Positions 1 through 64,000 of a DNA stretch of 64,000 bases are shown here, one piece after another. The translations under genes and the position numbers were made by a program. Source of the stretch: Erysipelotrichaceae bacterium (GTDB lineage Bacteria > Bacillota_I > Bacilli_A > Erysipelotrichales > Erysipelotrichaceae); the NCBI GenBank assembly GCA_017512885.1, contig JAFWEP010000003.1:1-64000 (forward strand), written 5' to 3'. How positions within the stretch are numbered: the first letter of the stretch is position 1; the number at the start of each line of letters is the position of its first letter. The notes beneath the pieces were generated by a model, which saw only the letters and a list, made by a program, of their open reading frames with translations, made no database searches and had not been told where the DNA came from.

Positions 1-213
1 CTTTTTGCGACGACGATCCTCTTTGAATCCACTTCCGTCAATACTTCTTTGAGATCCTCCTTTAAACACAAAGGTGATTTGATAAGGATCTGGTTCTCCA
101 TTCGTATATCCGCCAACAAGTACTGTTTCCACAAGGAGATCAAATATTTCTGGATTAAATGATTCCAGACATTCTGAGCCGCTCAATGCTTTTTTAAATA
201 GACGGGCGGCACA
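1..213 (-). pseudogene. C-terminal remnant of a serine recombinase (partial, decayed)
   Basis: Reading the minus strand without a start codon gives about 71 residues, including FNPEIFDLLVETVLVGG followed by NGEPDPYQITFVFK. This GG-Y-x-DPY-x-ITFVFK pattern is typical of the C-terminal end of large serine recombinases (resolvase/integrase family). The frame is still open at the left edge, so the true C-terminus lies outside the window. Upstream it meets a TGA at about 223-225, with no start codon and no catalytic N-terminal domain, so the gene is truncated or frameshifted. The stretch is visibly AT-richer than its neighbours. Bases 214-285 hold nothing I can identify. Confidence 0.6.
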
Positions 214-285
214 AGCGCGGCGGGTTCAGAATGGACCCGGAATAAAGGCGGACATATTAAATAGTCCCCCTTTTTCTGTCTGCAG

Positions 286-825
286 CTATATCGTTTTGCA
301 GAATGCCTCTATATCGTCTTTTCTGCTCTCAACGTCTTCCCTGTATTCGACAGACACCAGGCCGAGGCTCCCGCGGCGTTCTATGTTCAGGTGGCTGTAA
401 AAGTGTTCTATGGTACCGATCAGCCGTTCGCACTCCTTCATGCCCGGTCCGGTGCGCAGCACGACGGCATATCCTCTCTTTCCGGCAGGAAGCGCCTTAT
501 GCGGCTCATGGGTGTTGGACCAGGGCGTGCAGCGGTCGATGAACACTTTGAACTGTCCGGGCACATCCGCCCAGTAGGAAGGCGATACGCAGACGATGAT
601 ATCCGCGAGTTCAAACTCATTCATCTGCAGGTCGGCATCGTCATGCTGGATGCATTCAGCGGTTGTATGGCAGCTGCGGCATCCCCTGCAGAAGCCGATT
701 CTGTAGTCGTCAATGCAGACCGTTCTGACATCGTACCTTGCGGACAACTGTTCTGCAATTATACTGACAATTTCTGCTGTTGCCCCGGTTCTTACCGGAC
801 TGCAGTTGATAATCAATGCATTCAT
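286..825 (-). CDS. Flavodoxin-fold NAD(P)H-dependent FMN reductase family protein
   Basis: This is a 179-residue flavodoxin-like oxidoreductase. The N-terminus MNALIINCSPVRTGAT matches the first strand and phosphate-binding loop of NADPH-dependent FMN reductases (usual form NGSPR..GNT). The middle has a cysteine-rich stretch (GFCRGCRSCHTTAEC, about residues 44-58) as in iron-sulfur flavoproteins, then VSPSYWADVPGQFKVFIDR, the SP-Y-W/P-G-K-FIDR flavin-site motif. The start at 825 is preferred over an upstream in-frame one at 843 because GGAGGGG lies five bases before this ATG. The gene is expected to bind FMN and reduce quinones, flavins or other small electrophiles in the cytoplasm; the substrate is unknown. 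It follows the GntR gene after a terminator, so it probably has its own promoter. Confidence 0.85.
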   Translation of the reverse strand: MNALIINCSPVRTGATAEIVSIIAEQLSARYDVRTVCIDDYRIGFCRGCRSCHTTAECIQHDDADLQMNEFELADIIVCVSPSYWADVPGQFKVFIDRCTPWSNTHEPHKALPAGKRGYAVVLRTGPGMKECERLIGTIEHFYSHLNIERRGSLGLVSVEYREDVESRKDDIEAFCKTI

Positions 826-857
826 ATAACCCCTCCGAAGCATTCCCTTTTACATTC

Positions 858-863
858 ATTATA
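858..863 (-). promoter_or_regulatory. -10 box upstream of the flavodoxin reductase
   Basis: TATAAT on the minus strand lies about 33 bases upstream of the ATG at 825. No convincing -35 box was found 16-18 bases upstream, so this is only a partial promoter call. Confidence 0.4.
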
Positions 864-902
864 TAGCACCCCCGATACTACTGTTTGTGCCGCAAAAATA
901 AA

Positions 903-921
903 GAGTGCAGCCAGTGCACTC
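903..921 (-). terminator. Rho-independent terminator of the leftward nucleoside operon
   Basis: GAGTGCA and TGCACTC pair across a five-base loop. On the minus strand the hairpin is followed by TTTATTTTTG. It lies about 30 bases after the GntR stop codon and closes that operon. Confidence 0.75.
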
Positions 922-951
922 CTCATTTTCCGTATAGCACTTATGCAGGTT

Positions 952-1692
952 CTACACTTCGTTCCAGGTATACTCGCAGTTGAACGTATACTCATAATCG
1001 AGATCGAAGTTGTACGTGAAATCCGCAAAGAACGCCTTCCCTTCCATGTCGTAAGCCACAATCGTTGACGACATGACGGGGTGATCGTCGGCGACCCCGA
1101 ACTTCCGGCAGATGTCATGATCCATGTATATGATCTTTACCGTATTGCGGCTGTGTGAGAATGCGATCCCGAATTTCACGCAGATCATATGGATGATCGA
1201 CATTTCCAGGTCTGTGACTTTCAGATCCGGAATGGATTCTTTCAGGATATAGCCTTCGCAGTACGCAGTATTCGGCTTCTGGTCCGTGCCGCGGACCCTG
1301 GACAGTTTCCACAGTTCCGTGCCTTCTTCGCATTCAAGAAGCTCGCACAGCTTTCCGCTTGCCTTCAGCGATTCCAGCTTCACATCTGAGATCGTCGGTC
1401 TGCGCAGGTTGCGGGCTAGGGTGTTTGTCAGGGTCGGTATCCGGCTCAGTGCAGACGCATCCGGGTATCCTTCTCCCTTGAATGTCCCTGCCCCCTGTAC
1501 CCGGTATATTTCACCGGCAAGTTCAAGAATATGCAGTGCCTGACGGACCGTACCTCTGCTTACAGAATATCTCTCCATCAGTTCGTTCTCCGATGGGATC
1601 TTCTCGCCATACTTAAGAGTCATGAGATCGGTTCTCATGTGCTCGGCAATCTGTGAATAGAGGGCTTGTCCGCCAGGTGTTTTTGCAATCAT
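952..1692 (-). CDS. GntR family transcriptional regulator, HutC/UTRA type
   Basis: The protein is 246 residues. An N-terminal winged helix (about 10-75) contains GEKIPSENELMERYSVSRGTVRQAL, the GntR recognition-helix region. The C-terminal half (about 90-240) resembles the UTRA ligand-binding domain of the HutC subfamily, which senses small metabolites. Its ATG overlaps the kinase stop codon as ATGA, so it is translationally coupled and is the last gene of the nucleoside operon. The divergent promoter of the same locus carries the HutC-type operator core GTCTATAC (8406-8413), so autoregulation and control of both operons is likely. The ligand is probably a nucleoside or ribose-phosphate intermediate of the locus (inference). 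Confidence 0.9.
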   Translation of the reverse strand: MIAKTPGGQALYSQIAEHMRTDLMTLKYGEKIPSENELMERYSVSRGTVRQALHILELAGEIYRVQGAGTFKGEGYPDASALSRIPTLTNTLARNLRRPTISDVKLESLKASGKLCELLECEEGTELWKLSRVRGTDQKPNTAYCEGYILKESIPDLKVTDLEMSIIHMICVKFGIAFSHSRNTVKIIYMDHDICRKFGVADDHPVMSSTIVAYDMEGKAFFADFTYNFDLDYEYTFNCEYTWNEV

Positions 1693-2714
1693 TTCAGCTC
1701 CAAATCCGTAAACCGGCCTGTCTGTTTCGAGGTTTCATTAACAGTATAACCGTTATTCTTCAACATTGTAACCACTTCGTCAAAAGTTGGCACATTCCTT
1801 CCCGTTCCGAACTTCGCGGCTTTTACAGCCCCTGCTGCGTTGCCCAGGATGATGCAGGTGTCCAGATCGAATCCTTCAAGATACCCGTACATGAACGTCG
1901 ACAGGAAAGAGTCGCCGCAGCCCATCGTGTCCACCATCCTGACCTTGAAGCCGGGATACCATTTCCCTGCAAGTCCCTGTGCCGTTACATAGCATCCTCT
2001 GGCACCGTATTTCATGAGAATGAGGGCCTCCGTTCTCTCCTTCAGGTATTCCGCAGCCTTTTCCGGGTCTGCGATGCCCGTCATAGCCTTACCTTCAACC
2101 TCATTCATGCAGAAAACATCCACTTGTTCCAGGAGTTCCTTCTTCAGCTCTTCGGAAGCGTTCTCCAGGCAGGGGCCCGGATCGAAGAACACCGGTATGC
2201 CGTACTCATTTGCCTTGTGCATGATCTTCAGGGCAAGATCGTAGAAATGATGCCCCTTGGCCAGATAATAACCGTTCATGTAATATGCCTGGCACAGTTC
2301 CAGCTTCGACATGATGTTCTCATCGCTGTCAAAATCGACACCCGGCATATAGGACAGGAACGTGTGCCTTCCCTCGGCATCCACGATGCAGTTGGCTACC
2401 GGGAGCCTGTAACCGTCGATCCGCTTAAGGCAGGAGGTCTCCACGCCGAGCTCGGTGTAGGCATTGATCATGAAGTCCGAATAGACGTCATCCGTTCCTA
2501 CGGCGCCGACAGGGAGTGCTTTGCCGCCCATGCGGTTGAAGCAGATGATCAGGTTGCTCTCGCCGCCGGGTTCCAGCTGCGAGTCCGATGCGGTCACCGT
2601 AATGCCGCCTTCAATGGGAAAAGTCCCGTCCAGCTTTATGATGTTGTCGACTGTGGACGCACAAAGGACGAACATTCCGTACGGTTTGTCAGTTTTTGCC
2701 TTTTTCCTGTACAA
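1689..2714 (-). CDS. PfkB family carbohydrate/nucleoside kinase (PsuK-like)
   Basis: This is a ribokinase-fold sugar kinase. It has the substrate-side motif GGESNLIICFNRMGG with VGAVGTDD, and the C-terminal signature DTMGCGDSFLSTF carrying the catalytic Asp and anion hole (G-C-G-D in place of the usual G-A-G-D). The start is uncertain. A TTG at 2714 has GAGGAG ten bases upstream and overlaps the preceding gene. An ATG at 2675 starts right at the first beta strand but has no ribosome site. Further TTG codons lie up to 2750. With PsuG across the shared promoter, pseudouridine kinase is the simplest role. A ribose-1-phosphate or other nucleoside kinase is possible given the eIF2B-like neighbour. 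Confidence 0.85.
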   Translation of the reverse strand: MYRKKAKTDKPYGMFVLCASTVDNIIKLDGTFPIEGGITVTASDSQLEPGGESNLIICFNRMGGKALPVGAVGTDDVYSDFMINAYTELGVETSCLKRIDGYRLPVANCIVDAEGRHTFLSYMPGVDFDSDENIMSKLELCQAYYMNGYYLAKGHHFYDLALKIMHKANEYGIPVFFDPGPCLENASEELKKELLEQVDVFCMNEVEGKAMTGIADPEKAAEYLKERTEALILMKYGARGCYVTAQGLAGKWYPGFKVRMVDTMGCGDSFLSTFMYGYLEGFDLDTCIILGNAAGAVKAAKFGTGRNVPTFDEVVTMLKNNGYTVNETSKQTGRFTDLELK

Positions 2715-3735
2715 TTCGGTAAATCTCCTCTCCTGCCCAGTCAAAGTCAAGAGCCGGATTCGCTTCCCTGAATTCCTTCAGCACGTCTTCGGGGATGGAG
2801 CTCAGGCCTTTGTATGCGCCCGCGACCATTCCTGCGATGCAGGCAAATGTATCCGTGTCGCCGCCGATGTTTGCGCATGCCTTGACAGTCTCCATAACAT
2901 CGCCGTCATTCGCCGCAAACAGGCCGATCGCCACTGCGACTGCCGGCTGGATATCGCCAGTGCAGCCGATATTGTCCTCAATCAGCTTGGACGCTTCTTC
3001 CGGTGTATCCGCTTCATATGCATACTTGATGGCATCCAGAAGCTTCGGCAAGACTCTCGGCCCGTAGGCCACCCGGGCCTCTTCCAGGCCGATCCGCTCG
3101 CCTTCCTTGGCACCGTATACCGCAGCCTTGAGAATCGTATGAACATCCGCGGTCTCTGTCAGGGCTTCCGCAATCGCGCAGGCAATCGCACAGGCGCCGG
3201 AGTAGGCGTGCTGGGTTCCGTGGGAGACCTTGGTCATGGTAACAGCCGTTCTGACTGCACCGTCCCAGTCTCCGGGATTGACGAGGCCGCTTCCGTCAAC
3301 GCGCATCGCTGCACCGTCGGAGATGCCTCTTCCGTATTTCTTGCCGGCTTTGCCGAGAGTAACCGGATCCGCACCTTTCAGATAGTCCGCAAACCATTCG
3401 CGCATTGTCGGTCCGCAGTTGCGGGGATAGTACTTCGGATAGAGCTTGGACCAGCTGACCAGTCCTTCCGCGGCGGCTTCAACCGTGAGCTCGCCGTTTG
3501 TCTTGATGACGGCCTTGATCATCTCATACATCTGGGATGTATCATCCGTAACCTCTCCGGAAACATTGCCCAGGCCGTAGATATTGTCACCCGGATCATA
3601 GAACTTGTCAATCGGGTGTCCGAATGTATCGATGATTTCCTGGCGGCTGTACGCTTCGCCGGGAACACCGATGGCATCGCCGATTCCTGCCGCATACATG
3701 CTGCCGAGGATCCTGTCCTTCAAATCATATCCCAT
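2689..3735 (-). CDS. ADP-ribosylglycohydrolase (DraG/ARH) family protein
   Basis: The protein is 348 residues, usual for the family. N-terminal GSMYAAGIGDAIGVPGE and GEVTDDTSQM carry the first metal-binding residues. GCTGDIQPAVAVAIG and ANIGGDTDTFACIAGM carry the second, as in di-magnesium ARH/DraG hydrolases that cleave N- or O-glycosidic bonds of ADP-ribose. The ribosome site AAGGAGG precedes ATG 3735. The gene lies between the importer lipoprotein and the PfkB kinase, so it probably acts on an imported ribosyl compound rather than on modified protein (inference). The real substrate cannot be read from the sequence. Confidence 0.9.
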   Translation of the reverse strand: MGYDLKDRILGSMYAAGIGDAIGVPGEAYSRQEIIDTFGHPIDKFYDPGDNIYGLGNVSGEVTDDTSQMYEMIKAVIKTNGELTVEAAAEGLVSWSKLYPKYYPRNCGPTMREWFADYLKGADPVTLGKAGKKYGRGISDGAAMRVDGSGLVNPGDWDGAVRTAVTMTKVSHGTQHAYSGACAIACAIAEALTETADVHTILKAAVYGAKEGERIGLEEARVAYGPRVLPKLLDAIKYAYEADTPEEASKLIEDNIGCTGDIQPAVAVAIGLFAANDGDVMETVKACANIGGDTDTFACIAGMVAGAYKGLSSIPEDVLKEFREANPALDFDWAGEEIYRIVQEKGKN

Positions 3736-3762
3736 ATGTCATTCCTCCTTCTCTGAGATAAA

Positions 3763-3791
3763 GCAGTGGGGCGTTTTCCGCGCCCCACTGC
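3763..3791 (-). promoter_or_regulatory. Intercistronic hairpin after the BMP lipoprotein gene
   Basis: GCAGTGGGGCG and CGCCCCACTGC form a perfect 11-bp stem around a seven-base loop, 19 bases after the lipoprotein stop. Only a weak T run (TTTATCTC) follows on the minus strand. It looks like a partial terminator or mRNA-stabilising hairpin that lets the binding protein be made in excess over the downstream enzymes. Confidence 0.6.
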
Positions 3792-3809
3792 AATCAGACA
3801 ATCAATGTC

Positions 3810-4835
3810 TTATTTGTGGAGCGGCTCTCTGCCGATTGTGATCTCACCACTTGCGATCTTCGCAGCCAGATCCTCAACCTCTTTCTTCAGCTCCTCGGAT
3901 GCCAGGTCATTGGTCAGTGCGAACTCATAGATCGCAGCGCCTTCCTTGACGCCGTACTCATGCTGAGTGCCGCCTTCGAAGTTTCCGCTGACTGCCTTGT
4001 CGATGAAGGCAATGACCATGTTCTCGAAGAAGTTCAGAGTGGAACCGATCTCGCTGTTCGGAGCTGCATCAGGATAGTGCGCATCGCACGCAGCAAACAT
4101 GATGCCTGCTTCTTCCGCAGCCTGAGCGCAGCCTGTTCCGGATCCGCCGGCAGCGCCGAAGATAACGTCAGCACCCTGCTTGATCAGCTGCTCGGCATAG
4201 TCCTTGCCGATTGTCGGGTCTGTGAAGGAGTTGCAGTACGCAACCAGGTCCTTGACATCGAGTCCGGCATAGACGATACCCTGCTGATAGCCGGCCAGAA
4301 TCTCGTTGATGCCCTGGGAGTCATTTCCGCCGACGAAGCCGACAGTTCCTGTCTTGGTCATCTTCGCTGCAACATAGCCCTGCAGGAAGGATGTCTCGGT
4401 TCTGTTCAGGTGGAACTCTTCAATGTTCGGATGAGCAGCATAATCTTCATCAGTCTTTTCAGCCTGCAGGATACCGAACTTGATATCCGGGTACTGAGCG
4501 GCTACTGCGCATGTGGCATCCCACATATCGGAGTAAGTCGTGATGATGATGTCGAATCCGTCCTGTGCGCAGGCGAGTACTTTCGGCTCGTATGTATCGG
4601 CGCCGATCGCCTCGATGGTCTTGATTTCGATGTCATCATGCTTTGCCTCATAGTCCTTCAGACCGGCAGCCAGGTTCTGGAGCCATTCGGACGAGTCAAA
4701 TTCCTGATAGCTGATAAACGCGATTCTGAGCGTATCGTCTTCGACAGGCTCAGACGGAGTGTCGGAGCTTCCGCCGCAGCCGATCAGCGACAAGCTGAGC
4801 AGCGCAGCCATCAAGCCACCTAATACCTTTTTCAT
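3810..4835 (-). CDS. BMP family lipoprotein, nucleoside ABC transporter substrate-binding protein
   Basis: The protein is 341 residues, beginning with a lipoprotein signal peptide that ends in LSLIGC at about residue 20, followed by a Ser/Gly/Pro linker. The rest matches the BMP/Med family of periplasmic-type binding proteins: IAFISYQEFDSSEW, then FGILQAEKTDEDYAAHPN and FLQGYVAAKMTKTGTVGFVGG. Known members (PnrA, BmpA, NupN) bind ribonucleosides. It belongs with the two permeases and ATPase upstream. A strong AGGAGG site precedes ATG 4835, and the following hairpin suggests it is the most expressed member. Confidence 0.9.
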   Translation of the reverse strand: MKKVLGGLMAALLSLSLIGCGGSSDTPSEPVEDDTLRIAFISYQEFDSSEWLQNLAAGLKDYEAKHDDIEIKTIEAIGADTYEPKVLACAQDGFDIIITTYSDMWDATCAVAAQYPDIKFGILQAEKTDEDYAAHPNIEEFHLNRTETSFLQGYVAAKMTKTGTVGFVGGNDSQGINEILAGYQQGIVYAGLDVKDLVAYCNSFTDPTIGKDYAEQLIKQGADVIFGAAGGSGTGCAQAAEEAGIMFAACDAHYPDAAPNSEIGSTLNFFENMVIAFIDKAVSGNFEGGTQHEYGVKEGAAIYEFALTNDLASEELKKEVEDLAAKIASGEITIGREPLHK

Positions 4836-4898
4836 TTTTCTCTCCTCCTTAATGAGATTTCTTATTCAAACATCAGCCTTGCTGTGTTTAAACCTTTG

Positions 4899-5834
4899 TT
4901 AGTTGCTGTGAAGTTCGATCGCCTGCCGTTCCGCACTCTTTTTCTTCATGTTGTTGGAGACAAGGCGGATGATGCGCGGCAAGAGCGCTGCAGTCAATGC
5001 CATAGCATACGGAATTGCTCCGAGCAGGTAAGCGGAATAGCCGGATGTCGATAGCTGGATGCTGAGCGACTCGGATACGCCGAACAGCATGCATGTCCCG
5101 AGCGCCACAAGCGGATGGGCGCCGGCAAGCGTGACGGCAGCCAAAGCCGTGAAACCGCGGCCGTTTGTCATGCCTACGTTGAACATGTAGACAGACAGCG
5201 CCAGTTCCGCGCCGGCCAGTCCGCACAGAGCGCCGTTCAGCAGGAGCGCCGTGTACTTGACCTTTTTGGTATTTACACCCGCAGCCAGAGCCGCTTCCTC
5301 ATTCAGTCCGGTGATACGCATGTTCAGGCCGAACTCGGTATGGAACAGTACGTAGTAGAGGATGAACGGAAGCAGCAGCGACAGGTAGACCAGAACAGAC
5401 TTGTTGTTCAGAACCGATACAACGGGGATACTGTCCAGGAATCCGATATGGATCGTCGGCAGCGCCAGTTCGCTCGGCATGACGAACCGTCCGCTGGTGT
5501 TGAAGATCGGCTTCAGCAGGTAGCGGGTCAGTCCGGTGACCAGCGTATTGATCGACAGCGCGCATATGACCGGGTTGACCTGCAGCTGAAGGATGAACAC
5601 CGAGTAGATAACCGCTGTAAGGACGCCGGCAAGCACGCCGCAGAGCACGCCCATCCATACGTTCTTGAATACAAAGGCACCCACGACTGCAAAGAAGCAG
5701 GAGAACAGCGTGAATCCTTCCAGGGCGAGGTTGAAGATGCTGACTTTCTGTGCCAGCAGGCAGCCCATGGCAATCAGCAGAATGGGAGCGGCATGTCTGA
5801 CACCCAGCTCAAGCAATGATATCCAATCCATCAT
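4899..5834 (-). CDS. Nucleoside ABC transporter permease (NupQ-like)
   Basis: The protein is 311 residues and strongly hydrophobic, with about eight membrane segments. It shows the RbsC/BPL_2 permease pattern: APILLIAMGCLLAQKVSIFNLALEG near the N-terminus (the usual form is G..N.G.EG), and the coupling loop region TGLNEEAALAAGVNTKK at about residues 185-201, which contacts the ATPase. The start at 5834 overlaps the stop of the previous permease (ATGA). It is the second transmembrane subunit of the importer. Confidence 0.9.
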   Translation of the reverse strand: MMDWISLLELGVRHAAPILLIAMGCLLAQKVSIFNLALEGFTLFSCFFAVVGAFVFKNVWMGVLCGVLAGVLTAVIYSVFILQLQVNPVICALSINTLVTGLTRYLLKPIFNTSGRFVMPSELALPTIHIGFLDSIPVVSVLNNKSVLVYLSLLLPFILYYVLFHTEFGLNMRITGLNEEAALAAGVNTKKVKYTALLLNGALCGLAGAELALSVYMFNVGMTNGRGFTALAAVTLAGAHPLVALGTCMLFGVSESLSIQLSTSGYSAYLLGAIPYAMALTAALLPRIIRLVSNNMKKKSAERQAIELHSN

Positions 5835-6868
5835 TCCACCACCCTTCTTCTCTTCAGATCAATCTGTGCGGCATTGAAGAACTTGATTGTTGCGAAGAAC
5901 ATGATCAGGCCCTGCACGCAGTCGATCAGTTCGGTCGGGACCTCTGTCAGTACCGACAGCAGTACGGATCCGGATTTCAGGGCACCCAGCAGAAGCGAGC
6001 CGAACATCATGCCGATCGGCGTGTTGTTTCCGATGAACGCCGCGGTCATTCCGTCCGTTCCCATGCCGGCTGCGAATTCGTTATAGATCATATGGAAGTA
6101 TCCGAGAATCTCTCCCATGCAGCAGAGCGCCGACAGGACGCCGCCGGTTACCGCTGCCATCAGCAGCACCTTGGTGGCGTCGATTCCGGAAGCCTGGGCA
6201 AACTGCTTGTTCTTGCCGGTTACCGTCAGCCTGTGACCGGGGATCGTGCTTCTCAGGATGAATGCGTACGCGATCACGATCAGCACTGCACCGACCGTGA
6301 TCACCGGAACGGGGATATGTTCCGGTATCTCGATCGAGACGATAGAGGATGTCCTCTTCGCGGCGATCGGGCTGAAGGCGATCAGGTGCTGGCAGATGAA
6401 CTTTGTCAGGTAGTTCAGCATGACGCCGACAACGACTTCATTAACTCCGAGCTTGAACTTGGCAACAGCCGGTATCAGGCAGGTCAGCGCCCCGGCAGCC
6501 GCGGCAGCCAGGATCATCAGCACCAGCCGGAGCGGACCGGGCAGTCCTTCCGTCCAGAACGAGACGAAGACCATCGCAAGCGCGGAGGTATACAGCTGGG
6601 CCTCCTGCGAAATGTTGAAGTATCCGCAGCGGTTGCAGACCGAGAAGGAATACGCCATCAGCATTACCTGTATCGCAAAGCGGACGGTATTGCGGATCGC
6701 CGTCGGGCTGCCGAACGCGCCTTTCAGGATCGCGGAGTACGCATTGATGGGGCTCTCGCCGACCAGCAGTACCATGAAGCCGCCGATCAGGAAGGCGATC
6801 AGCACGGCGACGATGGAGTTGCTGGAGTTGATCAGATTCCTTATCAGATTTGACGTTTTATCTTTCAC
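5831..6868 (-). CDS. Nucleoside ABC transporter permease (NupP-like)
   Basis: A membrane permease of about 345 residues from the same family as the next gene. FSVCNRCGYFNISQEAQLYTSALA marks the pore-lining region, VTGKNKQFAQASGIDATKVLL the ATPase-coupling loop, and GMGTDGMTAAFIGNNTPIG the C-terminal family pattern. The preferred start is GTG 6868, which has GGAGG eight bases upstream; a second GTG at 6877 sits right against that ribosome site and is less likely. It overlaps the ATPase gene by 11 bases and is translationally coupled. Confidence 0.88.
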   Translation of the reverse strand: MKDKTSNLIRNLINSSNSIVAVLIAFLIGGFMVLLVGESPINAYSAILKGAFGSPTAIRNTVRFAIQVMLMAYSFSVCNRCGYFNISQEAQLYTSALAMVFVSFWTEGLPGPLRLVLMILAAAAAGALTCLIPAVAKFKLGVNEVVVGVMLNYLTKFICQHLIAFSPIAAKRTSSIVSIEIPEHIPVPVITVGAVLIVIAYAFILRSTIPGHRLTVTGKNKQFAQASGIDATKVLLMAAVTGGVLSALCCMGEILGYFHMIYNEFAAGMGTDGMTAAFIGNNTPIGMMFGSLLLGALKSGSVLLSVLTEVPTELIDCVQGLIMFFATIKFFNAAQIDLKRRRVVE

Positions 6869-8378
6869 TTCCGGCACCTCCCATCAGAAGTCCAATTTCT
6901 TCTTCTGTCGTATGCGCAATGTCCGTAACCTCGCCCTGGATCTGGCCTTCATAGAAGATGACCATCCTGTCGCTGAGCGACATCAGCTCTTCAAGGTCGG
7001 CGCTGACAAGAATGACAGCCGTTCCTTTTTCCTTTTCTTCCAGCAGTTTCTCACGGACGAAGTTCGTCGCGCCGATATCGAGTCCTCTTGTCGGCTGGGC
7101 GGCGATCAGCACTTTCGGTCCGCGTTCGATCTCCCTCGCCAGCACGATCTTCTGCATGTTTCCGCCGGACAGCTGACCGACTTCCTTTCCTTTCGTCATG
7201 CCGAAAATCGAGTACCTGTCTATCAGGTCTTCGCAGTAGGCGGAAATGCTGTCCTTGTTTAATACAACTCCGTTGGAGAATGCCTTGTTGTATTCATTTC
7301 CGGAGATGACGTTGTCCTCGATCGTTCCGTTGAGAACGAGACCGACCGTCATTCTGTCTTCGGAAATGAATCCGATGCCGGCTGCGCGCCGCTTGCTTAC
7401 AGATGCTCTGGAAACATCTTCTCCGTCAATGATGATCTCGCCGTGCGACTGCTTCAGCAGCCCGATGAGCGTGTTGATCAGTTCGGTCTGCCCGTTGCCT
7501 TCAACGCCGCCGACACCCAGGATTTCGCCCTTGTTTACTTTCAGGGAAAGGTCCTTCAGCTTTGCAATGCCGAGCTCATCGAAATACCACAGGTTACGGA
7601 CTTCCAGAATCGGCTCTACGTCCGTACCCCTGTTCTCGTTCTGTATCAGGTCGACATCCCGTTTGCCGATCATCGCGCGGGCAATGTCCGTCTCGTTCGC
7701 GTCGCCGCGCATCCAGCCTTCCTGCACTACCCTTCCGTTGCGCATGACCGTGATCCGGTCTCCGACACGGACGACTTCCCGCAGCTTGTGGGAAATGAAC
7801 ACGATAGCATCGCCGTCTGCTTTCAGGTCGTCGATGATCCGGAACAGCTCCTCCGATTCCTGCGGCGTAAGGACTGCCGTAGGCTCGTCAAGGATCAGGA
7901 TCCTGGCGCCGAAGAAAAGAACCTTGATGATTTCCACCTTCTGGCGTTCGCCGACGGAAAGATACTTCAGCGGCTGATCCGGGTCTGCCTTCAGGCCGAA
8001 CCGCCTGAGCAGCACGGATACCTTTTCTTTCGCCTGCTTGTAGTCAATGGCGATGCCCTTCTTCGGCGGATCGCCGAGAATGACGTTCTCGAGAATGGAC
8101 AGTTCAGGAACCTGCATAAAGTTCTGGTAGACCATTCCGATGCCGAGATCGCGGGCACCCTGCACATTGTAGCTGTGCACTTTGCCGTCGATCAGAATCT
8201 GGCCGCCGTCCGCCGTATAGGCTCCGTACAGTATCTTCATCAGCGTGGACTTGCCTGCACCGTTCTCTCCGACCAGTGCATGGCATTCCCCGGGATACAG
8301 ATCCAGGCTGACATGATCGTTGGCAAGAACTCCGGGGAACTTTTTGACAATTTCTTTAAGCTGAACAATTGGTTCCAT
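6858..8378 (-). CDS. Nucleoside ABC transporter ATP-binding protein (NupO-like, two ATPase domains)
   Basis: About 506 residues with two fused ATPase domains, as in RbsA/NupO. The first domain has Walker A GENGAGKSTLMKILYG, signature LSVGERQKVEI and Walker B ILILDEPTAVLTP. The second has a degenerate Walker A (GVGGVEGNGQTELINTL), signature LSGGNMQKIVLAREI and AAQPTRGLDIGA, typical for this subfamily. The start is ATG 8378, with AGGAG seven bases upstream. A longer ORF from ATG 8423 would run through the promoter repeats and is rejected. It is the first gene of the leftward operon. Confidence 0.92.
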   Translation of the reverse strand: MEPIVQLKEIVKKFPGVLANDHVSLDLYPGECHALVGENGAGKSTLMKILYGAYTADGGQILIDGKVHSYNVQGARDLGIGMVYQNFMQVPELSILENVILGDPPKKGIAIDYKQAKEKVSVLLRRFGLKADPDQPLKYLSVGERQKVEIIKVLFFGARILILDEPTAVLTPQESEELFRIIDDLKADGDAIVFISHKLREVVRVGDRITVMRNGRVVQEGWMRGDANETDIARAMIGKRDVDLIQNENRGTDVEPILEVRNLWYFDELGIAKLKDLSLKVNKGEILGVGGVEGNGQTELINTLIGLLKQSHGEIIIDGEDVSRASVSKRRAAGIGFISEDRMTVGLVLNGTIEDNVISGNEYNKAFSNGVVLNKDSISAYCEDLIDRYSIFGMTKGKEVGQLSGGNMQKIVLAREIERGPKVLIAAQPTRGLDIGATNFVREKLLEEKEKGTAVILVSADLEELMSLSDRMVIFYEGQIQGEVTDIAHTTEEEIGLLMGGAGSER

Positions 8379-8390
8379 AGGGTCTCCTGT

Positions 8391-8396
8391 ATCATA
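8391..8396 (-). promoter_or_regulatory. Leftward promoter P1 (-10 box)
   Basis: On the minus strand, TTAGAT (8414-8419) and TATGAT (8391-8396) are separated by 17 bases. Transcription would start near 8384, inside the ribosome site (8384-8388) of the ATPase gene, so this copy would give a nearly leaderless message. The palindromic operator fills the spacer. Confidence 0.5.
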
Positions 8397-8415
8397 TGTA
8401 TAGTTGTCTATACAT
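8396..8415. promoter_or_regulatory. GntR/HutC-type operator, copy 1
   Basis: ATGTATAG and CTATACAT form a perfect 8-bp inverted repeat around TTGT. It contains GTCTATAC, which fits the HutC consensus GT-n-TA-n-AC exactly. It overlaps the -35 of the rightward promoter and the spacer of the leftward one, so bound repressor would block both. Confidence 0.7.
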
Positions 8416-8433
8416 CTAAACATATGTTATCAT
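8404..8433 (+). promoter_or_regulatory. Rightward promoter, copy 1
   Basis: TTGTCT (8404-8409), an 18-base spacer, then TATCAT (8428-8433). It would drive the eIF2B-like and psuG genes. Confidence 0.45.
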
Positions 8434-8446
8434 ATAAGCGTGAGCG

Positions 8447-8461
8447 ATGTAAACGCTTTAT
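8447..8461. promoter_or_regulatory. cre-like (CcpA) box, copy 1
   Basis: ATGTAAACGCTTTAT matches the cre core TGnAAnCGnWnnC except at its last position. Copy 2 (8516-8530) has CA in place of CG. This suggests carbon catabolite control of the locus. Confidence 0.45.
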
Positions 8462-8465
8462 TATA
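8460..8465 (-). promoter_or_regulatory. Leftward promoter P2 (-10 box), likely the main one
   Basis: TTAGAT (minus strand, 8483-8488), 17 bases, then a perfect TATAAT (8460-8465). Transcription would start near 8453 and include the ATPase ribosome site. Operator copy 2 fills the spacer. Confidence 0.6.
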
Positions 8466-8484
8466 TGTATAGTTGACTATACAT
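8465..8484. promoter_or_regulatory. GntR/HutC-type operator, copy 2
   Basis: The same 8-4-8 inverted repeat as copy 1 with TTGA as the centre, giving GACTATAC in place of GTCTATAC. The one-base change may lower affinity. Confidence 0.65.
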
Positions 8485-8502
8485 CTAAACACATGATATC
8501 AT
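8473..8502 (+). promoter_or_regulatory. Rightward promoter, copy 2
   Basis: TTGACT (8473-8478), 18 bases, TATCAT (8497-8502). The -35 is closer to consensus than in copy 1. The predicted leader before ATG 8555 is about 46 bases. Confidence 0.55.
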
Positions 8503-8554
8503 ATCAGCGTGAGCGATGTAAACACTTTCTTGGTTACAAACAGGAGGATATTGT

Positions 8555-9514
8555 ATGGCTACAACCAGAGTAAAAGACATTGATTTCAAAAGCCCTGCCC
8601 ATGTTCTGCAGGAAATAGAAAACATGAATGTCAGAGGCGGCAGCCCCTTCGGTCGCAGCGCCGCATGGGCATATAAACTGGCAATCGAGCAGGAAGAACT
8701 CGCAACCTATGATGCACTTTATGACAGGATCTGCGGACTTGCCGAGGCTCTTCATAATTACAAGCCCACGATGGCTACGATCCATAACTCATCGTCAATC
8801 GTCAAAAGCTTTGTCGAGAAAAACAAAGATCTCCCTCTGGAAGAACTCAAGGAAAGAACGGTAAAGCTGTGCGGGAACATCATCGAAAAATCATTTGAAG
8901 CGGTGGAGAAGCTGTCCGTTTACGGAGCGAATCTCATTCCGGACGGCGGAACGGTTATGATGCATTCCTATTCCTCCACTCTCATGGGAATCTACAGGCA
9001 GGCAACGCTTGACGGGAAGAAGTTTACGGTCATCTGTACGGAATCCCGCCCGCTGCGCGAATCAAGGAATGCGGTAAAGATCCTGCAGGAATGCGGCCAG
9101 CATGTGATATTCATTTCCGACGCATCTGCATGGGAGTTCATGCCAAAAGCCGACCTGATCATCATGGGCGCCGACACCCTGTGCACCGACGGTTCCGTTG
9201 CCAACAAGATCGGTTCGGCGCAGATTGCGCAGCTGGCGCTTGCATGCAAAAAGCCGGTCTACTTCGCCAGCGAACTGTACAAGCTCGACACCCGTACCCT
9301 GTACGGCCGTCCGGTGGAACTCGAAAGAAGAACCCAGTGGGAACTGGTTTCCGAAGACGACTTCCCCTCTTTCGACAACCTTGAAGTCATCAACCAGTTC
9401 TTCGATGTCACTCCGGCAAGACATATCACCGGGATCATCACGGAATACGGCGTACTGAATCCGGCGCAGCTTCTGTCCCGTTGGGATGAACTGCTGGAAA
9501 CGCTCGGGGAGTGA
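8555..9514 (+). CDS. eIF2B-alpha-like sugar-phosphate protein (ribose-1,5-bisphosphate isomerase superfamily)
   Basis: The protein is 319 residues of the eIF2B-alpha/MtnA/ribose-1,5-bisphosphate isomerase fold. It has an N-terminal helical part and a C-terminal Rossmann-like part with VICTESRPLRESRNA, IIMGADTLCTDGSVANKIGS and PVYFASE. The conserved Asp (207, in MGAD) is present. In the loop where MtnA and archaeal R15P isomerases carry the catalytic Cys (THCN), this protein has MHSYSS with Ser138, like regulatory eIF2B-alpha subunits. It may therefore bind a ribose phosphate without the usual isomerase chemistry, or use different chemistry. GGAGG precedes ATG 8555. It is the first gene of the operon with psuG. 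Confidence 0.8.
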   Translation: MATTRVKDIDFKSPAHVLQEIENMNVRGGSPFGRSAAWAYKLAIEQEELATYDALYDRICGLAEALHNYKPTMATIHNSSSIVKSFVEKNKDLPLEELKERTVKLCGNIIEKSFEAVEKLSVYGANLIPDGGTVMMHSYSSTLMGIYRQATLDGKKFTVICTESRPLRESRNAVKILQECGQHVIFISDASAWEFMPKADLIIMGADTLCTDGSVANKIGSAQIAQLALACKKPVYFASELYKLDTRTLYGRPVELERRTQWELVSEDDFPSFDNLEVINQFFDVTPARHITGIITEYGVLNPAQLLSRWDELLETLGE

Positions 9515-9584
9515 TACGCTGTCCTGTTCTATCCGTATACAGATAAAGGAAGCAGCTGTATAAATCAGCAGAAGGAGAAAAGCT

Positions 9585-10499
9585 ATGAATATCAGAATCA
9601 ATCCTGAAGTAAAGGAGGCGCTCGCAGCCGGAAACGCAGTCGTTGCGCTGGAGTCGACGATCATATCCCACGGCATGCCCTATCCGCAGAATGTAGAGAC
9701 CGCCCTGTCAGTCGAGAAGATCATACGGGAGCACGGTGCGGTGCCTGCGACCATCGGTATCATCGACGGCACGGGTGTTATCGGCATGAACCCCGGGGAA
9801 ATTGAAGAGTTCGGAAAGAAAGGGACGGAAATCCTGAAGGTGTCCCGCCGGGATCTGCCCGTCGTGATGGCGGAAGGCCTGTGGGGCGCAACGACCGTCG
9901 CAACAACGATGATCTTTGCGGCGGAAGCAGGAATTGAGTTCTTTGCGACCGGCGGTGTCGGCGGCGTGCACAGAGGCGCTGAGCTGACGTTTGACGTGTC
10001 CGCAGACCTGGAGGAACTGGGCCGTACCAATGTGACCGTGATCTGTGCCGGTGCGAAGGCAATTCTGGATCTTCCCAAGACCCTGGAAGTGCTGGAAACA
10101 AAAGGCGTTCCCGTCCTCGGCTACGGGACGAATGAGCTTCCCGCTTTCTATACCCGTTCCAGCGGCCTGAAAGTTGACTATGCCATAAAGGATGCACAGG
10201 ATGCGGCAAAGATCGTCAAGGCCAAGCGTGATTTCAGGCTGGATGGCGGGATCCTCATCTGCAACCCGATCCCTGAAGAGTATTCCTATGACGCGGGTGA
10301 AATCAATGCCGTGATTGATGAAGCGGTGAAGGAAGCGGAATCCAAGGGCATCAAAGGCAAGGAGATCACCCCGTTCCTGCTGGCAAGGATAGCGGAAATC
10401 ACGGGCGGACGGTCGCTCGAGGCGAATATCCGCCTGGTCTTCAACAACGCAGCAGCCGGAGCGGAGATCGCAAAAGAATACTGCGCGCTGAATAAATAA
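9585..10499 (+). CDS. psuG: Pseudouridine-5'-phosphate glycosidase
   Basis: The protein is 304 residues and collinear with the PsuG/YeiN family, which reversibly splits pseudouridine 5'-phosphate into uracil and ribose 5-phosphate using a metal and an active-site Lys. Recognisable stretches are VVALESTIISHGMPYP (with the conserved Glu), VPATIGIIDG, DLPVVMAEGLWGATTVATTM, FFATGGVGGVHRGAE and NPIPEEYS. AGAAGGAGA precedes the ATG. It pairs functionally with the PfkB kinase of the divergent operon, as psuK-psuG do in other bacteria. Confidence 0.93.
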   Translation: MNIRINPEVKEALAAGNAVVALESTIISHGMPYPQNVETALSVEKIIREHGAVPATIGIIDGTGVIGMNPGEIEEFGKKGTEILKVSRRDLPVVMAEGLWGATTVATTMIFAAEAGIEFFATGGVGGVHRGAELTFDVSADLEELGRTNVTVICAGAKAILDLPKTLEVLETKGVPVLGYGTNELPAFYTRSSGLKVDYAIKDAQDAAKIVKAKRDFRLDGGILICNPIPEEYSYDAGEINAVIDEAVKEAESKGIKGKEITPFLLARIAEITGGRSLEANIRLVFNNAAAGAEIAKEYCALNK

Positions 10500-10504
10500 C
10501 CGGC

Positions 10505-11014
10505 ATGCTTGAAATCGTTCTGGGCAATCTGTGCAGTTTCTGCGCAATGATTACCGACTCCATCAGCGGCACAAGGAAAAAGCGCAGCGAGATCCTCGCC
10601 GTGCAGACTCTGAGCCAGGTCTTCTACAGCATGAGCACCATTTTCCTGAAAGGCTACAGTGCCACCGTTCAGAATGCCGTTGCCATTCTCCGGAATCTGG
10701 CGGCGATGAAGAACATCAGGAGCAAGGCTGCGGAATGAGGCCTGATCCTGCTTGGCGTTGTGCTCGGGATCGCATTCAACAACCGCGGCCTGGTCGGATG
10801 GCTGCCTGTCATCGCAAACTTTGAGTACTCTGTTGCGATTTTCCGCTTTAAGGATAAAGAAAACTGGCTTAAAGCCGCATTCATCATCAATACCGTCATG
10901 TTCATCGTGTTCAGCCTCGCAATTATGAATTATGTTGCGGCTGTCGGCAACACAGTCGTTGCGGCAACTACGGCTGTCTCGCTGGCAAAAGAAGCCCGCA
11001 GCAATAAATTCTGA
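10505..11014 (+). pseudogene. YgjV family membrane protein interrupted by one in-frame TGA
   Basis: ATG 10505 opens a frame that stops at TGA 10736-10738 and then continues in the same frame to a TGA at 11012-11014. The downstream part begins GLILLGVVLGIAFNNRGLVGW and continues with LPVIANFEYSVAIFRFKD, matching the YgjV-type inner-membrane family. Upstream is LGNLCSFCAMITDSISGTRK. Together the 170 codons would give a normal-length protein if the TGA were TGG (Trp). The rest of the frame is undamaged, so the nonsense change looks recent. It is coupled to psuG with a five-base gap and no clear ribosome site. It may have been the transporter or accessory membrane protein of the locus. Confidence 0.75.
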
Positions 11015-11070
11015 TCATTTCGTCCCCTCTAAAAATCCTCTGCGGGACGGATTCACGATGAATCAAAAGT

Positions 11071-11103
11071 AAAACGGACCACAAGTGCAATGTGGTCCGT
11101 TTT
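11071..11103. terminator. Bidirectional terminator
   Basis: A perfect 13-bp stem (AAAACGGACCACA with TGTGGTCCGTTTT) around a seven-base loop. T runs follow on both strands (TTTTCATTTCTT to the right, TTTTACTTTTG to the left). It closes the psuG operon and the leftward comFA/ispD transcription unit. Confidence 0.85.
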
Positions 11104-11133
11104 CATTTCTTGTTTTTTACGGTTTCTGCAGTA

Positions 11134-11379
11134 TTAGTTCCAGTATCCGTCGCTTCCGATCTGCCAGCTCTTGCCTCTGTATCGCAGCTGCCTTGTCTGA
11201 CCGTTGATGACCACATGCCAGACATGATGTCCGGCCGGCTGCTCCAGGTGATATGTTATCTTGTCGATCTTGTAGTACGTCTTCTCCCCGGTACCCTCGC
11301 TCTCCCAGACAATGTAAAGCGGCCGGATCTTGCCGGTCTTTTTGATCAGTACAATGAAGTCAGCATCTGTAGTACTCAT
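11134..11379 (-). CDS. Small hypothetical protein
   Basis: The ORF is 81 residues, beginning inside the end of the comFA remnant in another frame. The sequence (KTGKIRPLYIVWE near the start, HVWHVVINGQTRQLRYRGKSWQIG near the end) has protein-like composition with many aromatic and beta-forming residues, no signal peptide and no membrane segment. No ribosome site precedes its ATG, so it may itself have lost its proper start. I do not recognise a function. It occupies the place where the rest of comFA should be and may have arrived with the rearrangement. Confidence 0.4.
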   Translation of the reverse strand: MSTTDADFIVLIKKTGKIRPLYIVWESEGTGEKTYYKIDKITYHLEQPAGHHVWHVVINGQTRQLRYRGKSWQIGSDGYWN

Positions 11380-11836
11380 GGGTGGTGCAGACGATCAGGT
11401 CTCCCTCCAGTTCTTCGCTGTGTCCGCCGTAGACCGCTGTCACCCGGGCATAGGGAAAGATCTGCGCAAAGCGCTGGGACAGTTCCACGACGACTTCCCG
11501 CCGGGCGATCGCATAGGCGGCTTTCTTCCCGGCTTTCAGACAGGCGGCCAGACTTTCGACGCTGATCTCGGTCTTGCCGGCGCCGGTCACGCAGAGCAGG
11601 AGCACATCTTCTTCCTGCAGCGCTTGGCGGCAGGCCCGGGAGATCTCTTCCTGCTTCGCGGTCAGAGGAAAAGCGAACTGCGGTTCGGCAGCCAGCGGGT
11701 CTGTTTCGTATTCGATCCCCTCTGCTTCTTCTTCTAACAGGATCCTTCGGAAGCGTACGCACTTCCGGCAGTAGACGCCCTTATGACCGTTATAGAAAAA
11801 GGCAGGATCACTGTTTCCGCATCTCTTACAGATCAT
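11360..11836 (-). pseudogene. comFA: comFA, truncated after the N-terminal third
   Basis: 157 residues match the start of the competence DNA helicase ComFA. There is a zinc finger (CKRCGN and YCRKCV, about 3-27), the Q-motif-like FPLTAKQEEIS, Walker A LLCVTGAGKTEI, and LEGDLIVCTTHEYYR. At that point normal ComFA continues through the DEAD-like box and second helicase domain to more than 400 residues. Here the frame stops two codons later. Without Walker B and the second RecA fold it cannot work as a translocase. The break coincides with the edge of the accessory island to the left. Confidence 0.8.
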
Positions 11837-11872
11837 GTCCTGCCTTATTATTTCCGGGGATCCCCGATTTTC

Positions 11873-12502
11873 CTACCTCAGATCGGAAGGAAATGTCACT
11901 TTATGATTGCCGGGATCGCCTTTGACCACCCAGACTTCCGCTTTTCCTTCCAGAAGACTGGCTTCATCGGTATAGATCTTCTCCGGATCCCGCTGCGCAT
12001 ACGCTTCCTTCAGCAGCTTCGTACGGAAGCCCTGCGGGGTCTGCGCCAGCCAGATCTCTTCCCGGTCCAGCGTCTCGACGATCCGGCCGTTGCGGACCCG
12101 TTTCAGGGTATCTTTGCCCGGTACGGCCAGGATCGCCGCATCGCATTCTTCCAGTGCATCCTTCAGATCTTCCAGTTCTCTTCTGTTCAGGTAAGGACGG
12201 GCTGCATCATGGACCAGCACCGTTTCTTCCTGTACCTGCTGCAGTCCCTGCCAGACCGAATCCATGCGTTTCTTTCCGCCTTCGCAGAGGATGATCTTGG
12301 GATCTTTGGGGATCTTTTCAAAATTCTCCGGCTGCGTAACAACGATCACTCTTCGGCAGTCTTCGTCGGCCAGAAAGAGAGACAGGGAATGACGGAGGAT
12401 ATTGATCCCGTCATCCAGCACATAGAATACTTTATTATAGGGCAGACCGGAACGTTCGCCCTTCCCGGAAGCCGGGATCACCACATCATAGATCAGACTC
12501 AT
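11873..12502 (-). CDS. ispD: 2-C-methyl-D-erythritol 4-phosphate cytidylyltransferase
   Basis: The protein is 209 residues, slightly short but complete. It makes CDP-methylerythritol in the MEP isoprenoid pathway. DVVIPASGKGERSG is the nucleotide-binding loop (usual AAG.G.R), HDAARPYL carries the substrate-binding region, and LAQTPQGFRTKLL and YTDEASLLE are family hallmarks. It overlaps the zinc-ribbon gene by four bases and was originally followed by comFA. ispE at 30.3-31.2 kb belongs to the same pathway. Confidence 0.93.
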   Translation of the reverse strand: MSLIYDVVIPASGKGERSGLPYNKVFYVLDDGINILRHSLSLFLADEDCRRVIVVTQPENFEKIPKDPKIILCEGGKKRMDSVWQGLQQVQEETVLVHDAARPYLNRRELEDLKDALEECDAAILAVPGKDTLKRVRNGRIVETLDREEIWLAQTPQGFRTKLLKEAYAQRDPEKIYTDEASLLEGKAEVWVVKGDPGNHKVTFPSDLR

Positions 12503-13188
12503 TTCTTCACCCCGTAACTGTTCAGGATGTATCCTTCGACCTCCTGAATATCCTTGCTGGTCAGGGTCTCTGCCGAGACATAGTGCAGAGTGCCCTCTTC
12601 GTCATAGAAAGCCCAGGCATAGAGAGCCGTACCGTCATTGTAGGTCGTTATCAGCTTGTCTGCCTCCCGGCCGCTGACCGTTTCCTTCGTCAGATAGGCT
12701 TCTTCCAGCTGATCGCTGTAACTCTCTTCCAGATCATCCCAGATCCAGCCGAGATAGGTATCGGCACTCAGACCGCCGACGCCGTAATCCTTCAGTTCCT
12801 GATCGCTGTAGGAATACATCACGATCAGATAGTCTCCATTGGGATCGCTGTACTGCAGGGTGATATCCCCGTCCTCTTCGAGGCTTTCGTCGTTCCAGCT
12901 GCGCGGCAGGCTGATATAGCCGATGCCGTCCTGACCGAAGCGTACGGTCGTACCTTTCTCCCGCAGGGAGAAGATCAGGAAGCCGGCGACGAAGAGCACG
13001 ATCGCTGCGGCCAGGATCAGGATCCCCTTCTGGGAATGCTTCGCCGGGATCGTCTCCTTTTTCTGTGCATCCTTATAAGCAGTCAGCAGATCTTTCGGTG
13101 CTTCGGACTGCAGGGCATAGCCGCAGTTCCTGCAGAAACGGTCATCATCTCTGAGCTGTGTACCGCATTTCGGACAGATCTTTGCCAT
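12499..13188 (-). CDS. Zinc-ribbon membrane-anchored protein of unknown function
   Basis: The protein is 229 residues. The N-terminus has a zinc ribbon (CPKCG at 5-9 and CRNCG at 19-23). One membrane helix follows at about 54-74 (GILILAAAIVLFVAGFLIF), then an acidic extracellular domain of about 150 residues rich in Asp, Glu and Tyr. The ribbon would be cytoplasmic. No family-specific function can be assigned. AGGAGGT precedes the ATG. It lies between the LacI regulator (eight-base gap) and ispD, probably as part of the maltodextrin operon read-through. Confidence 0.75.
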   Translation of the reverse strand: MAKICPKCGTQLRDDDRFCRNCGYALQSEAPKDLLTAYKDAQKKETIPAKHSQKGILILAAAIVLFVAGFLIFSLREKGTTVRFGQDGIGYISLPRSWNDESLEEDGDITLQYSDPNGDYLIVMYSYSDQELKDYGVGGLSADTYLGWIWDDLEESYSDQLEEAYLTKETVSGREADKLITTYNDGTALYAWAFYDEEGTLHYVSAETLTSKDIQEVEGYILNSYGVKK

Positions 13189-13196
13189 AGTACCTC

Positions 13197-14162
13197 CTAT
13201 TTCATCGTGACGGTAGTGATCTCATGAGGCAGGATGACCTTACGGCCTTCCTCCCCCTTCAACAGTCTCGCCGCTTCGCTGACGGCTGCTTTTCCGATCT
13301 CCTGGAAATCCTGCTTGCAGGTCAGCACATCCGGTGCGGCATAGGCCAGCAGGCGGATGCCGTCGAAACCGGTGACGGTCCTCTTCAGACCTTTCTCCCA
13401 CAGCGCCCGGCGGGCGCCCAGAGCCATCAGATCGGAAGCACAGACATAGACATCAAAGCCCGTCTTTTCCCGAACGATCTCGTAAGCCTTCTGTTCGGAG
13501 AACTCCGCATAGACGACTTCCAGCTGGGCATCGGCTTCTCCCGCTGCTTTGCGGATCCCGCGCAGCCGCTCATCAGTCACATAGCCGTCTTTCTTGCCGG
13601 CCAGGTACAGGACCTTCTGTCCCTGCTGAAGCACTTCCTTCGCCACTTCGTACTGACCCTGTTCATGGTCGATCGAGACGCTGGAGCGGTGTTCATCCTG
13701 GTAGGGAGCGTCTACGATCACGAAACGGAAACGCTCGTCCTGCAGGAAGGAGATCATCTTTTCATCGTTCTTGTTCAGACCGAAGATCACGATCGTGGAA
13801 AGGCCCCGTGAACGGAAGACCGCCGGAAGTTCTTCTGCGGTAAAAGCCATCAGGGTCTGGTCAAAGATCGTGACCGGATTGAGGCCCAGCTCTTCCGTCT
13901 TGGCGAAAGCGCCGAGCAGGTAGTTCATATCGATCTCGTCGATCTGCTGGGTACGGTCATTGATGCAGATATAGAGACCGATGCCTCTGGCTTCCTTGCT
14001 GGAAAGCGCGGAGGCCATACTGTTGGGGATATATCCCAGATCCCGGACAGCCTGGCGGACCTTGCCGGCAGTCGCTTCGGAGATGCCCGGATAGTTCTTC
14101 AGGACCTTGGAGACTGTACCCGGAGATACTCCGGCAGCCTGTGCTACATCTTTGATCGTCAT
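13197..14162 (-). CDS. LacI family transcriptional regulator (MalR-like)
   Basis: The protein is 321 residues. The helix-turn-helix and hinge are at 1-55 (MTIKDVAQAAGVSPGTVSKVLKN), followed by a periplasmic-binding-protein-like sensor domain (about 60-315) with GIGLYICINDRT and VSIDHEQGQYEVAKEVL. It is coupled to malQ by an ATGA overlap at the end of the maltodextrin operon, so maltodextrin is the likely inducer. LacI/CcpA-type operator sequences lie in the malE promoter region (24304-24354). Confidence 0.9.
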   Translation of the reverse strand: MTIKDVAQAAGVSPGTVSKVLKNYPGISEATAGKVRQAVRDLGYIPNSMASALSSKEARGIGLYICINDRTQQIDEIDMNYLLGAFAKTEELGLNPVTIFDQTLMAFTAEELPAVFRSRGLSTIVIFGLNKNDEKMISFLQDERFRFVIVDAPYQDEHRSSVSIDHEQGQYEVAKEVLQQGQKVLYLAGKKDGYVTDERLRGIRKAAGEADAQLEVVYAEFSEQKAYEIVREKTGFDVYVCASDLMALGARRALWEKGLKRTVTGFDGIRLLAYAAPDVLTCKQDFQEIGKAAVSEAARLLKGEEGRKVILPHEITTVTMK

Positions 14163-15577
14163 CTTCTGCTCCTCTGAAGACGTCTCTGTAGTTTGTGCAG
14201 CTTCTTTTCCAGACCTTTGCGTTCCGAAAGCTTGTATTCCCAGTTCGGGGAACCGATCGTTCCCGGGAAATTGATGCGCTGTTTCTCGCCCAGGATATCC
14301 GTGACCGGCAGGATCACCAGATCGCTCTTCAGATCCAGGGTGTATTGCAGGATACCGTTATAAAGGGTCTCTCGCGGATAGCGTTTCCGGATGAACTTAC
14401 GGACCTTCTTCTTTTCGGCCGGCGGCAGGTCGCGCAGCCAGCTGCGCAGGGTCTCGTTGTCATGCGTACCGGTATAGGCGATCTGCAGCGGACGGGATCC
14501 TCCGAAGAAGTCGAATTCCATGACCTTCATGCCCGGCAGTGAGAATTCATCCCGCAGTTCATTGACCTCCGGACGGATATCGCCGAGATCTTCGGCAATG
14601 ATATGCATCTCCGGATACTTCGCGAAGAGCTTCGCGAAGAAGTCCCGGCCGCTGTTTTCGACCCATTCGCCGTTGACGGCCGTTTCTTCCCTGGCATCGA
14701 TCTTCCAGTAGGTATCGAAAGCCCGGAAATGGTCAACGCGCAGGATATCGTAGAGAGAGGCGCTGTATTCCAGCCTCTCAAACCAGAAACGGTAACCGTC
14801 CTCACGCATCTTCTCCCAGTCATAGATGGGGTTGCCCCAGCGCTGACCGGTCTTTGAGAAATAGTCCGGCGGGACTCCGGCGATCCATTTCGCACTGCCG
14901 TCTTCGTTCAGCAGGAACTGTTCCCGATTGTAGTAGACATCATCGGAATCGATGCCGACATAGAAAGGCAGGTCGCCGAGGATCCTGATATCCATCTCTT
15001 CCAGTTCCTTCTTCAGTTCCCGGAACTGCTTATAGAGGATGTACTGGGCAAAGATGTGATAGCGTACTTCTTCCAGATAGGGTGCGATCACTTCCGGAGA
15101 ACGGGTCAGAGGGAAGTCCTTCAGTTCCTTCTTCCATTCCGTCCAGCACTTCATCTCACTGGCTTCCTTGAAGGTCACGAAGATGGCGTACTCCTGTACC
15201 CAGCTCTCTGCGGCGAAACGTTCGTAGGCTTCGTCGGACTGAAAGTGCTGAAAAGCTTCCTGCAGCAGGGAACGCTTCAGAGCTTTTGCCTCCTGATAGC
15301 GGATGCGCCGGCTCTTCTGCTTCGGCGGCAGGTGTTCGATCAGGCCTTCGTCATAGAGCTTCTGCGGAGACACATAAAGCTCATCCAGGGCCTTGGAGGA
15401 ATAGCACTGATAAGGGGAATTGCCGTATCCCAGAGGATTCAGGGGCAGCACCTGCCAGATCCGGAAGCCGTTCTTCTTCAGCAGCTTCGCAAAGGCGAGA
15501 GCTTCCTCGCCGAAATCACCCGTCAGATAAGGCGAAGGCAGCGAAGCTACCGGCATCAATACTCCTGCTTGTCTCAT
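14159..15577 (-). CDS. malQ: 4-alpha-glucanotransferase (GH77)
   Basis: The protein is 472 residues, close to the usual bacterial MalQ length. The N-terminus RQAGVLMPVASLPSPYLTGDFG is characteristic. Catalytic regions are RVDHFRAFDTYW (nucleophile Asp), IIAEDLGDI (acid/base Glu) and YTGTHDNETL (third Asp). It disproportionates maltodextrins in the cytoplasm, extending or shortening glucans for phosphorylase or glucosidase attack. It sits inside the maltodextrin uptake operon. Confidence 0.95.
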   Translation of the reverse strand: MRQAGVLMPVASLPSPYLTGDFGEEALAFAKLLKKNGFRIWQVLPLNPLGYGNSPYQCYSSKALDELYVSPQKLYDEGLIEHLPPKQKSRRIRYQEAKALKRSLLQEAFQHFQSDEAYERFAAESWVQEYAIFVTFKEASEMKCWTEWKKELKDFPLTRSPEVIAPYLEEVRYHIFAQYILYKQFRELKKELEEMDIRILGDLPFYVGIDSDDVYYNREQFLLNEDGSAKWIAGVPPDYFSKTGQRWGNPIYDWEKMREDGYRFWFERLEYSASLYDILRVDHFRAFDTYWKIDAREETAVNGEWVENSGRDFFAKLFAKYPEMHIIAEDLGDIRPEVNELRDEFSLPGMKVMEFDFFGGSRPLQIAYTGTHDNETLRSWLRDLPPAEKKKVRKFIRKRYPRETLYNGILQYTLDLKSDLVILPVTDILGEKQRINFPGTIGSPNWEYKLSERKGLEKKLHKLQRRLQRSRR

Positions 15578-15590
15578 CTTTTCACACTTT

Positions 15591-17540
15591 CTATTGCTGG
15601 GTGTTTACCACCGCATCATCGATCTTGCCCCAGGCACCGTTTCCTTCTCCGCTGCAGGAGACATGGATGCCGAAGGTCACCGTATCGCCTTCCGTTACCG
15701 GAACATCTTCGATCAGGGCCGTATCCCACTGATTATAACCGCTCAGCTGCGCCGGTGCGCGTTTCACTTCTTCCCCGTTGATCAGGACATAGGCATAGAT
15801 GTCCTGCTCCCCGGCATCCCCGCCCATGATCGAGATACTGTAACGGTAGATACCGGCAGCGAGTTCGACGCTCTGCTGCAGATCGAAATCGATCGAATCT
15901 TTCTCTTTGGACCAGAAATGGAAGTGCCAGTTGCCGCTCAGGGAATCGGTCACCTTCTCTTCGGCATAGAGCTGCTCGGCCTTCTTGTGATCGATCACTT
16001 CCCAATTGCTCAGATCTCCTGCTTCGAAGGAATCGTTCTGCAGGAAGTTGTAGCGGATCATCTTCACCTTCAGCAGAGCTTCCTTCCCGTCTGCTTCACC
16101 GTGTACGAGATAGTCGGCGATCCCGCCGGAAGCCATCTTCGTGAGATCGGCATCGAGCCAGCTGACCGGAACTTCCTTTTTGGAGTTGTCGTTCATCACC
16201 GCATTGACGGTCTCCGGCAGTACGATCGGCTGCGCCAGATCGCAGCTGATCAGACTGTCTTCGATCGCATCGGCCGCTAAGGGCACTTCGTTGCCCTTGT
16301 CCACCAGACGGAAGAGCTTCAGGGACTCTAACGGATGGCCGGAGGCATCGAAGAAGGCCTGGTTGTCTACGGCCGAACCGCCGTAGTATTGCCCGGCATC
16401 CTCCGGATCATAGGCCCGGGCATAGGAAGAAGCCCAACCGGAACCCTTCTCTTCCCAGAGCTGCTGATTCTCTTCGAGGCTGTCCGTACCGACCGTGATC
16501 CAGGCCGGCTCCCAGTAGAAGAGACCGATCCCCTTCTCCAGGGAGGCAGCCGTCTCCATCGTATCGACGATGCTGTTGGCCTGTCCCTGTACGGTAAAGG
16601 GATAGTTCTTGACGAAGGCCCCGCCCTCCCCGATCGTATTCGGGAAGAAATCACTGTCTTCGGCGGTATAGGCATAGCTGGTCTCCGCCACCATCACTTC
16701 CTTGCCGGTCAGTTCACTGATCTTCTGCAGTTCATCGTGCAGGTTCTGCAGGGTACCGTGCCAGTAAGGATAGTAGGAAGAGGCAAAGACGTCATAATCC
16801 AGACCGTAATAGGTCAGTTTGGAGGCATAGTTCTCATAGTTCCCGGATTCCGGATTGGCGAAATGAACGACGATCTTCGCTTCCGGCAGGACTTCCCGGA
16901 CAGCCTTGCTGGCGGCGATCATCAGCGGCAGGATGCTGGACCAGAGGCTTTCTCCGCAGAAAGCGCCGTTGGTCTCATTGCCGATCTGCACCATGCCTAC
17001 AGCCACCTTATTGTCCTTCAGTTTCTGCAGAGAATCACAGGTATAGGCATAGATCGCCTCCGCCTTCTCTTCGACTCCCAGCATGCGCCATTCTCCCGGC
17101 ACCATCTGTTTGCCGGGATCGGCCCAGAAGTCGGAATAATGGAAGTCGATCAATACCTTCATGCCGGCAGCGGTCGCCCGTTTGCCTAAGGTGACAGCGG
17201 TATCGATATCGTTGTTGCCGCCGCCGTAGCCCCGGCCCTGTGCATCGTAGGGGTGGTTCCAGACCCGCAGCCGGATATAGTTGAGACCGCTCTGCGCCAG
17301 TACCTGCATCAGGTCGGCTTCTTCCCCGTTCCAGTCATAGAACTTCACGCCGGAATCTTCCAGCGCCAGCAGGGAACTGACATCAGCACCCTTGATAAAG
17401 CCTTCCGGCAGATCAAGCTTGCGGACATAGAGCGTTTCAGAGCTCTCGCAATGCGGATCGATCGTTGTCTTCATTTCTTTCTGACAGCCGCTGAACAGCA
17501 GCAGACACACTGCCAGCAGCCCCTCCAGGATCTTTTTCAT
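15591..17540 (-). CDS. Secreted GH53 arabinogalactan endo-beta-1,4-galactanase lipoprotein
   Basis: The protein is 649 residues with a lipoprotein signal (lipobox LFSGC near residue 19). The GH53 domain covers about 45-400: FIKGADVSSL, YIRLRVWNHPYD, the acid/base Glu in GMVQIGNETNGAF and the nucleophile Glu in VMVAETSYAYT. An Ig-like module (about 415-490) and a C-terminal beta-sandwich (about 500-645, NDSFEAGDLSNWEV) resemble a CBM61-type galactan-binding module. It cuts pectic beta-1,4-galactan outside the cell. Its place between an amylase and malQ is unexpected, since no galactoside-specific genes lie nearby. Confidence 0.88.
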   Translation of the reverse strand: MKKILEGLLAVCLLLFSGCQKEMKTTIDPHCESSETLYVRKLDLPEGFIKGADVSSLLALEDSGVKFYDWNGEEADLMQVLAQSGLNYIRLRVWNHPYDAQGRGYGGGNNDIDTAVTLGKRATAAGMKVLIDFHYSDFWADPGKQMVPGEWRMLGVEEKAEAIYAYTCDSLQKLKDNKVAVGMVQIGNETNGAFCGESLWSSILPLMIAASKAVREVLPEAKIVVHFANPESGNYENYASKLTYYGLDYDVFASSYYPYWHGTLQNLHDELQKISELTGKEVMVAETSYAYTAEDSDFFPNTIGEGGAFVKNYPFTVQGQANSIVDTMETAASLEKGIGLFYWEPAWITVGTDSLEENQQLWEEKGSGWASSYARAYDPEDAGQYYGGSAVDNQAFFDASGHPLESLKLFRLVDKGNEVPLAADAIEDSLISCDLAQPIVLPETVNAVMNDNSKKEVPVSWLDADLTKMASGGIADYLVHGEADGKEALLKVKMIRYNFLQNDSFEAGDLSNWEVIDHKKAEQLYAEEKVTDSLSGNWHFHFWSKEKDSIDFDLQQSVELAAGIYRYSISIMGGDAGEQDIYAYVLINGEEVKRAPAQLSGYNQWDTALIEDVPVTEGDTVTFGIHVSCSGEGNGAWGKIDDAVVNTQQ

Positions 17541-17543
17541 ATA

Positions 17544-19070
17544 CTACTTTCCGTTCGACAATACCGCGATACTGTAAGGCGGTAAGCTGAGCTGTCCGTC
17601 CTTATAGACAGCGGCCTCCTGATCGACGGAGAGCGTTTCGCACTTCGTGTAATTCAGGGAGGAGAGATCGGCAGTCGCTGTCTCTTCCGGATCGAAATTG
17701 ATCACGACAGCTGTCGTCTCTTCGTTCCAGCTCTTTTCCAGTACGAGGAGGGTGTTGCTGCCGAGATCGTTGTAGAAGGTCATCTCGCCCCGGGCAATGG
17801 CCGGGTAGAGATTGCGCAGGCGGTTGGCCGCCTTATGGTAGTTCAGGATCGAAGCGGCGTCCTTCTCCTGCTGCTTTACGCCTTCGTAGACGTATTCCGC
17901 GGTATCGGTGTTGACCGGATTGCGGCAGAGCATGCTCTGATCCTCACTGTCCCACAGCATTGCGATACGCTTGTTTTCATCGCGCCCGGAACCGACCATG
18001 CCGATCTCCGTTCCGTAATAGGTATAGACGCTGCCGTTGAAGACGGAAGCCAGTCCGTAGGCAAACTTGATCTTGCGGATCTGGGTGCGTCCGATCGCTC
18101 CGGCGATGCGATTGGTATCGTGGTTGTCCAGGAAGACTGCCGGGATATGTCCTTCGGTCAGATCCACCGCTGCGCTCAGAGCCCTCTTGAAGTAGGGAGC
18201 GGGCGAAGAGACGTTCATCGTCTTGGCGATGACTCCGTCGCCCTGAGCCAGGGAGAACTGGAAGAAGGAATCGATACCGGACTTGTAGTACTGACGGATG
18301 GTGGAATCGTTGGCCCAGCATTCTCCGACCAGATAGACATCGCTCTTGATGGAACGGGCTTCGTTGGCGAGCCAGTTCAGGAAGGTGATGCTGGAGGAAT
18401 TGTTGCCGGTATAGTAGGAAGTCACCGCATCGAGGCGGAAACCGTCTACGCCCTTGTCCAGCCAGAACTGCAGGATGTTGTGGATCTCCTTGCGCAGTGT
18501 GACGCTGTTGAGGTTCAGATCGGGCATCGAATCTACGAAGCGGGCCTCATAGTAGGTATTGGACGTCACTTTGGCATAGCCGTTCTGGGCATCGTGAGAG
18601 AAGTTGTACCAGTCGGCATACGCCCCTCCCTCTCCGCTCAGGAACTCTTTCTTGGCTTCCTGGAACCAGGGATGCTGGTTGGAAGTATGGTTCAGCACCA
18701 GATCGAGATAGATCTGAATGTCCCGTTCGTGCGCCTCTTCCAGCAGCTTCTCGAGATCCTCCATCGTCCCGTAAGCGCTGTCGACGGCGTAATAGTCAGT
18801 GACATCGTATTTATGGTAGGAAGGTGACGGATGGATGGGCATCAGCCAGATCGCGGTATAACCCATCTCCTGGATATAATCAAGTTTCTGCGTAACACCG
18901 TTCAGGTCGCCCATCCCGTCTCCGTCAGAATCGGAAAAAGACCCCACAAAGATCTCGTAGACGTTGCGTACATTGTCATCAACGATCTCGACGGTCTCGG
19001 CCGGCTTGCTGCAGGATGTGCAGAGCGACAGGATACAGAGGAGGATAATCAGGATCGTCAGTCTCTTCAT
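17544..19070 (-). CDS. Secreted alpha-amylase lipoprotein (GH13)
   Basis: About 508 residues with lipobox LCTSC. GH13 motifs are in order: DLVLNHTSNQHPWF (region I), GFRLDAVTSY (nucleophile Asp), VYLVGECWA (acid/base Glu) and FLDNHDTNRIA (third Asp). A C-terminal beta domain follows. The calcium-type loop YEIFVGSFSDSDGDGMGDLNG is present. The start at 19070 has GGAGAAG upstream; the longer ORF to 19094 overlaps the ATPase gene and is not preferred. It should release maltodextrins from starch at the cell surface for the MalEFG importer. Confidence 0.92.
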   Translation of the reverse strand: MKRLTILIILLCILSLCTSCSKPAETVEIVDDNVRNVYEIFVGSFSDSDGDGMGDLNGVTQKLDYIQEMGYTAIWLMPIHPSPSYHKYDVTDYYAVDSAYGTMEDLEKLLEEAHERDIQIYLDLVLNHTSNQHPWFQEAKKEFLSGEGGAYADWYNFSHDAQNGYAKVTSNTYYEARFVDSMPDLNLNSVTLRKEIHNILQFWLDKGVDGFRLDAVTSYYTGNNSSSITFLNWLANEARSIKSDVYLVGECWANDSTIRQYYKSGIDSFFQFSLAQGDGVIAKTMNVSSPAPYFKRALSAAVDLTEGHIPAVFLDNHDTNRIAGAIGRTQIRKIKFAYGLASVFNGSVYTYYGTEIGMVGSGRDENKRIAMLWDSEDQSMLCRNPVNTDTAEYVYEGVKQQEKDAASILNYHKAANRLRNLYPAIARGEMTFYNDLGSNTLLVLEKSWNEETTAVVINFDPEETATADLSSLNYTKCETLSVDQEAAVYKDGQLSLPPYSIAVLSNGK

Positions 19071-19090
19071 GGGGTCTTCTCCTTGCAAAA

Positions 19091-20224
19091 TCAAATGAGC
19101 AGGTTGTTGGTGGTTTCCGGATCAAAGAAATGCATGGCTTTCGATTCGAAGGTCACGAAGAGTTCCGAACCATAGCTCAGGTGTTTCTTGGTCTCATCAT
19201 CCATCGTCAGGGTCGGGACTCTCACGATGATCTTCTTGCCGTTTTCCGTGACCATGTGCAGATGCAGCTCGGAACCCATCATCTCGTTGACTTCCAGCCT
19301 GCTTCTGAGCGAATCTTCACGCTTCTCGTGGGTGATGCTCATATGTTCCGGACGGACACCGAGGGTGATCTTCTGGCTGCCGACGTTCTTTTCCGCCAGC
19401 ATCTTTGCCTTCTCGCCCCGGACTTCAAAACGTCCGTTCTCGACTTCCACGTAGTACTTTCCGTCCTTCTTCTTCAGTTCCGCATCGAAGAAGTTCATCT
19501 GCGGAGCGCCGATGAAACCTGCTACGAAGAGGTTGGCCGGCATATCGAAGACCATCTGCGGGGTATCGACCTGCTGGATGTAGCCGTCCTTCATGATGAC
19601 GATCCGGTCGCCCAGGGTCATCGCTTCGGTCTGGTCATGAGTGACGTAGATAAAGGTCGTATCGATCTTCTGACGGAGCAGGATGATCTCGGCACGCATC
19701 TGGTTGCGCAGTTTGGCGTCGAGGTTCGATAACGGTTCATCCATCAGGAAGACCTTGGAATCACGCACCATCGCCCGGCCGATCGCTACACGCTGACGCT
19801 GACCGCCGGAAAGCGCACGCGGCTTGCGGGTCAGGTATTCCGTGATGCCTAAGATCTCGGCGGCTTTGGTGACACGCTCATAGATCTCATCGTTGCTCAT
19901 CTTCGGATTCTTCTTCAGACGCAGCGGGAAGGCCATATTCTCGAATACGGTCAGGTTCGGGTAAAGCGCGTAGTTCTGGAAGACCATGGCGATGTTGCGG
20001 TCTTTCGGCTGCAGATCGTTGACGACTTCGCCGTCGATCTCGACGGTACCGCCGCTGATCTCTTCGAGACCGGCGATCATACGCAGGGTCGTGGATTTGC
20101 CGCAGCCGGAAGGTCCGACAAAGACGATGAACTCTTTATCCTTGATATCCAGATTGAAATCATGTACCGCTACGACTTTGTTGTCGTAGACTTTCTTGAC
20201 ATTTGTCAGTTTTACAGTAGCCAT
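19091..20224 (-). CDS. ABC transporter ATP-binding protein, MsmK/UgpC type
   Basis: The protein is 377 residues. Walker A is GPSGCGKSTTLRMIAG, signature LSGGQRQRVAIGRA, Walker B VFLMDEPLSNLD and switch His YVTHDQTEAM. The C-terminal MOBE/TOBE domain (about 240-370, LGVRPEHMSI) is typical of CUT1 sugar importers, whose ATPases often serve several transporters. It energises the MalFG permease encoded directly upstream. Confidence 0.95.
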   Translation of the reverse strand: MATVKLTNVKKVYDNKVVAVHDFNLDIKDKEFIVFVGPSGCGKSTTLRMIAGLEEISGGTVEIDGEVVNDLQPKDRNIAMVFQNYALYPNLTVFENMAFPLRLKKNPKMSNDEIYERVTKAAEILGITEYLTRKPRALSGGQRQRVAIGRAMVRDSKVFLMDEPLSNLDAKLRNQMRAEIILLRQKIDTTFIYVTHDQTEAMTLGDRIVIMKDGYIQQVDTPQMVFDMPANLFVAGFIGAPQMNFFDAELKKKDGKYYVEVENGRFEVRGEKAKMLAEKNVGSQKITLGVRPEHMSITHEKREDSLRSRLEVNEMMGSELHLHMVTENGKKIIVRVPTLTMDDETKKHLSYGSELFVTFESKAMHFFDPETTNNLLI

Positions 20225-20236
20225 ATTGTCTCCTTT

Positions 20237-21109
20237 TTAGCCCTTTACGGCACCGCCGGTAACACCTTCAACGTAGTATTTCTGCAGTGCGATGAACAGT
20301 AAGGTAACGGGGATCGCAACGATCACACCGCCGGCACAGAACAGCGTATAACGCTGTGAGATCGTATCTCTCTGCAGCCAGCTCCACAGACCTACCGCTA
20401 CGTTCATACCGGCAGAGTTGTTGTTGGAGATATAGCGGGCAAAGACGAAGTCTCCCCAGGGGGCCATGAACGCCGTCAGGGCTGTATAGATGACGATCGG
20501 TTTGCTTAAGGGCAGGATGATCTTGTAGAAGACCTGCAGACGGGTCGCTCCGTCGATACGGGCTGCTTCATCCAGCGAACGCGGGATGGTATCGAAGAAG
20601 CCTTTCGATACATAGTAACCCATACCGGAAGAAGCGACATAGACCAGGATCAGTCCGGGCACCGCATTCTCCATGATCATGTTCAGGTCCTTTAAGACCG
20701 TATAGAGGACGATCATGGTCAGGAAGCCCGGGAACATGCCCAGCACCAGCATGAAGTTCATCAGCAGCTTGCGGCCTTTGAAACGCAGTCTGGACAGGGT
20801 ATAGGACATGCAGAGCACGATCACGGTCTGAATGACCGCTACGACTACTGCAATGAACAGGGTGTTCAGATACCACTTCGGGAAACTGGTCTGCGTAAAG
20901 AGGGTGACATAGTTATCCAGTCCCCACTGTTTCGGGATGACATAGCCGACCTGACCGGTGGATTCCACCCGGAAGGACTGTAAGACGATGCAGATGAAGG
21001 GGATCAGCCAGATCAGGGACATCAGGATCAGAATGATATAGATGACCGTATTGCTTAAGCGGTTCTTGGTAGACATCCGCATGTGGTGTTGTTCAGTCTT
21101 GGCACTCAT
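20237..21109 (-). CDS. Maltodextrin ABC transporter permease (MalG-like)
   Basis: The protein is 290 residues with six predicted membrane helices. The EAA coupling loop reads DTIPRSLDEAARIDGATRLQ (about residues 185-204), matching the CUT1 consensus EAA...DGA. Its start shares one base with the malF stop (TAATG), giving tight translational coupling. Confidence 0.93.
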   Translation of the reverse strand: MSAKTEQHHMRMSTKNRLSNTVIYIILILMSLIWLIPFICIVLQSFRVESTGQVGYVIPKQWGLDNYVTLFTQTSFPKWYLNTLFIAVVVAVIQTVIVLCMSYTLSRLRFKGRKLLMNFMLVLGMFPGFLTMIVLYTVLKDLNMIMENAVPGLILVYVASSGMGYYVSKGFFDTIPRSLDEAARIDGATRLQVFYKIILPLSKPIVIYTALTAFMAPWGDFVFARYISNNNSAGMNVAVGLWSWLQRDTISQRYTLFCAGGVIVAIPVTLLFIALQKYYVEGVTGGAVKG

Positions 21110-22632
21110 TACTGGAAGTCCTCCTCATTCTTCATAGACGGCATGACATTGTAGACGATCAGGGAGATGCCGGCACAGACCACGAACACGGCGATACCCA
21201 GGACCGCTGCCAGCTTGTAGTTGCTGTCGACAGTGGTGATCTTGAACAGCCAGGTGATCAGCAGGTCGGTATAACCGGCCGATCCGCCGGAGGTGGAGAA
21301 GGCCTGGTTGGCCGGACCGCCGCCGGTCAGCAGGTAGATGACGTTGAAGTTGTTGATGTTGCCGATGAAACTCGTTAAGAGGTAAGGACCGGTAACGAAC
21401 AGCATGTACGGCATCGTGATCTTGAAGAACTGCTGGGTGGTGTTGGCACCGTCGATCTTTGCGGATTCATAGAGATCCTGCGGGATGTTCATCAGGATGC
21501 CGGTCGCGATCAGCATCAGATACGGGATACCGATCCAGATGTTGATCAGGATGACCATCACTCTGGCTAAGGTCGGATCATCCCAGAACGGGATACGTCC
21601 GTCGAAGCCGATGATCCCGGCGTCGATCAGCATGCCGTTGACGATACCGGCATTGGAGAACATCTTTGAGACATACAGCAGGGAGATGAACTGCGGGATG
21701 GCGATGGTCATGACCAGGATCGTACGCCACAGTTTCTTGAAGCGGATGCCTTTCTTGTTGATCATCAGAGCGACCAGGATCCCCAGGAAATAGTTGGAGA
21801 AGGTGGCGAAGAAGGCCCAGATCAATGTCCAGGTCAGGATCTCGCCAAAGGTCGCGGAGAAGTTGGTGGAGCCGTTGTTCCAGGTGACCAGCTGGTTGAT
21901 GTTGCTCATGCCCACCCAGGTAAAGAGGGCATTGGAGAAACCGTTGTGGTTGGCATCGTAGTTCGTGAAGGCGACCAGGATCATGAAGAGGATCGGTAAG
22001 GCCGTAAAGACGATGATGCCCGTTAACGGCAGAGCCAGCAGGGTCTTGTGGAACTGATCATCCACCAGCGAACGCAGATCGTCCTTGCCGGACTTCAGTT
22101 TCTTGCCGGTGGCCAGGATCTCTTCAGCGATCCTGTTCTGTTTGACGTTCAGTCTCCAGGTATAGATCAGGGCAATGATAAAGAGGATGGTCAATATCCC
22201 GTACAAAAGGATCTTGAAGGAGTTGTCGCCATAGGTCATGACGTACTGGTCCAGCGTTTCATTGTATTCTTCATGCGGACCGACCGTACCTAAGGTCGAG
22301 AGTTTCCCCAGCCAGTAGACGCCGGATGTCGCCATGTAGAAGATGAAGACCACTTCAAACAGCAGGAACAGCAGTCCCCGCAGGACCTGTCCCCTGGCGA
22401 TCGATCCGAAGCCCATGATGAGGAAAGAGAGTTTCGTCTTCCAGTCACCTTGTATGAAGGTCGTGCCGATCTCTTTGAGATCTCTGCCGAGGAAGGCAAA
22501 GAAGCCCCCGATCCCATTCACGATGGCTTTGCCCAGGTTGGCAAACCAGCGGGGGATCGAAACGAAGAACTTCTTCAGACCGTACACGAACTTCTGGGTC
22601 TTCGTTAGTTTCAAATATTCCAGGTCTGTCAT
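21109..22632 (-). CDS. Maltodextrin ABC transporter permease (MalF-like)
   Basis: The protein is 507 residues, longer than CUT1 permeases for most sugars, with an N-terminal extension of about 200 residues carrying extra membrane segments, as in Bacillota MalF/GanP. The permease core from about 205 has eight-helix character, and the EAA loop is NIPQDLYESAKIDGANTTQQ. A periplasmic-type stretch (FTNYDANHNGFSNALFTW) precedes the core helices. It forms the channel with MalG. Confidence 0.93.
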   Translation of the reverse strand: MTDLEYLKLTKTQKFVYGLKKFFVSIPRWFANLGKAIVNGIGGFFAFLGRDLKEIGTTFIQGDWKTKLSFLIMGFGSIARGQVLRGLLFLLFEVVFIFYMATSGVYWLGKLSTLGTVGPHEEYNETLDQYVMTYGDNSFKILLYGILTILFIIALIYTWRLNVKQNRIAEEILATGKKLKSGKDDLRSLVDDQFHKTLLALPLTGIIVFTALPILFMILVAFTNYDANHNGFSNALFTWVGMSNINQLVTWNNGSTNFSATFGEILTWTLIWAFFATFSNYFLGILVALMINKKGIRFKKLWRTILVMTIAIPQFISLLYVSKMFSNAGIVNGMLIDAGIIGFDGRIPFWDDPTLARVMVILINIWIGIPYLMLIATGILMNIPQDLYESAKIDGANTTQQFFKITMPYMLFVTGPYLLTSFIGNINNFNVIYLLTGGGPANQAFSTSGGSAGYTDLLITWLFKITTVDSNYKLAAVLGIAVFVVCAGISLIVYNVMPSMKNEEDFQ

Positions 22633-22667
22633 TCGTTACCTCACTTTCAGACTACGTATTATGGAAA

Positions 22668-22700
22668 ACGGGTCGAGGTCGATGTACAACCTCAACCCGT
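22668..22700 (-). promoter_or_regulatory. Intercistronic hairpin between malE and malF
   Basis: ACGGGTCGAGGT pairs with ACCTCAACCCGT over 12 bp (one G-T type mismatch) around a nine-base loop, with a short TTTT following on the minus strand. It probably dampens transcription or protects the malE message so the binding protein exceeds the membrane subunits. Confidence 0.6.
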
Positions 22701-22730
22701 AAATAGCCCTACTTACGTTCGTTGATCGGA

Positions 22731-24290
22731 TTATTTGGCGATCAGTTCAACGGTGCCCGTCGTCCAGTCTTCACCGACTGTCAGGCGGATCTGGTAAGTA
22801 CCGTCTGCTTCTACGACGAAGTTGCTTCCGCCAGGACCATCGGAACCGAGGTTGTTGTCCCAGGACAGACCCTGACGTACCTTGAACTCTTCACCGGCCT
22901 TCAGATCGAGGTCAGCCGTCGTCCAGACGCCTTCCGGATCTTCGGCCATTTCGATATCCGTGGACCAGGTATCGCCCAGAACGGAACCGATCACGGTCCA
23001 GGCTCTCGCAACTTCCGGATCCATCGTCAGCAGTCCGGCCAGAGAATCAGCATAGGACTGCAGGATGGCCTTCAGGTCATCATCGGTCGCTCCGGCACCC
23101 TTGGCCTGGATCTCAGAACCGATAACTTTGCCAAGATCCCACCAGGCACCCGGATACTGACCCTGCGGTACAGAGTAGTTGTCCTGCAGAGCGAAGGCAG
23201 CCAGACCCGGATTGGCCTGAACAGCTTCAGAAGCAGCAGCGACCTTGTTGGTCGGGCCCCAGGCAACAGCGTCGAATCTTTCGAGCTGGCACTTTTCGGA
23301 GGTCAGATACAGCGCGATCTGGGAAGCGATCGCACCCTTTTCGGCATCGGTCTGCGGTTTGACACCGATCAGTTTACCGCCGCCAAAGGAACCCATGTGG
23401 AAGGTCTCGCCGTCGACCGTGAAGTTCGGCAGATCGGTAGCACCGAGGTTCTCACCGAGGATGTTCTCGATATCGGTGTAAGCCCAGGTACCGGTGACCA
23501 GAACAGCAGCCTTCGGATTGGCCTGGAATTCATCAGCAGCCGAGGAGCTGACGAAGGCCGGGCTGGTAACGATCTCTTTCAGGGCTTTGGCAGCCTTGAG
23601 ACCGGCATCGGAATTGAAGGTATCGTTGTAGGAAACGATATCCGTACCGTTCATGACCCATTCGGAGACACAGCCTGTACCGAAGAAGAGACCTGCTTCA
23701 TACCAGGCGGAAGTCGTTCCTTCGAAAGCGAAGGTACGTCCGGCGGCAACGCAGTCTTCCAGCAGTTTGGACAGATCATCCAGATCTTCTTCCGGAATGA
23801 CTGACTTGTCATAGTACATGAAGTAACCGTTATCCGCTGTTAACGGATAAGCATACAGGGTCTGGTCGAAGGTAGCGTTCGCTATGGAACCGGTCGTGTT
23901 TTCATTGGCGATCGTCTCGGAAGCCTTGACGCCCGGCTTTGCCAGAGCGTTGGACTGTACCAGACGGGCCAGCTGGTCCTGCGCGAAGCAGTAGACATCG
24001 GCACCGGCCTCAACGTCGTTGATCATGTAGGAAGCGGCATCGCCTTCGCCGACAGCTTCGACCGCAAAGGTCAGCTTGTATTCCGGATGTTCGGCAGCGA
24101 AGTCATTCAGCTGTTTCGTTGTCAGATCGACGATGTTGTCGGCACACCATACCTTGAAGGAGTACTCTTTCGTCTCACCGGACGGAGCTTCGCCGGAAGA
24201 TGCCGGAGCAGCCGAGCTCGAAGGGCTGCTGCAGGCGCTGAAAGAGAACGCCATCAAGAGGACGACCAATAAGGTAAATAATCTCTTCAT
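22731..24290 (-). CDS. Maltodextrin-type extracellular solute-binding lipoprotein (MalE-like)
   Basis: About 519 residues with lipobox FSFSAC and a Ser/Ala/Pro-rich linker. The family-1 sugar-binding core runs to about residue 415: YSFKVWCADNIVDLTTKQLN, VYCFAQDQLARLVQSNALAKPG and AYPLTADNGYFMYYDKS. A C-terminal beta-sandwich of about 100 residues (GVWTTADLDLKAGEEFKVR, FVVEADGTYQIRLTV) resembles the SusE/CBM-like starch-binding modules sometimes fused to such proteins. This makes it longer than a plain MalE of about 400. ATG 24290 has GAGGAGG upstream. First gene of the maltodextrin operon. Confidence 0.92.
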   Translation of the reverse strand: MKRLFTLLVVLLMAFSFSACSSPSSSAAPASSGEAPSGETKEYSFKVWCADNIVDLTTKQLNDFAAEHPEYKLTFAVEAVGEGDAASYMINDVEAGADVYCFAQDQLARLVQSNALAKPGVKASETIANENTTGSIANATFDQTLYAYPLTADNGYFMYYDKSVIPEEDLDDLSKLLEDCVAAGRTFAFEGTTSAWYEAGLFFGTGCVSEWVMNGTDIVSYNDTFNSDAGLKAAKALKEIVTSPAFVSSSAADEFQANPKAAVLVTGTWAYTDIENILGENLGATDLPNFTVDGETFHMGSFGGGKLIGVKPQTDAEKGAIASQIALYLTSEKCQLERFDAVAWGPTNKVAAASEAVQANPGLAAFALQDNYSVPQGQYPGAWWDLGKVIGSEIQAKGAGATDDDLKAILQSYADSLAGLLTMDPEVARAWTVIGSVLGDTWSTDIEMAEDPEGVWTTADLDLKAGEEFKVRQGLSWDNNLGSDGPGGSNFVVEADGTYQIRLTVGEDWTTGTVELIAK

Positions 24291-24303
24291 TGTATTCCTC
24301 CTC

Positions 24304-24325
24304 ATCGTTTTCATCAGAAAACGAT
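24304..24325. promoter_or_regulatory. Perfect inverted repeat in the malE leader, possible regulator site
   Basis: ATCGTTTTC and GAAAACGAT form a perfect 9-bp inverted repeat with a four-base centre, just upstream of the malE ribosome site. The GAAAACGATTTC arm (24317-24328) resembles a LacI-family half-palindrome. It could act as an operator or as an mRNA hairpin. Confidence 0.5.
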
Positions 24326-24337
24326 TTCCATACTTTT

Positions 24338-24366
24338 ACTGTAAACGCTTTCCCCTTCCTTGTCAA
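24338..24366 (-). promoter_or_regulatory. malE promoter with overlapping LacI/CcpA-type operator
   Basis: On the minus strand, a consensus TTGACA (24361-24366), a 17-base spacer and TACAGT (24338-24343). TGTAAACGCTTTC (24340-24352) overlaps the -10 and spacer. It fits the cre core TGnAAnCGnWnnC exactly and is also close to MalR operators, so repression by MalR or CcpA is likely. Confidence 0.7.
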
Positions 24367-24407
24367 TGAAGATTTCACGATTTGAACACAATTCCGGATA
24401 CATATCT

Positions 24408-24437
24408 TTGTGAATTCTTTCTTCAGGGTGCTAAAAT
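24408..24437 (+). promoter_or_regulatory. mscL promoter
   Basis: TTGTGA (24408-24413), an 18-base spacer and TAAAAT (24432-24437), 25 bases before the mscL ATG with AGGAG between. Confidence 0.6.
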
Positions 24438-24461
24438 ATGTAAAAGAAAGAAGGAGTTTAT

Positions 24462-24848
24462 ATGAAAAAATTCATGGAAGAATTCAAGACATTCGCCATG
24501 CGCGGCAATGTCATGGACATGGCTGTCGGCGTCGTCATCGGCGGTGCCTTCAAGGCCATCGTTGACTCGTTGGTCAGCGACATCATCTCCCCGCTCTTAG
24601 GTTCCCTGATGGGCAACAGTCTGGCAGAAAAAGCCGTAGAGATCAACGGCGCATCCCTGACCTGGGGCGCCTTCGTGACCGCCATCATCAACTTCATCAT
24701 CGTGGCCTTCGTCCTGTTCTTAGTCATCAAGGCCGTCAACGCCATGAAGAAGAAGGAAGAACCGGCACCGGAACCCGAGCCGGAACCGGTCAAGAGCGAC
24801 GAGACCCTGCTGCTCGAAGAGATCCGCGATCTCCTGGCAAAGAAGTAA
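24462..24848 (+). CDS. mscL: Large-conductance mechanosensitive channel
   Basis: The protein is 128 residues, normal for MscL. FKTFAMRGNVMDMAVGVVIGGAFKAIVDSLV is the N-terminal amphipathic helix and pore-lining TM1 pattern. TM2 is FVTAIINFIIVAFVLFLVIKAVN. The C-terminal part has an EPAPEPEPEP linker and an acidic helix. It releases solutes on hypo-osmotic shock. It is monocistronic with its own promoter and terminator, divergent from malE. Confidence 0.97.
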   Translation: MKKFMEEFKTFAMRGNVMDMAVGVVIGGAFKAIVDSLVSDIISPLLGSLMGNSLAEKAVEINGASLTWGAFVTAIINFIIVAFVLFLVIKAVNAMKKKEEPAPEPEPEPVKSDETLLLEEIRDLLAKK

Positions 24849-24852
24849 ACGA

Positions 24853-24878
24853 AAAAACCAGACGGCTGTCTGGTTTTT
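24853..24878 (+). terminator. mscL terminator
   Basis: AAAAACCAGAC and GTCTGGTTTTT form an 11-bp stem around GGCT. The T-rich right arm makes it a good intrinsic terminator, and it may work in both directions (the convergent GH13 gene ends at 24889). Confidence 0.85.
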
Positions 24879-24888
24879 CTGTGCACTT

Positions 24889-26562
24889 TCAGATCCGGTA
24901 CAGATAGAAATCATACGCCCCGATCTGCAGGAGATCCCCCTTCCGTGCTTCTTCGGTATTGCTCAGCAGAAGCACGGCATCCGCAGGGAGCCTCATCTCG
25001 CGCTGCGTCTCTTTCATATTGGCGATGACCAGCAGCTTCTCTTTTGCCGTTTCCTTGGTGTAGACGAAGAGCTCCGGATCTTCGATATCCCGGATCTCCA
25101 GTTTTCCGTAACGGGCCGCTTCATTGTGTTCTTTGCGCAAGGTGATCGCTCTCTTCACGAAATGATAGATCGAATCCGGATCCCGGACTTCCTTTTCGGC
25201 ATAGACTTCCTGAGAATCCCCGGTCATCTTCAGATAGGGCGTCCCGCTGCTGAAGCCCGCGTTCTTCCCGGCCGTCCAGGGCAGAGGCGCCCGGCCGTTC
25301 AGCCGGCTGCAGCGGCGCAGATAGCGCAGAAGTACTTCCTTGGATAATTCCGGATGGGAAGTCACGAAGTTGCGGTCTCCGACTTCCGCAAAGAAGTCTT
25401 CCGGTTCCTCATAGTCCACATTCAATAGACCCAGTTCCTCTCCCTGATACAGAAAAGGCAGTCCGTATAAGAACAGCAGGATCCCCTCCAGCATCTTCCC
25501 GCTCTTGCGGCGGTACTTTTTATTTCCATATTGCGACAGGACCCGGGGATGATCATGATTCAGCCAGTACAGCGGCATCTCGCAGCTTTCCGCGCAGTCG
25601 TCATACCAGCGTAAGAAGTTCTTTTTCAGGTTCACCACATCCAGCGAGATCTCTTCATCGCTCTTGTGGACGGAACCGTAAGCCCCGTTCTCCCAGCAGG
25701 TATCGAAGTTGAAGACCATGTCGAAAACGCCGTATTTCCGGTCCGCATACTGTTTCGCCAGCTGCGTAGAAGCGCAGCCTCCGACTTCCCCAATGCAGAG
25801 GCAGTCATAATGATCGAAGACGTCCTCCTTCAGTTCCTTCAGAAAGAGGAAGTTCTCCGGACGGTTGGAAAAGGAATCGGTATGATAGATCAGTCCCAGA
25901 TCATTCAGCGGCTCTTCCGGATCCCGGAAACTCCAGTCCTTGGCCAGATGGGCAGCCGCATCGAGGCGGAAACCGTCGATCCCCTTCTCCAGCCAGTAGC
26001 GGGCAATGGCCTTGATCTCTCTGCGGACTTCTTCGTTCTGCCAGTTCAGATCCGGCATCGACTCTGCAAAGATATGGAAATAATACTGATCCAGCTGCGG
26101 TACATAGGTCCAGACCGATGTCGAAAAGAAGCCCTGCCAGTGGTTGGGCGGACACTTCTTCCCGTTGATGATCAGCGGATCACGGAACAGGAAATAGTCG
26201 TGATAGGGATCGTCTTTACTCTTGATGGCTTCCTGAAACCAGTAGTGTTCTTTGGAGACGTGATTGAGCACCAGATCAAGCAGGATATGCATGCCCCGCT
26301 GATGGACTTCCTCGATCAGACGTTCCAGGTCTTCATCACTGCCCAAAAGCGGATCGACATGTTTCTGATCCGCTACATCATAACCGTTATCGTCTCTGGG
26401 GGATACATAGACCGGACAGAGCCAGAGCAGGTCAACGCCTAACTCTTGTAAATAGTCCAGTTTCTCCAGGATCCCCTTCAGATCTCCGTATCCGTCCCCG
26501 TTGCTGTCGAGGAAGGAATAGGGATAGATCTCGTAACCTACCGCTGTTTCTTTCCAGTTCAT
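24889..26562 (-). CDS. Cytoplasmic alpha-glucosidase / oligo-1,6-glucosidase (GH13)
   Basis: About 557 residues, the usual length for GH13 subfamily 31 enzymes. It has no signal peptide. Motifs: YPYSFLDSNGDGYGDLKG, DLVLNHVSKEHYWFQE, GFRLDAAAHL (nucleophile), CIGEVGG (acid/base) and LNHDHPRVL (third Asp, replacing the usual NHDQPR). It hydrolyses imported malto- or isomalto-oligosaccharides. The start at 26562 overlaps the HAD stop as ATGA; a longer ORF to 26775 is only the shadow of the HAD gene. Confidence 0.9.
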   Translation of the reverse strand: MNWKETAVGYEIYPYSFLDSNGDGYGDLKGILEKLDYLQELGVDLLWLCPVYVSPRDDNGYDVADQKHVDPLLGSDEDLERLIEEVHQRGMHILLDLVLNHVSKEHYWFQEAIKSKDDPYHDYFLFRDPLIINGKKCPPNHWQGFFSTSVWTYVPQLDQYYFHIFAESMPDLNWQNEEVRREIKAIARYWLEKGIDGFRLDAAAHLAKDWSFRDPEEPLNDLGLIYHTDSFSNRPENFLFLKELKEDVFDHYDCLCIGEVGGCASTQLAKQYADRKYGVFDMVFNFDTCWENGAYGSVHKSDEEISLDVVNLKKNFLRWYDDCAESCEMPLYWLNHDHPRVLSQYGNKKYRRKSGKMLEGILLFLYGLPFLYQGEELGLLNVDYEEPEDFFAEVGDRNFVTSHPELSKEVLLRYLRRCSRLNGRAPLPWTAGKNAGFSSGTPYLKMTGDSQEVYAEKEVRDPDSIYHFVKRAITLRKEHNEAARYGKLEIRDIEDPELFVYTKETAKEKLLVIANMKETQREMRLPADAVLLLSNTEEARKGDLLQIGAYDFYLYRI

Positions 26563-27272
26563 AAACTCCCGGCAAATTCCGCAAAGCTCATCTTCTCGAC
26601 ATCCAGCCCTTCCGGATCGCCCAGCAGGCAGTCCGTGATCAGAATGCTGTCGATCCCGACCGCTTTCGTGGCCTCCACGTCTTCCTTCACGTCGTTGCCG
26701 ATCATGAGCACTTCTTCTGCCTTCAGACCCAGTTTCTCCAACAGTTCCGTATAATACTTCGGGTTGGGCTTGCAAAAAGAGGAATTCTCATAGGCAGAGA
26801 TGAATTCAAAATCCTTTGGGTCCAGTCCGATGAAGGACAGCCGCACATAGTCTGCCAATAACGGGAAGATCGGATTGGTCGCCAGGACCAGCCGGAGACC
26901 CTTCTCTTTCAGCTTGCGGATCACTTCCGGTGCGTAAGGATTCTCTTCCGTTGCTACCTTCGCTTTCGCAAAGTCCGTCGCATAGAAATGTTCCAGATCC
27001 TTCACGATCGCTTCATGGGAAAACTCCCGGTCCTTGAACAGATCGAAGAAACAGTCCCAGAAACGGACATCATTGCTCACCGTTCCGTCATTGTTGACCA
27101 TGGCCTTCACTCCGGCCCAGACCGCCGCCACGCTCTCTTTCGGTTCCAGCCCGTACTTGCCGGTGACTTTGCAGAGATCACGGAAATAGGTAGCAGTGAA
27201 ATGTTCTTCATCCATCGGCAGCAGAGTGCCGTCCAGATCGAAGAAGATCGTGGTCTTTCCTTCTAAACGCAT
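26559..27272 (-). CDS. HAD family hydrolase
   Basis: The protein is 237 residues. Motif I is FFDLDGTLLP, motif II is LVLATNP, motif III includes KPNPKYY and motif IV is MIGNDVKEDV. The cap between motifs I and II is helical, as in subclass I phosphatases. The substrate is unknown. The gene is coupled to the alpha-glucosidase and overlaps ybaK by ten bases. Confidence 0.9.
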   Translation of the reverse strand: MRLEGKTTIFFDLDGTLLPMDEEHFTATYFRDLCKVTGKYGLEPKESVAAVWAGVKAMVNNDGTVSNDVRFWDCFFDLFKDREFSHEAIVKDLEHFYATDFAKAKVATEENPYAPEVIRKLKEKGLRLVLATNPIFPLLADYVRLSFIGLDPKDFEFISAYENSSFCKPNPKYYTELLEKLGLKAEEVLMIGNDVKEDVEATKAVGIDSILITDCLLGDPEGLDVEKMSFAEFAGSL

Positions 27273-27736
27273 AGATCTTTTACCTCCCCCTCCAGGTATT
27301 TCAACAATGCTTCCCTATTGACCGAGAGACCGATCCCGAGCTTGCCTCCCGAGATCTCGATCTCCTCGTGATTCATCACTTCCTGATCGAAGACCAGCCG
27401 ATGCTTCGCCCTTATCCCGACCGGCGAAACGCTTCCCCGTTCGTAACCGACGGTCTTCAAGAGATCCTTCACTGCCACCATCGTCAGATTCTTGACCCCT
27501 AAAGCGGCCGCTGCTTTCTTCAGATCGATGGTCTTGCTGACGGGGATGACCAGCACGAAGAGATCGTGCTCATGTTTTAAGGCCAGGGTCTTGTAGCAGG
27601 CACTGCTGTCGAGTCCCAGAAGTTCCGTGACCTTCTCGCCGGAGAAACGTTCGTCTCCCAGATCATAGGTCAGTGTTTTATAGGTGATCCCGGCTTTGTC
27701 CAGGATGCGCATCGCATTGGTCTTCACTTCTTTCAT
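27263..27736 (-). CDS. ybaK: Cys-tRNA(Pro)/Cys-tRNA(Cys) deacylase, YbaK family
   Basis: The protein is 157 residues, the normal YbaK/EbsC length. It has MKEVKTNAMRILDKAGITY, the substrate-pocket Lys in SACYKTLALK, VIPVSKTIDLKKAA and YERGSVSPVGI. It clears Cys mischarged onto tRNA(Pro). It overlaps the RluA gene by four bases. Confidence 0.9.
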   Translation of the reverse strand: MKEVKTNAMRILDKAGITYKTLTYDLGDERFSGEKVTELLGLDSSACYKTLALKHEHDLFVLVIPVSKTIDLKKAAAALGVKNLTMVAVKDLLKTVGYERGSVSPVGIRAKHRLVFDQEVMNHEEIEISGGKLGIGLSVNREALLKYLEGEVKDLCV

Positions 27737-28596
27737 AACTGCTCTCCGTAAGCCCCGCCCGGCTTCTTCTCGACGACGATCTCTTTCTCCAGGAAAGGAT
27801 GGAAGAAACGCAGACGGTACGCAAATAAGCCCATCCCCGGCAGTTCCGGGAACGGCTTGCCGTATAATTCATCATTCAGGATCGGATGCCCGTGATAAGC
27901 ACAGTGCACCCGGATCTGATGAGTCCGGCCGGTATCCAGCCTGCAGTGCAGGATGCTGAAACGGTCGCTTGAAGAAAGGCAGGTAAAGACCGTCCTGGCC
28001 GGCTGGCCGCTCTCTGAGACCCGGCGTTTCTTGCTGTCATGGCGGTCACGGCCGATCGCTTCTTCGGCGACGAATTCCTTGCCCTGCCCGACTCTTCCGG
28101 AGACGAAAGCCAGATACTCCCGGGAGATCTTCTTCTTCTCCAGCATCTGATCGAAGAGCGGCTGAAAAGTGCTGCTCCGCGAGAAGAAGACCAGTCCGGC
28201 GGTCTCCTTGTCCAGCCGGTGGATCGCCTGCAGTTTCTCTCCGCGCTGTGCTTCCAAAAGCGAGGTCAGCGTCTTTTCTTTACCTCCGTCACTGTGCACC
28301 AGGAGGCCTGCCTTCTTCCAGGCGATGATGCAGAAAGGATCGCGATAGAGGATCTCAACTTTCTTCCCCTCTTTCTTGTCACATTCGCTCCTTCCCAGCG
28401 GAAGCGAAAGCTCCTTCCCGGCCAGCAGGTCCTGCCGTCTGGCCGGAGATCCGGCCAGCAGGATCTTCTTCTCCTGCAGGAGACTATGCTGCAGTTTGCG
28501 GGAAGGCACGTAACGCTCCAGGACGTCCTGAACAGTCTCACTGCTGTCCTCGGGGAAAGAGAGGATGATACTGTCTTCTTCCAGGCGGTAATTCAT
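27733..28596 (-). CDS. RluA family 23S rRNA/tRNA pseudouridine synthase
   Basis: About 287 residues. The catalytic motif is HRLDKETAGLVFFSR with the essential Asp. An S4-like N-terminal part and the C-terminal TGRTHQIRVHCAYHGHPILND are typical. The start is set at ATG 28596 because a good -10 box ends exactly six bases upstream, predicting a leaderless message. A second in-frame ATG at 28638 would overlap the lipoprotein gene and adds residues foreign to the family. Confidence 0.88.
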   Translation of the reverse strand: MNYRLEEDSIILSFPEDSSETVQDVLERYVPSRKLQHSLLQEKKILLAGSPARRQDLLAGKELSLPLGRSECDKKEGKKVEILYRDPFCIIAWKKAGLLVHSDGGKEKTLTSLLEAQRGEKLQAIHRLDKETAGLVFFSRSSTFQPLFDQMLEKKKISREYLAFVSGRVGQGKEFVAEEAIGRDRHDSKKRRVSESGQPARTVFTCLSSSDRFSILHCRLDTGRTHQIRVHCAYHGHPILNDELYGKPFPELPGMGLFAYRLRFFHPFLEKEIVVEKKPGGAYGEQL

Positions 28597-28602
28597 GTCT
28601 AC

Positions 28603-28631
28603 AGTATAAAAAAGGACGGGAAGTTTGTCAC
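28603..28631 (-). promoter_or_regulatory. Promoter placing the start site at the ATG of the RluA gene (leaderless)
   Basis: GTGACA (28626-28631), 17 bases, TATACT (28603-28608), then six bases (28597-28602) before ATG 28596. Transcription would begin at the A of the start codon. No ribosome-binding sequence is present in this interval. Confidence 0.55.
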
Positions 28632-29251
28632 TTCTCATCCTTTCGTACTTCTGCCATCAATGAACGGTAGAGATCGATCCGTTCATTCGCTTTCTCAAAG
28701 CTGCCGTCATAGTCTTCGCTCTGTCCGATCACGGAAGCGACGATCTCGCCGCCGCGCACCGCCAGCACATGCGGAAAGAACAGCAATGCCTCTCCATCGT
28801 TGCCGTGCCGCAGCCAGGGATCGAGCGCCGCCTGCAGTTCATTCAGCGTTTCATCGAAATCGTAGTGCTGCTTGTCATAGGGATCGATATAGGCGATATA
28901 GACATTTTCTTCCTTTGCCGCCTGTTCCACCAGCGAGGTCATCGCCTGACAGGCGCTGCAGCTCTCCGAGCCCATGAAGAAGACGGCAGTACCCCCTTCT
29001 TCCAGCGTGCGCAGCAGCTCCGCCGGAGACGTGCCCAGGAAATGATGTTCGTCCGCCTTCATGCCGGTATAAGCGCTCATATCGACGGAGAAGGTCTCGA
29101 GATCGGGAAGGAATGCCTCTGTTCCTTCCGTCGGTTCCGGTGCTGCAGTCGGTAACGGCGTCTGCGCAGGCACTTCGCTCGGCACGGCGGAAGAGGGTTT
29201 GCTCTGGCATCCCGTTAAGAGGAGCAGGAGAATGATCAGTACTTTCTTCAT
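28628..29251 (-). CDS. Thioredoxin-like lipoprotein
   Basis: The protein is 207 residues with lipobox LLTGC near residue 15 and a Pro/Ser/Thr-rich linker (18-45). A thioredoxin-like domain follows, with AVFFMGSESCSACQAM carrying a C-S-A-C active site (about 98-101) and a Pro in the FFPHVLAVRGG strand as the probable cis-Pro. It should work outside the membrane in thiol-disulfide exchange. CSAC is unusual compared with CGPC and resembles bacteriocin-accessory thioredoxin-like proteins. Its partner is unknown. Confidence 0.75.
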   Translation of the reverse strand: MKKVLIILLLLLTGCQSKPSSAVPSEVPAQTPLPTAAPEPTEGTEAFLPDLETFSVDMSAYTGMKADEHHFLGTSPAELLRTLEEGGTAVFFMGSESCSACQAMTSLVEQAAKEENVYIAYIDPYDKQHYDFDETLNELQAALDPWLRHGNDGEALLFFPHVLAVRGGEIVASVIGQSEDYDGSFEKANERIDLYRSLMAEVRKDEK

Positions 29252-29258
29252 AAACCAA

Positions 29259-29279
29259 AAGGCTGTCAGTGACAGCCTT
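29259..29279 (-). terminator. prs terminator overlapping its stop codon
   Basis: AAGGCTGTC and GACAGCCTT form a 9-bp stem around AGT, with TTTTGGTTT following on the minus strand. The hairpin includes the prs stop codon. Confidence 0.75.
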
Positions 29280-30270
29280 ATTCCAGTCCTTTCACGACCA
29301 GCTGCTTGCCGACTTCGGTGTAGACACCGGAGACCGGACGGTGGGAAGAGATCGCTTCGATGATGCTGGCGAGGTAGCGTCCAATGGAGAGGACTCTGGC
29401 CTTGTCGCAGACCTCCAGGAAGCTATCTTCGAGCGGGATCGTATTGGTGACCACGATCTCCTTGATGCAGGAGTTCTGGATCTTATGGGCGGCATCACCG
29501 GAGAAGATCGGATGGGTAACGGCAGCATAGATGTCCTTGGCCCCGTACTTCTTCAGCAGTTCGCAGCCGGCGACCAGAGATCCGCCGGTATCGCAGATAT
29601 CGTCGACGACGATACAGTTCTTGCCTTCGACTTCACCGATGACGTTGTTGACTTCAACGGCATTCGGACGCGGACGGCGCTTGTCGATGATGGCGATCGG
29701 GCAGCCCAGCATCTCTCCCAGATAACGGGCTCTCGTCGTTCCGCCGTGATCCGGCGAGACGACGACCGTATTCTCGGCATCGATGTTGAGTTCCTTCTGA
29801 AAGTAGGTACCCATCAGCGGGATCGCTGTCAGGTTGTCGGTCGGGCAGTTGAAGAAGCCCTGGATCTGCGCGGCATGCAGGTCGAACATGATGACCCGGT
29901 CGGCACCGGCTGCTTCCAGCAGGTTGGCGACCAGTTTCGCCGTGATCGGCTGACGCGGCTTCGCCTTGCGGTCCTGACGGGCATAGCCGTAGTACGGCAT
30001 GACGCAGGTGATATCGGCAGCGGAAGCTCTCTTCAGGGCATCGAGGGCGACCAGAACTTCCATCAGATGCTCCGTGACCGGACGGCAGGTGCTCTGGATC
30101 AGGAAGATATTCTTGCCGCGGACCGTTTCGCCGGGTTCCACAATGATCTCCCCATCCGCAAAGTGACGTACCGCGATCTCCCCCGGCACGATGTTCAGAT
30201 AGCCACAGATCTCATTGACGAGTTCCGTGTTGGCGGTCAGTCCGAAGATCATCGTATCCTCTTTGTTCAT
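29278..30270 (-). CDS. prs: Ribose-phosphate pyrophosphokinase
   Basis: The protein is 330 residues. It makes PRPP from ribose 5-phosphate and ATP. Family motifs: HFADGEI, PYYGYARQDRKAKPRQPITAK (ATP/regulatory flexible region), FDLHAAQIQGFF, VVVSPDHGGTTRAR and the PRPP-binding loop IVVDDICDTGGSL. An alternative start at ATG 30252 has GAGG five bases upstream; the longer form fits N-terminal extensions of related enzymes. It consumes the ribose 5-phosphate that nucleoside salvage would release. Confidence 0.96.
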   Translation of the reverse strand: MNKEDTMIFGLTANTELVNEICGYLNIVPGEIAVRHFADGEIIVEPGETVRGKNIFLIQSTCRPVTEHLMEVLVALDALKRASAADITCVMPYYGYARQDRKAKPRQPITAKLVANLLEAAGADRVIMFDLHAAQIQGFFNCPTDNLTAIPLMGTYFQKELNIDAENTVVVSPDHGGTTRARYLGEMLGCPIAIIDKRRPRPNAVEVNNVIGEVEGKNCIVVDDICDTGGSLVAGCELLKKYGAKDIYAAVTHPIFSGDAAHKIQNSCIKEIVVTNTIPLEDSFLEVCDKARVLSIGRYLASIIEAISSHRPVSGVYTEVGKQLVVKGLE

Positions 30271-30336
30271 AGTGCACCTACTACTCCTTTTCTACAGGTG
30301 ATTTCATTCTACACTCTTCAGGTCGGTTTTTACAGG

Positions 30337-31179
30337 TCAAACGTCCAGGATCCGGGTTTTTCTGACGAAGAAACCCCTTTCTTTCATCTTCCGTTCGATC
30401 TTCTCGAGCGTCTTCCCATTCTGGCTCAGGACGAAGACCGTCGATCCGCTCCCGCTCATCAGCGCATAGTCCGCGCCGAGCGAGAGACAGTCCCTCTTGA
30501 TCTCCCCGATCACCGGCAGTAAGCGCAGCGAAGGTTCCTCCAGACTGTTGCCCATCAGCGAGATGCTTCGCTCGTAATCTCCTGCTTCCAGCGCTTCCTG
30601 CAGGGCATAAACATCAGGATGATCGCAGGCTTCAAGATTCAGGCTGCGGAAGGATTCCGCCGTGGAAACACCCTTGCGGGGCTTGACCAGCAGGATCCGG
30701 AAAGGTACGGACGGCTTGAAGAAGCGCAGTTCTTCACCGATGCCGCCGACCAGCGCCGGACGCTGATAGACGCAGAAGAGCACGTCGGCTCCGATCGTCA
30801 GCGCAGCCTTCTTCTTTTCTTCATCGCTCAGATGCAGATGATGGGCCCGGTCATAGAGACGGATCAGGGCGGCCGCATCGGCGGAGCCTCCGGCCATGCC
30901 GGCTCTCGTCGGGATGTGTTTCTTCAGGGTGATGCGGTAATTCTGCCGGATCCCGTAGTTTTCCCGGAAGTATTTCACCGTCTTGACGATCGTGTTCTTC
31001 TCGTTGAAGACGATATAGGGACGGTTGCAGTGATAGTTCATATGGTCGGAAGGGATCATCTCGATCTCATCGTAGAAATCGATCGGCACCATGATCATCT
31101 CCAGTTCATGGTAGCCGTCCTCCCGGCGGCCCTTAACGTTCAGGGCCAGATTGATCTTCGCGTACGCTCTTTCCTTCAT
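30337..31179 (-). CDS. ispE: 4-diphosphocytidyl-2-C-methyl-D-erythritol kinase
   Basis: The protein is 280 residues of the GHMP kinase fold. AYAKINLALNVKGRREDGYHEL is the N-terminal substrate motif, PTRAGMAGGSADAAALIRL the ATP loop and YALMSGSGSTVFVL the third motif. It phosphorylates CDP-methylerythritol in the MEP pathway. It overlaps the end of ksgA by 47 bases; AGGAG lies just upstream of ATG 31179. Confidence 0.95.
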   Translation of the reverse strand: MKERAYAKINLALNVKGRREDGYHELEMIMVPIDFYDEIEMIPSDHMNYHCNRPYIVFNEKNTIVKTVKYFRENYGIRQNYRITLKKHIPTRAGMAGGSADAAALIRLYDRAHHLHLSDEEKKKAALTIGADVLFCVYQRPALVGGIGEELRFFKPSVPFRILLVKPRKGVSTAESFRSLNLEACDHPDVYALQEALEAGDYERSISLMGNSLEEPSLRLLPVIGEIKRDCLSLGADYALMSGSGSTVFVLSQNGKTLEKIERKMKERGFFVRKTRILDV

Positions 31180-32005
31180 AGATCTCCTGATGCAGACGGA
31201 TAAAGTCCTGCACGTTCAGCTCCTGCGCCCTGACGCTCTCCTTGAAGCCCAGCTTCTGCAGCAGTTCGGAGGGATCAGCGATCTCCGGGATCTGGCGGAG
31301 GTTGTTGTAGAGGGTCTTGCGGCGCTGGGCAAAGCACTTCTGTACAAAGGGATAGAAGCTCTTTTCAAAGGCCGGATTCCCTTCTCCCTTCGGGGTAAAG
31401 GTCACGACCGTGGAATCGACCCTGGGCTGGGGAGAGAAAGCACCCTTGCCGACATTCAGCAGATTCTTCACTTCATAGCGGTAGGCCAGGATCACCGACA
31501 ATGCGCCGTATTCCGGATCATTGGGCTGCGCCCGGAAACGTTCCGCCACTTCCTTCTGCACCATGACCGTCATCCTGCGGATCTTCAGCGGACTTTCGAT
31601 CAGCTTGAAGAGGATCGGGGTCGTGACATAGTACGGCAGGTTGCTGCAGAAAGTGATCTCTTCATCTCTGAAGGAGACATTCTCCAGATCGACTTCCAGG
31701 AAGTCCCCTTCCGTGATGGTCAGGTTCTCATATTCTCCCAGTTCCTGCTGCAGGACCGGGATCAGTTTCTTATCGATCTCGTAGGTATGGACTTCTTTGG
31801 CGCAGAGGCAGAGCTGCTGGGTCAGAGAACCGATGCCCGGCCCTACTTCCAATACCGGCAGATCCTTCTCACAGGCCGCTTCGGCGATCTTCCGTACGAT
31901 GTTGGGATCGATCAGGAAGTTCTGACCGAAACGTTTCTGCGCCCGCAGATCATACTTCCGCAGGATCTCTGCTGTCTTTGAGGGCGTCGCGATCACTTCA
32001 GCCAT
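31133..32005 (-). CDS. rsmA: 16S rRNA (adenine1518-N6/adenine1519-N6)-dimethyltransferase
   Basis: The protein is 290 residues (KsgA). RFGQNFLIDPNIVRKI, the SAM-binding loop LEVGPGIGSLTQQL, YEIDKKLIP and the catalytic NLPYYVTTPI are all present. It dimethylates the two adjacent adenines in helix 45 of 16S rRNA. It overlaps rnmV by eight bases, the classic Bacillota order rnmV-ksgA-ispE. Confidence 0.96.
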   Translation of the reverse strand: MAEVIATPSKTAEILRKYDLRAQKRFGQNFLIDPNIVRKIAEAACEKDLPVLEVGPGIGSLTQQLCLCAKEVHTYEIDKKLIPVLQQELGEYENLTITEGDFLEVDLENVSFRDEEITFCSNLPYYVTTPILFKLIESPLKIRRMTVMVQKEVAERFRAQPNDPEYGALSVILAYRYEVKNLLNVGKGAFSPQPRVDSTVVTFTPKGEGNPAFEKSFYPFVQKCFAQRRKTLYNNLRQIPEIADPSELLQKLGFKESVRAQELNVQDFIRLHQEIYEGKSVREDQSGPER

Positions 32006-32537
32006 CTCTTTCCTCCAGGACCTTCAAACAGTCCTCTTTCGTCTTCTCCAGCATATTCAGCCGTGCGTAACAGGTCCGGGCATTGCAGGGACCGAAATGA
32101 AAGGCATCCGCCAGTTTCTTCCGTCTGCTGACGGCCTCTGCCGAGCCGTTCAGCCCCAGTTCCAGGAACTCCTCCCGGGAGAGGCTCTCCCGCTTCTCAC
32201 TGTAGGTCAGCAGGTTCTGCAATGCTTCTCTGATCGTTTCCGGAGAGGCGTGTTCCACGCCGACCTTGCGGGTGGTGTGGGCCTTCTCTTTGGGCACGAA
32301 GGCATTCCTGCAGCCGGGAACGGCTTTATTGACGGTGCTGCGGATCTTCTCACCGGGATAGTCGGGATCGGTCAAAATGATCACGCCCCGGCTCTGCTGC
32401 AGTTCGCTGATCAGCTGCAGCGTCGTTTTATCGATCGCCGAACCGCCGGTCTCGACCGTATCACAGTCAAAACAGCGCTTCAGCAGTGCGGTATCGTTCT
32501 TTCCTTCTACAACGATAACTTCCTTGATCTTTTCCAT
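31998..32537 (-). CDS. rnmV: Ribonuclease M5
   Basis: The protein is 179 residues with an N-terminal Toprim domain: VIVVEGKNDTALLKR (catalytic Glu) and GVIILTDPDYPGEKIR (the D-x-D-x-pGe motif). The C-terminal domain (about 100-179) binds 5S rRNA precursor. It matures 5S rRNA. Confidence 0.95.
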   Translation of the reverse strand: MEKIKEVIVVEGKNDTALLKRCFDCDTVETGGSAIDKTTLQLISELQQSRGVIILTDPDYPGEKIRSTVNKAVPGCRNAFVPKEKAHTTRKVGVEHASPETIREALQNLLTYSEKRESLSREEFLELGLNGSAEAVSRRKKLADAFHFGPCNARTCYARLNMLEKTKEDCLKVLEERDG

Positions 32538-32546
32538 GCCCGCTTA

Positions 32547-32843
32547 TTATAACAGACTGCAGAGAAAGACGCACAGGCAGCAGAAGACCGCCGTCGGCAA
32601 CAGGCCCAGCCAGCGGTAGGAAAGGAAGATGCCGAGGACAAAGGCAGCGATGCCGGCCGGCAGTTTCCCGGCGGCAGTGATCATCGAAGGGAAGGTCATG
32701 ACCGCTAAGGTCACATAGGGCACATAGTACAGGAAGGAACGGAAGAAGGTATTGCGGATCGGTTTGCGGATCAGGGTCAGAGGCAGCGTACGGATCAGGA
32801 AAGCAGTCAGCGCCGTGACCAGGATATAGGCCCAGGTATTCAT
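32547..32843 (-). CDS. azlD: AzlD family branched-chain amino acid export subunit
   Basis: The protein is 98 residues, hydrophobic, with three to four membrane helices. ALTAFLIRTLPLTLIRKP and YVPYVTLAVMTFPSMI match AzlD (usual form T...R.LP and LPPAVLAAL). It is coupled to azlC by an ATGA overlap. Confidence 0.88.
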   Translation of the reverse strand: MNTWAYILVTALTAFLIRTLPLTLIRKPIRNTFFRSFLYYVPYVTLAVMTFPSMITAAGKLPAGIAAFVLGIFLSYRWLGLLPTAVFCCLCVFLCSLL

Positions 32844-33544
32844 CTTCCTTCCTCCTTTCGGGGAAAGAAATGCGCAGCCAGGGCGCAGAGCACGAGCGTC
32901 AGAATGATCACCCGCGTTCCTTCCGAGAGCTGCGGCAGGAAATGTGCCAGCAGGCCGCTGCTCACGAAGGCCAGCAGGATCAGTCCGGCGACGACTTTGT
33001 CTTCCCGGCCCTGAGGGATGATGATCGCCAGAAACATGGCATAGAGAGCGACCGATAAGGCCTGTACGATCCTCTCCGGCAGCAGTGTGCCGCCGATGAT
33101 CCCGCAGACGCTGCCTGTTGCCCAGCAGAGGGCTGCGGTCAGGAAAGCCCCGTAGAAATACATCGGTTCCAGATAGGAAGGCTGGGCGACAGCCAGGGCA
33201 AAGAGCTCATCGGTGATGCCGAAACCGCAGAGCAGACGGTCTTTCAGAGAGGTCTGCGGAGAGAACTTCTGGGAAAAGGAGAAGCTCATCAGCAGGTAGC
33301 GGGCATCGGCGATACAGGTGACTAAGACCGTCTCCAGCAGGGAGGCAGAGGCGCCGATCGCAGAAATGGCCGCATATTCTCCGGCCGAGGCATGGTTGAG
33401 GAAACTGAGCAGGAAACCCTGCGGGGCGGTGATCCCCGCCCTCTTCATGGAGATGCCCAGCGAAAAGGCGACCGCAAAGTAACCGGCTGCGATCGGGATC
33501 CCGTTCTTGCATCCCCGGAGAAACGCACTTCTCTTTTCTGACAT
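32840..33544 (-). CDS. azlC: AzlC family branched-chain amino acid transporter subunit
   Basis: About 234 residues, with seven to eight membrane helices. GCKNGIPIAAGYFAVAFSLG and SFLNHASAGEYAAIS (variant of the F.G.AQ.A region) and DARYLLMSFSFSQKF identify AzlC. The start at 33544 has GGAG five bases upstream; the longer ORF to 33736 is the shadow of the ggt gene. With AzlD it exports branched-chain amino acids. Confidence 0.9.
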   Translation of the reverse strand: MSEKRSAFLRGCKNGIPIAAGYFAVAFSLGISMKRAGITAPQGFLLSFLNHASAGEYAAISAIGASASLLETVLVTCIADARYLLMSFSFSQKFSPQTSLKDRLLCGFGITDELFALAVAQPSYLEPMYFYGAFLTAALCWATGSVCGIIGGTLLPERIVQALSVALYAMFLAIIIPQGREDKVVAGLILLAFVSSGLLAHFLPQLSEGTRVIILTLVLCALAAHFFPRKEEGR

Positions 33545-33559
33545 ATACTCTCCAAAAAA

Positions 33560-33577
33560 GAGGCTCCAGAGAGCCTC
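33560..33577 (-). terminator. Terminator after the opp-ggt operon
   Basis: GAGGCTC and GAGCCTC pair around CAGA, with TTTTTTGG on the minus strand. It lies two bases beyond the ggt stop codon and ends that transcript before azlC. Confidence 0.8.
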
Positions 33578-33578
33578 C

Positions 33579-35192
33579 TTAGAAACAGGCGATATTGGAA
33601 TCGGTCCTGGATTCGGTGCCTCCGACCAGGACTCCGTTGTCCAGCCGGATGATGCACTGACCTCTGCCGAAGGACAGACCGGTATTCTCGATCGATACCT
33701 CGTGTCCCCTGGCGACCAGCTGCTGGAGGATGGCATTGTTGAAGGAAGGTTCGACCACGAACTTCTTTCCGCTCATCCACTGCCAGCGCGGGGCATCCAG
33801 AGCCATCTGCGGATTGAGATGGAAGTCGATCATATTCATCGCGACCTGCAGGTGTCCCTGCGGCTGCATGTAGCCGCCCATGACTCCTAACGGACCGACC
33901 GCCTTGCTGTCCTTGGTCAGGAAGCAGGGAATGATCGTATGGTAGGACTTCTTGTGCGGAGCCAGACTGTTGGCTTCCGCCGGATCCAGCGAGAAGTCCG
34001 CGCCGCGGTTCTGCAGCGAGAGACCGTAGCCTTCGACCACGATACCGGAACCGAAGCCCATGTAGTTGGACTGGATGTAGGAGACCATGTTGCCTTCGCC
34101 GTCAGCCGTGCAGAGATAGACGGTACCGCTCTTGGGCGGAGTGACGAAGCCCGGCAGAGCTGCGTTCTCTTTGATCTCTGCCGCACGCATCTTTCCGTAT
34201 TCCGGCGTCAGGAAGTCATGGTAGTCCAGTTCCATCATACGCGGATCGGTGACATAGTGCTTGGCATCGGCGAAAGCCATCTTGATGGCTTCCCACTGAT
34301 GGTGGTAGGTATCGGTGGATTCGTTATGCGTGAATTCGAAGTTCTTCAGGATATTGAGCGCCATCAGCGCAACGATGCCCTGACCGTTCGGCGGGATCTC
34401 CCAGACATCATAGCCGCGGTAATTGACTCCGATCGGTTCGACCCACTGGGATTCGTATTCCGCCAGATCTTCGAGGCAGAAGTAGCCGCCGTCGCGCTGT
34501 GACTGTCTGACCAGCTGCTCAGCGATCTCGCCCTTGTAGAAGGCATCCGCATCCGTCTCTGCGATGAGCCGCAGGGTCTTTGCGTGATCGGGCAGACGGA
34601 CCATCTCCCCGAAATGGTAGGGTTCCCCGTTCTTGGTGAAGACCCGGAACCATTCATCGAATTCCGGTTTTCCGTCAAAGAGCTCATGGAAACGCTTGGT
34701 GGCTCTTTCCCACATTCTTCCCAGCAAGGGAGAGATCGGGTAGCCCTCTTCCGCATAGCGGATGGCCGGAGCCAGATCTTCCGCCAGGGAGAGCTTGCCG
34801 AAACGCTTGACCAGCGTCGGCCAGGACTTGACGGCACCCGGCACCATGACCGGCGTCCAGCCGTGGACCGGCATCTTGCCGTCCTCCGTTTTGGCTTTGA
34901 CATCTTCAAGCGAGATATTCTTCGGCGAATAGCCGGAAGAGTTCAGACCGTAAAGCTTGTCCTTGACCCAGACCAGGGCAAAGGAATCGGAACCCAGACC
35001 GTTGGCAGTCGGTTCCACGACCGTCAGGGCTGCTGCTGTCGCTACGGCCGCATCGATCGCATTGCCGCCCTTGCGCAGGACTTCCAGACCTGCAGCCGAA
35101 GCGAGGTTGGAACCGGTCGCGACCATGCCGTTGCGGGCAGTGATGCAGTAACGGTTGCTGGCGTAAGGCTGATAGGTATTGTCGAATTCCAT
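33579..35192 (-). CDS. ggt: Gamma-glutamyltransferase family protein (cytoplasmic)
   Basis: The protein is 537 residues with no signal peptide. The GGT fold is clear: GMVATGSNLASAAGLEVLRKGGNAIDAAVA, VPGAVKSW and a self-processing site at PPKSGTVYLCTAD, where Thr357 would be the N-terminal nucleophile. The C-terminal part has a GVMGGYMQPQGHLQV motif. It would hydrolyse gamma-glutamyl bonds of imported peptides or glutathione. It is the last gene after oppBCADF with a two-base gap, which suggests the importer carries gamma-glutamyl peptides (inference). Confidence 0.9.
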   Translation of the reverse strand: MEFDNTYQPYASNRYCITARNGMVATGSNLASAAGLEVLRKGGNAIDAAVATAAALTVVEPTANGLGSDSFALVWVKDKLYGLNSSGYSPKNISLEDVKAKTEDGKMPVHGWTPVMVPGAVKSWPTLVKRFGKLSLAEDLAPAIRYAEEGYPISPLLGRMWERATKRFHELFDGKPEFDEWFRVFTKNGEPYHFGEMVRLPDHAKTLRLIAETDADAFYKGEIAEQLVRQSQRDGGYFCLEDLAEYESQWVEPIGVNYRGYDVWEIPPNGQGIVALMALNILKNFEFTHNESTDTYHHQWEAIKMAFADAKHYVTDPRMMELDYHDFLTPEYGKMRAAEIKENAALPGFVTPPKSGTVYLCTADGEGNMVSYIQSNYMGFGSGIVVEGYGLSLQNRGADFSLDPAEANSLAPHKKSYHTIIPCFLTKDSKAVGPLGVMGGYMQPQGHLQVAMNMIDFHLNPQMALDAPRWQWMSGKKFVVEPSFNNAILQQLVARGHEVSIENTGLSFGRGQCIIRLDNGVLVGGTESRTDSNIACF

Positions 35193-35194
35193 GA

Positions 35195-36910
35195 TCAGTC
35201 CTCCTTATCGTAGAGATGGCAGGCGCAGAAGTGATTCGGTTTGACTTCCCGGTACACCGGGCGTTCTTTCTGACAGATCTCCATGCAGTGCGGGCAGCGG
35301 GTATGGAACGGGCAGCCCTTCGGCGGATCGATCGGGCTCGGGACTTCGCCCTGCAGAACTTCCGTCTCGACCCTTTCATTGCCGATGCGCAGACGCGGAA
35401 CAGCGTCCAACAGCGACTTGGTGTAAGGATGCAGCGGTTCCGCAAAGAGATCCTTGCTGTCAGCCAGTTCACAGGCATGGCCCAGATACATGACCAGTAC
35501 CCGGTCACAGAAATGTTTGACGACACCCAGGTCATGGGTGATGAAGAGATAGGTCAGCCCCTTCTCTTCCTGCAGACGGTTCAGCAGCTGCAGGATCTGA
35601 GCCTGGACGGAAACGTCCAGCGCCGAGACCGCTTCATCCAGCACGATGAAGCTGGGGTCGAGAGCGATGGCCCGGGCGATGCCGGCACGCTGTTTCATAC
35701 CGCCGGAGAGGGAATGCGGATAGGAGTAGTAATGTTCGTCCTTCAGGTCGACCTGGTTCAGCAGCTGCAGAGCTTTCTGACGGCGGACCGTTTTGGACAT
35801 GCTGGTGTGGATCTCGAAGACTTCTTCGATCGCCTTGCCGATCGATTCGCGGGGATCCAGCGAAGCAGCCGGGTCCTGGAAGACCATCTGCAGGTCCGGA
35901 CGGATCGAACGCATCTCTTCCGCAGTCAGCTTGGCCAGGTTGATGCCGGTCTCATAGTTGCGGTCCAGTTTTGCCTGATATTCCGGATCAAGCGTCAGTT
36001 CGGTGATCGGCAGGATATCCTTGCCGTGGTATTTGTCGAAGGCTTCCTGACAGTAGCCCATTTCGATCTCGTGATGACGGGCGATCTCTTTTTCCAGTTC
36101 TGCGAGCTTCGGTTCCAGAGCCTTGTTGTCAGTCAGGAGCTTGTCCTTGTTGAGGGAGGCCACGCGGGACTGGATGCTCTGGAGGTCGGCCAGATGATAC
36201 TGTTCCTCTTCGTTCAGTTCGCCCTTGGCTTTCAGATCAGCGATCCATTCCGCCACGTGTTCGATCTGATCGATGGTAACGGCATTCGCATCATACTGAT
36301 CCTTCAGTTTCTGATAGCTCAGCAGCGTATCGTGGGCGGCCTTGACTTCGTCTTCTGCCTTGTTGAAGAGGTCGACGACCTTGTCCAGATCCTTGCAGAG
36401 GATCAGGGAACCGATGGTACGGGAACCTTCCCGCAGCTGACGGGAAGCATCCTTGCGGCATTCCTTGGCCTGCAGTTCCAGTTTCAGGACTTCCCGGCGC
36501 AGTTTGTCATACTGGCGGGCATCCTTGGAGGATCCGTCGGGATCCAGGGACATGGCCTGTTCGTTGAGCTCTGCGGCTTTCTTGCTGATCGTCAGGCTCT
36601 TCTGGTAATACTGAGAAGCCATGTTCTGGTAGGCCTTCAGCTGAGAGATCTCCTTGCGGATATACTTCGGATTCAGTTCCTGAATGGACTTGCCGTGGTA
36701 GACACAGGAGCCGCTGGTCGGTTCATAGAGCTGCAGGATGGTCCGCCCGAGGGTGGACTTGCCGCAGCCGGATTCACCGACGACACCGAACTTTTCGCCC
36801 TTGTAGATCACGAAAGAAACATCTTCGACGGCCTTCAGGTTGACCTTCTTGGACATCGGAAAGTATTTCTTCAGTTTACGCAGTTCCAGCAGTTTCGTCT
36901 TTTCACTCAT
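35195..36910 (-). CDS. Oligopeptide ABC transporter ATP-binding protein (OppF-like) with large helical insertion
   Basis: The protein is 571 residues against about 320 for normal OppF. Walker [15 protein letters not shown] (45-58) is followed at once by an insertion of about 245 residues (about 80-325). The insertion is rich in Lys, Glu, Gln and Leu and predicted to be coiled coil. The Q loop QMVFQDPAASLDP (341-353), signature LSGGMKQR (401-408), Walker B FIVLDEAVSALD and the oligopeptide C-terminal Cys motif GCPFHTRCPHCMEIC follow normally. The core residues are intact, so the ATPase should work. The insertion lies in the lobe near the Q loop, which contacts the permease. It is coupled to oppD by ATGA. 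Confidence 0.9.
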   Translation of the reverse strand: MSEKTKLLELRKLKKYFPMSKKVNLKAVEDVSFVIYKGEKFGVVGESGCGKSTLGRTILQLYEPTSGSCVYHGKSIQELNPKYIRKEISQLKAYQNMASQYYQKSLTISKKAAELNEQAMSLDPDGSSKDARQYDKLRREVLKLELQAKECRKDASRQLREGSRTIGSLILCKDLDKVVDLFNKAEDEVKAAHDTLLSYQKLKDQYDANAVTIDQIEHVAEWIADLKAKGELNEEEQYHLADLQSIQSRVASLNKDKLLTDNKALEPKLAELEKEIARHHEIEMGYCQEAFDKYHGKDILPITELTLDPEYQAKLDRNYETGINLAKLTAEEMRSIRPDLQMVFQDPAASLDPRESIGKAIEEVFEIHTSMSKTVRRQKALQLLNQVDLKDEHYYSYPHSLSGGMKQRAGIARAIALDPSFIVLDEAVSALDVSVQAQILQLLNRLQEEKGLTYLFITHDLGVVKHFCDRVLVMYLGHACELADSKDLFAEPLHPYTKSLLDAVPRLRIGNERVETEVLQGEVPSPIDPPKGCPFHTRCPHCMEICQKERPVYREVKPNHFCACHLYDKED

Positions 36911-37896
36911 GAGGCAGCCTCCTGATCGATAAGATGGCAGGCAGCGAAATGACCGGGTTCGATCTCTTTCAGAGCCGGCGCTTCACTGCGGCAGAGGGCA
37001 CACTCATCCGCATGCGGACAGCGCGGAGAGAAACGGCAGCCCGGAATATCTTCGGTGATATTCGGGAACATGCCGGGGATCGGCTGGATGACGAACTCAT
37101 CTTTGTCGACATCCGGAACAGCATTCATAAGACCGATGGTATACGGGTGTTTGGGGTTCTTGAATATCTGCAGGGTATTTCCTTCCTCGACCTTGCGTCC
37201 GGCATAGAAGACGACCACCCGGTCGGCGATCTCGGCCACGACACCCAGGTCATGGGTGATGAAGAGGATACCGGCATTCATATCCTTCTTCAGTTCGTTC
37301 AGTAAGGTAAGGACCTGCTTCTGGATGGTGACATCCAGAGCGGTCGTCGGTTCATCGGCGATCAGTAAGTCCGGCTGTGCCGAAAGGACCATCGCGATCA
37401 GCACACGCTGACGCAGGCCTCCGGAGAGCTGGAAGGGATACTGCTTGAGACGATCGGCCGGATTGGCGATACCGACTTTGGTGAGATATTCAACAGCCAT
37501 CTTATCTGCTGTCGCTTTATTGACACCCCGGTGCAGCATCAGATTTTCCCGTAACTGATAACCGATCGTTAAAAGGGGATTCAGGGCGGTCATGGGCTCC
37601 TGAAAGATCATGCCCATTTTCGAGCCACGGTATTTGCGGATCTCTTTTTCGGAAAGACCGGCGATCTCATCGCCGTCAAGCTTGATCGAACCTTTTGTGA
37701 TCCGACCGTTCTTGGGCAAGAGACCCATTACGCAAAGTGTCGTGACGGACTTGCCGCAGCCGGATTCACCGACGATACAGACGGTCTCGTTCCGGTCTAC
37801 GGAGAAAGAAATGTCATGCAGGACTTCGTATTCCTTCTTCTGGATCTTGAAGACGGCATGCAGGTTCTGTACATCCAGTACTCTTTCTTTTTCCAT
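36907..37896 (-). CDS. Oligopeptide ABC transporter ATP-binding protein (OppD-like)
   Basis: The protein is 329 residues of normal length. Walker [17 protein letters not shown] loop [12 protein letters not shown], signature LSGGLRQR, Walker [13 protein letters not shown] and switch [13 protein letters not shown] are present. The C-terminal [17 protein letters not shown] Cys motif is typical of Opp/Dpp ATPases. It pairs with the enlarged OppF. Confidence 0.95.
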
Positions 37897-37950
37897 CCTG
37901 ATCCCCTTTCTATACGATCAATTTTCTAATACTTCAGGAAAAACTTCAGC

Positions 37951-39552
37951 TTACTTCACGAGGGTGAAGTCATTGAGGTAGAACTGTCCGCCCTTGTCGA
38001 GGTTGACGTTGCCGAACTTGGCGGAGTTGTAGCAGAAGCGTGCGTTGTCAGAGTAGAGCGGGGTAACGATCGCGTCGCCCTGGATCATCTTGACAGCGTT
38101 CAGCATGTGTTCCTGTCTCTCTTCCAGGACAGTCGTACGTGCGCTGGCTTCGACTTCAGCATCGAATTCGGCGTTGTTGTACTTCAGACGGACACCGTTC
38201 TTCGTGGAGAAGTTCGGTTCCAGCATCTGCTGACCGTCACCGGTAACGTTGGACCAGGACAGGATACCGAAGTCATAGTAGTCATCCTTCTTCATATCAT
38301 CGAGGAAGGTGCCCCATTCTTCGGAGATGATATTGACCGTGATGCCGGCCTTGGCCAGTTCGCCCTTAACATAGGCAGCAACGGTCTGGTGCCATTCACG
38401 GGTGCTTACCAGCATGGTGATCTCCGTGCCGGTCCAGCCCTTCGCCTCGACCGTAGCCTTGGCATTCTCGAGGTTCGGTGCGATGTAAGCTTCATCCATG
38501 GCCGGAGTGTAGCCGACGAGGGTCGGGCCGACGATGGATTTGACATGCGTAGCGTGGATGCCCATCATGTTTTCGGTGTAGAATTCGAGGTCTACTGCTT
38601 CGATCAGCATCTTACGGAATTCCGGATCAGCCATGATATCGTTCTTGGCGGTATCGCTGGAACGGTAAGCCAGATAGAAGATCGCGGAAGACGGAGTGGA
38701 AACAGCAGTATAGCCTTCGATGGAGTTGGCTTCGTCGAAGGAGTCAGCCAGCAGGGTCGGGATGAAGTCGCCTTCACCGGTCTTCAGACGGGCGATCGCG
38801 GTGGTCTCATCCGGTACGACGTCAACATTGACGGTCTTGACTTCCGGAGCGCCTTCCCAGTAGTTTTCGTTGGCTTCCAGCTTGTAGTTGGAACCCGCAA
38901 CAGCGGAAACGAACTTGTAGGGACCGGTGCCGGCGCCAGCCGGGTTGACCATCAGATCCTGGGTCTTATCCAGTTCCGGATTGACGATGCAGCCGTTGGT
39001 GTGCGCAAGCTTTGCGACCAGAACGCCGTCAACGTAAGCCAGGTGCAGGACGATGGTGTTGTCATCCGGGCACTCATAGCTCTCGATGGATTCGACGATG
39101 GACGGACGCTGGGAACCGTAATCGGGATCCTTCAGGCAGTCGATCATGTAGCCGACAGCAGCGGAAGTGAAGGGCGTGCCGTCATGGAAGGTGACGCCTT
39201 CACGCAGCTTGATGGTAGCGGTCAGGCCGTCTTCGGAGAATTCCGGCAGTTCCGCAGCCAGCAGCGGCTTGTAGTCGGTACCGTCGATGGTACGACGGTA
39301 CAGCGTTTCGAACATCTGGCCGTTTACATAAGTAGACGGAGAGTCGTTGGTCTTCAGCGGGTGCAGACCGATCGGAGACGTCGTCAGCATGACGTTGATG
39401 TTTGCGTCGACTTCAGCAGCCGGAGTTTCGCTGGAAGCCGGGGTCTCACCGGAAGAAGCCGGTGCCGGAGCAGCGGAGGATCCGCTGCCGGAGCATCCTG
39501 CCATAGCCAGGACCATTGCCAGTGCGAGCAGGACAGCGAGTAACTTTTTCAT
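37951..39552 (-). CDS. Oligopeptide ABC transporter substrate-binding lipoprotein (OppA/DppA-like)
   Basis: The protein is 533 residues with lipobox AMAGC near residue 20 and a Ser/Ala/Pro linker. The SBP_bac_5 fold is shown by INVMLTTSPIGLHPLKTND, TIKLREGVTFHDGTPFTSAAV and GTGPYKFVSAVAGSNYKLEANENYW. It captures peptides outside the cell. The order oppB-oppC-oppA-oppD-oppF puts the binding protein in the middle of the operon. Confidence 0.93.
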   Translation of the reverse strand: MKKLLAVLLALAMVLAMAGCSGSGSSAAPAPASSGETPASSETPAAEVDANINVMLTTSPIGLHPLKTNDSPSTYVNGQMFETLYRRTIDGTDYKPLLAAELPEFSEDGLTATIKLREGVTFHDGTPFTSAAVGYMIDCLKDPDYGSQRPSIVESIESYECPDDNTIVLHLAYVDGVLVAKLAHTNGCIVNPELDKTQDLMVNPAGAGTGPYKFVSAVAGSNYKLEANENYWEGAPEVKTVNVDVVPDETTAIARLKTGEGDFIPTLLADSFDEANSIEGYTAVSTPSSAIFYLAYRSSDTAKNDIMADPEFRKMLIEAVDLEFYTENMMGIHATHVKSIVGPTLVGYTPAMDEAYIAPNLENAKATVEAKGWTGTEITMLVSTREWHQTVAAYVKGELAKAGITVNIISEEWGTFLDDMKKDDYYDFGILSWSNVTGDGQQMLEPNFSTKNGVRLKYNNAEFDAEVEASARTTVLEERQEHMLNAVKMIQGDAIVTPLYSDNARFCYNSAKFGNVNLDKGGQFYLNDFTLVK

Positions 39553-39609
39553 TGCAGATATCCTTTCCTTTCTTTTCTATGCTTAACTCTCGGATACAAG
39601 AGATAAAGC

Positions 39610-40482
39610 CTAATCCTTTAAGTTCGGGTCGAGGATGTCGCGCAGCTTATCCCCGAGGATGTTGAAGCAGATGACGGTGATGATGATCGCGATACCGGGA
39701 ATGATGATCAGCGACGGAGCCTTGTACATCTGGGTCTTCGCCGAAGAGATCATGCCGCCCCATTCCGCCTGCGGGACCGGAACACCGACACCGAGGTAGG
39801 ACAGGGTCGCGATGGAGAGGATCGAACCGGCGATACGCATCGTCGCGATGACGATGATCGTCGGCAGGGCATTGACCAGGATGTGCTTCAGGATGATCCA
39901 GTGGTCCTTGGCGCCCAGGGAACGGATGGCAGTGATGTATTCTTCCTGTTTGATCTGCAGCACCCGGCCGCGGATCATACGGGCAAAGGAAGGGATCGCC
40001 CAGATACTGATGGCGATGGTCGCGTTGCGGACGCTGACGCCCAGCATGGCAACGATCAGCAGTGCAAGCAGGACGCCCGGGAAGGTAAAGAGGATGTCCA
40101 TGAAACGCATGATGATGTTGTCAAGCTTCTTATAGTAACCGGCCAGCAGACCGAAGAAGGTACCGAAGACGAGACCGATGAAGGTCGCCGTGAAACCGAC
40201 GGTCAGCGAGACCTGTCCGCCGTGCAGCAGCCGTGACCAGACATCACGGCCCAGTTCATCCGTGCCCAGCCAGTGAGCGGGATCATACTTGGGGTTGGCG
40301 CTGTCCCAGAAACCCGGGAGCAGACGGATCGCGACGTTATTCTCGTTGGGATCGCAGGCTGCGAACTTATCGGCAAAAATGATCAGGATGAATTCCGCGA
40401 TCAGGATGAAGAAGCAGATGGTGGCAAGCTTGTTTCTGAACAGCTTCTGGAAGGCTGTACGAATGGGGCTCTCTCTTTTCAT
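39610..40482 (-). CDS. Oligopeptide ABC transporter permease (OppC-like)
   Basis: The protein is 290 residues, with about six membrane helices. It has HWLGTDELGRDVWSRLLHGG, the hallmark of OppC/DppC N-terminal loops, and an EAA loop at EEYITAIRSLGAKDHWIILKHI. It forms the channel with OppB. Confidence 0.95.
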   Translation of the reverse strand: MKRESPIRTAFQKLFRNKLATICFFILIAEFILIIFADKFAACDPNENNVAIRLLPGFWDSANPKYDPAHWLGTDELGRDVWSRLLHGGQVSLTVGFTATFIGLVFGTFFGLLAGYYKKLDNIIMRFMDILFTFPGVLLALLIVAMLGVSVRNATIAISIWAIPSFARMIRGRVLQIKQEEYITAIRSLGAKDHWIILKHILVNALPTIIVIATMRIAGSILSIATLSYLGVGVPVPQAEWGGMISSAKTQMYKAPSLIIIPGIAIIITVICFNILGDKLRDILDPNLKD

Positions 40483-40493
40483 GTCAGCACCTC

Positions 40494-41435
40494 CTACTCA
40501 TATTTGATACGCGGATCGATGACGACGTAGAGCAGATCCACGATCAGGTTGACGACAACGAAGAGGAAGGCAATGACCAGGACCGTTGACTGTACGGCGT
40601 AGTAGTTACGCTGGTTGATCGCATTGATCAGGTAGGTACCGATACCGTTGACGGCGAAGACCTGTTCGGTAACGATCGAACCGCCTAACAGACCGCCGAA
40701 GCTCGTGCCCATCTGGGTCACGATCGGGATCAGGGCATTGCGCAGGGCATGCAGCCAGACGATCTTGCCGCCGGAAAGACCTTTGGAACGGGCCGTCCGG
40801 ATATAGTCTGACTGTAAGACGTCCAGCATGCTGGAACGGCCGATCCGGGTGAAACTGGATGCGACCTGCATGCCTAAGGAAAGAGCCGGCAGGAAGGCCT
40901 GTCGGAATCCTTTTGCAGTCCAGAAGAAAGAGTCCATACCGCCGGTCGGGAACCAGCCCAGCTGTACGCAGAAGTAAATGATCAGGATCGAACCCAGCCA
41001 GAAGTTCGGGATCGAGATACCGCCTAAGGACAGGGTCGTCAGCAGGTTGTCGATCCAGGAATCCTTATAGATCGCCGCGATGATGCCTAACGGGATACCG
41101 ATGATGCATGCCATCAGCATGGCCGCCGTCGCCAGGTTCAGGGTATTCGGCAGACGGACAGCCAGTTCCTCCAGGATCGGCTGACGGGTGATCAGGGATG
41201 TTCCCAGATCGCCATGAGCCAGGTTCCAGAGGTAAGTCCCGTACTGTACCAGGAAAGGACGGTCCAGACCCAGATACTGCCGCATCAGTTCCACTTCTTC
41301 GACGGTCGCGCTTGGGCCGGCAGCGATCTCTGCAGGATCGCCCGGGGCAAAGTAAAGGCTGGCGAATACGATGAAGGTCATTCCCAATAACAGGAAGAAC
41401 ATCATCACCAGTCGTTTTGCGAGATATTTCTTCAT
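40494..41435 (-). CDS. Oligopeptide ABC transporter permease (OppB-like)
   Basis: The protein is 313 residues with six membrane helices. FYF-type start (FASLYFAPGDPAEIAAGP), LGLDRPFLVQYGTYL and the EAA loop QSDYIRTARSKGLSGGKI match OppB/DppB. First gene of the operon, about 40 bases after a strong promoter. Confidence 0.95.
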   Translation of the reverse strand: MKKYLAKRLVMMFFLLLGMTFIVFASLYFAPGDPAEIAAGPSATVEEVELMRQYLGLDRPFLVQYGTYLWNLAHGDLGTSLITRQPILEELAVRLPNTLNLATAAMLMACIIGIPLGIIAAIYKDSWIDNLLTTLSLGGISIPNFWLGSILIIYFCVQLGWFPTGGMDSFFWTAKGFRQAFLPALSLGMQVASSFTRIGRSSMLDVLQSDYIRTARSKGLSGGKIVWLHALRNALIPIVTQMGTSFGGLLGGSIVTEQVFAVNGIGTYLINAINQRNYYAVQSTVLVIAFLFVVVNLIVDLLYVVIDPRIKYE

Positions 41436-41458
41436 ACGCCTCTCCTGTTCCCTACGCA

Positions 41459-41504
41459 GTCTATGCGATAGACAAATTGTACCTGTTTACATCGTTGTTT
41501 TCAA
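41459..41504 (-). promoter_or_regulatory. opp operon promoter with downstream inverted repeat
   Basis: On the minus strand, TTGAAA (41499-41504), 17 bases, TACAAT (41476-41481). Directly downstream, GTCTAT and ATAGAC (41459-41473) form a 6-3-6 inverted repeat around the start site, a likely operator for an unidentified repressor. Confidence 0.65.
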
Positions 41505-41552
41505 GTATTGACGGAATTCTGGGATTATTCTTTCATGTGAATGTAAGAACTT

Positions 41553-42278
41553 TCATTCACCGTGCTCTTTCAGGAAGCTGACCATGTTTTCGGCTGCTTT
41601 CCGGCGGTCTTCCCCAACGAAACGGTGACCTCCCTGCGGGAAGGGGATGAGCTCCGCCTGAAAGAAATTTTCTTTCGCTTTCAGTGAAGAGGCGAACGGT
41701 ACGATCGCATCTTCTTCCCCGTGCTGGATCAGCAGCGGACCCTTGTAGGAATACATCTCTTCTTCGGTAATGGTCTTAAGATCCCGGAAGTAGATCTCCC
41801 CCAGTTTCATCTGCGGCAGCTCCTGCAGTTTCTGCCGGAACCCCGCTTCGTCCTTCTGACACTCTGTGACCAGCGAGAAAGCCGGACAGTTCAGGAAGAG
41901 TGCATCTGCCTGCAGCTCTTCGGCTGCCAGGGCTGCGACCAGTCCGCCCTGCGAACTGCCGCCCAGGAAGAGCTTCCCCTCCTCCGCCCAGGGCAGTCTC
42001 TTTAAGACTTCGCTCAGACAGCGCAGGTCATTCCATTCCGTACAGACGCTCATCTTTTCGGTCTTCCCGCCGGAACGGTCTCCGGGATGGCCGCCGCGGA
42101 AGTCAAAGGATACGAAAAGGTATCCCGCTTCAGCCAGTACCTCTTCATAAATGTCTCCCGACAGATAGTCGGAACCAAACCCGTGGCACCAGATAAAGAG
42201 CGGATGTTTCTTTTCGTCCTCCGGACGGCTGATCCGACAGAAATAGCCGCCGAACTTTCCCTTTCCGATCTTCCGCAT
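41553..42278 (-). CDS. Alpha/beta hydrolase, esterase-like
   Basis: The protein is 241 residues without signal peptide. FIWCHGFGSD carries the oxyanion-loop HG, FLGGSSQGGLVAA the nucleophile elbow (G-S-S-Q-G), LLIQHGEEDAIVP the acid Asp and QGGHRFVGE the catalytic His. This arrangement matches cinnamoyl/feruloyl-esterase-like serine hydrolases, but the substrate is not determined by the sequence. AAGGAGG lies three bases before the ATG. Confidence 0.85.
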   Translation of the reverse strand: MRKIGKGKFGGYFCRISRPEDEKKHPLFIWCHGFGSDYLSGDIYEEVLAEAGYLFVSFDFRGGHPGDRSGGKTEKMSVCTEWNDLRCLSEVLKRLPWAEEGKLFLGGSSQGGLVAALAAEELQADALFLNCPAFSLVTECQKDEAGFRQKLQELPQMKLGEIYFRDLKTITEEEMYSYKGPLLIQHGEEDAIVPFASSLKAKENFFQAELIPFPQGGHRFVGEDRRKAAENMVSFLKEHGE

Positions 42279-42294
42279 ATTCCTCCTTAGAAAG

Positions 42295-42316
42295 AAAAAG
42301 CCGAAAACGGCTTTTT
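42295..42316. terminator. Terminator of the downstream esterase gene
   Basis: AAAAAGCCG and CGGCTTTTT pair around AAAA. T runs occur on both strands. It overlaps the stop codon of the 42316-43080 gene and separates it from the alpha/beta hydrolase. Confidence 0.75.
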
Positions 42317-43080
42317 TATTGTTGCTGCTGATATTTCTTTTCGTACAGGATGCGCATCAGGAAATAGCGCAGCTGTTTCTTCCACCAGGGCCAGTCATGG
42401 TTGACGTCATATCCCCAGTAATCGAACCAGGCATGGATCCCCTTCTCGGCAAAAGCCGTATCCAGTTCCCGCTGGGTACGCAGGCCTTCGTCTTCCCAGG
42501 CACCCTGACCGATGCAGAAGATGATGTCCTTTTCGTTGTAAAGGCGGATGAAAGGATGGTCTCCCGGCATATTGGGGATGAAGGCCGTCGGCGAGTTGCG
42601 GTAGAGCGTATCGTTGCACCAGCCGTCCCAGAAGTAGGTGGCATCATAGACGCCGGACAGAGCGATCATTCCGGCAAAGAGCTCCGGAGCTCTTAAGAAA
42701 GTGATCGCCGCATGGTTGGCGCCCATGCTGCAGCCGGTCAGATACGGCAGATCGGCGCTGCCGGTGTATTCATGGATGAAAGGCACGACCTCATCGGCGA
42801 TGTAGTAAAAGTACTGATCCTGCCGCCAGGCCCGCCAGGCCTTGTCGCCGTCCTTGTTGGACCAGCTCTCCCGGTCGATCGAATCGACGCAGAACAGCCG
42901 GATCTGCGAGTTCTCCAGGAAGTCGCTCAGACAGTCGATCATGCCGAAATTCTCAAAGTTATCGCTCATCGCATCCTGACAGGGGAAGACCAGGATCGGC
43001 ACCCCGCCCTGTCCGTAAACCCGAAGAGTCATCTCCTTCTGCAGTACGATGCTGTAAGTATGTATGATATCCCGCCACAT
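42316..43080 (-). CDS. Putative esterase (esterase D-like alpha/beta hydrolase)
   Basis: About 254 residues. VPILVFPCQDAMSDNFENFG, PYLTGCSMGANHAAITF (nucleophile Ser in G-C-S-M-G), MIALSGVYDATYFWDG and DVNHDWPWWKKQLRYFL (catalytic His region) match the esterase D/mycolyltransferase-like family. It has no signal peptide and no recognised natural substrate. The start at 43080 has GAGGG upstream; a longer ORF to 43302 is a shadow. A TATAAT box lies about 27 bases upstream. Confidence 0.82.
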   Translation of the reverse strand: MWRDIIHTYSIVLQKEMTLRVYGQGGVPILVFPCQDAMSDNFENFGMIDCLSDFLENSQIRLFCVDSIDRESWSNKDGDKAWRAWRQDQYFYYIADEVVPFIHEYTGSADLPYLTGCSMGANHAAITFLRAPELFAGMIALSGVYDATYFWDGWCNDTLYRNSPTAFIPNMPGDHPFIRLYNEKDIIFCIGQGAWEDEGLRTQRELDTAFAEKGIHAWFDYWGYDVNHDWPWWKKQLRYFLMRILYEKKYQQQQ

Positions 43081-43136
43081 ATGCATTCCCTCTTTCGTTA
43101 CTATTATACGATATTTTCTTCCGGAAACAGACACAA

Positions 43137-43160
43137 AAAGGCGGTCAGCTGACCGCCTTT
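43137..43160. terminator. Terminator of the ABC exporter operon
   Basis: AAAGGCGGTC and GACCGCCTTT pair around AGCT, overlapping the last codons and stop of the exporter gene. T-rich sequence follows on the minus strand. Confidence 0.75.
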
Positions 43161-45076
43161 GCCTCTTCCGGGATGACCGGCAGGTTTTCGGCCGGATTGC
43201 CGGTATAAAGCTGGTAGTAACGTCCCTTCTTTTCCAGGAGGGCGTCATGACTGCCGCGTTCGATGATCCGGCCCTTTTCCAGGACCATGATGCAGTCGGC
43301 ATTGCGGACCGTCGAAAGACGGTGGGCGATGACGAAGGTCGTGCGGCCTTTCATCAGTTTGTCCATGCCTTCCTGGACCAGCGCTTCGGTATGGGTGTCG
43401 ATCGAGGAAGTCGCTTCGTCGAGGATCAGGACCGGCGGATCGGCGATCGCCGCCCGGGCGATGGCGATCAGCTGACGCTGACCCTGGGAGAGGTTCTGAC
43501 CGTCGCCTTCCAGCAGGGTATCATAGCCCTGCGGCAGGTGGCGGATGAAGTCATCGGCATTGGCCAGTCTGGCCGCCGCTTCGACTTCTTCGTCGGTGGC
43601 ATCCAGCTTGCCGTAGCGGATGTTCTCCTTGACGGTCGCCGTAAAGAGATGGGTGTCCTGCAGGACGATGCCCAGCGAACGGCGCAGATCGGCTTTCTTG
43701 ATCTTGTTGATATTGATGCCGTCATAGCGGATCTTGCCGTCATCGATGTCATAGAAACGGTTGATCAGGTTGGTGATGGTGGTCTTGCCGGCGCCGGTGG
43801 AACCGACGAAGGCGATCTTCTGACCGGGCGTCGCATAGAGATCGACATTGTAGAGGACCTGATGATCCGGGGTATAGCCGAAGTCGACATCGTCGAAGAC
43901 GACGTCGCCCTTCAGTTCCACATATTCCAGTTCGCCGCTGGTCTTGTGCGGGTATTTCCAGGCCCAGTGTCCGGTACGCTCGGTGCTTTCGCTGATCGTG
44001 CCGTCTTCGGCGATATGCGCGTTGACCAGGGTGACGTAGCCTTCATCGCTCTCCGCTTTCTCATCGATGATCGCAAAGACGCGCTGAGCACCGGCCAGAC
44101 CCAGCAGGACCGAGTTGATCTGGGAAGTCATCTGGTTGACCGGCATCATGAAGTTGCGGTTCAGGGTCAGGTAGGAAGCCAGTGAACCGAGCGTGAAGCC
44201 GCCGATGTGGCTGATGGCCAGATAGCCGCCGACCGTGGCGATCAGTACGTAGGAGACATTGCCCAGCTGGGCATTGATGGGACCCAGGATATTGGAGAAC
44301 TTGTTCGCATTGTAGGCGGATTCGAAGAGCTGATCGTTGATCTTTTTGAAGCCTTCGATGGCTTTCTCTTCGTGAGCGAAGGTCTTGACCACCTTCTGGC
44401 CGTTGATCATCTCTTCAACATAACCGTCCAGACTGGCTACATCCTTCTGCTGGGAAGCGAAGTAGCGTCCGGCAAAACCGGCAACGCGGGAACTGACCAG
44501 GAAGATGACGATGACCATCAGGATCGACAGTCCGGTCAGATAGGGAGAGAGGATGACCATGTTGATGAAGACGGTCACGACCTGGAAGACGCCCTGGAAG
44601 AGGGAAGGAATGGACTGGGAGATCAGCTGCCGCATGGTATCGATATCGTTGGTATAGACCGACATGATCTCCCCATGCGAATGGGTATCGAAGTAACGGA
44701 TCGGCAGGGTCTCCATCTCATCGAAGAGATCGATGCGCAGATCGCGCAGACAGCCCTGCGAGATGGTGATCATCAGCCGCTGCTGGGTATAGGCTGCCAG
44801 CACCCCGACCCCGTAAAACACGGCTACCCTCCGGATGCCTCCGGCCAGGGGCGCGAAGTCTTTGACTTCCGCACTGATCAGGGGAGTGATATAGGTATCG
44901 ATCAGGGTCCGGGTGAACATCGTGCCCTGAACGCTGGCTAAAACGCTGACCACGATACAGACCAGGACCAGCAGGTAATGGAACCAGTAACGTTTAAAGA
45001 CAAATTTCAGGATACGGCCAAGGGTCTGCCAGGGGTGTTCGACCTTGACGCGCTGCATGGGTCTTCTGGGCGGCAT
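43145..45076 (-). CDS. ABC exporter, fused permease-ATPase, subunit 2
   Basis: The protein is 643 residues. Six membrane helices lie in about 35-330; the nucleotide domain has Walker A GSTGAGKTTITNLI, signature LSQGQRQLIAIARA, Walker B VLILDEATSSIDTH and switch VIAHRLSTV. An additional stretch at about 340-390 extends the linker. It forms a heterodimer with the preceding gene (two-base gap), of the LmrCD/BmrCD multidrug type. This subunit keeps the canonical catalytic Glu after Walker B. Confidence 0.92.
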   Translation of the reverse strand: MPPRRPMQRVKVEHPWQTLGRILKFVFKRYWFHYLLVLVCIVVSVLASVQGTMFTRTLIDTYITPLISAEVKDFAPLAGGIRRVAVFYGVGVLAAYTQQRLMITISQGCLRDLRIDLFDEMETLPIRYFDTHSHGEIMSVYTNDIDTMRQLISQSIPSLFQGVFQVVTVFINMVILSPYLTGLSILMVIVIFLVSSRVAGFAGRYFASQQKDVASLDGYVEEMINGQKVVKTFAHEEKAIEGFKKINDQLFESAYNANKFSNILGPINAQLGNVSYVLIATVGGYLAISHIGGFTLGSLASYLTLNRNFMMPVNQMTSQINSVLLGLAGAQRVFAIIDEKAESDEGYVTLVNAHIAEDGTISESTERTGHWAWKYPHKTSGELEYVELKGDVVFDDVDFGYTPDHQVLYNVDLYATPGQKIAFVGSTGAGKTTITNLINRFYDIDDGKIRYDGININKIKKADLRRSLGIVLQDTHLFTATVKENIRYGKLDATDEEVEAAARLANADDFIRHLPQGYDTLLEGDGQNLSQGQRQLIAIARAAIADPPVLILDEATSSIDTHTEALVQEGMDKLMKGRTTFVIAHRLSTVRNADCIMVLEKGRIIERGSHDALLEKKGRYYQLYTGNPAENLPVIPEEAKAVS

Positions 45077-45078
45077 CC

Positions 45079-46821
45079 TTATTCACCTCCTTCGTCGAAG
45101 TCGGCATTGCTGCCGGTCTGAGATTCATAGATCGAAGCGTAGATCGGGGAAGTCTGCAGCAGTTCCTCATGGGTCCCGCAGGCAGCGATCTTCCCGTTAT
45201 CGAGAACGATGATCTTGTCGGCATCCTGTACCGAAGAGATCCGCTGGGCAATGATCAGCTTGGTGATGTCCGGAATATCTTCCCGGAAGGAGCGGCGCAT
45301 TTTGGCCTCGGTAGCGGTATCAACTGCCGAAGTCGAGTCATCCAGGATCAGGATGCGCGGTTTCTTCAGCAATGCTCTGGCGATGCACAGACGCTGTTTC
45401 TGACCGCCGGAGACGTTGGTGCCGCCCTGCTCGATATGGGTGTCATAACCCTCTGGGAAACGTTCGATGAACTCGGAAGCCTGAGCGATCGCCGCAGCCT
45501 TCTGACATTCTTCATCAGTGGCATTCTCATCGCCCCAGCGCAGGTTGTCATAGATGGAACCGGAGAAGAGCTCGTTCTTCTGTAAGACCATCGCCACCGC
45601 ATTGTGCAATGTATCAAGGTCATATTCCTTTACGTTGTGACCGCCGACCCGCACTTCGCCCTTCACGACGTCATAGAGCCGGGGGATCAGGGAGACCAGA
45701 GAGGTCTTGCCGGAGCCGGTGGCTCCGACGATGCCGACCGTCTCTCCGGACTGAATGGAGAGATCGATATCGCTGAGGATCAGGTTGTCATCCTTCTTGT
45801 AGGCAAAGTCAGCATGATCGAAGACGATCGAACCGTCCGGGACTTCATAGAGAGGTTCTTCCGGTTCCTTCAGATCGGTCTCTTCCTGCAGCACTTCGCT
45901 GATACGCTTGGCCGAAGCTGCCGACATCGTGATCATGATGAACATCATGCCCAGCATCGCCATATTCATCAGGATCTGCATGCAGTAGGTCAGCAGGGTG
46001 GTGAGGTTGCCGGTGGTCAGTTCACCGCCGACGATCAGCTGCGCTCCGCGCCAGGAGACGAGAAGGATGCTGCCGTAGACGATCAGGGACATGAAGGGCG
46101 AGAAGAGCGCCGTCAGTTTCTCTGCCTTCACGAAGAGATCGTGGATATTGCCGGCAGCCTTGTTGAACTTCTCCTGTTCGTAGTCTTCCCGGACATAGGC
46201 CTTGACGACCCGGATCGCAGAGACGTTCTCCTGTACCGATTCATTGAGGTCATCGTACTTGGTGAAGACAGCCCGGAAGTTCCGGGAGGTGATCGGCATC
46301 ACGATCACGATCGCCGTCATCAGGATGACTGCCGCTACGACATAGATCATCGCGATCTTCGGCGAGATCAGGAAGGCCATCACCATCGCCACGATCAGCG
46401 AGCTCGGAGCCCGGACTGCCATCCGCAGGCCCATCGAATAGGCCATCTGGACGTTGCTGACATCGGTCGTCAGACGGGTCACCAGACCGGCCGTCGAGAA
46501 CTTGTCGATATTGCTGAAGGAGAAGGTCTGGATCCTCTCATACATCGCTTCCCGCAGGTTATGGGCAAAGCCGGTGCCGGCATAGGCGCCCAGACGGTTG
46601 CCCATATAGCCGGTGAACAAGGCCAGTACGGCCATTCCCAGCATGCAGGCAGCGATAAATAAGATATGGTCCATATCGCCCTTGTTGACACCGTTGTCGA
46701 TCATGGAGGCCATCAGTAAGGGAATGATCGTTTCCGTTACGACTTCCATGACCATGAAGAACGGCGTCAGCAAAGAAGCGGTCCTGAACTGTTTGATCTC
46801 TTTTGCCAGTGTCTTCAACAT
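45079..46821 (-). CDS. ABC exporter, fused permease-ATPase, subunit 1
   Basis: The protein is 580 residues. It has six membrane helices, Walker A GATGSGKTSLVSLI, signature VSGGQKQRLCIARA and Walker B ILILDDSTSAVDTA. The Asp after Walker B replaces the catalytic Glu and IAQRISSV replaces the switch His with Gln, as in the degenerate-site partner of heterodimeric exporters. It overlaps the MarR gene by seven bases. Confidence 0.93.
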   Translation of the reverse strand: MLKTLAKEIKQFRTASLLTPFFMVMEVVTETIIPLLMASMIDNGVNKGDMDHILFIAACMLGMAVLALFTGYMGNRLGAYAGTGFAHNLREAMYERIQTFSFSNIDKFSTAGLVTRLTTDVSNVQMAYSMGLRMAVRAPSSLIVAMVMAFLISPKIAMIYVVAAVILMTAIVIVMPITSRNFRAVFTKYDDLNESVQENVSAIRVVKAYVREDYEQEKFNKAAGNIHDLFVKAEKLTALFSPFMSLIVYGSILLVSWRGAQLIVGGELTTGNLTTLLTYCMQILMNMAMLGMMFIMITMSAASAKRISEVLQEETDLKEPEEPLYEVPDGSIVFDHADFAYKKDDNLILSDIDLSIQSGETVGIVGATGSGKTSLVSLIPRLYDVVKGEVRVGGHNVKEYDLDTLHNAVAMVLQKNELFSGSIYDNLRWGDENATDEECQKAAAIAQASEFIERFPEGYDTHIEQGGTNVSGGQKQRLCIARALLKKPRILILDDSTSAVDTATEAKMRRSFREDIPDITKLIIAQRISSVQDADKIIVLDNGKIAACGTHEELLQTSPIYASIYESQTGSNADFDEGGE

Positions 46822-47261
46822 ACTTCTTCCCCTTCCCGGTTCGGCCGGATATTCTCATACATCCTTTCGAGATATCCCCGCAGGATCTTCACTTCTTCTT
46901 CGCTCATCCCTTCGGTGAGCTTCTCTTCGGCTTTCTGCCGCTGCAGGCGCAGATCTTCCTCCGCATCCTTCGTCTTCTCACTCAGCGAAACGATCCGGTT
47001 CCTGCGGTCGGAAGGATCGGTCGCCACAAAGAGATAGCCCTGCTTCTCCAGTCTCTTGACAAGACCGGATACGGTCGGATGGGATACGCCCAGTTCTTCT
47101 TCCAGTTCCTTCTGGGTCAAAGATCCTCCGTGCTTATGAAGGACGATCAGCACCCGGAACTGCGAAGAGGTCAGATCGTATTCCTGCAGGGAGGCATCCA
47201 TTCCCGCCTTCTGCAGCAGCCCGATCTTCTTGATAAGATAACCGATATCGTTATTCTGCAT
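46815..47261 (-). CDS. MarR family transcriptional regulator
   Basis: The protein is 148 residues of winged helix-turn-helix. LTQKELEEELGVSHPTVSGLVKRLEKQG is the DNA-recognition region, and VATDPSDRRNRIVSLSEKT the beta-wing, typical of MarR. As first gene of the exporter operon, it is expected to repress the exporter until a toxic compound binds. A palindrome at its promoter supports autoregulation. GAGGAAAAG precedes the ATG. Confidence 0.92.
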   Translation of the reverse strand: MQNNDIGYLIKKIGLLQKAGMDASLQEYDLTSSQFRVLIVLHKHGGSLTQKELEEELGVSHPTVSGLVKRLEKQGYLFVATDPSDRRNRIVSLSEKTKDAEEDLRLQRQKAEEKLTEGMSEEEVKILRGYLERMYENIRPNREGEEVC

Positions 47262-47275
47262 CTTTTCCTCTTTTC

Positions 47276-47289
47276 TGTAGCACGCTACA
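47276..47289. promoter_or_regulatory. Putative MarR operator
   Basis: TGTAGC and GCTACA form a perfect 6-bp inverted repeat around a two-base centre, directly downstream of the -10 box of the marR-exporter promoter. Binding here would cover the start site. Confidence 0.6.
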
Positions 47290-47318
47290 TTTTAGTAAAG
47301 AACCTTCTCCCCTGTCAA
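47289..47318 (-). promoter_or_regulatory. marR-exporter promoter
   Basis: TTGACA (47313-47318, minus strand), an 18-base spacer and TAAAAT (47289-47294). The -35 is consensus. Confidence 0.7.
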
Positions 47319-47330
47319 TATTCATACACA

Positions 47331-47359
47331 TAGACCAATCAAAAAGATTTGCCTATAAT
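47331..47359 (+). promoter_or_regulatory. Promoter placing the start site at the ATG of the HAD gene (leaderless)
   Basis: TAGACC (47331-47336), 17 bases, a perfect TATAAT (47354-47359), then six bases and ATG 47366. No ribosome site fits in the six bases, so the message should begin at the start codon. Confidence 0.6.
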
Positions 47360-47365
47360 AGGGAC

Positions 47366-48016
47366 ATGCAGAAGATAAAGGCGATCCTCTTTGACTTTGA
47401 CGATACTCTGGGAGATCGGTACCGTTATACCTATCGTACCTATGCGAACTATATCGAGGAAAAAGCCGGAGATGCGGATCCTCTGCTGAAGGAAGCCATG
47501 AAACAGGACTGTCTGATCTGGGACATGCGCGGCAACTATGTCAAATCCTTCGTCTTTCAGGAACTGCAGAAGAAGTACGGCATCCCGCTCCCTTCCGAAG
47601 ACTGCAGCACCTGGTGGAAAGTCCACAACGGACAGGACGCGGTCACCTTCCCGGAAGTGAGAGAGACCCTGCTGGAACTGAAGAAACGTTACAAGCTGGC
47701 CATCCTCACCAACGGCAGTACTTACTCCCAGATGAGTAAGATCCGTTCCGCCGGGATCGAAGACCTCTTCGACTATATCCTGACCAGCGAAGAAGCCGGA
47801 GCCGGCAAACCGAAGACACGGATGTTTGAGAAGGCTCTGGAAGCCCTGCAGGTCGAAAAGGAAGAAGCGCTCTATGTCGGAGACACCTTCTCGACCGATA
47901 TTCTGGGAGCGAAGCGAGCAGGCATCCCCTGCATCTGGATCGTTCCCAAAGGACGCCCCTGTGATTACCCCATAGAAAGGATCGAGCACATCAAAGAGCT
48001 CCTGGAAAGGTACTGA
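47366..48016 (+). CDS. HAD family hydrolase (YjjG-like)
   Basis: The protein is 216 residues. Motif I ILFDFDDTLGD, motif II LAILTNGS, motif III AGKPKTRMF with Lys, motif IV YVGDTFSTDILGAKRAG. The second residue after the nucleophile Asp is Asp, the usual phosphatase acid. A helical cap lies between motifs I and II. Substrate unknown; house-cleaning nucleotidases have this pattern. It appears to be translated from a leaderless message. It is followed one base later by a small membrane gene. Confidence 0.9.
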   Translation: MQKIKAILFDFDDTLGDRYRYTYRTYANYIEEKAGDADPLLKEAMKQDCLIWDMRGNYVKSFVFQELQKKYGIPLPSEDCSTWWKVHNGQDAVTFPEVRETLLELKKRYKLAILTNGSTYSQMSKIRSAGIEDLFDYILTSEEAGAGKPKTRMFEKALEALQVEKEEALYVGDTFSTDILGAKRAGIPCIWIVPKGRPCDYPIERIEHIKELLERY

Positions 48017-48017
48017 A

Positions 48018-48227
48018 ATGAAAGAATACTTTGCGAATATGACCACCCTTGAAAAGATCATCGGCGTGGTCGCCATCCTCACCTTCGCTTTCGGCGAAGG
48101 AGCCATAGCAGAGGGAGATCTGAAGATGGGATTCATCCTGCTGGGCGTGACCCTGGCCCTGGCGGCTTTGATGAGCTATCTCAGCGATCACCGTCCGGAC
48201 AAGCGGAAAGGAAGAAGGATCAAATAG
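48018..48227 (+). CDS. Small membrane protein of unknown function
   Basis: The protein is 69 residues. Two hydrophobic stretches (about 14-32 and 37-55) suggest a hairpin in the membrane, ending in a strongly basic tail (DHRPDKRKGRRIK). It starts one base after the HAD stop, so it is probably co-translated. I do not recognise the family. Confidence 0.6.
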   Translation: MKEYFANMTTLEKIIGVVAILTFAFGEGAIAEGDLKMGFILLGVTLALAALMSYLSDHRPDKRKGRRIK

Positions 48228-48233
48228 ACAGAA

Positions 48234-48265
48234 AAGACCCCGGCAGTTCAGGCTGCCGGGGTCTT
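48234..48265 (+). terminator. Terminator after the HAD-membrane protein pair
   Basis: AAGACCCCGGCAG and CTGCCGGGGTCTT form a 13-bp perfect stem around TTCAGG. The strong stem can serve both directions; the convergent toxin remnant ends inside it. Confidence 0.8.
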
Positions 48266-48431
48266 ATTCATAGTGGGTCCGCATCCTGAGGACCCGTACA
48301 GAGCCCTCATAGACCTTTCCGTTGCGAATGATCTCTTCCCGGTCTGCGGCACAGACCAGACGATGATGGATATTTATGCGGCGGGAAGAAAGGTCATTCA
48401 GCTGCCCCGGGAGCTTTTCAGAGGGTGGCTT
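48264..48431 (-). pseudogene. YoeB/Txe toxin, C-terminal remnant
   Basis: The minus strand, in a different frame from the antitoxin, encodes 55 codons ending in TAA 48264-48266. It reads KPPSEKLPGQLNDLSSRRIN, then IHHRLV, and ends NGKVYEGSVRVLRMRTHYE. YoeB/Txe toxins end with the pattern PP-E-L-G-L-SRRINI-HRLVY and VRVLRMW-THY(E). The N-terminal third is missing and there is no start codon. The remnant overlaps the 3' end of the antitoxin ORF, which suggests a deletion that removed the antitoxin tail and the toxin head. Confidence 0.7.
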
Positions 48432-48667
48432 CTTTCGCAGACGGCCGTCTCTTCTTTCTTTTCCCCGGCGGCCTGCAGGACGCTCTCGCTCAGTCCGGGG
48501 ACAGTAGACAGATACAGCGTTTCTTCGATCGAATGCCAGTCCTCTTCACTGAGCAGGACCGCATTTCCGTTCTTTCCGCTGATCAGATAGGGTTCGTGAG
48601 ATTCGCAGACTTCCTCCAGAAGGCGGTAGATGTTGGCTCTGGCGGTGGTCACCGGGATCATTTTCAT
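48398..48667 (-). CDS. YefM/Phd family antitoxin with altered C-terminus
   Basis: About 89 residues. MKMIPVTTARANIYRLLEEV and EPYLISGKNGNAVLLSEEDW are the DNA-binding YefM/Phd fold. ETLYLSTVPGLSESVL continues the normal helix. From about residue 70 the sequence (EKKEETAVCERSHPLK) no longer looks like the toxin-neutralising tail. The start at 48667 has GGAGG eight bases upstream. It may persist as an orphan antitoxin that still represses DNA or neutralises related toxins. Confidence 0.78.
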   Translation of the reverse strand: MKMIPVTTARANIYRLLEEVCESHEPYLISGKNGNAVLLSEEDWHSIEETLYLSTVPGLSESVLQAAGEKKEETAVCERSHPLKSSRGS

Positions 48668-48693
48668 AAACAGTTCCTCCATCTTCAGAGCAG

Positions 48694-48711
48694 CGTACGT
48701 ATTCCCGTACG
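48694..48711. promoter_or_regulatory. YefM-type double operator
   Basis: Two CGTACG palindromes (48694-48699 and 48706-48711) have centres 12 bp apart. YefM-YoeB operators use two palindromes with TGTACA cores at this kind of spacing, so this looks like the autoregulatory site of the antitoxin. Confidence 0.5.
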
Positions 48712-48738
48712 TCAATGATTCTTTTTCATACATATAAA

Positions 48739-48778
48739 AGATCCTCCTGTATCATTCTTTCCGACAACAGGAGGATCT
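48739..48778 (-). terminator. Terminator of the aminotransferase gene
   Basis: AGATCCTCCTGT and ACAGGAGGATCT form a 12-bp stem around a 16-base loop, with TTTTATATG next on the minus strand. It lies seven bases after the aminotransferase stop. Confidence 0.75.
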
Positions 48779-48784
48779 CCTACC

Positions 48785-49936
48785 CTAATTTCTCTTTTTT
48801 AAGCCTTCGGCCAGTCTTTTTGCGCCTTCTTTGACATTTTCCGGGGAAGTAGCGATGTTGAAGCGGATGAAACTGCCGTAACGTTCTCCGCCGAACTCCT
48901 CTCCGAAGGAAGGCAGGATCCCGATCTCTTCGCAGAAGGAGCGTACTTCTTCTTCGCTGCGGAACCATCTGGAAAGATCGATCCAGACCAGATAAGTCCC
49001 TTCCAGTTTGGTGATCGCCAGATCCGGGAAAGCTTCCAAGAGGATATCCCGGAGGATCTTCTCATTGGCGTAGATCTCTTCGATCGCTCCCTCCAGCCAT
49101 TCCCGGCCTTTGGCGAAAGCAGCCTCCGTAGCTACATAACCCAGGGTATTCCCGCCCCGGAAACCCAGCACCTTGCGGTACTTTGCGAACTTCTTCCGGT
49201 TTTCCTCATTGGGAATGATCGCAAAGGCATTCTGTACGCCGCCCAGGTTGAAGGACTTGGAGGCAGCGGTCAGGGTAAAGAGGATATCATCATAGTCCCC
49301 GACGGTGGCAGCCGTGACTTTCTTCCTTCCCAGAGCCGGATCATAGAGATCCTGGTGGATCTCATCAACGATCACATAGACATGGTGTTTCTGACAGATA
49401 TCGAGCAGTCTCTGCAGTTCTTCCCTCGTCCAGACATTGCCGGTCGGATTGTGCGGATTGCAGAGGATGAAGGCTTTGACGTCATTGTCGATGATCTTCT
49501 GCTCGAAGTCCGCAAAATCGATCTGCCAGCGCCAGCTGTCCCAGACAAGATCGCTGTCGATCCGTTTCCTTTCGTTGTATTCGATCGCTTCGATGAAGGA
49601 AACATAGACCGGGGGCGTGATGATCACCGCCTCCCCTTTCTTTGTGAAGATATCGATCAGCCAGTGCATGGCCGGTACCACTCCCGGAGCGAACTCCACC
49701 CATTCCGGCTTTACTTCATAGTCCTGATACTTCTTTTCCCACTCCAGAAAAGCCGGCAGGTACCCGTCCGGGTTTGCGGCATAGCCTAAAGGTTCTTCGA
49801 TCGCTTCCTTCAAGGCCTCCCGGATGCAGTCCGGCGAGCGGTAATCCATATCGGCGATCCAGAAAGGCAGGACGCCTTCCTTCGCTCTTCTCCATTTCAA
49901 TGATAATGTCTCTCTGCGGTCCTGATAATCTGCCAT
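48785..49936 (-). CDS. PatB/MalY-type aminotransferase (putative cystathionine beta-lyase)
   Basis: The protein is 383 residues, a PLP enzyme of fold type I. LPFWIADMDYRSPDCIREAL is the characteristic MalY/PatB N-terminus (W.ADMDF). FILCNPHNPTGNVWT holds the PLP-contacting Asn, VDEIHQDL the ring-contacting Asp and TAASKSFNLGGVQ the Schiff-base Lys. Members cleave cystathionine or other C-S bonds. Monocistronic, divergent from mscS. Confidence 0.9.
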   Translation of the reverse strand: MADYQDRRETLSLKWRRAKEGVLPFWIADMDYRSPDCIREALKEAIEEPLGYAANPDGYLPAFLEWEKKYQDYEVKPEWVEFAPGVVPAMHWLIDIFTKKGEAVIITPPVYVSFIEAIEYNERKRIDSDLVWDSWRWQIDFADFEQKIIDNDVKAFILCNPHNPTGNVWTREELQRLLDICQKHHVYVIVDEIHQDLYDPALGRKKVTAATVGDYDDILFTLTAASKSFNLGGVQNAFAIIPNEENRKKFAKYRKVLGFRGGNTLGYVATEAAFAKGREWLEGAIEEIYANEKILRDILLEAFPDLAITKLEGTYLVWIDLSRWFRSEEEVRSFCEEIGILPSFGEEFGGERYGSFIRFNIATSPENVKEGAKRLAEGLKKRN

Positions 49937-50034
49937 TGACCTGCCCCCCTTTTCTTCTAAAGAATACCACGGACCGTCCGTTCCGGCATTTCCTTCTTTA
50001 CTTCAGACTGTTATCATGAAGATGAGGTCTGCCT

Positions 50035-50880
50035 ATGAACTGGAATGAACTGCTTGAACAGCTGGGTCTTACTACCAGCAAGCTTCTGATCGATCTGTTG
50101 ATCATCATCGTCGTCTTTGTCCTGGCCAAACTGCTGCACAACGCCCTGTCCAGAGTGACGGCTTCCGTGATCCATAAGGCGGAGAACGACAGCAATGAGG
50201 AACATGCCAAGGAACTGATCACCGGGATGACCCTCTTACGCAGTGTCAGCCGCTATGTCATCTACTTCATCGCCATCTGCATCGTGATCAACTTCCTGGG
50301 TTACGGTTCCGTGGCCTCCAATATGGTCGCGGCTGCCGGGATCGGCGCTTTGGTGATCTCCTTAGGCGCCCAGAGCATCATCAACGATGCGATCACCGGT
50401 TTCTTTATCATGTTCGAAAGGCAGTATGCGGTCGGCGACTATGTCCGCATCAATGACTACGAAGGCACCGTCACTTCCCTGGCCATGCGCTGCACCTACC
50501 TGCGCAGCTGGAAGGGTGAAAAGATCGTGATCCCCAACGGCGAGATCCGTACCGTCATCAACTTCTCCGGCGAATACAATACCGCTGTCGTGGAAGTACC
50601 GCTCCCCTACGAGATCGATCTTGAGGAAACGATGAAGATCCTGCAGGAAGAAGCGGAGGTGTTTGCCCAGGCACATGCCGATATCTGTAACGAAGCACCG
50701 CAGGTACAGGCGCTCACCTCCTTCGAGGACAGCGCACAGAAGCTGCGGGTCGTACAGAAAGTCAAAGGCGCCGTCCATTGGCAGTTTGAAAGAGAACTGC
50801 GCCTGGCCATCAAGAAACGTCTCGATCAGGAAGGGATCTCCATCCCCTATCCGCAGGTCGTCGTACACGAAAAGAAATAG
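50035..50880 (+). CDS. Small-conductance mechanosensitive channel (MscS family)
   Basis: The protein is 281 residues, close to E. coli MscS. Three membrane helices lie in about 20-130. TM3 is GIGALVISLGAQSIINDAITGFFIMFERQYAVGD, with the Gly/Ala pore pattern and the conserved kink. The beta domain (VGDYVRINDYEGTVTSLAMRCT) and the alpha/beta C-terminal domain follow. It releases solutes upon hypo-osmotic stress and complements mscL in this genome. Confidence 0.93.
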   Translation: MNWNELLEQLGLTTSKLLIDLLIIIVVFVLAKLLHNALSRVTASVIHKAENDSNEEHAKELITGMTLLRSVSRYVIYFIAICIVINFLGYGSVASNMVAAAGIGALVISLGAQSIINDAITGFFIMFERQYAVGDYVRINDYEGTVTSLAMRCTYLRSWKGEKIVIPNGEIRTVINFSGEYNTAVVEVPLPYEIDLEETMKILQEEAEVFAQAHADICNEAPQVQALTSFEDSAQKLRVVQKVKGAVHWQFERELRLAIKKRLDQEGISIPYPQVVVHEKK

Positions 50881-50888
50881 GAGGACAT

Positions 50889-51962
50889 ATGCGCAACCAC
50901 GAGATCACTGCTGTACAGAAGCTCCTGAACGAAAAAGGCAACATCCGCGAACCGGGCTGGGCCCGCCATCCTTACTGGCAGTATGACCGCAAGGACATCA
51001 AGGCTCCCGCTTTCCGCATCAAGGAATGGGACTACTATCTGGTCATCCATGACGGTAAGTATGACGGTACGGAAAGCTTTGCGGCAGCCTTCACCCTCTC
51101 TGACGACGGCTATATCGGTCTGCAGTCGGTCTCTCTGCTGCATCTCGATGAGGGAGATCCCCATGAACATACGCAGACCGTCCTCAACGTCTTCCCGATG
51201 GGAAAGATGAACTTCCCGAAGACGCCGGAAAAAGGAGACGTCTCCTACGAGGATGAACGCCTGAAGCTCTATTACCGCAAGAAGGAGAAGGAAAGAACGA
51301 TCTCCTGCTTCTTCCGGGATTTTGAACCGGGAAAGGATCTGCAGGCCGAGATCTCACTGGCAGAACCGCAGCAGGATTCGCTGGTCATCGCCACTCCCTG
51401 GGACCAGAACAGGCACTTCTATTACAATTCCAAGATCAACTGTCTGGCTGCTTCCGGCTATATCGAATATGACGGAAAGAGCTATCTCTTCGATCCGGAA
51501 CATGACTACGGCACTTTGGACTGGGGCCGCGGTGTCTGGACCTACGACAATACCTGGTACTGGGGCAACGGCAATGCGACCATTGACGGACACCGTTTCG
51601 GCTTCAACATCGGCTACGGTTTCGGCAATACTTCCGCCGCCAGCGAGAACATCCTCTTCCTGGACGGGGTCGGACACAAACTGGATGATGTCGACTTCGG
51701 CATCCCCAACGATCCCGATCCCAAGGCCATGGACGGACCGGGGTACATGGAGGAGTGGCAGCTGACCTCTTCCGACGGCAGGTTTCAGATGAGCTTCCGT
51801 CCGATCCTGGACCGCTTTGCCAAACTGGACTACAAGGCGATCGTCTCCGACCAGCATCAGGTCTTCGGCAGGATGAGCGGGACGGTGATTCTGGATAACG
51901 GAGAAACACTCGAAATAAAAGACCTCCTCTGCTTCTGCGAGAAGGTCCATAACCGCTACTAG
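50889..51962 (+). CDS. DUF2804 family protein
   Basis: The protein is 357 residues, beta-rich, with no signal peptide. GWARHPYWQYDRKDIKAPAFRIKEWDYY near the start and DYGTLDWGRGVWTYDNTWYWGNGN in the middle are the strongly conserved parts of the DUF2804 family, along with GHRFGFNIGYGFG. The Trp/Tyr/Gly density suggests a lipocalin- or hydroxysteroid-AttH-like beta barrel that binds a hydrophobic ligand (inference). It starts eight bases after mscS with GGAGG and is probably co-transcribed. Confidence 0.85.
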   Translation: MRNHEITAVQKLLNEKGNIREPGWARHPYWQYDRKDIKAPAFRIKEWDYYLVIHDGKYDGTESFAAAFTLSDDGYIGLQSVSLLHLDEGDPHEHTQTVLNVFPMGKMNFPKTPEKGDVSYEDERLKLYYRKKEKERTISCFFRDFEPGKDLQAEISLAEPQQDSLVIATPWDQNRHFYYNSKINCLAASGYIEYDGKSYLFDPEHDYGTLDWGRGVWTYDNTWYWGNGNATIDGHRFGFNIGYGFGNTSAASENILFLDGVGHKLDDVDFGIPNDPDPKAMDGPGYMEEWQLTSSDGRFQMSFRPILDRFAKLDYKAIVSDQHQVFGRMSGTVILDNGETLEIKDLLCFCEKVHNRY

Positions 51963-51978
51963 AGGCTCACAAGAGCCT
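51963..51978. terminator. Terminator after the mscS-DUF2804 operon
   Basis: AGGCTC and GAGCCT pair around ACAA, followed by TTTTTAAA on the plus strand. The T run overlaps the stop codon of the convergent SDR gene. Confidence 0.7.
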
Positions 51979-51980
51979 TT

Positions 51981-52745
51981 TTAAATGAGGTGTCTGCCTC
52001 CGTCTACGAACAGAGAACCGTCATTGAGGAAGTCCAGTTCATCACTCAGCATGAACAGTGCCGTATAAGCGATCTCATCGACCGTCCCCAGACGCGGGAC
52101 CGGTGTACCGTTCTCGATCGAATCCTTCGCCCATTCCCTGACTGCCGGATCGGTGAAAGCGCCGGAAAGGATCAGACCCGGACAGATCTCATTGCAGCGG
52201 ATACCGTCCCGGGCATGTTCCAGAGCGACGACCTTGGTCAGGTTGTGGATGGCTGCTTTCGCTAAAGAATAGACACCGACACCGGGAACGATCTGTTCGC
52301 GGGTGACCGAGTTGATGTTCAGAATCTTGCCGCTCTGCTGCGGGACCATGTAACGCAGGGCATTGACCGTCGCCATCGTATAGGAACCGAGGTTGGTGTC
52401 GATCACTTCCCGGAACTGTTCCCAGGTCAGATCCTTGATCATGATCTGCGGTTCCAGGGCGCAGTTGTTGACAAGGATGTCGAGCCTTCCGTAAGTCTCG
52501 ACCGCTTTGTCGATCAGGTTCTTTACCTGTTCCGGATCGGATGCATCGGTCTTTACGAAGATCGCCTCCCCTCCGGCGCTTTTGATCTCCTCGACCATCT
52601 CCTGACCGAGGTTCTCTCTTCTTCCGGAACCGACGACTTTTGCGCCCTGCTCCGCAAAGAGAGTCGCCATCCTCCTGCCGATGCCGGAAGTGGTGCCGGT
52701 GATGACGACCACCTTGTCTTTTAAAACATCCTGATATTTTGCCAT
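51981..52745 (-). CDS. Short-chain dehydrogenase/reductase
   Basis: About 254 residues. VVVITGTTSGIGRRMATLF is the TGxxxGIG nucleotide loop, LVNNCALEP the NNAG-like motif (Ala-Gly replaced by Cys-Ala), the catalytic Ser is in ILNINSVTRE and YSLAKAAIHNLTK carries YxxxK. It probably reduces or oxidises a hydroxy/keto acid or sugar. It lies after the 2-hydroxy-acid operon but beyond a terminator, so a link to that pathway is possible but not shown. The start at 52745 has AAGGAGA. Confidence 0.88.
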   Translation of the reverse strand: MAKYQDVLKDKVVVITGTTSGIGRRMATLFAEQGAKVVGSGRRENLGQEMVEEIKSAGGEAIFVKTDASDPEQVKNLIDKAVETYGRLDILVNNCALEPQIMIKDLTWEQFREVIDTNLGSYTMATVNALRYMVPQQSGKILNINSVTREQIVPGVGVYSLAKAAIHNLTKVVALEHARDGIRCNEICPGLILSGAFTDPAVREWAKDSIENGTPVPRLGTVDEIAYTALFMLSDELDFLNDGSLFVDGGRHLI

Positions 52746-52762
52746 ATCCTTCTCCTTATAAA

Positions 52763-52781
52763 AAGGTCCTGGAAGGACCTT
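52763..52781 (-). terminator. Terminator of the 2-hydroxyacyl-CoA dehydratase operon
   Basis: AAGGTCCT and AGGACCTT form an 8-bp stem around GGA, with TTTTTATAAGG following on the minus strand. It lies directly after the ligase-GntR stop codon and separates the SDR gene. Confidence 0.75.
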
Positions 52782-52783
52782 CA

Positions 52784-55066
52784 TCAACGATAAAAGTACT
52801 CATTCGCACTGCCTTCTCCGACAGATTCCGCATATTTCAACGTATCAAAATGCGAATGCATCAGTTCGCGTGCCTTTTCTTTATCCCGCTGCCGGATCGC
52901 TTCACAGATCCGGATGTGTTCCTGGATCAGTCCGGGGATCCGTTTGGTCGAACGGACTTCCAGGTTCCGCCAGCGCCGCAGATGGATGTAGGAATCATCC
53001 AGCAGGGCCTGCACCCCGCCCCGGCCGGCGGTATCCATCAGCACCTGATGGAAGAGATCATCCATGTAGAAGTATTCCTGCAGATGGTCCGCTCCTTTGG
53101 CTGCCGCTTTCTGCTGCTCGGCGATCATCTTCTCCAGCAGGACGACGACATCATCGATCTCCTTATTCTCTTCGATGATCTGGATGACGACTGCCGTTTC
53201 CGCGGCTTCCCGCAGGAAGAGCACATCGGAGATCATCTTCAGATCGATCAGCGAGACATAGGAGCCCCGCTGCGGGAAGACCTGCAGGAGGCCTTTCTGC
53301 TTCAGCTCCGCAAAAGCGCCGCGCACCATGTGCCGGCTGCAGTTGTAGGCTGCACACAGTTCGTTCTCGCTTAAGGCATCGCCCGGCATATAGGTGAGGT
53401 TAACGATCTTCTCCAGCAGATCCTGATAGATCGCATCACTGGTGATCATCGAACGTTCCTGCAGTTTGTTCATAGTGTCTTCATCCTTGATCTCAATAAT
53501 ATCATATTTCCCGGCACGGACCTGTTCCTGCAGCTCCTGCCGGCGGATCTTGCCGCTGGAAGTAGTCGGAAAGGCATGCAGGAGAACGTAAGCTTCCGGG
53601 ATCTTGTAGTCGGCAAGTTCCTCCTTCAGGATCTGACGGATCTTCTGCGGCTGCAGCAGGCAGTCCTTCTTCAGGATCACACAGGCCGTGACCTTTTCCT
53701 GCACCACCGGTGCCGGAAGGGAAACGATGCAGACATCCTCGATCCAGGGGATCCTCCGCAGCATCGTCTCCTCGATCTCCTGCGGCGAGATATTCTCTCC
53801 GCCGCGGATGATCAGATCCTTGCAGCGTCCCCGGATGTACAGATATCCTTCTTCATCGAAGTAGGCCAGATCGCCGGTCTTCAGCCAGCCGTCGGCACTG
53901 ATCAGCGAAGCGGTCAGCTCCGGCATCTTATAGTAACCCTTCATGATGTTGTAGCCGCATACTTCCAGTTCTCCGATCTGTCCGGCCGGAAGCTCTTTCC
54001 GTTTCTTTAACGAAACGACCCTCGCTTCCACATGGGGGATGATCCTCCCGGCGTTGAGGGCATTCTTCTCATCGGGATCAGAGAGCGGTGAGAAGGATAC
54101 GGCCGGAGAAGTTTCGGTCTGTCCGTAGGAAGGGATCAGTTTCATCCCGGCAAAGCTCTTGCAGATCTGCAGATATTCACTGGGGAAGATCGAACTGCCG
54201 GCAATGATCCCGCAGCGCAGACTGGAAAGATCATACTGCGGGAAGTGAGGATTGCGGATCATGGCCAGGAACATCGAAGGCACTCCGTTCAGTATCGTGC
54301 ACTTCTGTTTATCTACACACTGCAGCGTCACCTGCGAACGGAAGGAAGGGATCAGACACATCGTCATGCCCAGAATGACCGAAGAGATCAGACTCGAGGT
54401 CAGGCCGAAACAATGGAAGAGCGGCACCGTGATGCACATCCGGTCATCACTGCGCCAGCCCATCGCGGCGATCGTGTTGCGGGCGGTGTTGGTCAGATTG
54501 TAATGCGTCAGCAGCACCCCTTTGGGATCTCCGGTCGTACCGGAAGTCAGCAGCATCGCCAGCTCCGCAGTGCAGTCGCTCTTCACTGCCGTAAAAGCCG
54601 TTTCCTTCTCTTCGGCAGAGAAATCCTCTTCCTGCAGATCCCCGAGCGCATCCCCGATCGGGATGCACAATAAACCCGGACGGTCTTTGCGGATCTCTTC
54701 GATGAGCACAGGATAGTCTGTCTCCTTGTAGCCGTCACCGTAGCAGAGCACGTTCAGATCGGCATAGTCGGCGATCTTTGCCGTCTCTGCTCCCTTGAAG
54801 GCAGTGTTGATCGCTACCGAGAGACAGTTCAGTTTGACAGCGGCCAGGAAGACCACGATCCAGTTGTAGGAGTTGCTGCTCCAGATCCCGATATGAGCGC
54901 CTTCCTGCACGCCGGAACGCAGAAGACGCACGGCGAAGAGATCGCTGACCCGGCCCAGTTCTTTCCAGCTGAAAGAGCGGTCACGGTAGATGATCGCCGT
55001 CTCTTCCGCCTTGCGGCGGACCGTATCCTGCAGATATTCGCTCAATGTGCGTCTTTCCAGTTCCAT
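52784..55066 (-). CDS. Acyl-CoA ligase fused to a GntR/FCD transcriptional regulator
   Basis: One ORF of 760 residues. Residues 1 to about 525 form a complete adenylate-forming ligase: MLLTSGTTGDPKGV (171-184), YGQTETSPAVSF, WLKTGDLAYFDEEGYLYIRG, IIRGGENISPQEIE and the catalytic Lys506 in TSSGKIRR. From Met532 follows a full FadR/FCD-type GntR protein: a winged helix (LSENELCAAYNCSRHMVRGAFAEL) and a helical FCD sensor (FLREAAETAVV, FHQVLMDTAG, EHIRICEAI). No stop or frameshift separates them. AAGGA lies 11 bases before the Met532 codon (53473), so the regulator may also be made alone. The ligase resembles FldL-type enzymes of this operon class. Confidence 0.9.
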   Translation of the reverse strand: MELERRTLSEYLQDTVRRKAEETAIIYRDRSFSWKELGRVSDLFAVRLLRSGVQEGAHIGIWSSNSYNWIVVFLAAVKLNCLSVAINTAFKGAETAKIADYADLNVLCYGDGYKETDYPVLIEEIRKDRPGLLCIPIGDALGDLQEEDFSAEEKETAFTAVKSDCTAELAMLLTSGTTGDPKGVLLTHYNLTNTARNTIAAMGWRSDDRMCITVPLFHCFGLTSSLISSVILGMTMCLIPSFRSQVTLQCVDKQKCTILNGVPSMFLAMIRNPHFPQYDLSSLRCGIIAGSSIFPSEYLQICKSFAGMKLIPSYGQTETSPAVSFSPLSDPDEKNALNAGRIIPHVEARVVSLKKRKELPAGQIGELEVCGYNIMKGYYKMPELTASLISADGWLKTGDLAYFDEEGYLYIRGRCKDLIIRGGENISPQEIEETMLRRIPWIEDVCIVSLPAPVVQEKVTACVILKKDCLLQPQKIRQILKEELADYKIPEAYVLLHAFPTTSSGKIRRQELQEQVRAGKYDIIEIKDEDTMNKLQERSMITSDAIYQDLLEKIVNLTYMPGDALSENELCAAYNCSRHMVRGAFAELKQKGLLQVFPQRGSYVSLIDLKMISDVLFLREAAETAVVIQIIEENKEIDDVVVLLEKMIAEQQKAAAKGADHLQEYFYMDDLFHQVLMDTAGRGGVQALLDDSYIHLRRWRNLEVRSTKRIPGLIQEHIRICEAIRQRDKEKARELMHSHFDTLKYAESVGEGSANEYFYR

Positions 55067-55070
55067 GTCT

Positions 55071-56312
55071 TTATCCGATGCGGGTCACGTCGGTCGCTTC
55101 GCCGGCAGCGATCATCGCTTCGATCTGCTCAGCGCTGTAACCCAGTTCTTTCAGTACTTCACGGGTATCCTGACCCAGGAAGTGGGCAGGTTTGTATTCG
55201 GGCAGCGGCGTCTCTTCGAACATGACCGGGGTACGGACCATCGAACGCTTCTCGCCGTTGGGGAAGGTCACTTCGCTCAGGATATCACTGGCCCAGGCCT
55301 GTTCATCCTTCAGGATCTCATCCCAGGTCTGACAGACCGCAAAGGGCAGGTCCGCCTTCTTCATCTGGGCGATCCAGTATTCGACGTCATGTTTGGCAAC
55401 TTCTTCATTGAAGAGCTGATCCCATTCTTCCAGATGGTTCACCAGATTGGTCTGGGGATAGAAGCGGGGATCATTGACCAGATCCGGACGGTCCAGGGCT
55501 TCCGCTACGAACTTGTTGAAGAGCTTGTCATAAGCCGGTACCGAAAACATGAACCACCTTCCGTCCGAGGTCCTTCTCGCACTGTTCAGCGGATTGGTCA
55601 GTTCCGCCTTACGGATCGGATACTGGGTGGAAGGATCCCCGTACTGGCTGGCGATCAGATACAGCGAGACATCCCAGACACCGCTGTGGTAGAGGCTGAC
55701 CGTGACCTTGTCGCCCCTGCCGGTCTTTTCCGCCCGGTAGAGGGCTGCCAGGATCCCGGAAGCCAGATTCATGGCGACCTGATGATCGCCGAAACCGGCC
55801 AGCGGCATCATCGGTTCGCTGTTTTTGTCATAGAGCGTGCCCATGACCCCGGAATGGGCGAAGTAAGCGGTGAAGTCAAAGCCCGGCAGGTCCTTGTCGG
55901 GACCCTTCTCGCCGTAACCGGAGACGATGCCGTAGACGAGACGGGGATACTTTTTCTTCAAGGATTCATAATCGAGAGCCGCTCTCTCCAGAGCCGGCTG
56001 ACGCCAGTTGGTGACGAAGACGTCGGCATCGGCGATCAGCTTCTCCATGACTTCTCTTCCGGCTTTCGCCTTCAGATCCAGGGTCACACAGCGCTTGCCG
56101 GCATTCTCCAGGGTAAAGCTCGTATCTTCCTTGTCACCGAAGGGACGTCCTTCGTTGACAGCGGTAAAGCGTAGATCATCTCCCTTCGGTCTCTCGACCT
56201 TGATGACCGAGGCCCCGAGGTCTGCCAGATAGCGGGCACAGCAGGGTGCAGCAATGAAGGTAGCCAGTTCGACGACTTTGACCCCTTCCAGCGGACGATT
56301 CATTTCAGACAT
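55071..56312 (-). CDS. Family III (CaiB/BaiF) CoA transferase, HadA/FldA-like
   Basis: The protein is 413 residues, usual for the family. LEGVKVVELATFIAAPCCARYLADLGASVIKVE is the N-terminal signature and GPDKDLPGFDFTAYFAHSG carries the catalytic Asp (146). It moves CoA from a product acyl-CoA to the incoming 2-hydroxy acid. It follows the dehydratase genes with a nine-base gap, as hadA/fldA do. The substrate pocket cannot be read with certainty. Confidence 0.92.
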   Translation of the reverse strand: MSEMNRPLEGVKVVELATFIAAPCCARYLADLGASVIKVERPKGDDLRFTAVNEGRPFGDKEDTSFTLENAGKRCVTLDLKAKAGREVMEKLIADADVFVTNWRQPALERAALDYESLKKKYPRLVYGIVSGYGEKGPDKDLPGFDFTAYFAHSGVMGTLYDKNSEPMMPLAGFGDHQVAMNLASGILAALYRAEKTGRGDKVTVSLYHSGVWDVSLYLIASQYGDPSTQYPIRKAELTNPLNSARRTSDGRWFMFSVPAYDKLFNKFVAEALDRPDLVNDPRFYPQTNLVNHLEEWDQLFNEEVAKHDVEYWIAQMKKADLPFAVCQTWDEILKDEQAWASDILSEVTFPNGEKRSMVRTPVMFEETPLPEYKPAHFLGQDTREVLKELGYSAEQIEAMIAAGEATDVTRIG

Positions 56313-56321
56313 ATTTTCTCC

Positions 56322-57434
56322 TTAGAGTTCCATCATTTCACGGAACGATTCAATGATCGTAGAAGCCTGTTCGTAGTTCTCCATCTGACGGTCGACTTCG
56401 ATCTCCACGATCGGCAGTCCGGCCTTCTCGCAGGCCTTGCGGATCAGAGGATAATCGAACTCCTCCGGATCGCAGAACTTGGTCAGGATCATCAGGACGC
56501 CTCCGGCATCCGTCTTCTTCGCCAGATCCACGATCGCTTCGACCCGGCTCTTCTTCACGTCATAGAGCACGGAACAGTTGTCGCGGGCCGAGAACTTTCT
56601 TGCCAGCGAAGTCAGAGCGTCGCCTTCCAGGACACAGTCTGTCTTATACTGACGGCTCTCGGCAGCGATATCGTCTGCCACGATCTGCAGACCGTTCTCA
56701 TCGAGGATCTGTAAGAGCGAGGGCGAATCGGCCAGGATGCCGGTCGTAACGATGCGGATCTTTTCCCTGCCGGGGGTCGCTGCCTGCAGTTCCTGCAGCA
56801 GTTCCTTCAGCAGAGCGCTGTGTTCTTCCTTACGCAGGAAGGTCGCGCTCTTATAGATGGCCGAACGTTCTTCCGCCGTGATCTCGGGATGTCTGCGCAG
56901 TTCTTCTGCAGTCTCCCGCATCAGCCGGTTGTGTTCGTTATAGACTTCGATCGAGACTTTCAGCGCATTCTCATCGAAGCCCTTTCCGCTGATCTTCTCG
57001 AGATCGCTGATCACCCGCCGATAGCCGGCCTTGGTGTATTCCAGGGCATACTCCGGCTTGCGGTTCTGGGGATAGGTCATCGGGATGAAGGGGATATCGG
57101 GAACGGCATACTTCCAGTTCTCGCCCAGCACCTTCAGGGAATCGCAGAGGCTGGGAACGATCAGGGCTTTGACTCCATCATAGGCGCCGTTCATGCCCAG
57201 TTCCACGATCGACTGAACGATCGAGCAGATAAAGGCCGGGAAATACTTCTTGGAACCGTTCAGCTGGGTATCAGCACCCCAGGCTCCCATCGGGACCATC
57301 CCGAAGGAATGCACGATCTCTTCCGGGGTATAGACCGGAGCGACCAGCACGACATCTTTTCCTTCCCGCAGATAACGGTCCAGAATGGCTCTGGGGTCTT
57401 TTGCGGCTTCTTCAAATTTCTTCAGGACTTCCAT
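56322..57434 (-). CDS. 2-hydroxyacyl-CoA dehydratase, beta subunit (HadC/FldC-like)
   Basis: The protein is 370 residues of the HgdB/HadC family. VLVAPVYTPEEIVHSFGMVPMGAWG and a Cys-containing FICSIVQSIVELG are followed by VPSLCDSLK. The C-terminal part has GGVLMILTKFCDPEEFDYP. These cysteines bind a [4Fe-4S] cluster. It forms the syn-eliminating ketyl-radical dehydratase with the next subunit. Its start shares a base with the alpha-subunit stop (TGATG). Confidence 0.92.
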   Translation of the reverse strand: MEVLKKFEEAAKDPRAILDRYLREGKDVVLVAPVYTPEEIVHSFGMVPMGAWGADTQLNGSKKYFPAFICSIVQSIVELGMNGAYDGVKALIVPSLCDSLKVLGENWKYAVPDIPFIPMTYPQNRKPEYALEYTKAGYRRVISDLEKISGKGFDENALKVSIEVYNEHNRLMRETAEELRRHPEITAEERSAIYKSATFLRKEEHSALLKELLQELQAATPGREKIRIVTTGILADSPSLLQILDENGLQIVADDIAAESRQYKTDCVLEGDALTSLARKFSARDNCSVLYDVKKSRVEAIVDLAKKTDAGGVLMILTKFCDPEEFDYPLIRKACEKAGLPIVEIEVDRQMENYEQASTIIESFREMMEL

Positions 57435-58669
57435 CAGAGGGCCTCCTTGTTAGACTGCATGATCTCAGTGAGACCCTGCACCCGTGTATCATACTGCGCT
57501 TCGGAGAAATTGCGCGGATCGGCCTGGTCGCCGTCGAAACTGACGACCGGGATGTTGCACTCTTCGCCGATCTGGCGGCTCATCTCGTACATGAAGCCGC
57601 TCCAGAGCTTGCAGGAACGGTTGGTATGGACCAGCAGCCCTTCGACATGATTGTCCTTGCAGAGCTTGGTCCGCTTGTCTCTGGCATATTCCAGATTGAT
57701 CGCATTCGGTACCTTGGCATAAGCCCGGCACATATCATCGAAATCCTTGTAGATGAAACCGAAGGCATCGGCATAGATGGTGGTGACCATATTGATGCCT
57801 CTGTCCCGCAGACCGTGAGCAGTGACTCTTAACCACGGCCAGCAGGCGATCCCCTCAAACATGATCCTATACTTCTCTTCCCCGCGGTAGGTGCTGACGC
57901 CCTTCTCGTGGTTCTCTTCGTATTCTTTTAAGAGGGTCTCCATCGCTTCGGCGGCTTCCTTCTTGCCTCTGGCCGTCACCATGACAGCCATGTGGTTCAG
58001 GAGGTCAAAACCGTTGAAGGGCGAAGGCGTATACCTGGCGGTCGCCGTGGCCTCCAGCCAGGCCCGGCTGGTACGGCCGGAGATCTCCCGTACTTCCTCG
58101 TAACGGTCCCAGTCCCATTTCTTTCCGGTGATCTCTTCGAGCTGTTTGATCGCATCCAGGAACTGTGAACGGATGTAGGCGACTTCCGCATCCCCGACTT
58201 CGTAATCCGGGTTGAAGGGGATATCGATCATGATCATCGGGATGTTGAGTTCCCGGGCAAGGTTCTCATACCACTTGATCATGCAGTTGCAGATGTTGTT
58301 GCAGCAGAGCACATAGTCCGGCAGGGGCATCGGCTGCTCCGGTGCTTCGGCGCCACCGGCATAAGCCAGCGAGACCCGGGCATAGGCGCAGATATCGTTG
58401 GAATAACCCTGTCCTTCGGCGATGGAGCACAGTCTTTCTCCGCCGCCGCGGGCCGCGATGGCTGCTGCCTGGTTCTCCGGATAGCAGACATAAAGCCCCA
58501 GCGTTTCCGGGATCTCGACCGGGAAATTGCTGGAACACCAGCCCACCAGTTCTCCCCGGGCTTTGGCTTCCGCTACATCTTCATAGGCCTTCTTGGCGAT
58601 CATATTCAGCTTGTATTTGGCTGAATTGGGATCCGGTGCCGGCCTTTGTTTCTTCACTTCTTCGCTCAT
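57434..58669 (-). CDS. 2-hydroxyacyl-CoA dehydratase, alpha subunit (HadB/FldB-like)
   Basis: The protein is 411 residues. GWCSSNFPVEIPETLGLYVCYPENQAA is the family start; VLCCNNICNCMIKWYENLA and HTNRSCKLWSGFMYE hold conserved cluster cysteines; VVSFDGDQADPRNFSEAQYDTR is the C-terminal hallmark. It contains the cluster that binds the substrate carbonyl. Coupled to the activator by ATGA overlap. Confidence 0.93.
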   Translation of the reverse strand: MSEEVKKQRPAPDPNSAKYKLNMIAKKAYEDVAEAKARGELVGWCSSNFPVEIPETLGLYVCYPENQAAAIAARGGGERLCSIAEGQGYSNDICAYARVSLAYAGGAEAPEQPMPLPDYVLCCNNICNCMIKWYENLARELNIPMIMIDIPFNPDYEVGDAEVAYIRSQFLDAIKQLEEITGKKWDWDRYEEVREISGRTSRAWLEATATARYTPSPFNGFDLLNHMAVMVTARGKKEAAEAMETLLKEYEENHEKGVSTYRGEEKYRIMFEGIACWPWLRVTAHGLRDRGINMVTTIYADAFGFIYKDFDDMCRAYAKVPNAINLEYARDKRTKLCKDNHVEGLLVHTNRSCKLWSGFMYEMSRQIGEECNIPVVSFDGDQADPRNFSEAQYDTRVQGLTEIMQSNKEAL

Positions 58670-59460
58670 GATTCCTCCTTGGATCCGACTTTATCGGCAG
58701 CGAACAGAGCAGCCCCCAGCGCTCCGGTCAGCTGTGCCAGAGGAGAATACAGGATCGCTACGCCCAGCTCTTCCTCCAGCGCCTGCCGGACTCCGCCGTT
58801 ATTGGCGACTCCGCCGCTCATACATACTTTTTCTTCCACGCCGATGCGTCTCGCCAGCGCCGCTGTGCGGCTGGCGACCGACCGGCAGATGCCTTTGACC
58901 AGTGCCGGGGTATCTGCCCCGCTGGCCAGCTGCGAGATCACTTCCGATTCCGCAAAGACCGTACAGGTACTGGAGATCTTCAGAGCCTCCTCCGCCTTCG
59001 CTGCTTCCTTCTCCAGATCGGAGACCTGCAGCTGCAGGATGTTGGCCATGACTTCCAGGAACCTGCCGGTGCCGGCAGCACACTTGTCGTTCATCAGGAA
59101 ATTGCTCATGCGGCCCTGTGCGTCCAGTTTCAGGACTTTCGCATCCTGACCGCCGATATCGATCACGGTCCTTACTTCCGGGAACAGGAAATGGGTCCCC
59201 TTCCCGTGACAGCTCAGTTCACTGACCTGAGCGTCTGCTCCTTCGTAAGTCTTGCGCCCGTAACCGGTCGCGACCGTATAGAGGATGTCTTCGGCTTCTA
59301 ACCCGCTCTCCTTCAGAAGTCCCTCTCTGACCTGCTGCGGACCGGAAGTACCGGTCCCGGCATGGACCAGGAAGGTCTTGACGATCTCCCGTTTTTCATT
59401 CAGGATCACGCCTTTGGAGGTCGTGGAACCGATGTCCATCCCCATCACATACGTGCTCAT
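58666..59460 (-). CDS. 2-hydroxyacyl-CoA dehydratase activator ATPase (HadI/FldI-like)
   Basis: The protein is 264 residues of the acetate/sugar-kinase ATPase fold. MGMDIGSTTSKGVILNE is phosphate loop 1, TVIDIGGQDAKVLKLD loop 2 and MSGGVANNGGVRQAL the adenosine part. Cys in NDKCAAGTGRF and in SSTCTVFAESEV are the two that bridge the homodimer [4Fe-4S] cluster. It injects one electron at the cost of ATP to start dehydratase turnover. Very oxygen-sensitive in known cases. Confidence 0.95.
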   Translation of the reverse strand: MSTYVMGMDIGSTTSKGVILNEKREIVKTFLVHAGTGTSGPQQVREGLLKESGLEAEDILYTVATGYGRKTYEGADAQVSELSCHGKGTHFLFPEVRTVIDIGGQDAKVLKLDAQGRMSNFLMNDKCAAGTGRFLEVMANILQLQVSDLEKEAAKAEEALKISSTCTVFAESEVISQLASGADTPALVKGICRSVASRTAALARRIGVEEKVCMSGGVANNGGVRQALEEELGVAILYSPLAQLTGALGAALFAADKVGSKEES

Positions 59461-60557
59461 TTGGCCTCTTTGGCTGCCCGGATCGAAGCGATCATCTTCG
59501 GTATGACCTCAAAGAGGTCGCCGACGATACCGTAGGTCGCCGCTTCAAAGATCGGGGCGGAGGGATTGCTGTTGACGGCGATGACCGTCTCCGCATCCTG
59601 CATGCCGGCCTTGTGCTGGATCGCACCGGAGATGCCCAGCGCTACATAGATCTTCGGCCGTACGGTCTTGCCGGTCTGTCCGATCTGCAGCTCGTGATCC
59701 AGCCAGCCGGCTTCAACAGCCGGTCGGGAACCGGCAACGACGCCGCCTCCCAGCGCATCGGCCAGCTCCTGAGCCAGGGCCATGCCCTTTTCAACATCCC
59801 GGGAGATGCCGGCTCCGACCGCTACGATGACTTCCGCACCGAGCAGATCGACGCCCTTCTTCTCTTCGGTGACGATCTCCAGGACCTTCACCAGCGGTTC
59901 TTTCAGGCTGACGGCATAGTCTTCGACCGTTACCGACGCTGCCTTCGCTTCATCGTAAGTCCCCTTCTTCATGACACCGGGACGGACCGTCGACATGCAG
60001 GGACGGAAGCGTGGACAGGTGATGGTCGCCATCATATGGCCACCGAAAGCCGGACGGGTCATCTTCAGGTTGGTATCTTCCATCTTGAACTTTCTCGTCG
60101 AGAGGTCGATCGAAGAAGCTTCCTTCAGGAAGTCGAGGTACTTGTTCATATCGATATCGAGATGGGTGCAGTCAGCAGTCAGACCGGTATGCAGCCGCGC
60201 TGCACAGCGCGGAGCCAGATCCCGGCCGATCGTGGAAGCTCCGATCAGCAGGACTTCCGGTTTTTTGTCCATCACGATCTGACAGAGCGCATCGGCATAA
60301 GTCTCCGAGGAATAATCCTTCAGAGCCGGATCAGAGATCACATAGACCTTGTCGGCACCGTAAGCACCGATCTCTTTCGCCAGATCCCGGACATCATCGC
60401 CCAAGAGGACGCCGACGAGCTGCGAATGGCGCTCATCCGCCAGTTTCCGGCCTTCGGAGACCAGTTCGAAGTCTGTTTCCATCAGTTTTCCGCGGCGCTG
60501 TTCACAGAAGACCCAGATATCGCGGAAGTCTTCGATCTTTGCACTGTTGTATTCCAT
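59457..60557 (-). CDS. etfA: Electron transfer flavoprotein alpha subunit
   Basis: The protein is 366 residues. The C-terminal FAD domain has GAGISRDVEKGMALAQELADALGG, GSRPAVEAGWLDHELQIGQTGKTVRPKIYVALGISGAIQH and VIAVNSNPSAPIFEAATYGIVGDL, all classic. The N-terminal domain pairs with EtfB. It accepts or donates electrons to the acyl-CoA dehydrogenase encoded upstream; in related anaerobes the trio acts as an enoyl-CoA reductase. Confidence 0.95.
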   Translation of the reverse strand: MEYNSAKIEDFRDIWVFCEQRRGKLMETDFELVSEGRKLADERHSQLVGVLLGDDVRDLAKEIGAYGADKVYVISDPALKDYSSETYADALCQIVMDKKPEVLLIGASTIGRDLAPRCAARLHTGLTADCTHLDIDMNKYLDFLKEASSIDLSTRKFKMEDTNLKMTRPAFGGHMMATITCPRFRPCMSTVRPGVMKKGTYDEAKAASVTVEDYAVSLKEPLVKVLEIVTEEKKGVDLLGAEVIVAVGAGISRDVEKGMALAQELADALGGGVVAGSRPAVEAGWLDHELQIGQTGKTVRPKIYVALGISGAIQHKAGMQDAETVIAVNSNPSAPIFEAATYGIVGDLFEVIPKMIASIRAAKEAK

Positions 60558-60566
60558 GGGACCTCC

Positions 60567-61367
60567 TTACAGCAGCTGCGCCTTGGCGAGTTTCGCTGCC
60601 AGCGTATCGCATTTTTCCTGTGTCGTTCCTTCCAGCATCTCGCCGCCCTTGGCGACCGGCGGAGTAAAGGACTGGAAGATCGTGGTCGGCGAACCGGCCA
60701 GACCGATCGTCGTCTTATCGATCAGCGGTTCGTTCTCCAGAGTCGGATAGTCAAGCACCGTGATCGGCTTGTCATAGCACTCCAGGATCCCGCGTACGGT
60801 CATGTAGCGGGGCTGGTTCAGTTCCTTGATGCAGGTGATCAGCACCGGTGTTTCCGCTTCTACTCTCATATAGCCGTCTTCGGTCATGCGTTTGACATAG
60901 ACCTTTCCGTTCTCATAGCGGACTTCTCCGGCATAGGTGATCTGCGGGATGTTCAGCTTCTCGGCGATCTGGGGACCGACCTGTGCGGTATCGCCGTCGA
61001 TCGCCTGCCGTCCGCAGAAGACGATGTCTTCCTTCTCCAGACCGAGATGGTGGATGCCTCCGGCCAGGACCTGAGAAGTCGCAAAGGTATCGGAACCGCC
61101 GAATTCTCTGCCCGAGATCAGCACCGCTTTGTCGACACCCATCGCCAGCAGTTCCCGCAGCATGCCCTCCGCAGCCGGCGGACCCATCGTCACCGCGATC
61201 ACTTCGCAGCCTTCCTGATCTTTGATCTGCAGAGCTGCTTCCACCGCGTTGAGGTCATCGGGGTTGATGATCGTCTTCATCGAAGCACGGTCCAGGACCC
61301 CGTTCTCTTTGACAGCGACCTTCCCGGAAGTATCCGGGACCTGTTTTACACATACATAGATCTTCAT
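60567..61367 (-). CDS. etfB: Electron transfer flavoprotein beta subunit
   Basis: About 266 residues. MKIYVCVKQVPDTSGKVAV, NPDDLNAVEAALQIKD and VFCGRQAIDGDTAQVGPQIAE are the family patterns. Whether it bifurcates electrons cannot be decided by eye. The start at 61367 follows AGAAGAGA; a longer ORF to 61433 is unlikely because it overlaps the dehydrogenase gene. Confidence 0.94.
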   Translation of the reverse strand: MKIYVCVKQVPDTSGKVAVKENGVLDRASMKTIINPDDLNAVEAALQIKDQEGCEVIAVTMGPPAAEGMLRELLAMGVDKAVLISGREFGGSDTFATSQVLAGGIHHLGLEKEDIVFCGRQAIDGDTAQVGPQIAEKLNIPQITYAGEVRYENGKVYVKRMTEDGYMRVEAETPVLITCIKELNQPRYMTVRGILECYDKPITVLDYPTLENEPLIDKTTIGLAGSPTTIFQSFTPPVAKGGEMLEGTTQEKCDTLAAKLAKAQLL

Positions 61368-61377
61368 ATCTCTTCTC

Positions 61378-62520
61378 CTAACGCAAGAGCGTATTGGCAA
61401 TGACCAGCTGCTGGATCTGGGAAGTACCTTCATAGATGCTCAAGATCCGGGCATCGCGGTAGAAACGTTCCACCTTGTAGTCCTTGATGTAGCCGTAACC
61501 GCCGAAGATCTGCACCGCCTTATAGGCAGCCCGGTTCGCCATCTCCGAAGCGAAGTACTTGGCCATCGCACACTTCATCGAAGAATCCGGCGCTCCGGCA
61601 TCCTTGGCGACCGCTGTGGCATAGACCAGTTCCCGGGCCGCTTCGATCTCGGTCGCCATCTCGGCGATCATGAAGCTGACGCCCTGGTTGGCGGCGATCG
61701 GCTTGCCGAACTGTTTGCGCTCCCTGGCGTAACGGATGGCTTCTTCAAGGCAGCCCTGCGCCAGGCCCAGAGCCTGTGCCGAGATCCCCAGACGTCCGCC
61801 GTCCAGCGTCTTCATCGCCATCCGGAAACCGTCATGCAGGGGACCTAAAAGGTCAGCTTTGGAGACCCGGACATTGTCCATCGTGATATCGGAAGTCGGA
61901 TAGCCGTTGATGCCCATCTTCGCTTCCGCTTTGCCGATAGTGATGCCCGGCAGTTTCAGATCGACGATAAACATCGAGATGCCCCGGCTGCCCTTGGCTG
62001 TAGGATCGGTCTTGGCATAGATGACCGCATAGTCGGCGATCGGCGCTCCCGATACGAAGCACTTCCGTCCGTTCAGGATGAAGTCATCCCCGTCAGCGAC
62101 CGCTGTCGTCAGCGTGCCTCCGGCATCGGAACCGGCACCCGGCTCGGTCAGCGCAAAGACGATGTGTTTCCTTCCGGCAGCGATATCCGGCAGATATTTC
62201 TGTTTCTGTTCCTCGTTCCCGCACATGACCAGCGGTCCGCCGCCCAGCGAGTTCGGGGTATTGGCATAGATCGCCAGTACCGGACAGACCCGGGCAAACT
62301 CCTCGATCATCAGCACGTAGGCCAGCGAGTCCCCTCCCTGACCGCCGTACTCGACCGGGATCTTGATGCCGGTAAAGCCGTAACGGGCCATCTTCTGATA
62401 CATTTCCGCTTCATAGCCGCCTTCCGTATCGAGCCTTTTCTGCAGCTCATCGGTAAACTCGGTCTCGGCGAAGTTGCGGAAATTCCTGCGCAGCAACTGG
62501 TATTTCTCCGTGAGGATCAT
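61378..62520 (-). CDS. Acyl-CoA dehydrogenase (enoyl-CoA reductase of the operon)
   Basis: About 380 residues. FALTEPGAGSDAGG binds FAD, KCFVSGAPIADYAVIYAKTD is the strand region, and RDARILSIYEGTSQIQ contains the catalytic Glu of short-chain members. With EtfAB it would reduce the 2-enoyl-CoA made by the dehydratase (compare AcdA and AcrC). ATG 62520 has GGAGG eight bases upstream; the ORF can be extended only through a TTG at 62529. First gene of the operon. Confidence 0.93.
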   Translation of the reverse strand: MILTEKYQLLRRNFRNFAETEFTDELQKRLDTEGGYEAEMYQKMARYGFTGIKIPVEYGGQGGDSLAYVLMIEEFARVCPVLAIYANTPNSLGGGPLVMCGNEEQKQKYLPDIAAGRKHIVFALTEPGAGSDAGGTLTTAVADGDDFILNGRKCFVSGAPIADYAVIYAKTDPTAKGSRGISMFIVDLKLPGITIGKAEAKMGINGYPTSDITMDNVRVSKADLLGPLHDGFRMAMKTLDGGRLGISAQALGLAQGCLEEAIRYARERKQFGKPIAANQGVSFMIAEMATEIEAARELVYATAVAKDAGAPDSSMKCAMAKYFASEMANRAAYKAVQIFGGYGYIKDYKVERFYRDARILSIYEGTSQIQQLVIANTLLR

Positions 62521-62544
62521 AATTTCCAACCTCCGTTCTTTCCT

Positions 62545-62603
62545 ATTGTCTACTTGTCGACAACTTCACTATTATCTTACTGTATTGTCCATTTTCTGAC
62601 AAT
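62545..62603 (-). promoter_or_regulatory. Promoter and putative operators of the dehydratase operon
   Basis: On the minus strand TTGTCA (62597-62602), 17 bases, TAAGAT (62574-62579). Two ATTGTC-N8-GACAA inverted repeats lie at 62584-62603 and 62545-62563. The second includes the perfect palindrome TTGTCGACAA (62554-62563). The first overlaps the -35 box and the second lies just downstream of the start site, fitting repression by a dimeric regulator. Confidence 0.6.
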
Positions 62604-62620
62604 GTGACTTTGTACCAAAA

Positions 62621-62640
62621 AAGCCCCGTTTCCGGGGCTT
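62621..62640 (-). terminator. Terminator of the YczE-kinase fusion gene
   Basis: AAGCCCCG and CGGGGCTT form an 8-bp stem around TTTC; TTTTTTGG follows on the minus strand, 12 bases after the stop codon. Confidence 0.8.
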
Positions 62641-62651
62641 CGTTTGTGGTA

Positions 62652-63959
62652 TCAGGCATTCCGCTTAGCCAGGACGTCCTTGATCATCTTCAGGGCCATC
62701 TCTGCCGACTCTTCGATCCCGATCTCATCGCTTCTGACACAGAGATCATAGTGCTCGGCCATGCCCCAGGTCTCACCGGTGATCTGCAGGGAATAGTTCC
62801 GGCGGAACTCATCTTCCTTGCGGACATACTCCCGCGCTTCTTCCTCGCTCATCCCGTTCAGCCGGGCAAAACGCTTCGCTCTTTCTTCCAGTTTGGCGCT
62901 GACGAAGAGGTCGAAGGTATGCGGACGGTCCTTCAGGACATAGGCGCCCAAACGGCCGACGATGACGCAGTTCTCACGGGCAGCGATGCTGCGGATGATC
63001 TCAGCCTGCGCATCGAAGACCTGCTGCTGGCGGGAAGGATTCTGGGAATAGACATAGGACTGCTGGTACAGAGAGTACAGCAGGGAGTTGGTATTGCGTT
63101 CCTCGAGCTTGCTGACTTCGTCGACCGTCAGTCCCATTTTGGCTGCCGTTTCGCTCAGCAGGGCGTAATCATAGAAGGCATAGCCCAGCTTCTCGGCCAG
63201 GATCTCGCCGATGCGGTGACCGCCCGAGCCCAGTTCGCGCTCGATGGTGATCACGTGCGGCATCGAAGGGATCGCTTCGGCCGGGACCTTTTCCGGAGCC
63301 CGGACGCCCAGGAACTTCTCGACCGGCTTGTTCAGGAGACGGGAGAAGACCCCGACGAAGAAACCGACCAGCACGGCGGCCAGGATCGTTCCTTCACGGA
63401 CTGCTTCCAGCTTGTGGAAGACCGTCAGGGAGATGACCGTCGTCAGCGCGATCATCGTGAAGTCGACCGCGATCTTGACCTTGCCGAACTCCTGCTTCAC
63501 CTTCTGGGAGATGACCGAGATCGCTCCTTCCGAAGCCATCGTCAGCAGGTTGGCCTTGACCTCGAAGAAGACGCCGATGCCGTCCAGCGCACAGGCAAAG
63601 ACCGCCATCAGCACGCAGACGATATAGTTATCGGAAGACACCCCTGCAAACAGGGAGTTCGCCAGGTCGATGAAGAAGCCGAAGATCACCACTGCGACCA
63701 GCTGCAGGAAACGGGTCGGCTTGAAAGCCTTCCCCAGCAGGAGGATCTGGATGATCACGAAGACGACGTTGATCAGGGTATTGAAATTCCCCATCGATAA
63801 GGGAAAGATCTGACTCAGTACATACGCCAGCGATGCGGACGGCGAAACGCCGAGACCGGAACGGGCCGACAAAGCGATCCCGCAGGAAAGGATAAAGAGC
63901 CCCGCGACCAGCAGGATGGCTCTTTTGATCAGTTCGGTACCGGAATACTTCATATGCAT
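62652..63959 (-). CDS. YczE/YitT-type membrane protein fused to a cytidylate-kinase-like domain
   Basis: About 435 residues. The N-terminal half (about 1-215) has five or six membrane helices with the YczE-type start GLFILSCGIALSARSGLGVSP. The C-terminal half (about 235-430) is a soluble P-loop kinase-like domain of the cytidylate-kinase-2 type: ITIERELGSGGHRIGEILAEKLGY, CVIVGRLGAYVLKD and ERAKRFARLNGMSEEEA. The P loop is atypical (G-S-G-G-H-R). Related fusions are known in Bacillota but the function is not. ATG 63959 has GGAGG upstream. Confidence 0.88.
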   Translation of the reverse strand: MHMKYSGTELIKRAILLVAGLFILSCGIALSARSGLGVSPSASLAYVLSQIFPLSMGNFNTLINVVFVIIQILLLGKAFKPTRFLQLVAVVIFGFFIDLANSLFAGVSSDNYIVCVLMAVFACALDGIGVFFEVKANLLTMASEGAISVISQKVKQEFGKVKIAVDFTMIALTTVISLTVFHKLEAVREGTILAAVLVGFFVGVFSRLLNKPVEKFLGVRAPEKVPAEAIPSMPHVITIERELGSGGHRIGEILAEKLGYAFYDYALLSETAAKMGLTVDEVSKLEERNTNSLLYSLYQQSYVYSQNPSRQQQVFDAQAEIIRSIAARENCVIVGRLGAYVLKDRPHTFDLFVSAKLEERAKRFARLNGMSEEEAREYVRKEDEFRRNYSLQITGETWGMAEHYDLCVRSDEIGIEESAEMALKMIKDVLAKRNA

Positions 63960-63978
63960 ACCTGTTGCCTCCAAGCTG

Positions 63979-64000
63979 ATTATACTAACTTGTCGACAAG
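63979..64000 (-). promoter_or_regulatory. Promoter -10 box with the TTGTCGACAA palindrome
   Basis: TATAAT (63979-63984, minus strand) lies 20 bases before ATG 63959. CTTGTCGACAAG (63989-64000) is a perfect 12-bp palindrome placed between the -10 and the expected -35, identical in its core to the site at 62554-62563. The window ends here, so the -35 box is not visible. Confidence 0.6.

Follow-up and report, generated by a model that had tools for sequence, protein, structure and literature searches.

A tandem repeat with promoter-like sequences on both strands and a predicted HutC-type operator in each copy, between two divergent operons of an Erysipelotrichaceae bacterium

The Locus

The window (the whole stretch of DNA that was analysed, 64,000 nucleotides long) contains a 176-bp intergenic spacer from which two sets of genes diverge, the left one beginning with the gene for an ABC transporter ATPase and the right one with that for an IF-2B-family protein. 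From 8378 leftwards, the order is ATPase, permeases, Bmp-type protein, ADP-ribosylglycohydrolase, PfkB kinase and GntR/UTRA regulator. The genes are the following:

952–1692, minus strand: GntR regulator of the HutC type (GntR HTH plus UTRA), predicted to act as a repressor and closing the left operon (profile and homology)
1689–2750, minus strand: PfkB-family kinase (PF00294)
2689–3735, minus strand: ADP-ribosylglycohydrolase-family protein (PF03747)
3810–6877, minus strand: two BPD_transp_2 permeases and a Bmp/PnrA-type binding protein (profile search)
6858–8378, minus strand: ABC transporter ATPase, with which the left operon begins, its ATG being at 8378 rather than at 8423
8555–9514, plus strand: IF-2B-family protein, ribose-1,5-bisphosphate isomerase-like, under the curated cut-off (profile search)
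9585–10499, plus strand: PsuG-like protein of the Indigoidine_A family (PF04227)

The choice of 8378 is based on homologues of the ATPase, which begin with MAPVVRM or MDPIVQM, equivalent to the MEPIVQL found here. The gene content is predicted to serve the uptake (left) and the catabolism (right) of nucleoside-like sugars. The PfkB kinase (1689–2750) shows a weak similarity, below the cut-off, to ribose-1-phosphate kinase models, and its presence in one cluster with the IF-2B protein (8555–9514) would be compatible with a pentose-bisphosphate route for nucleoside breakdown.

The Tandem Repeat

The spacer holds two 69-bp tandem units and, 69 bp apart, one predicted operator in each. The features of this region are as follows, repeats and operators being given without a strand:

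8387–8455: repeat unit 1 (repeat comparison and Tandem Repeats Finder)
8456–8524: repeat unit 2 (same methods), identical to unit 1 at 62 of 69 positions
8401–8418: predicted operator O1, TAGTTGTCTATACATCTA in the HutC register, with the core GTCTATAC at 8406–8413, overlapping an 8-4-8 palindrome at 8396–8415
8470–8487: predicted operator O2, TAGTTGACTATACATCTA, with T changed to A at 8476 relative to O1 and the core GACTATAC; 8-4-8 palindrome at 8465–8484
8404–8433, plus strand: promoter-like P1R, TTGTCT-18-TATCAT with extended TG, predicted start near 8440 (score 10.9; shuffle 95th percentile 10.2)
8473–8502, plus strand: promoter-like P2R, TTGACT-18-TATCAT with extended TG, predicted start near 8509 and 46-nt leader (score 12.9)
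8424–8453, minus strand: promoter-like P1L, TTTACA-18-TAACAT with extended TG, predicted start near 8417 and 39-nt leader (score 10.2; shuffle 95th percentile 9.9)
8493–8522, minus strand: promoter-like P2L, TTTACA-18-TATCAT with extended TG, predicted start near 8486 (score 11.6)
8448–8461, plus strand: cre-like box 1, TGTAAACGCTTTAT, one mismatch, holding the complement of the P1L -35
8517–8530, plus strand: cre-like box 2, TGTAAACACTTTCT, one mismatch, holding the complement of the P2L -35

Tandem Repeats Finder places the repeat at 8390–8528, with a period of 69 and at 91%. A sequence-only reading of this DNA had already described the duplication with 61 of 66 identical positions, a count that fits the frame 8394–8459 and 8463–8528; the duplication is borne out, as is the single-base difference which that reading saw between the two operators (T at 8407 in O1, A at 8476 in O2). 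The seven differences between the units, in unit 1 positions and as unit 1/unit 2, are 8389 G/T, 8393 C/T, 8407 T/A, 8423 T/C, 8427 T/A, 8436 A/C and 8455 G/A. The A for T at 8476 in unit 2 brings the rightward -35 nearer to the consensus (TTGACT) but takes the site off the HutC core (GACTATAC), and at 8496 the same replacement gives the leftward -10 the better form TATCAT. Because of these two changes, unit 2 has the stronger-looking pair of promoters, while unit 1 holds the operator that fits the HutC consensus better; two copies do not tell in which direction the changes went.

The RNA folds of the repeat region mirror the palindromes, with no convincing terminator among them, and the search of this region for structured RNA gave only sub-threshold microRNA matches, which were taken as chance. 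The check for a mobile origin found no match to plasmid DNA.

The Operators and Their Regulator

Each unit contains a perfect TGTATAG-N4-CTATACA (8397–8414 and 8466–8483). The background for this dyad, allowing up to three mismatches, is 0.55 expected per 64 kb; without mismatches, it occurs only twice in the whole 2.09-Mb genome, once per unit. When the 18-bp dyad was looked for in the same genome, no convincing site turned up outside the repeat (the next best had two mismatches), and O1 is the sole match there to TAGNTGTNTANACANCTA with zero mismatches.

The HutC operator consensus is GTMTAKAC (PMC4494728), a palindrome of the form GT-N4-AC. The O1 core, GTCTATAC, fits this consensus, the O2 core, GACTATAC, is off by one base, and the core in the relatives described below is GTMTAKAY. 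The earlier proposal of a HutC-type operator holds for the core and its conservation but not for its identification with the 8-4-8 palindrome, since the centre of GTMTAKAC (8409.5) lies 4 bp from that of the palindrome (8405.5); the two are best described as overlapping dyads, not as one. In those sites of the relatives that are of the left-operon type, dyad symmetry is better kept about the 8-4-8 centre, with 6, 8 and 8 complementary pairs of 11 in the sites L013A, L013C and L084A, than about the HutC centre, with 4, 2 and 3; the sites L013B and L084B do not discriminate between the two. As to the dyad register, base conservation speaks for the HutC one and symmetry for the 8-4-8 one. Additional, weaker half-sites have been reported at 7–12 nt from site centres (PMC4494728), and these could offer a way to reconcile both registers.

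The conservation of the operator was followed with a motif, TAGNTGWMTAKAY, built from the window sites together with the Anaerotruncus massiliensis sites TTTAGTTGTCTATATG, ATAGTTGTATAGATG and CTAGATGTCTATATG. It has three exact matches in the 2.09-Mb genome of the window, all at O1/O2 in this cluster, and three in the whole genome of A. massiliensis, all within the orthologous cluster, although the motif is partly circular in having been derived from sites that it then recovered in two of the three genomes. A reversed-motif control on both of these whole genomes gave zero matches. The third genome (G850, 3.4 Mb), found via its ATPase (60%), was left out of the derivation; with the looser TAGNTGNMTAKAY, in which W is relaxed to N, two of the three exact matches listed fall in the equivalent divergent region, of 362 bp. 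Since the motif owes nothing to G850, this result is the strongest evidence that the sequence would be an operator. One exact TGTATAGTTGNCTATACA apiece was also seen in four viral contigs (L089, L090, L091 and L092).

The protein encoded at 952–1692 has an N-terminal GntR HTH (PF00392, 56 bits, cut-off 27) and a C-terminal UTRA domain (PF07702, 68 bits, cut-off 23.8). GntR homologues occur in all three clusters, though at an identity of only 34–36%, and the recognition-helix stretch VSRGTVRQA is identical in them. Motif and regulator are, therefore, conserved together in three genomes, which upholds the initial choice of this protein as the likely regulator; on these comparisons the HutC reading of the operator is well supported, and the 952–1692 protein is likely to bind O1 and O2.

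The NagR-DNA structure gives a further view of this pairing: in it, Arg48 reads G-4, Arg38 reads G-5 and Gly69 of the wing contacts G-7 (PMC4333415). When the window regulator is aligned with NagR, R46 corresponds to Arg48, G67 to Gly69 and N36 to Arg38. Counting from the centre of GTCTATAC, the left half of O1 has G at -4 and -7 and T at -5, and the right half, on the opposite strand, has G at -4 and -7, A at -6 and T at -5. In the relatives, Gln stands in place of Arg38, again with T at position -5. The loss of Arg38 would go together with the loss of G-5, the contacts being transferred by homology.

Promoter-Like Sequences

Sigma-A promoters were scored with one simple scheme that used textbook weights, and the scores were compared with those of shuffles. 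On both strands, six promoter-like matches were found where the shuffles gave 1.6, a comparison to be read with the readiness of AT-rich DNA to give such matches. The best leftward candidates in the window, in A. massiliensis (L013) and in L084 all have an 18-bp spacer and an extended TG -10. In both units, positions +5 to +17 from the predicted leftward start fall on the operator; the top leftward promoters of the relatives, TTGACA-18-TACCCT and TTGACA-18-TATTCT, both with TG, have the motif at +7 to +19 and +5 to +17, respectively.

The rightward and leftward -10 elements overlap, in ATGTTATCAT in unit 1 and in the perfect palindrome ATGATATCAT in unit 2, and the predicted opposite starts (8417/8440 and 8486/8509) are 23 bp apart. 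Bidirectional promoters have been defined as having opposite starts 7–25 bp apart (PMC10268837). Because the -10 DNA is common to both directions, each unit looks, by its predicted starts, like a pseudo-symmetric bidirectional promoter.

A cre-like box had also been proposed for each unit. The 14-mer is indeed present in both, with one mismatch, but each copy contains the leftward -35. The best LacI-family protein of the genome scores 264 bits against the 442-bit cut-off of the CcpA model TIGR01481, which no protein of the genome reaches, and the cre function of the two putative boxes is unproven. Elsewhere in the window, a cre-like or LacI-type palindrome, TGTAAACGCTTTCC, lies at 24340–24353, flanked by a gene for a solute-binding lipoprotein (22731–24314, minus strand) and, as read by eye, a small mechanosensitive-channel-like gene (24462–24848, plus strand).

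The Relatives

The A. massiliensis cluster (L013) is divergent likewise, with identities of 61% for the ATPase, 57% for IF2B, 56% for PsuG and 36% for GntR. In the relatives, each direction has a promoter of its own with a single operator, the distance between the two being about 220 bp, and no single-unit form was found in them; among the three clusters compared, the compact form with a seemingly shared operator is specific to the window. Both relatives have a gene that the window lacks at this place, set between the divergent promoters and IF2B (9108–9980 in L013, 12407–13234 in L084).

A homologue of IF2B at E<=1e-60 is present in 7 of 273 genomes of the family, the window's own included. 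In L006, L007, L008 and L010, a gene read by eye as an apparent PTS-type transporter gene precedes this homologue; in L011 and L014, the transporter adjoins it, and the DNA examined contained neither a GntR match nor the motif. Close GntR homologues were absent from the other genomes of the family search and from a sample of 392 genomes of the phylum, at cut-offs (1e-40 and 1e-45) too strict for homologues of 35% identity. A class-wide sample of 391 genomes yielded no further cluster. In L009 (154–9934, a Solobacterium MAG), genes for IF2B, PsuG, a Bmp-type transporter and two ADP-ribosylglycohydrolase-like proteins are co-directional, and the motif is not among them.

A Possible Mechanism and Its Alternatives

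The reading that we consider rather probable is one of tandem bidirectional promoters, with one operator per unit, repressed by the local GntR protein, and with the second operator acting as a second gate. The 69-bp unit would be a compact two-way promoter with one GntR/HutC operator, the whole module having been duplicated in tandem. Since the rightward -35 sits inside the operator and the predicted leftward start puts the operator at +5 to +17, a single bound repressor would shut both directions. The distal transcripts (rightward from P1R, leftward from P2L) would cross the operator of the other unit, which, because the units are in series, would make of it a second gate. The repressor would leave the DNA on binding a ligand inside the cell, probably a sugar phosphate or a product of nucleoside breakdown, and uptake (left) and catabolism (right) would then be induced together. 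The control of both operons, as first proposed, is supported; we infer the use of one operator by both directions from the window only, whereas the relatives' promoters are separate. A fuller version, which we hold as doubtful, would derive the tandem repressor-gated bidirectional promoters perhaps from two separate ones and would have each operator block initiation in its own unit and act as a road-block to elongation from the other, so that the ratio of the opposite operons would stay constant and their switching would be sharper than with one unit.

The initial account was different: it had the palindrome as the spacer of the leftward promoters (TTTAGA-18-TATGAT/TATAAT), a dead P1 in this direction because its start fell in the ribosome site, and two operators that would control in a graded or cooperative manner. 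These hexamers do exist, and repression from an operator within the spacer is a classical arrangement. Nevertheless, they score 8.0 and 9.7, under the shuffle 95th percentile of 9.9, and have neither an extended TG nor a counterpart in the relatives, while the TTTACA set scores higher. For leftward transcription from P1, the most likely start is near 8417, which leaves the Shine-Dalgarno intact behind a normal 39-nt leader, so the conclusion that P2 should be the productive one falls. As for cooperativity, the 69-bp spacing is 6.57 turns at 10.5 bp, which would place the operators on nearly opposite faces, and cooperative binding is unproven. The earlier leftward promoters and the silence of P1 are probably wrong, and that account as a whole is distinctly improbable.

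Tandem repressed bidirectional promoters have also to be weighed against a division of labour in which unit 1, on the ATPase side, would serve the left operon and unit 2, on the IF2B side, the right one, the other promoters being leftovers of the duplication. Such an arrangement would resemble that of the relatives, which carry one operator per promoter close to its own gene, and the 'separate' double sites in HutC divergons (PMC4494728), and it is the proximal promoters that yield the leaders of 39 and 46 nt. All four promoter-like sequences have been kept, however, and P2L outscores P1L, unlike what decay would give; we consider it unlikely. That another regulator binds the palindromes and that the duplication is a neutral product of slippage seems very improbable. 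The 8-4-8 register does differ from the classical HutC spacing, and selection is not demonstrable from two copies in one genome; against this, the motif travels with the same GntR homologue and the same genes in three genomes, 7 substitutions in 69 positions suggest an older duplication, and two of them (8476 and 8496) improve the promoter hexamers of unit 2.

Comparison with Known Systems

If repressed bidirectional promoters in tandem are the right reading, the 138-bp element would be a natural test case, with two near-identical two-way promoters, one operator in each and seven differences between them, of which two lie in promoter hexamers and one of these also in the operator core. A 2026 paper stated that nothing is known of the control of bidirectional bacterial promoters (PMC12825309). 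The locus also allows an operator motif and a regulon to be predicted for a cluster for nucleoside or sugar-phosphate uptake that is as yet uncharacterised. A small, partial literature search returned no relevant paper on a tandemly duplicated, operator-bearing bidirectional promoter.

The nearest systems are the double-operator divergons of HutC regulators described by Suvorova et al. (2015, PMC4494728), which likewise have a HutC regulator, the core GT-N4-AC, two intergenic sites and a divergon that includes the operon of the regulator. Here, in contrast, the entire promoter-operator unit is duplicated at 90% identity, and the regulator is encoded at the far end of the left operon, away from the spacer. 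In the common-site class of these divergons, two sites lie near the centre of the spacer at a roughly constant spacing (PMC4494728); the window sites are 69 bp apart, and the distance of about 220 bp in the relatives resembles the separate-site class.

NagR (YvoA) of Bacillus subtilis and its dre site (PMC4333415) share with this locus the GntR and UTRA domains, the Arg (here R46) and the wing Gly (here G67), and the operator guanines at -4 and -7; they differ in that Asn here replaces Arg38, operator position -5 is T rather than G, and the predicted pathway is nucleoside-like rather than that of GlcNAc. NupR of Bacillus thuringiensis (PMC9430930) is also of the HutC type and regulates nucleoside uptake from beside a nucleoside ABC transporter; in the part of that work consulted, the nup site is a 20-bp imperfect one of other sequence, and a tandem bidirectional unit is not described. 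Known bidirectional promoters have a pseudo-symmetric -10 common to both strands (PMC10268837, PMC12825309), which the window would resemble in its overlapping -10 elements and its predicted opposite starts about 23 bp apart, whereas in the window there would be two such promoters in tandem, with both -35 elements, predicted starts and a putative repressor operator in each. HutC double-site divergons and bidirectional promoters are already known; the parts of this element are ordinary, and it is their duplicated layout that is unusual.
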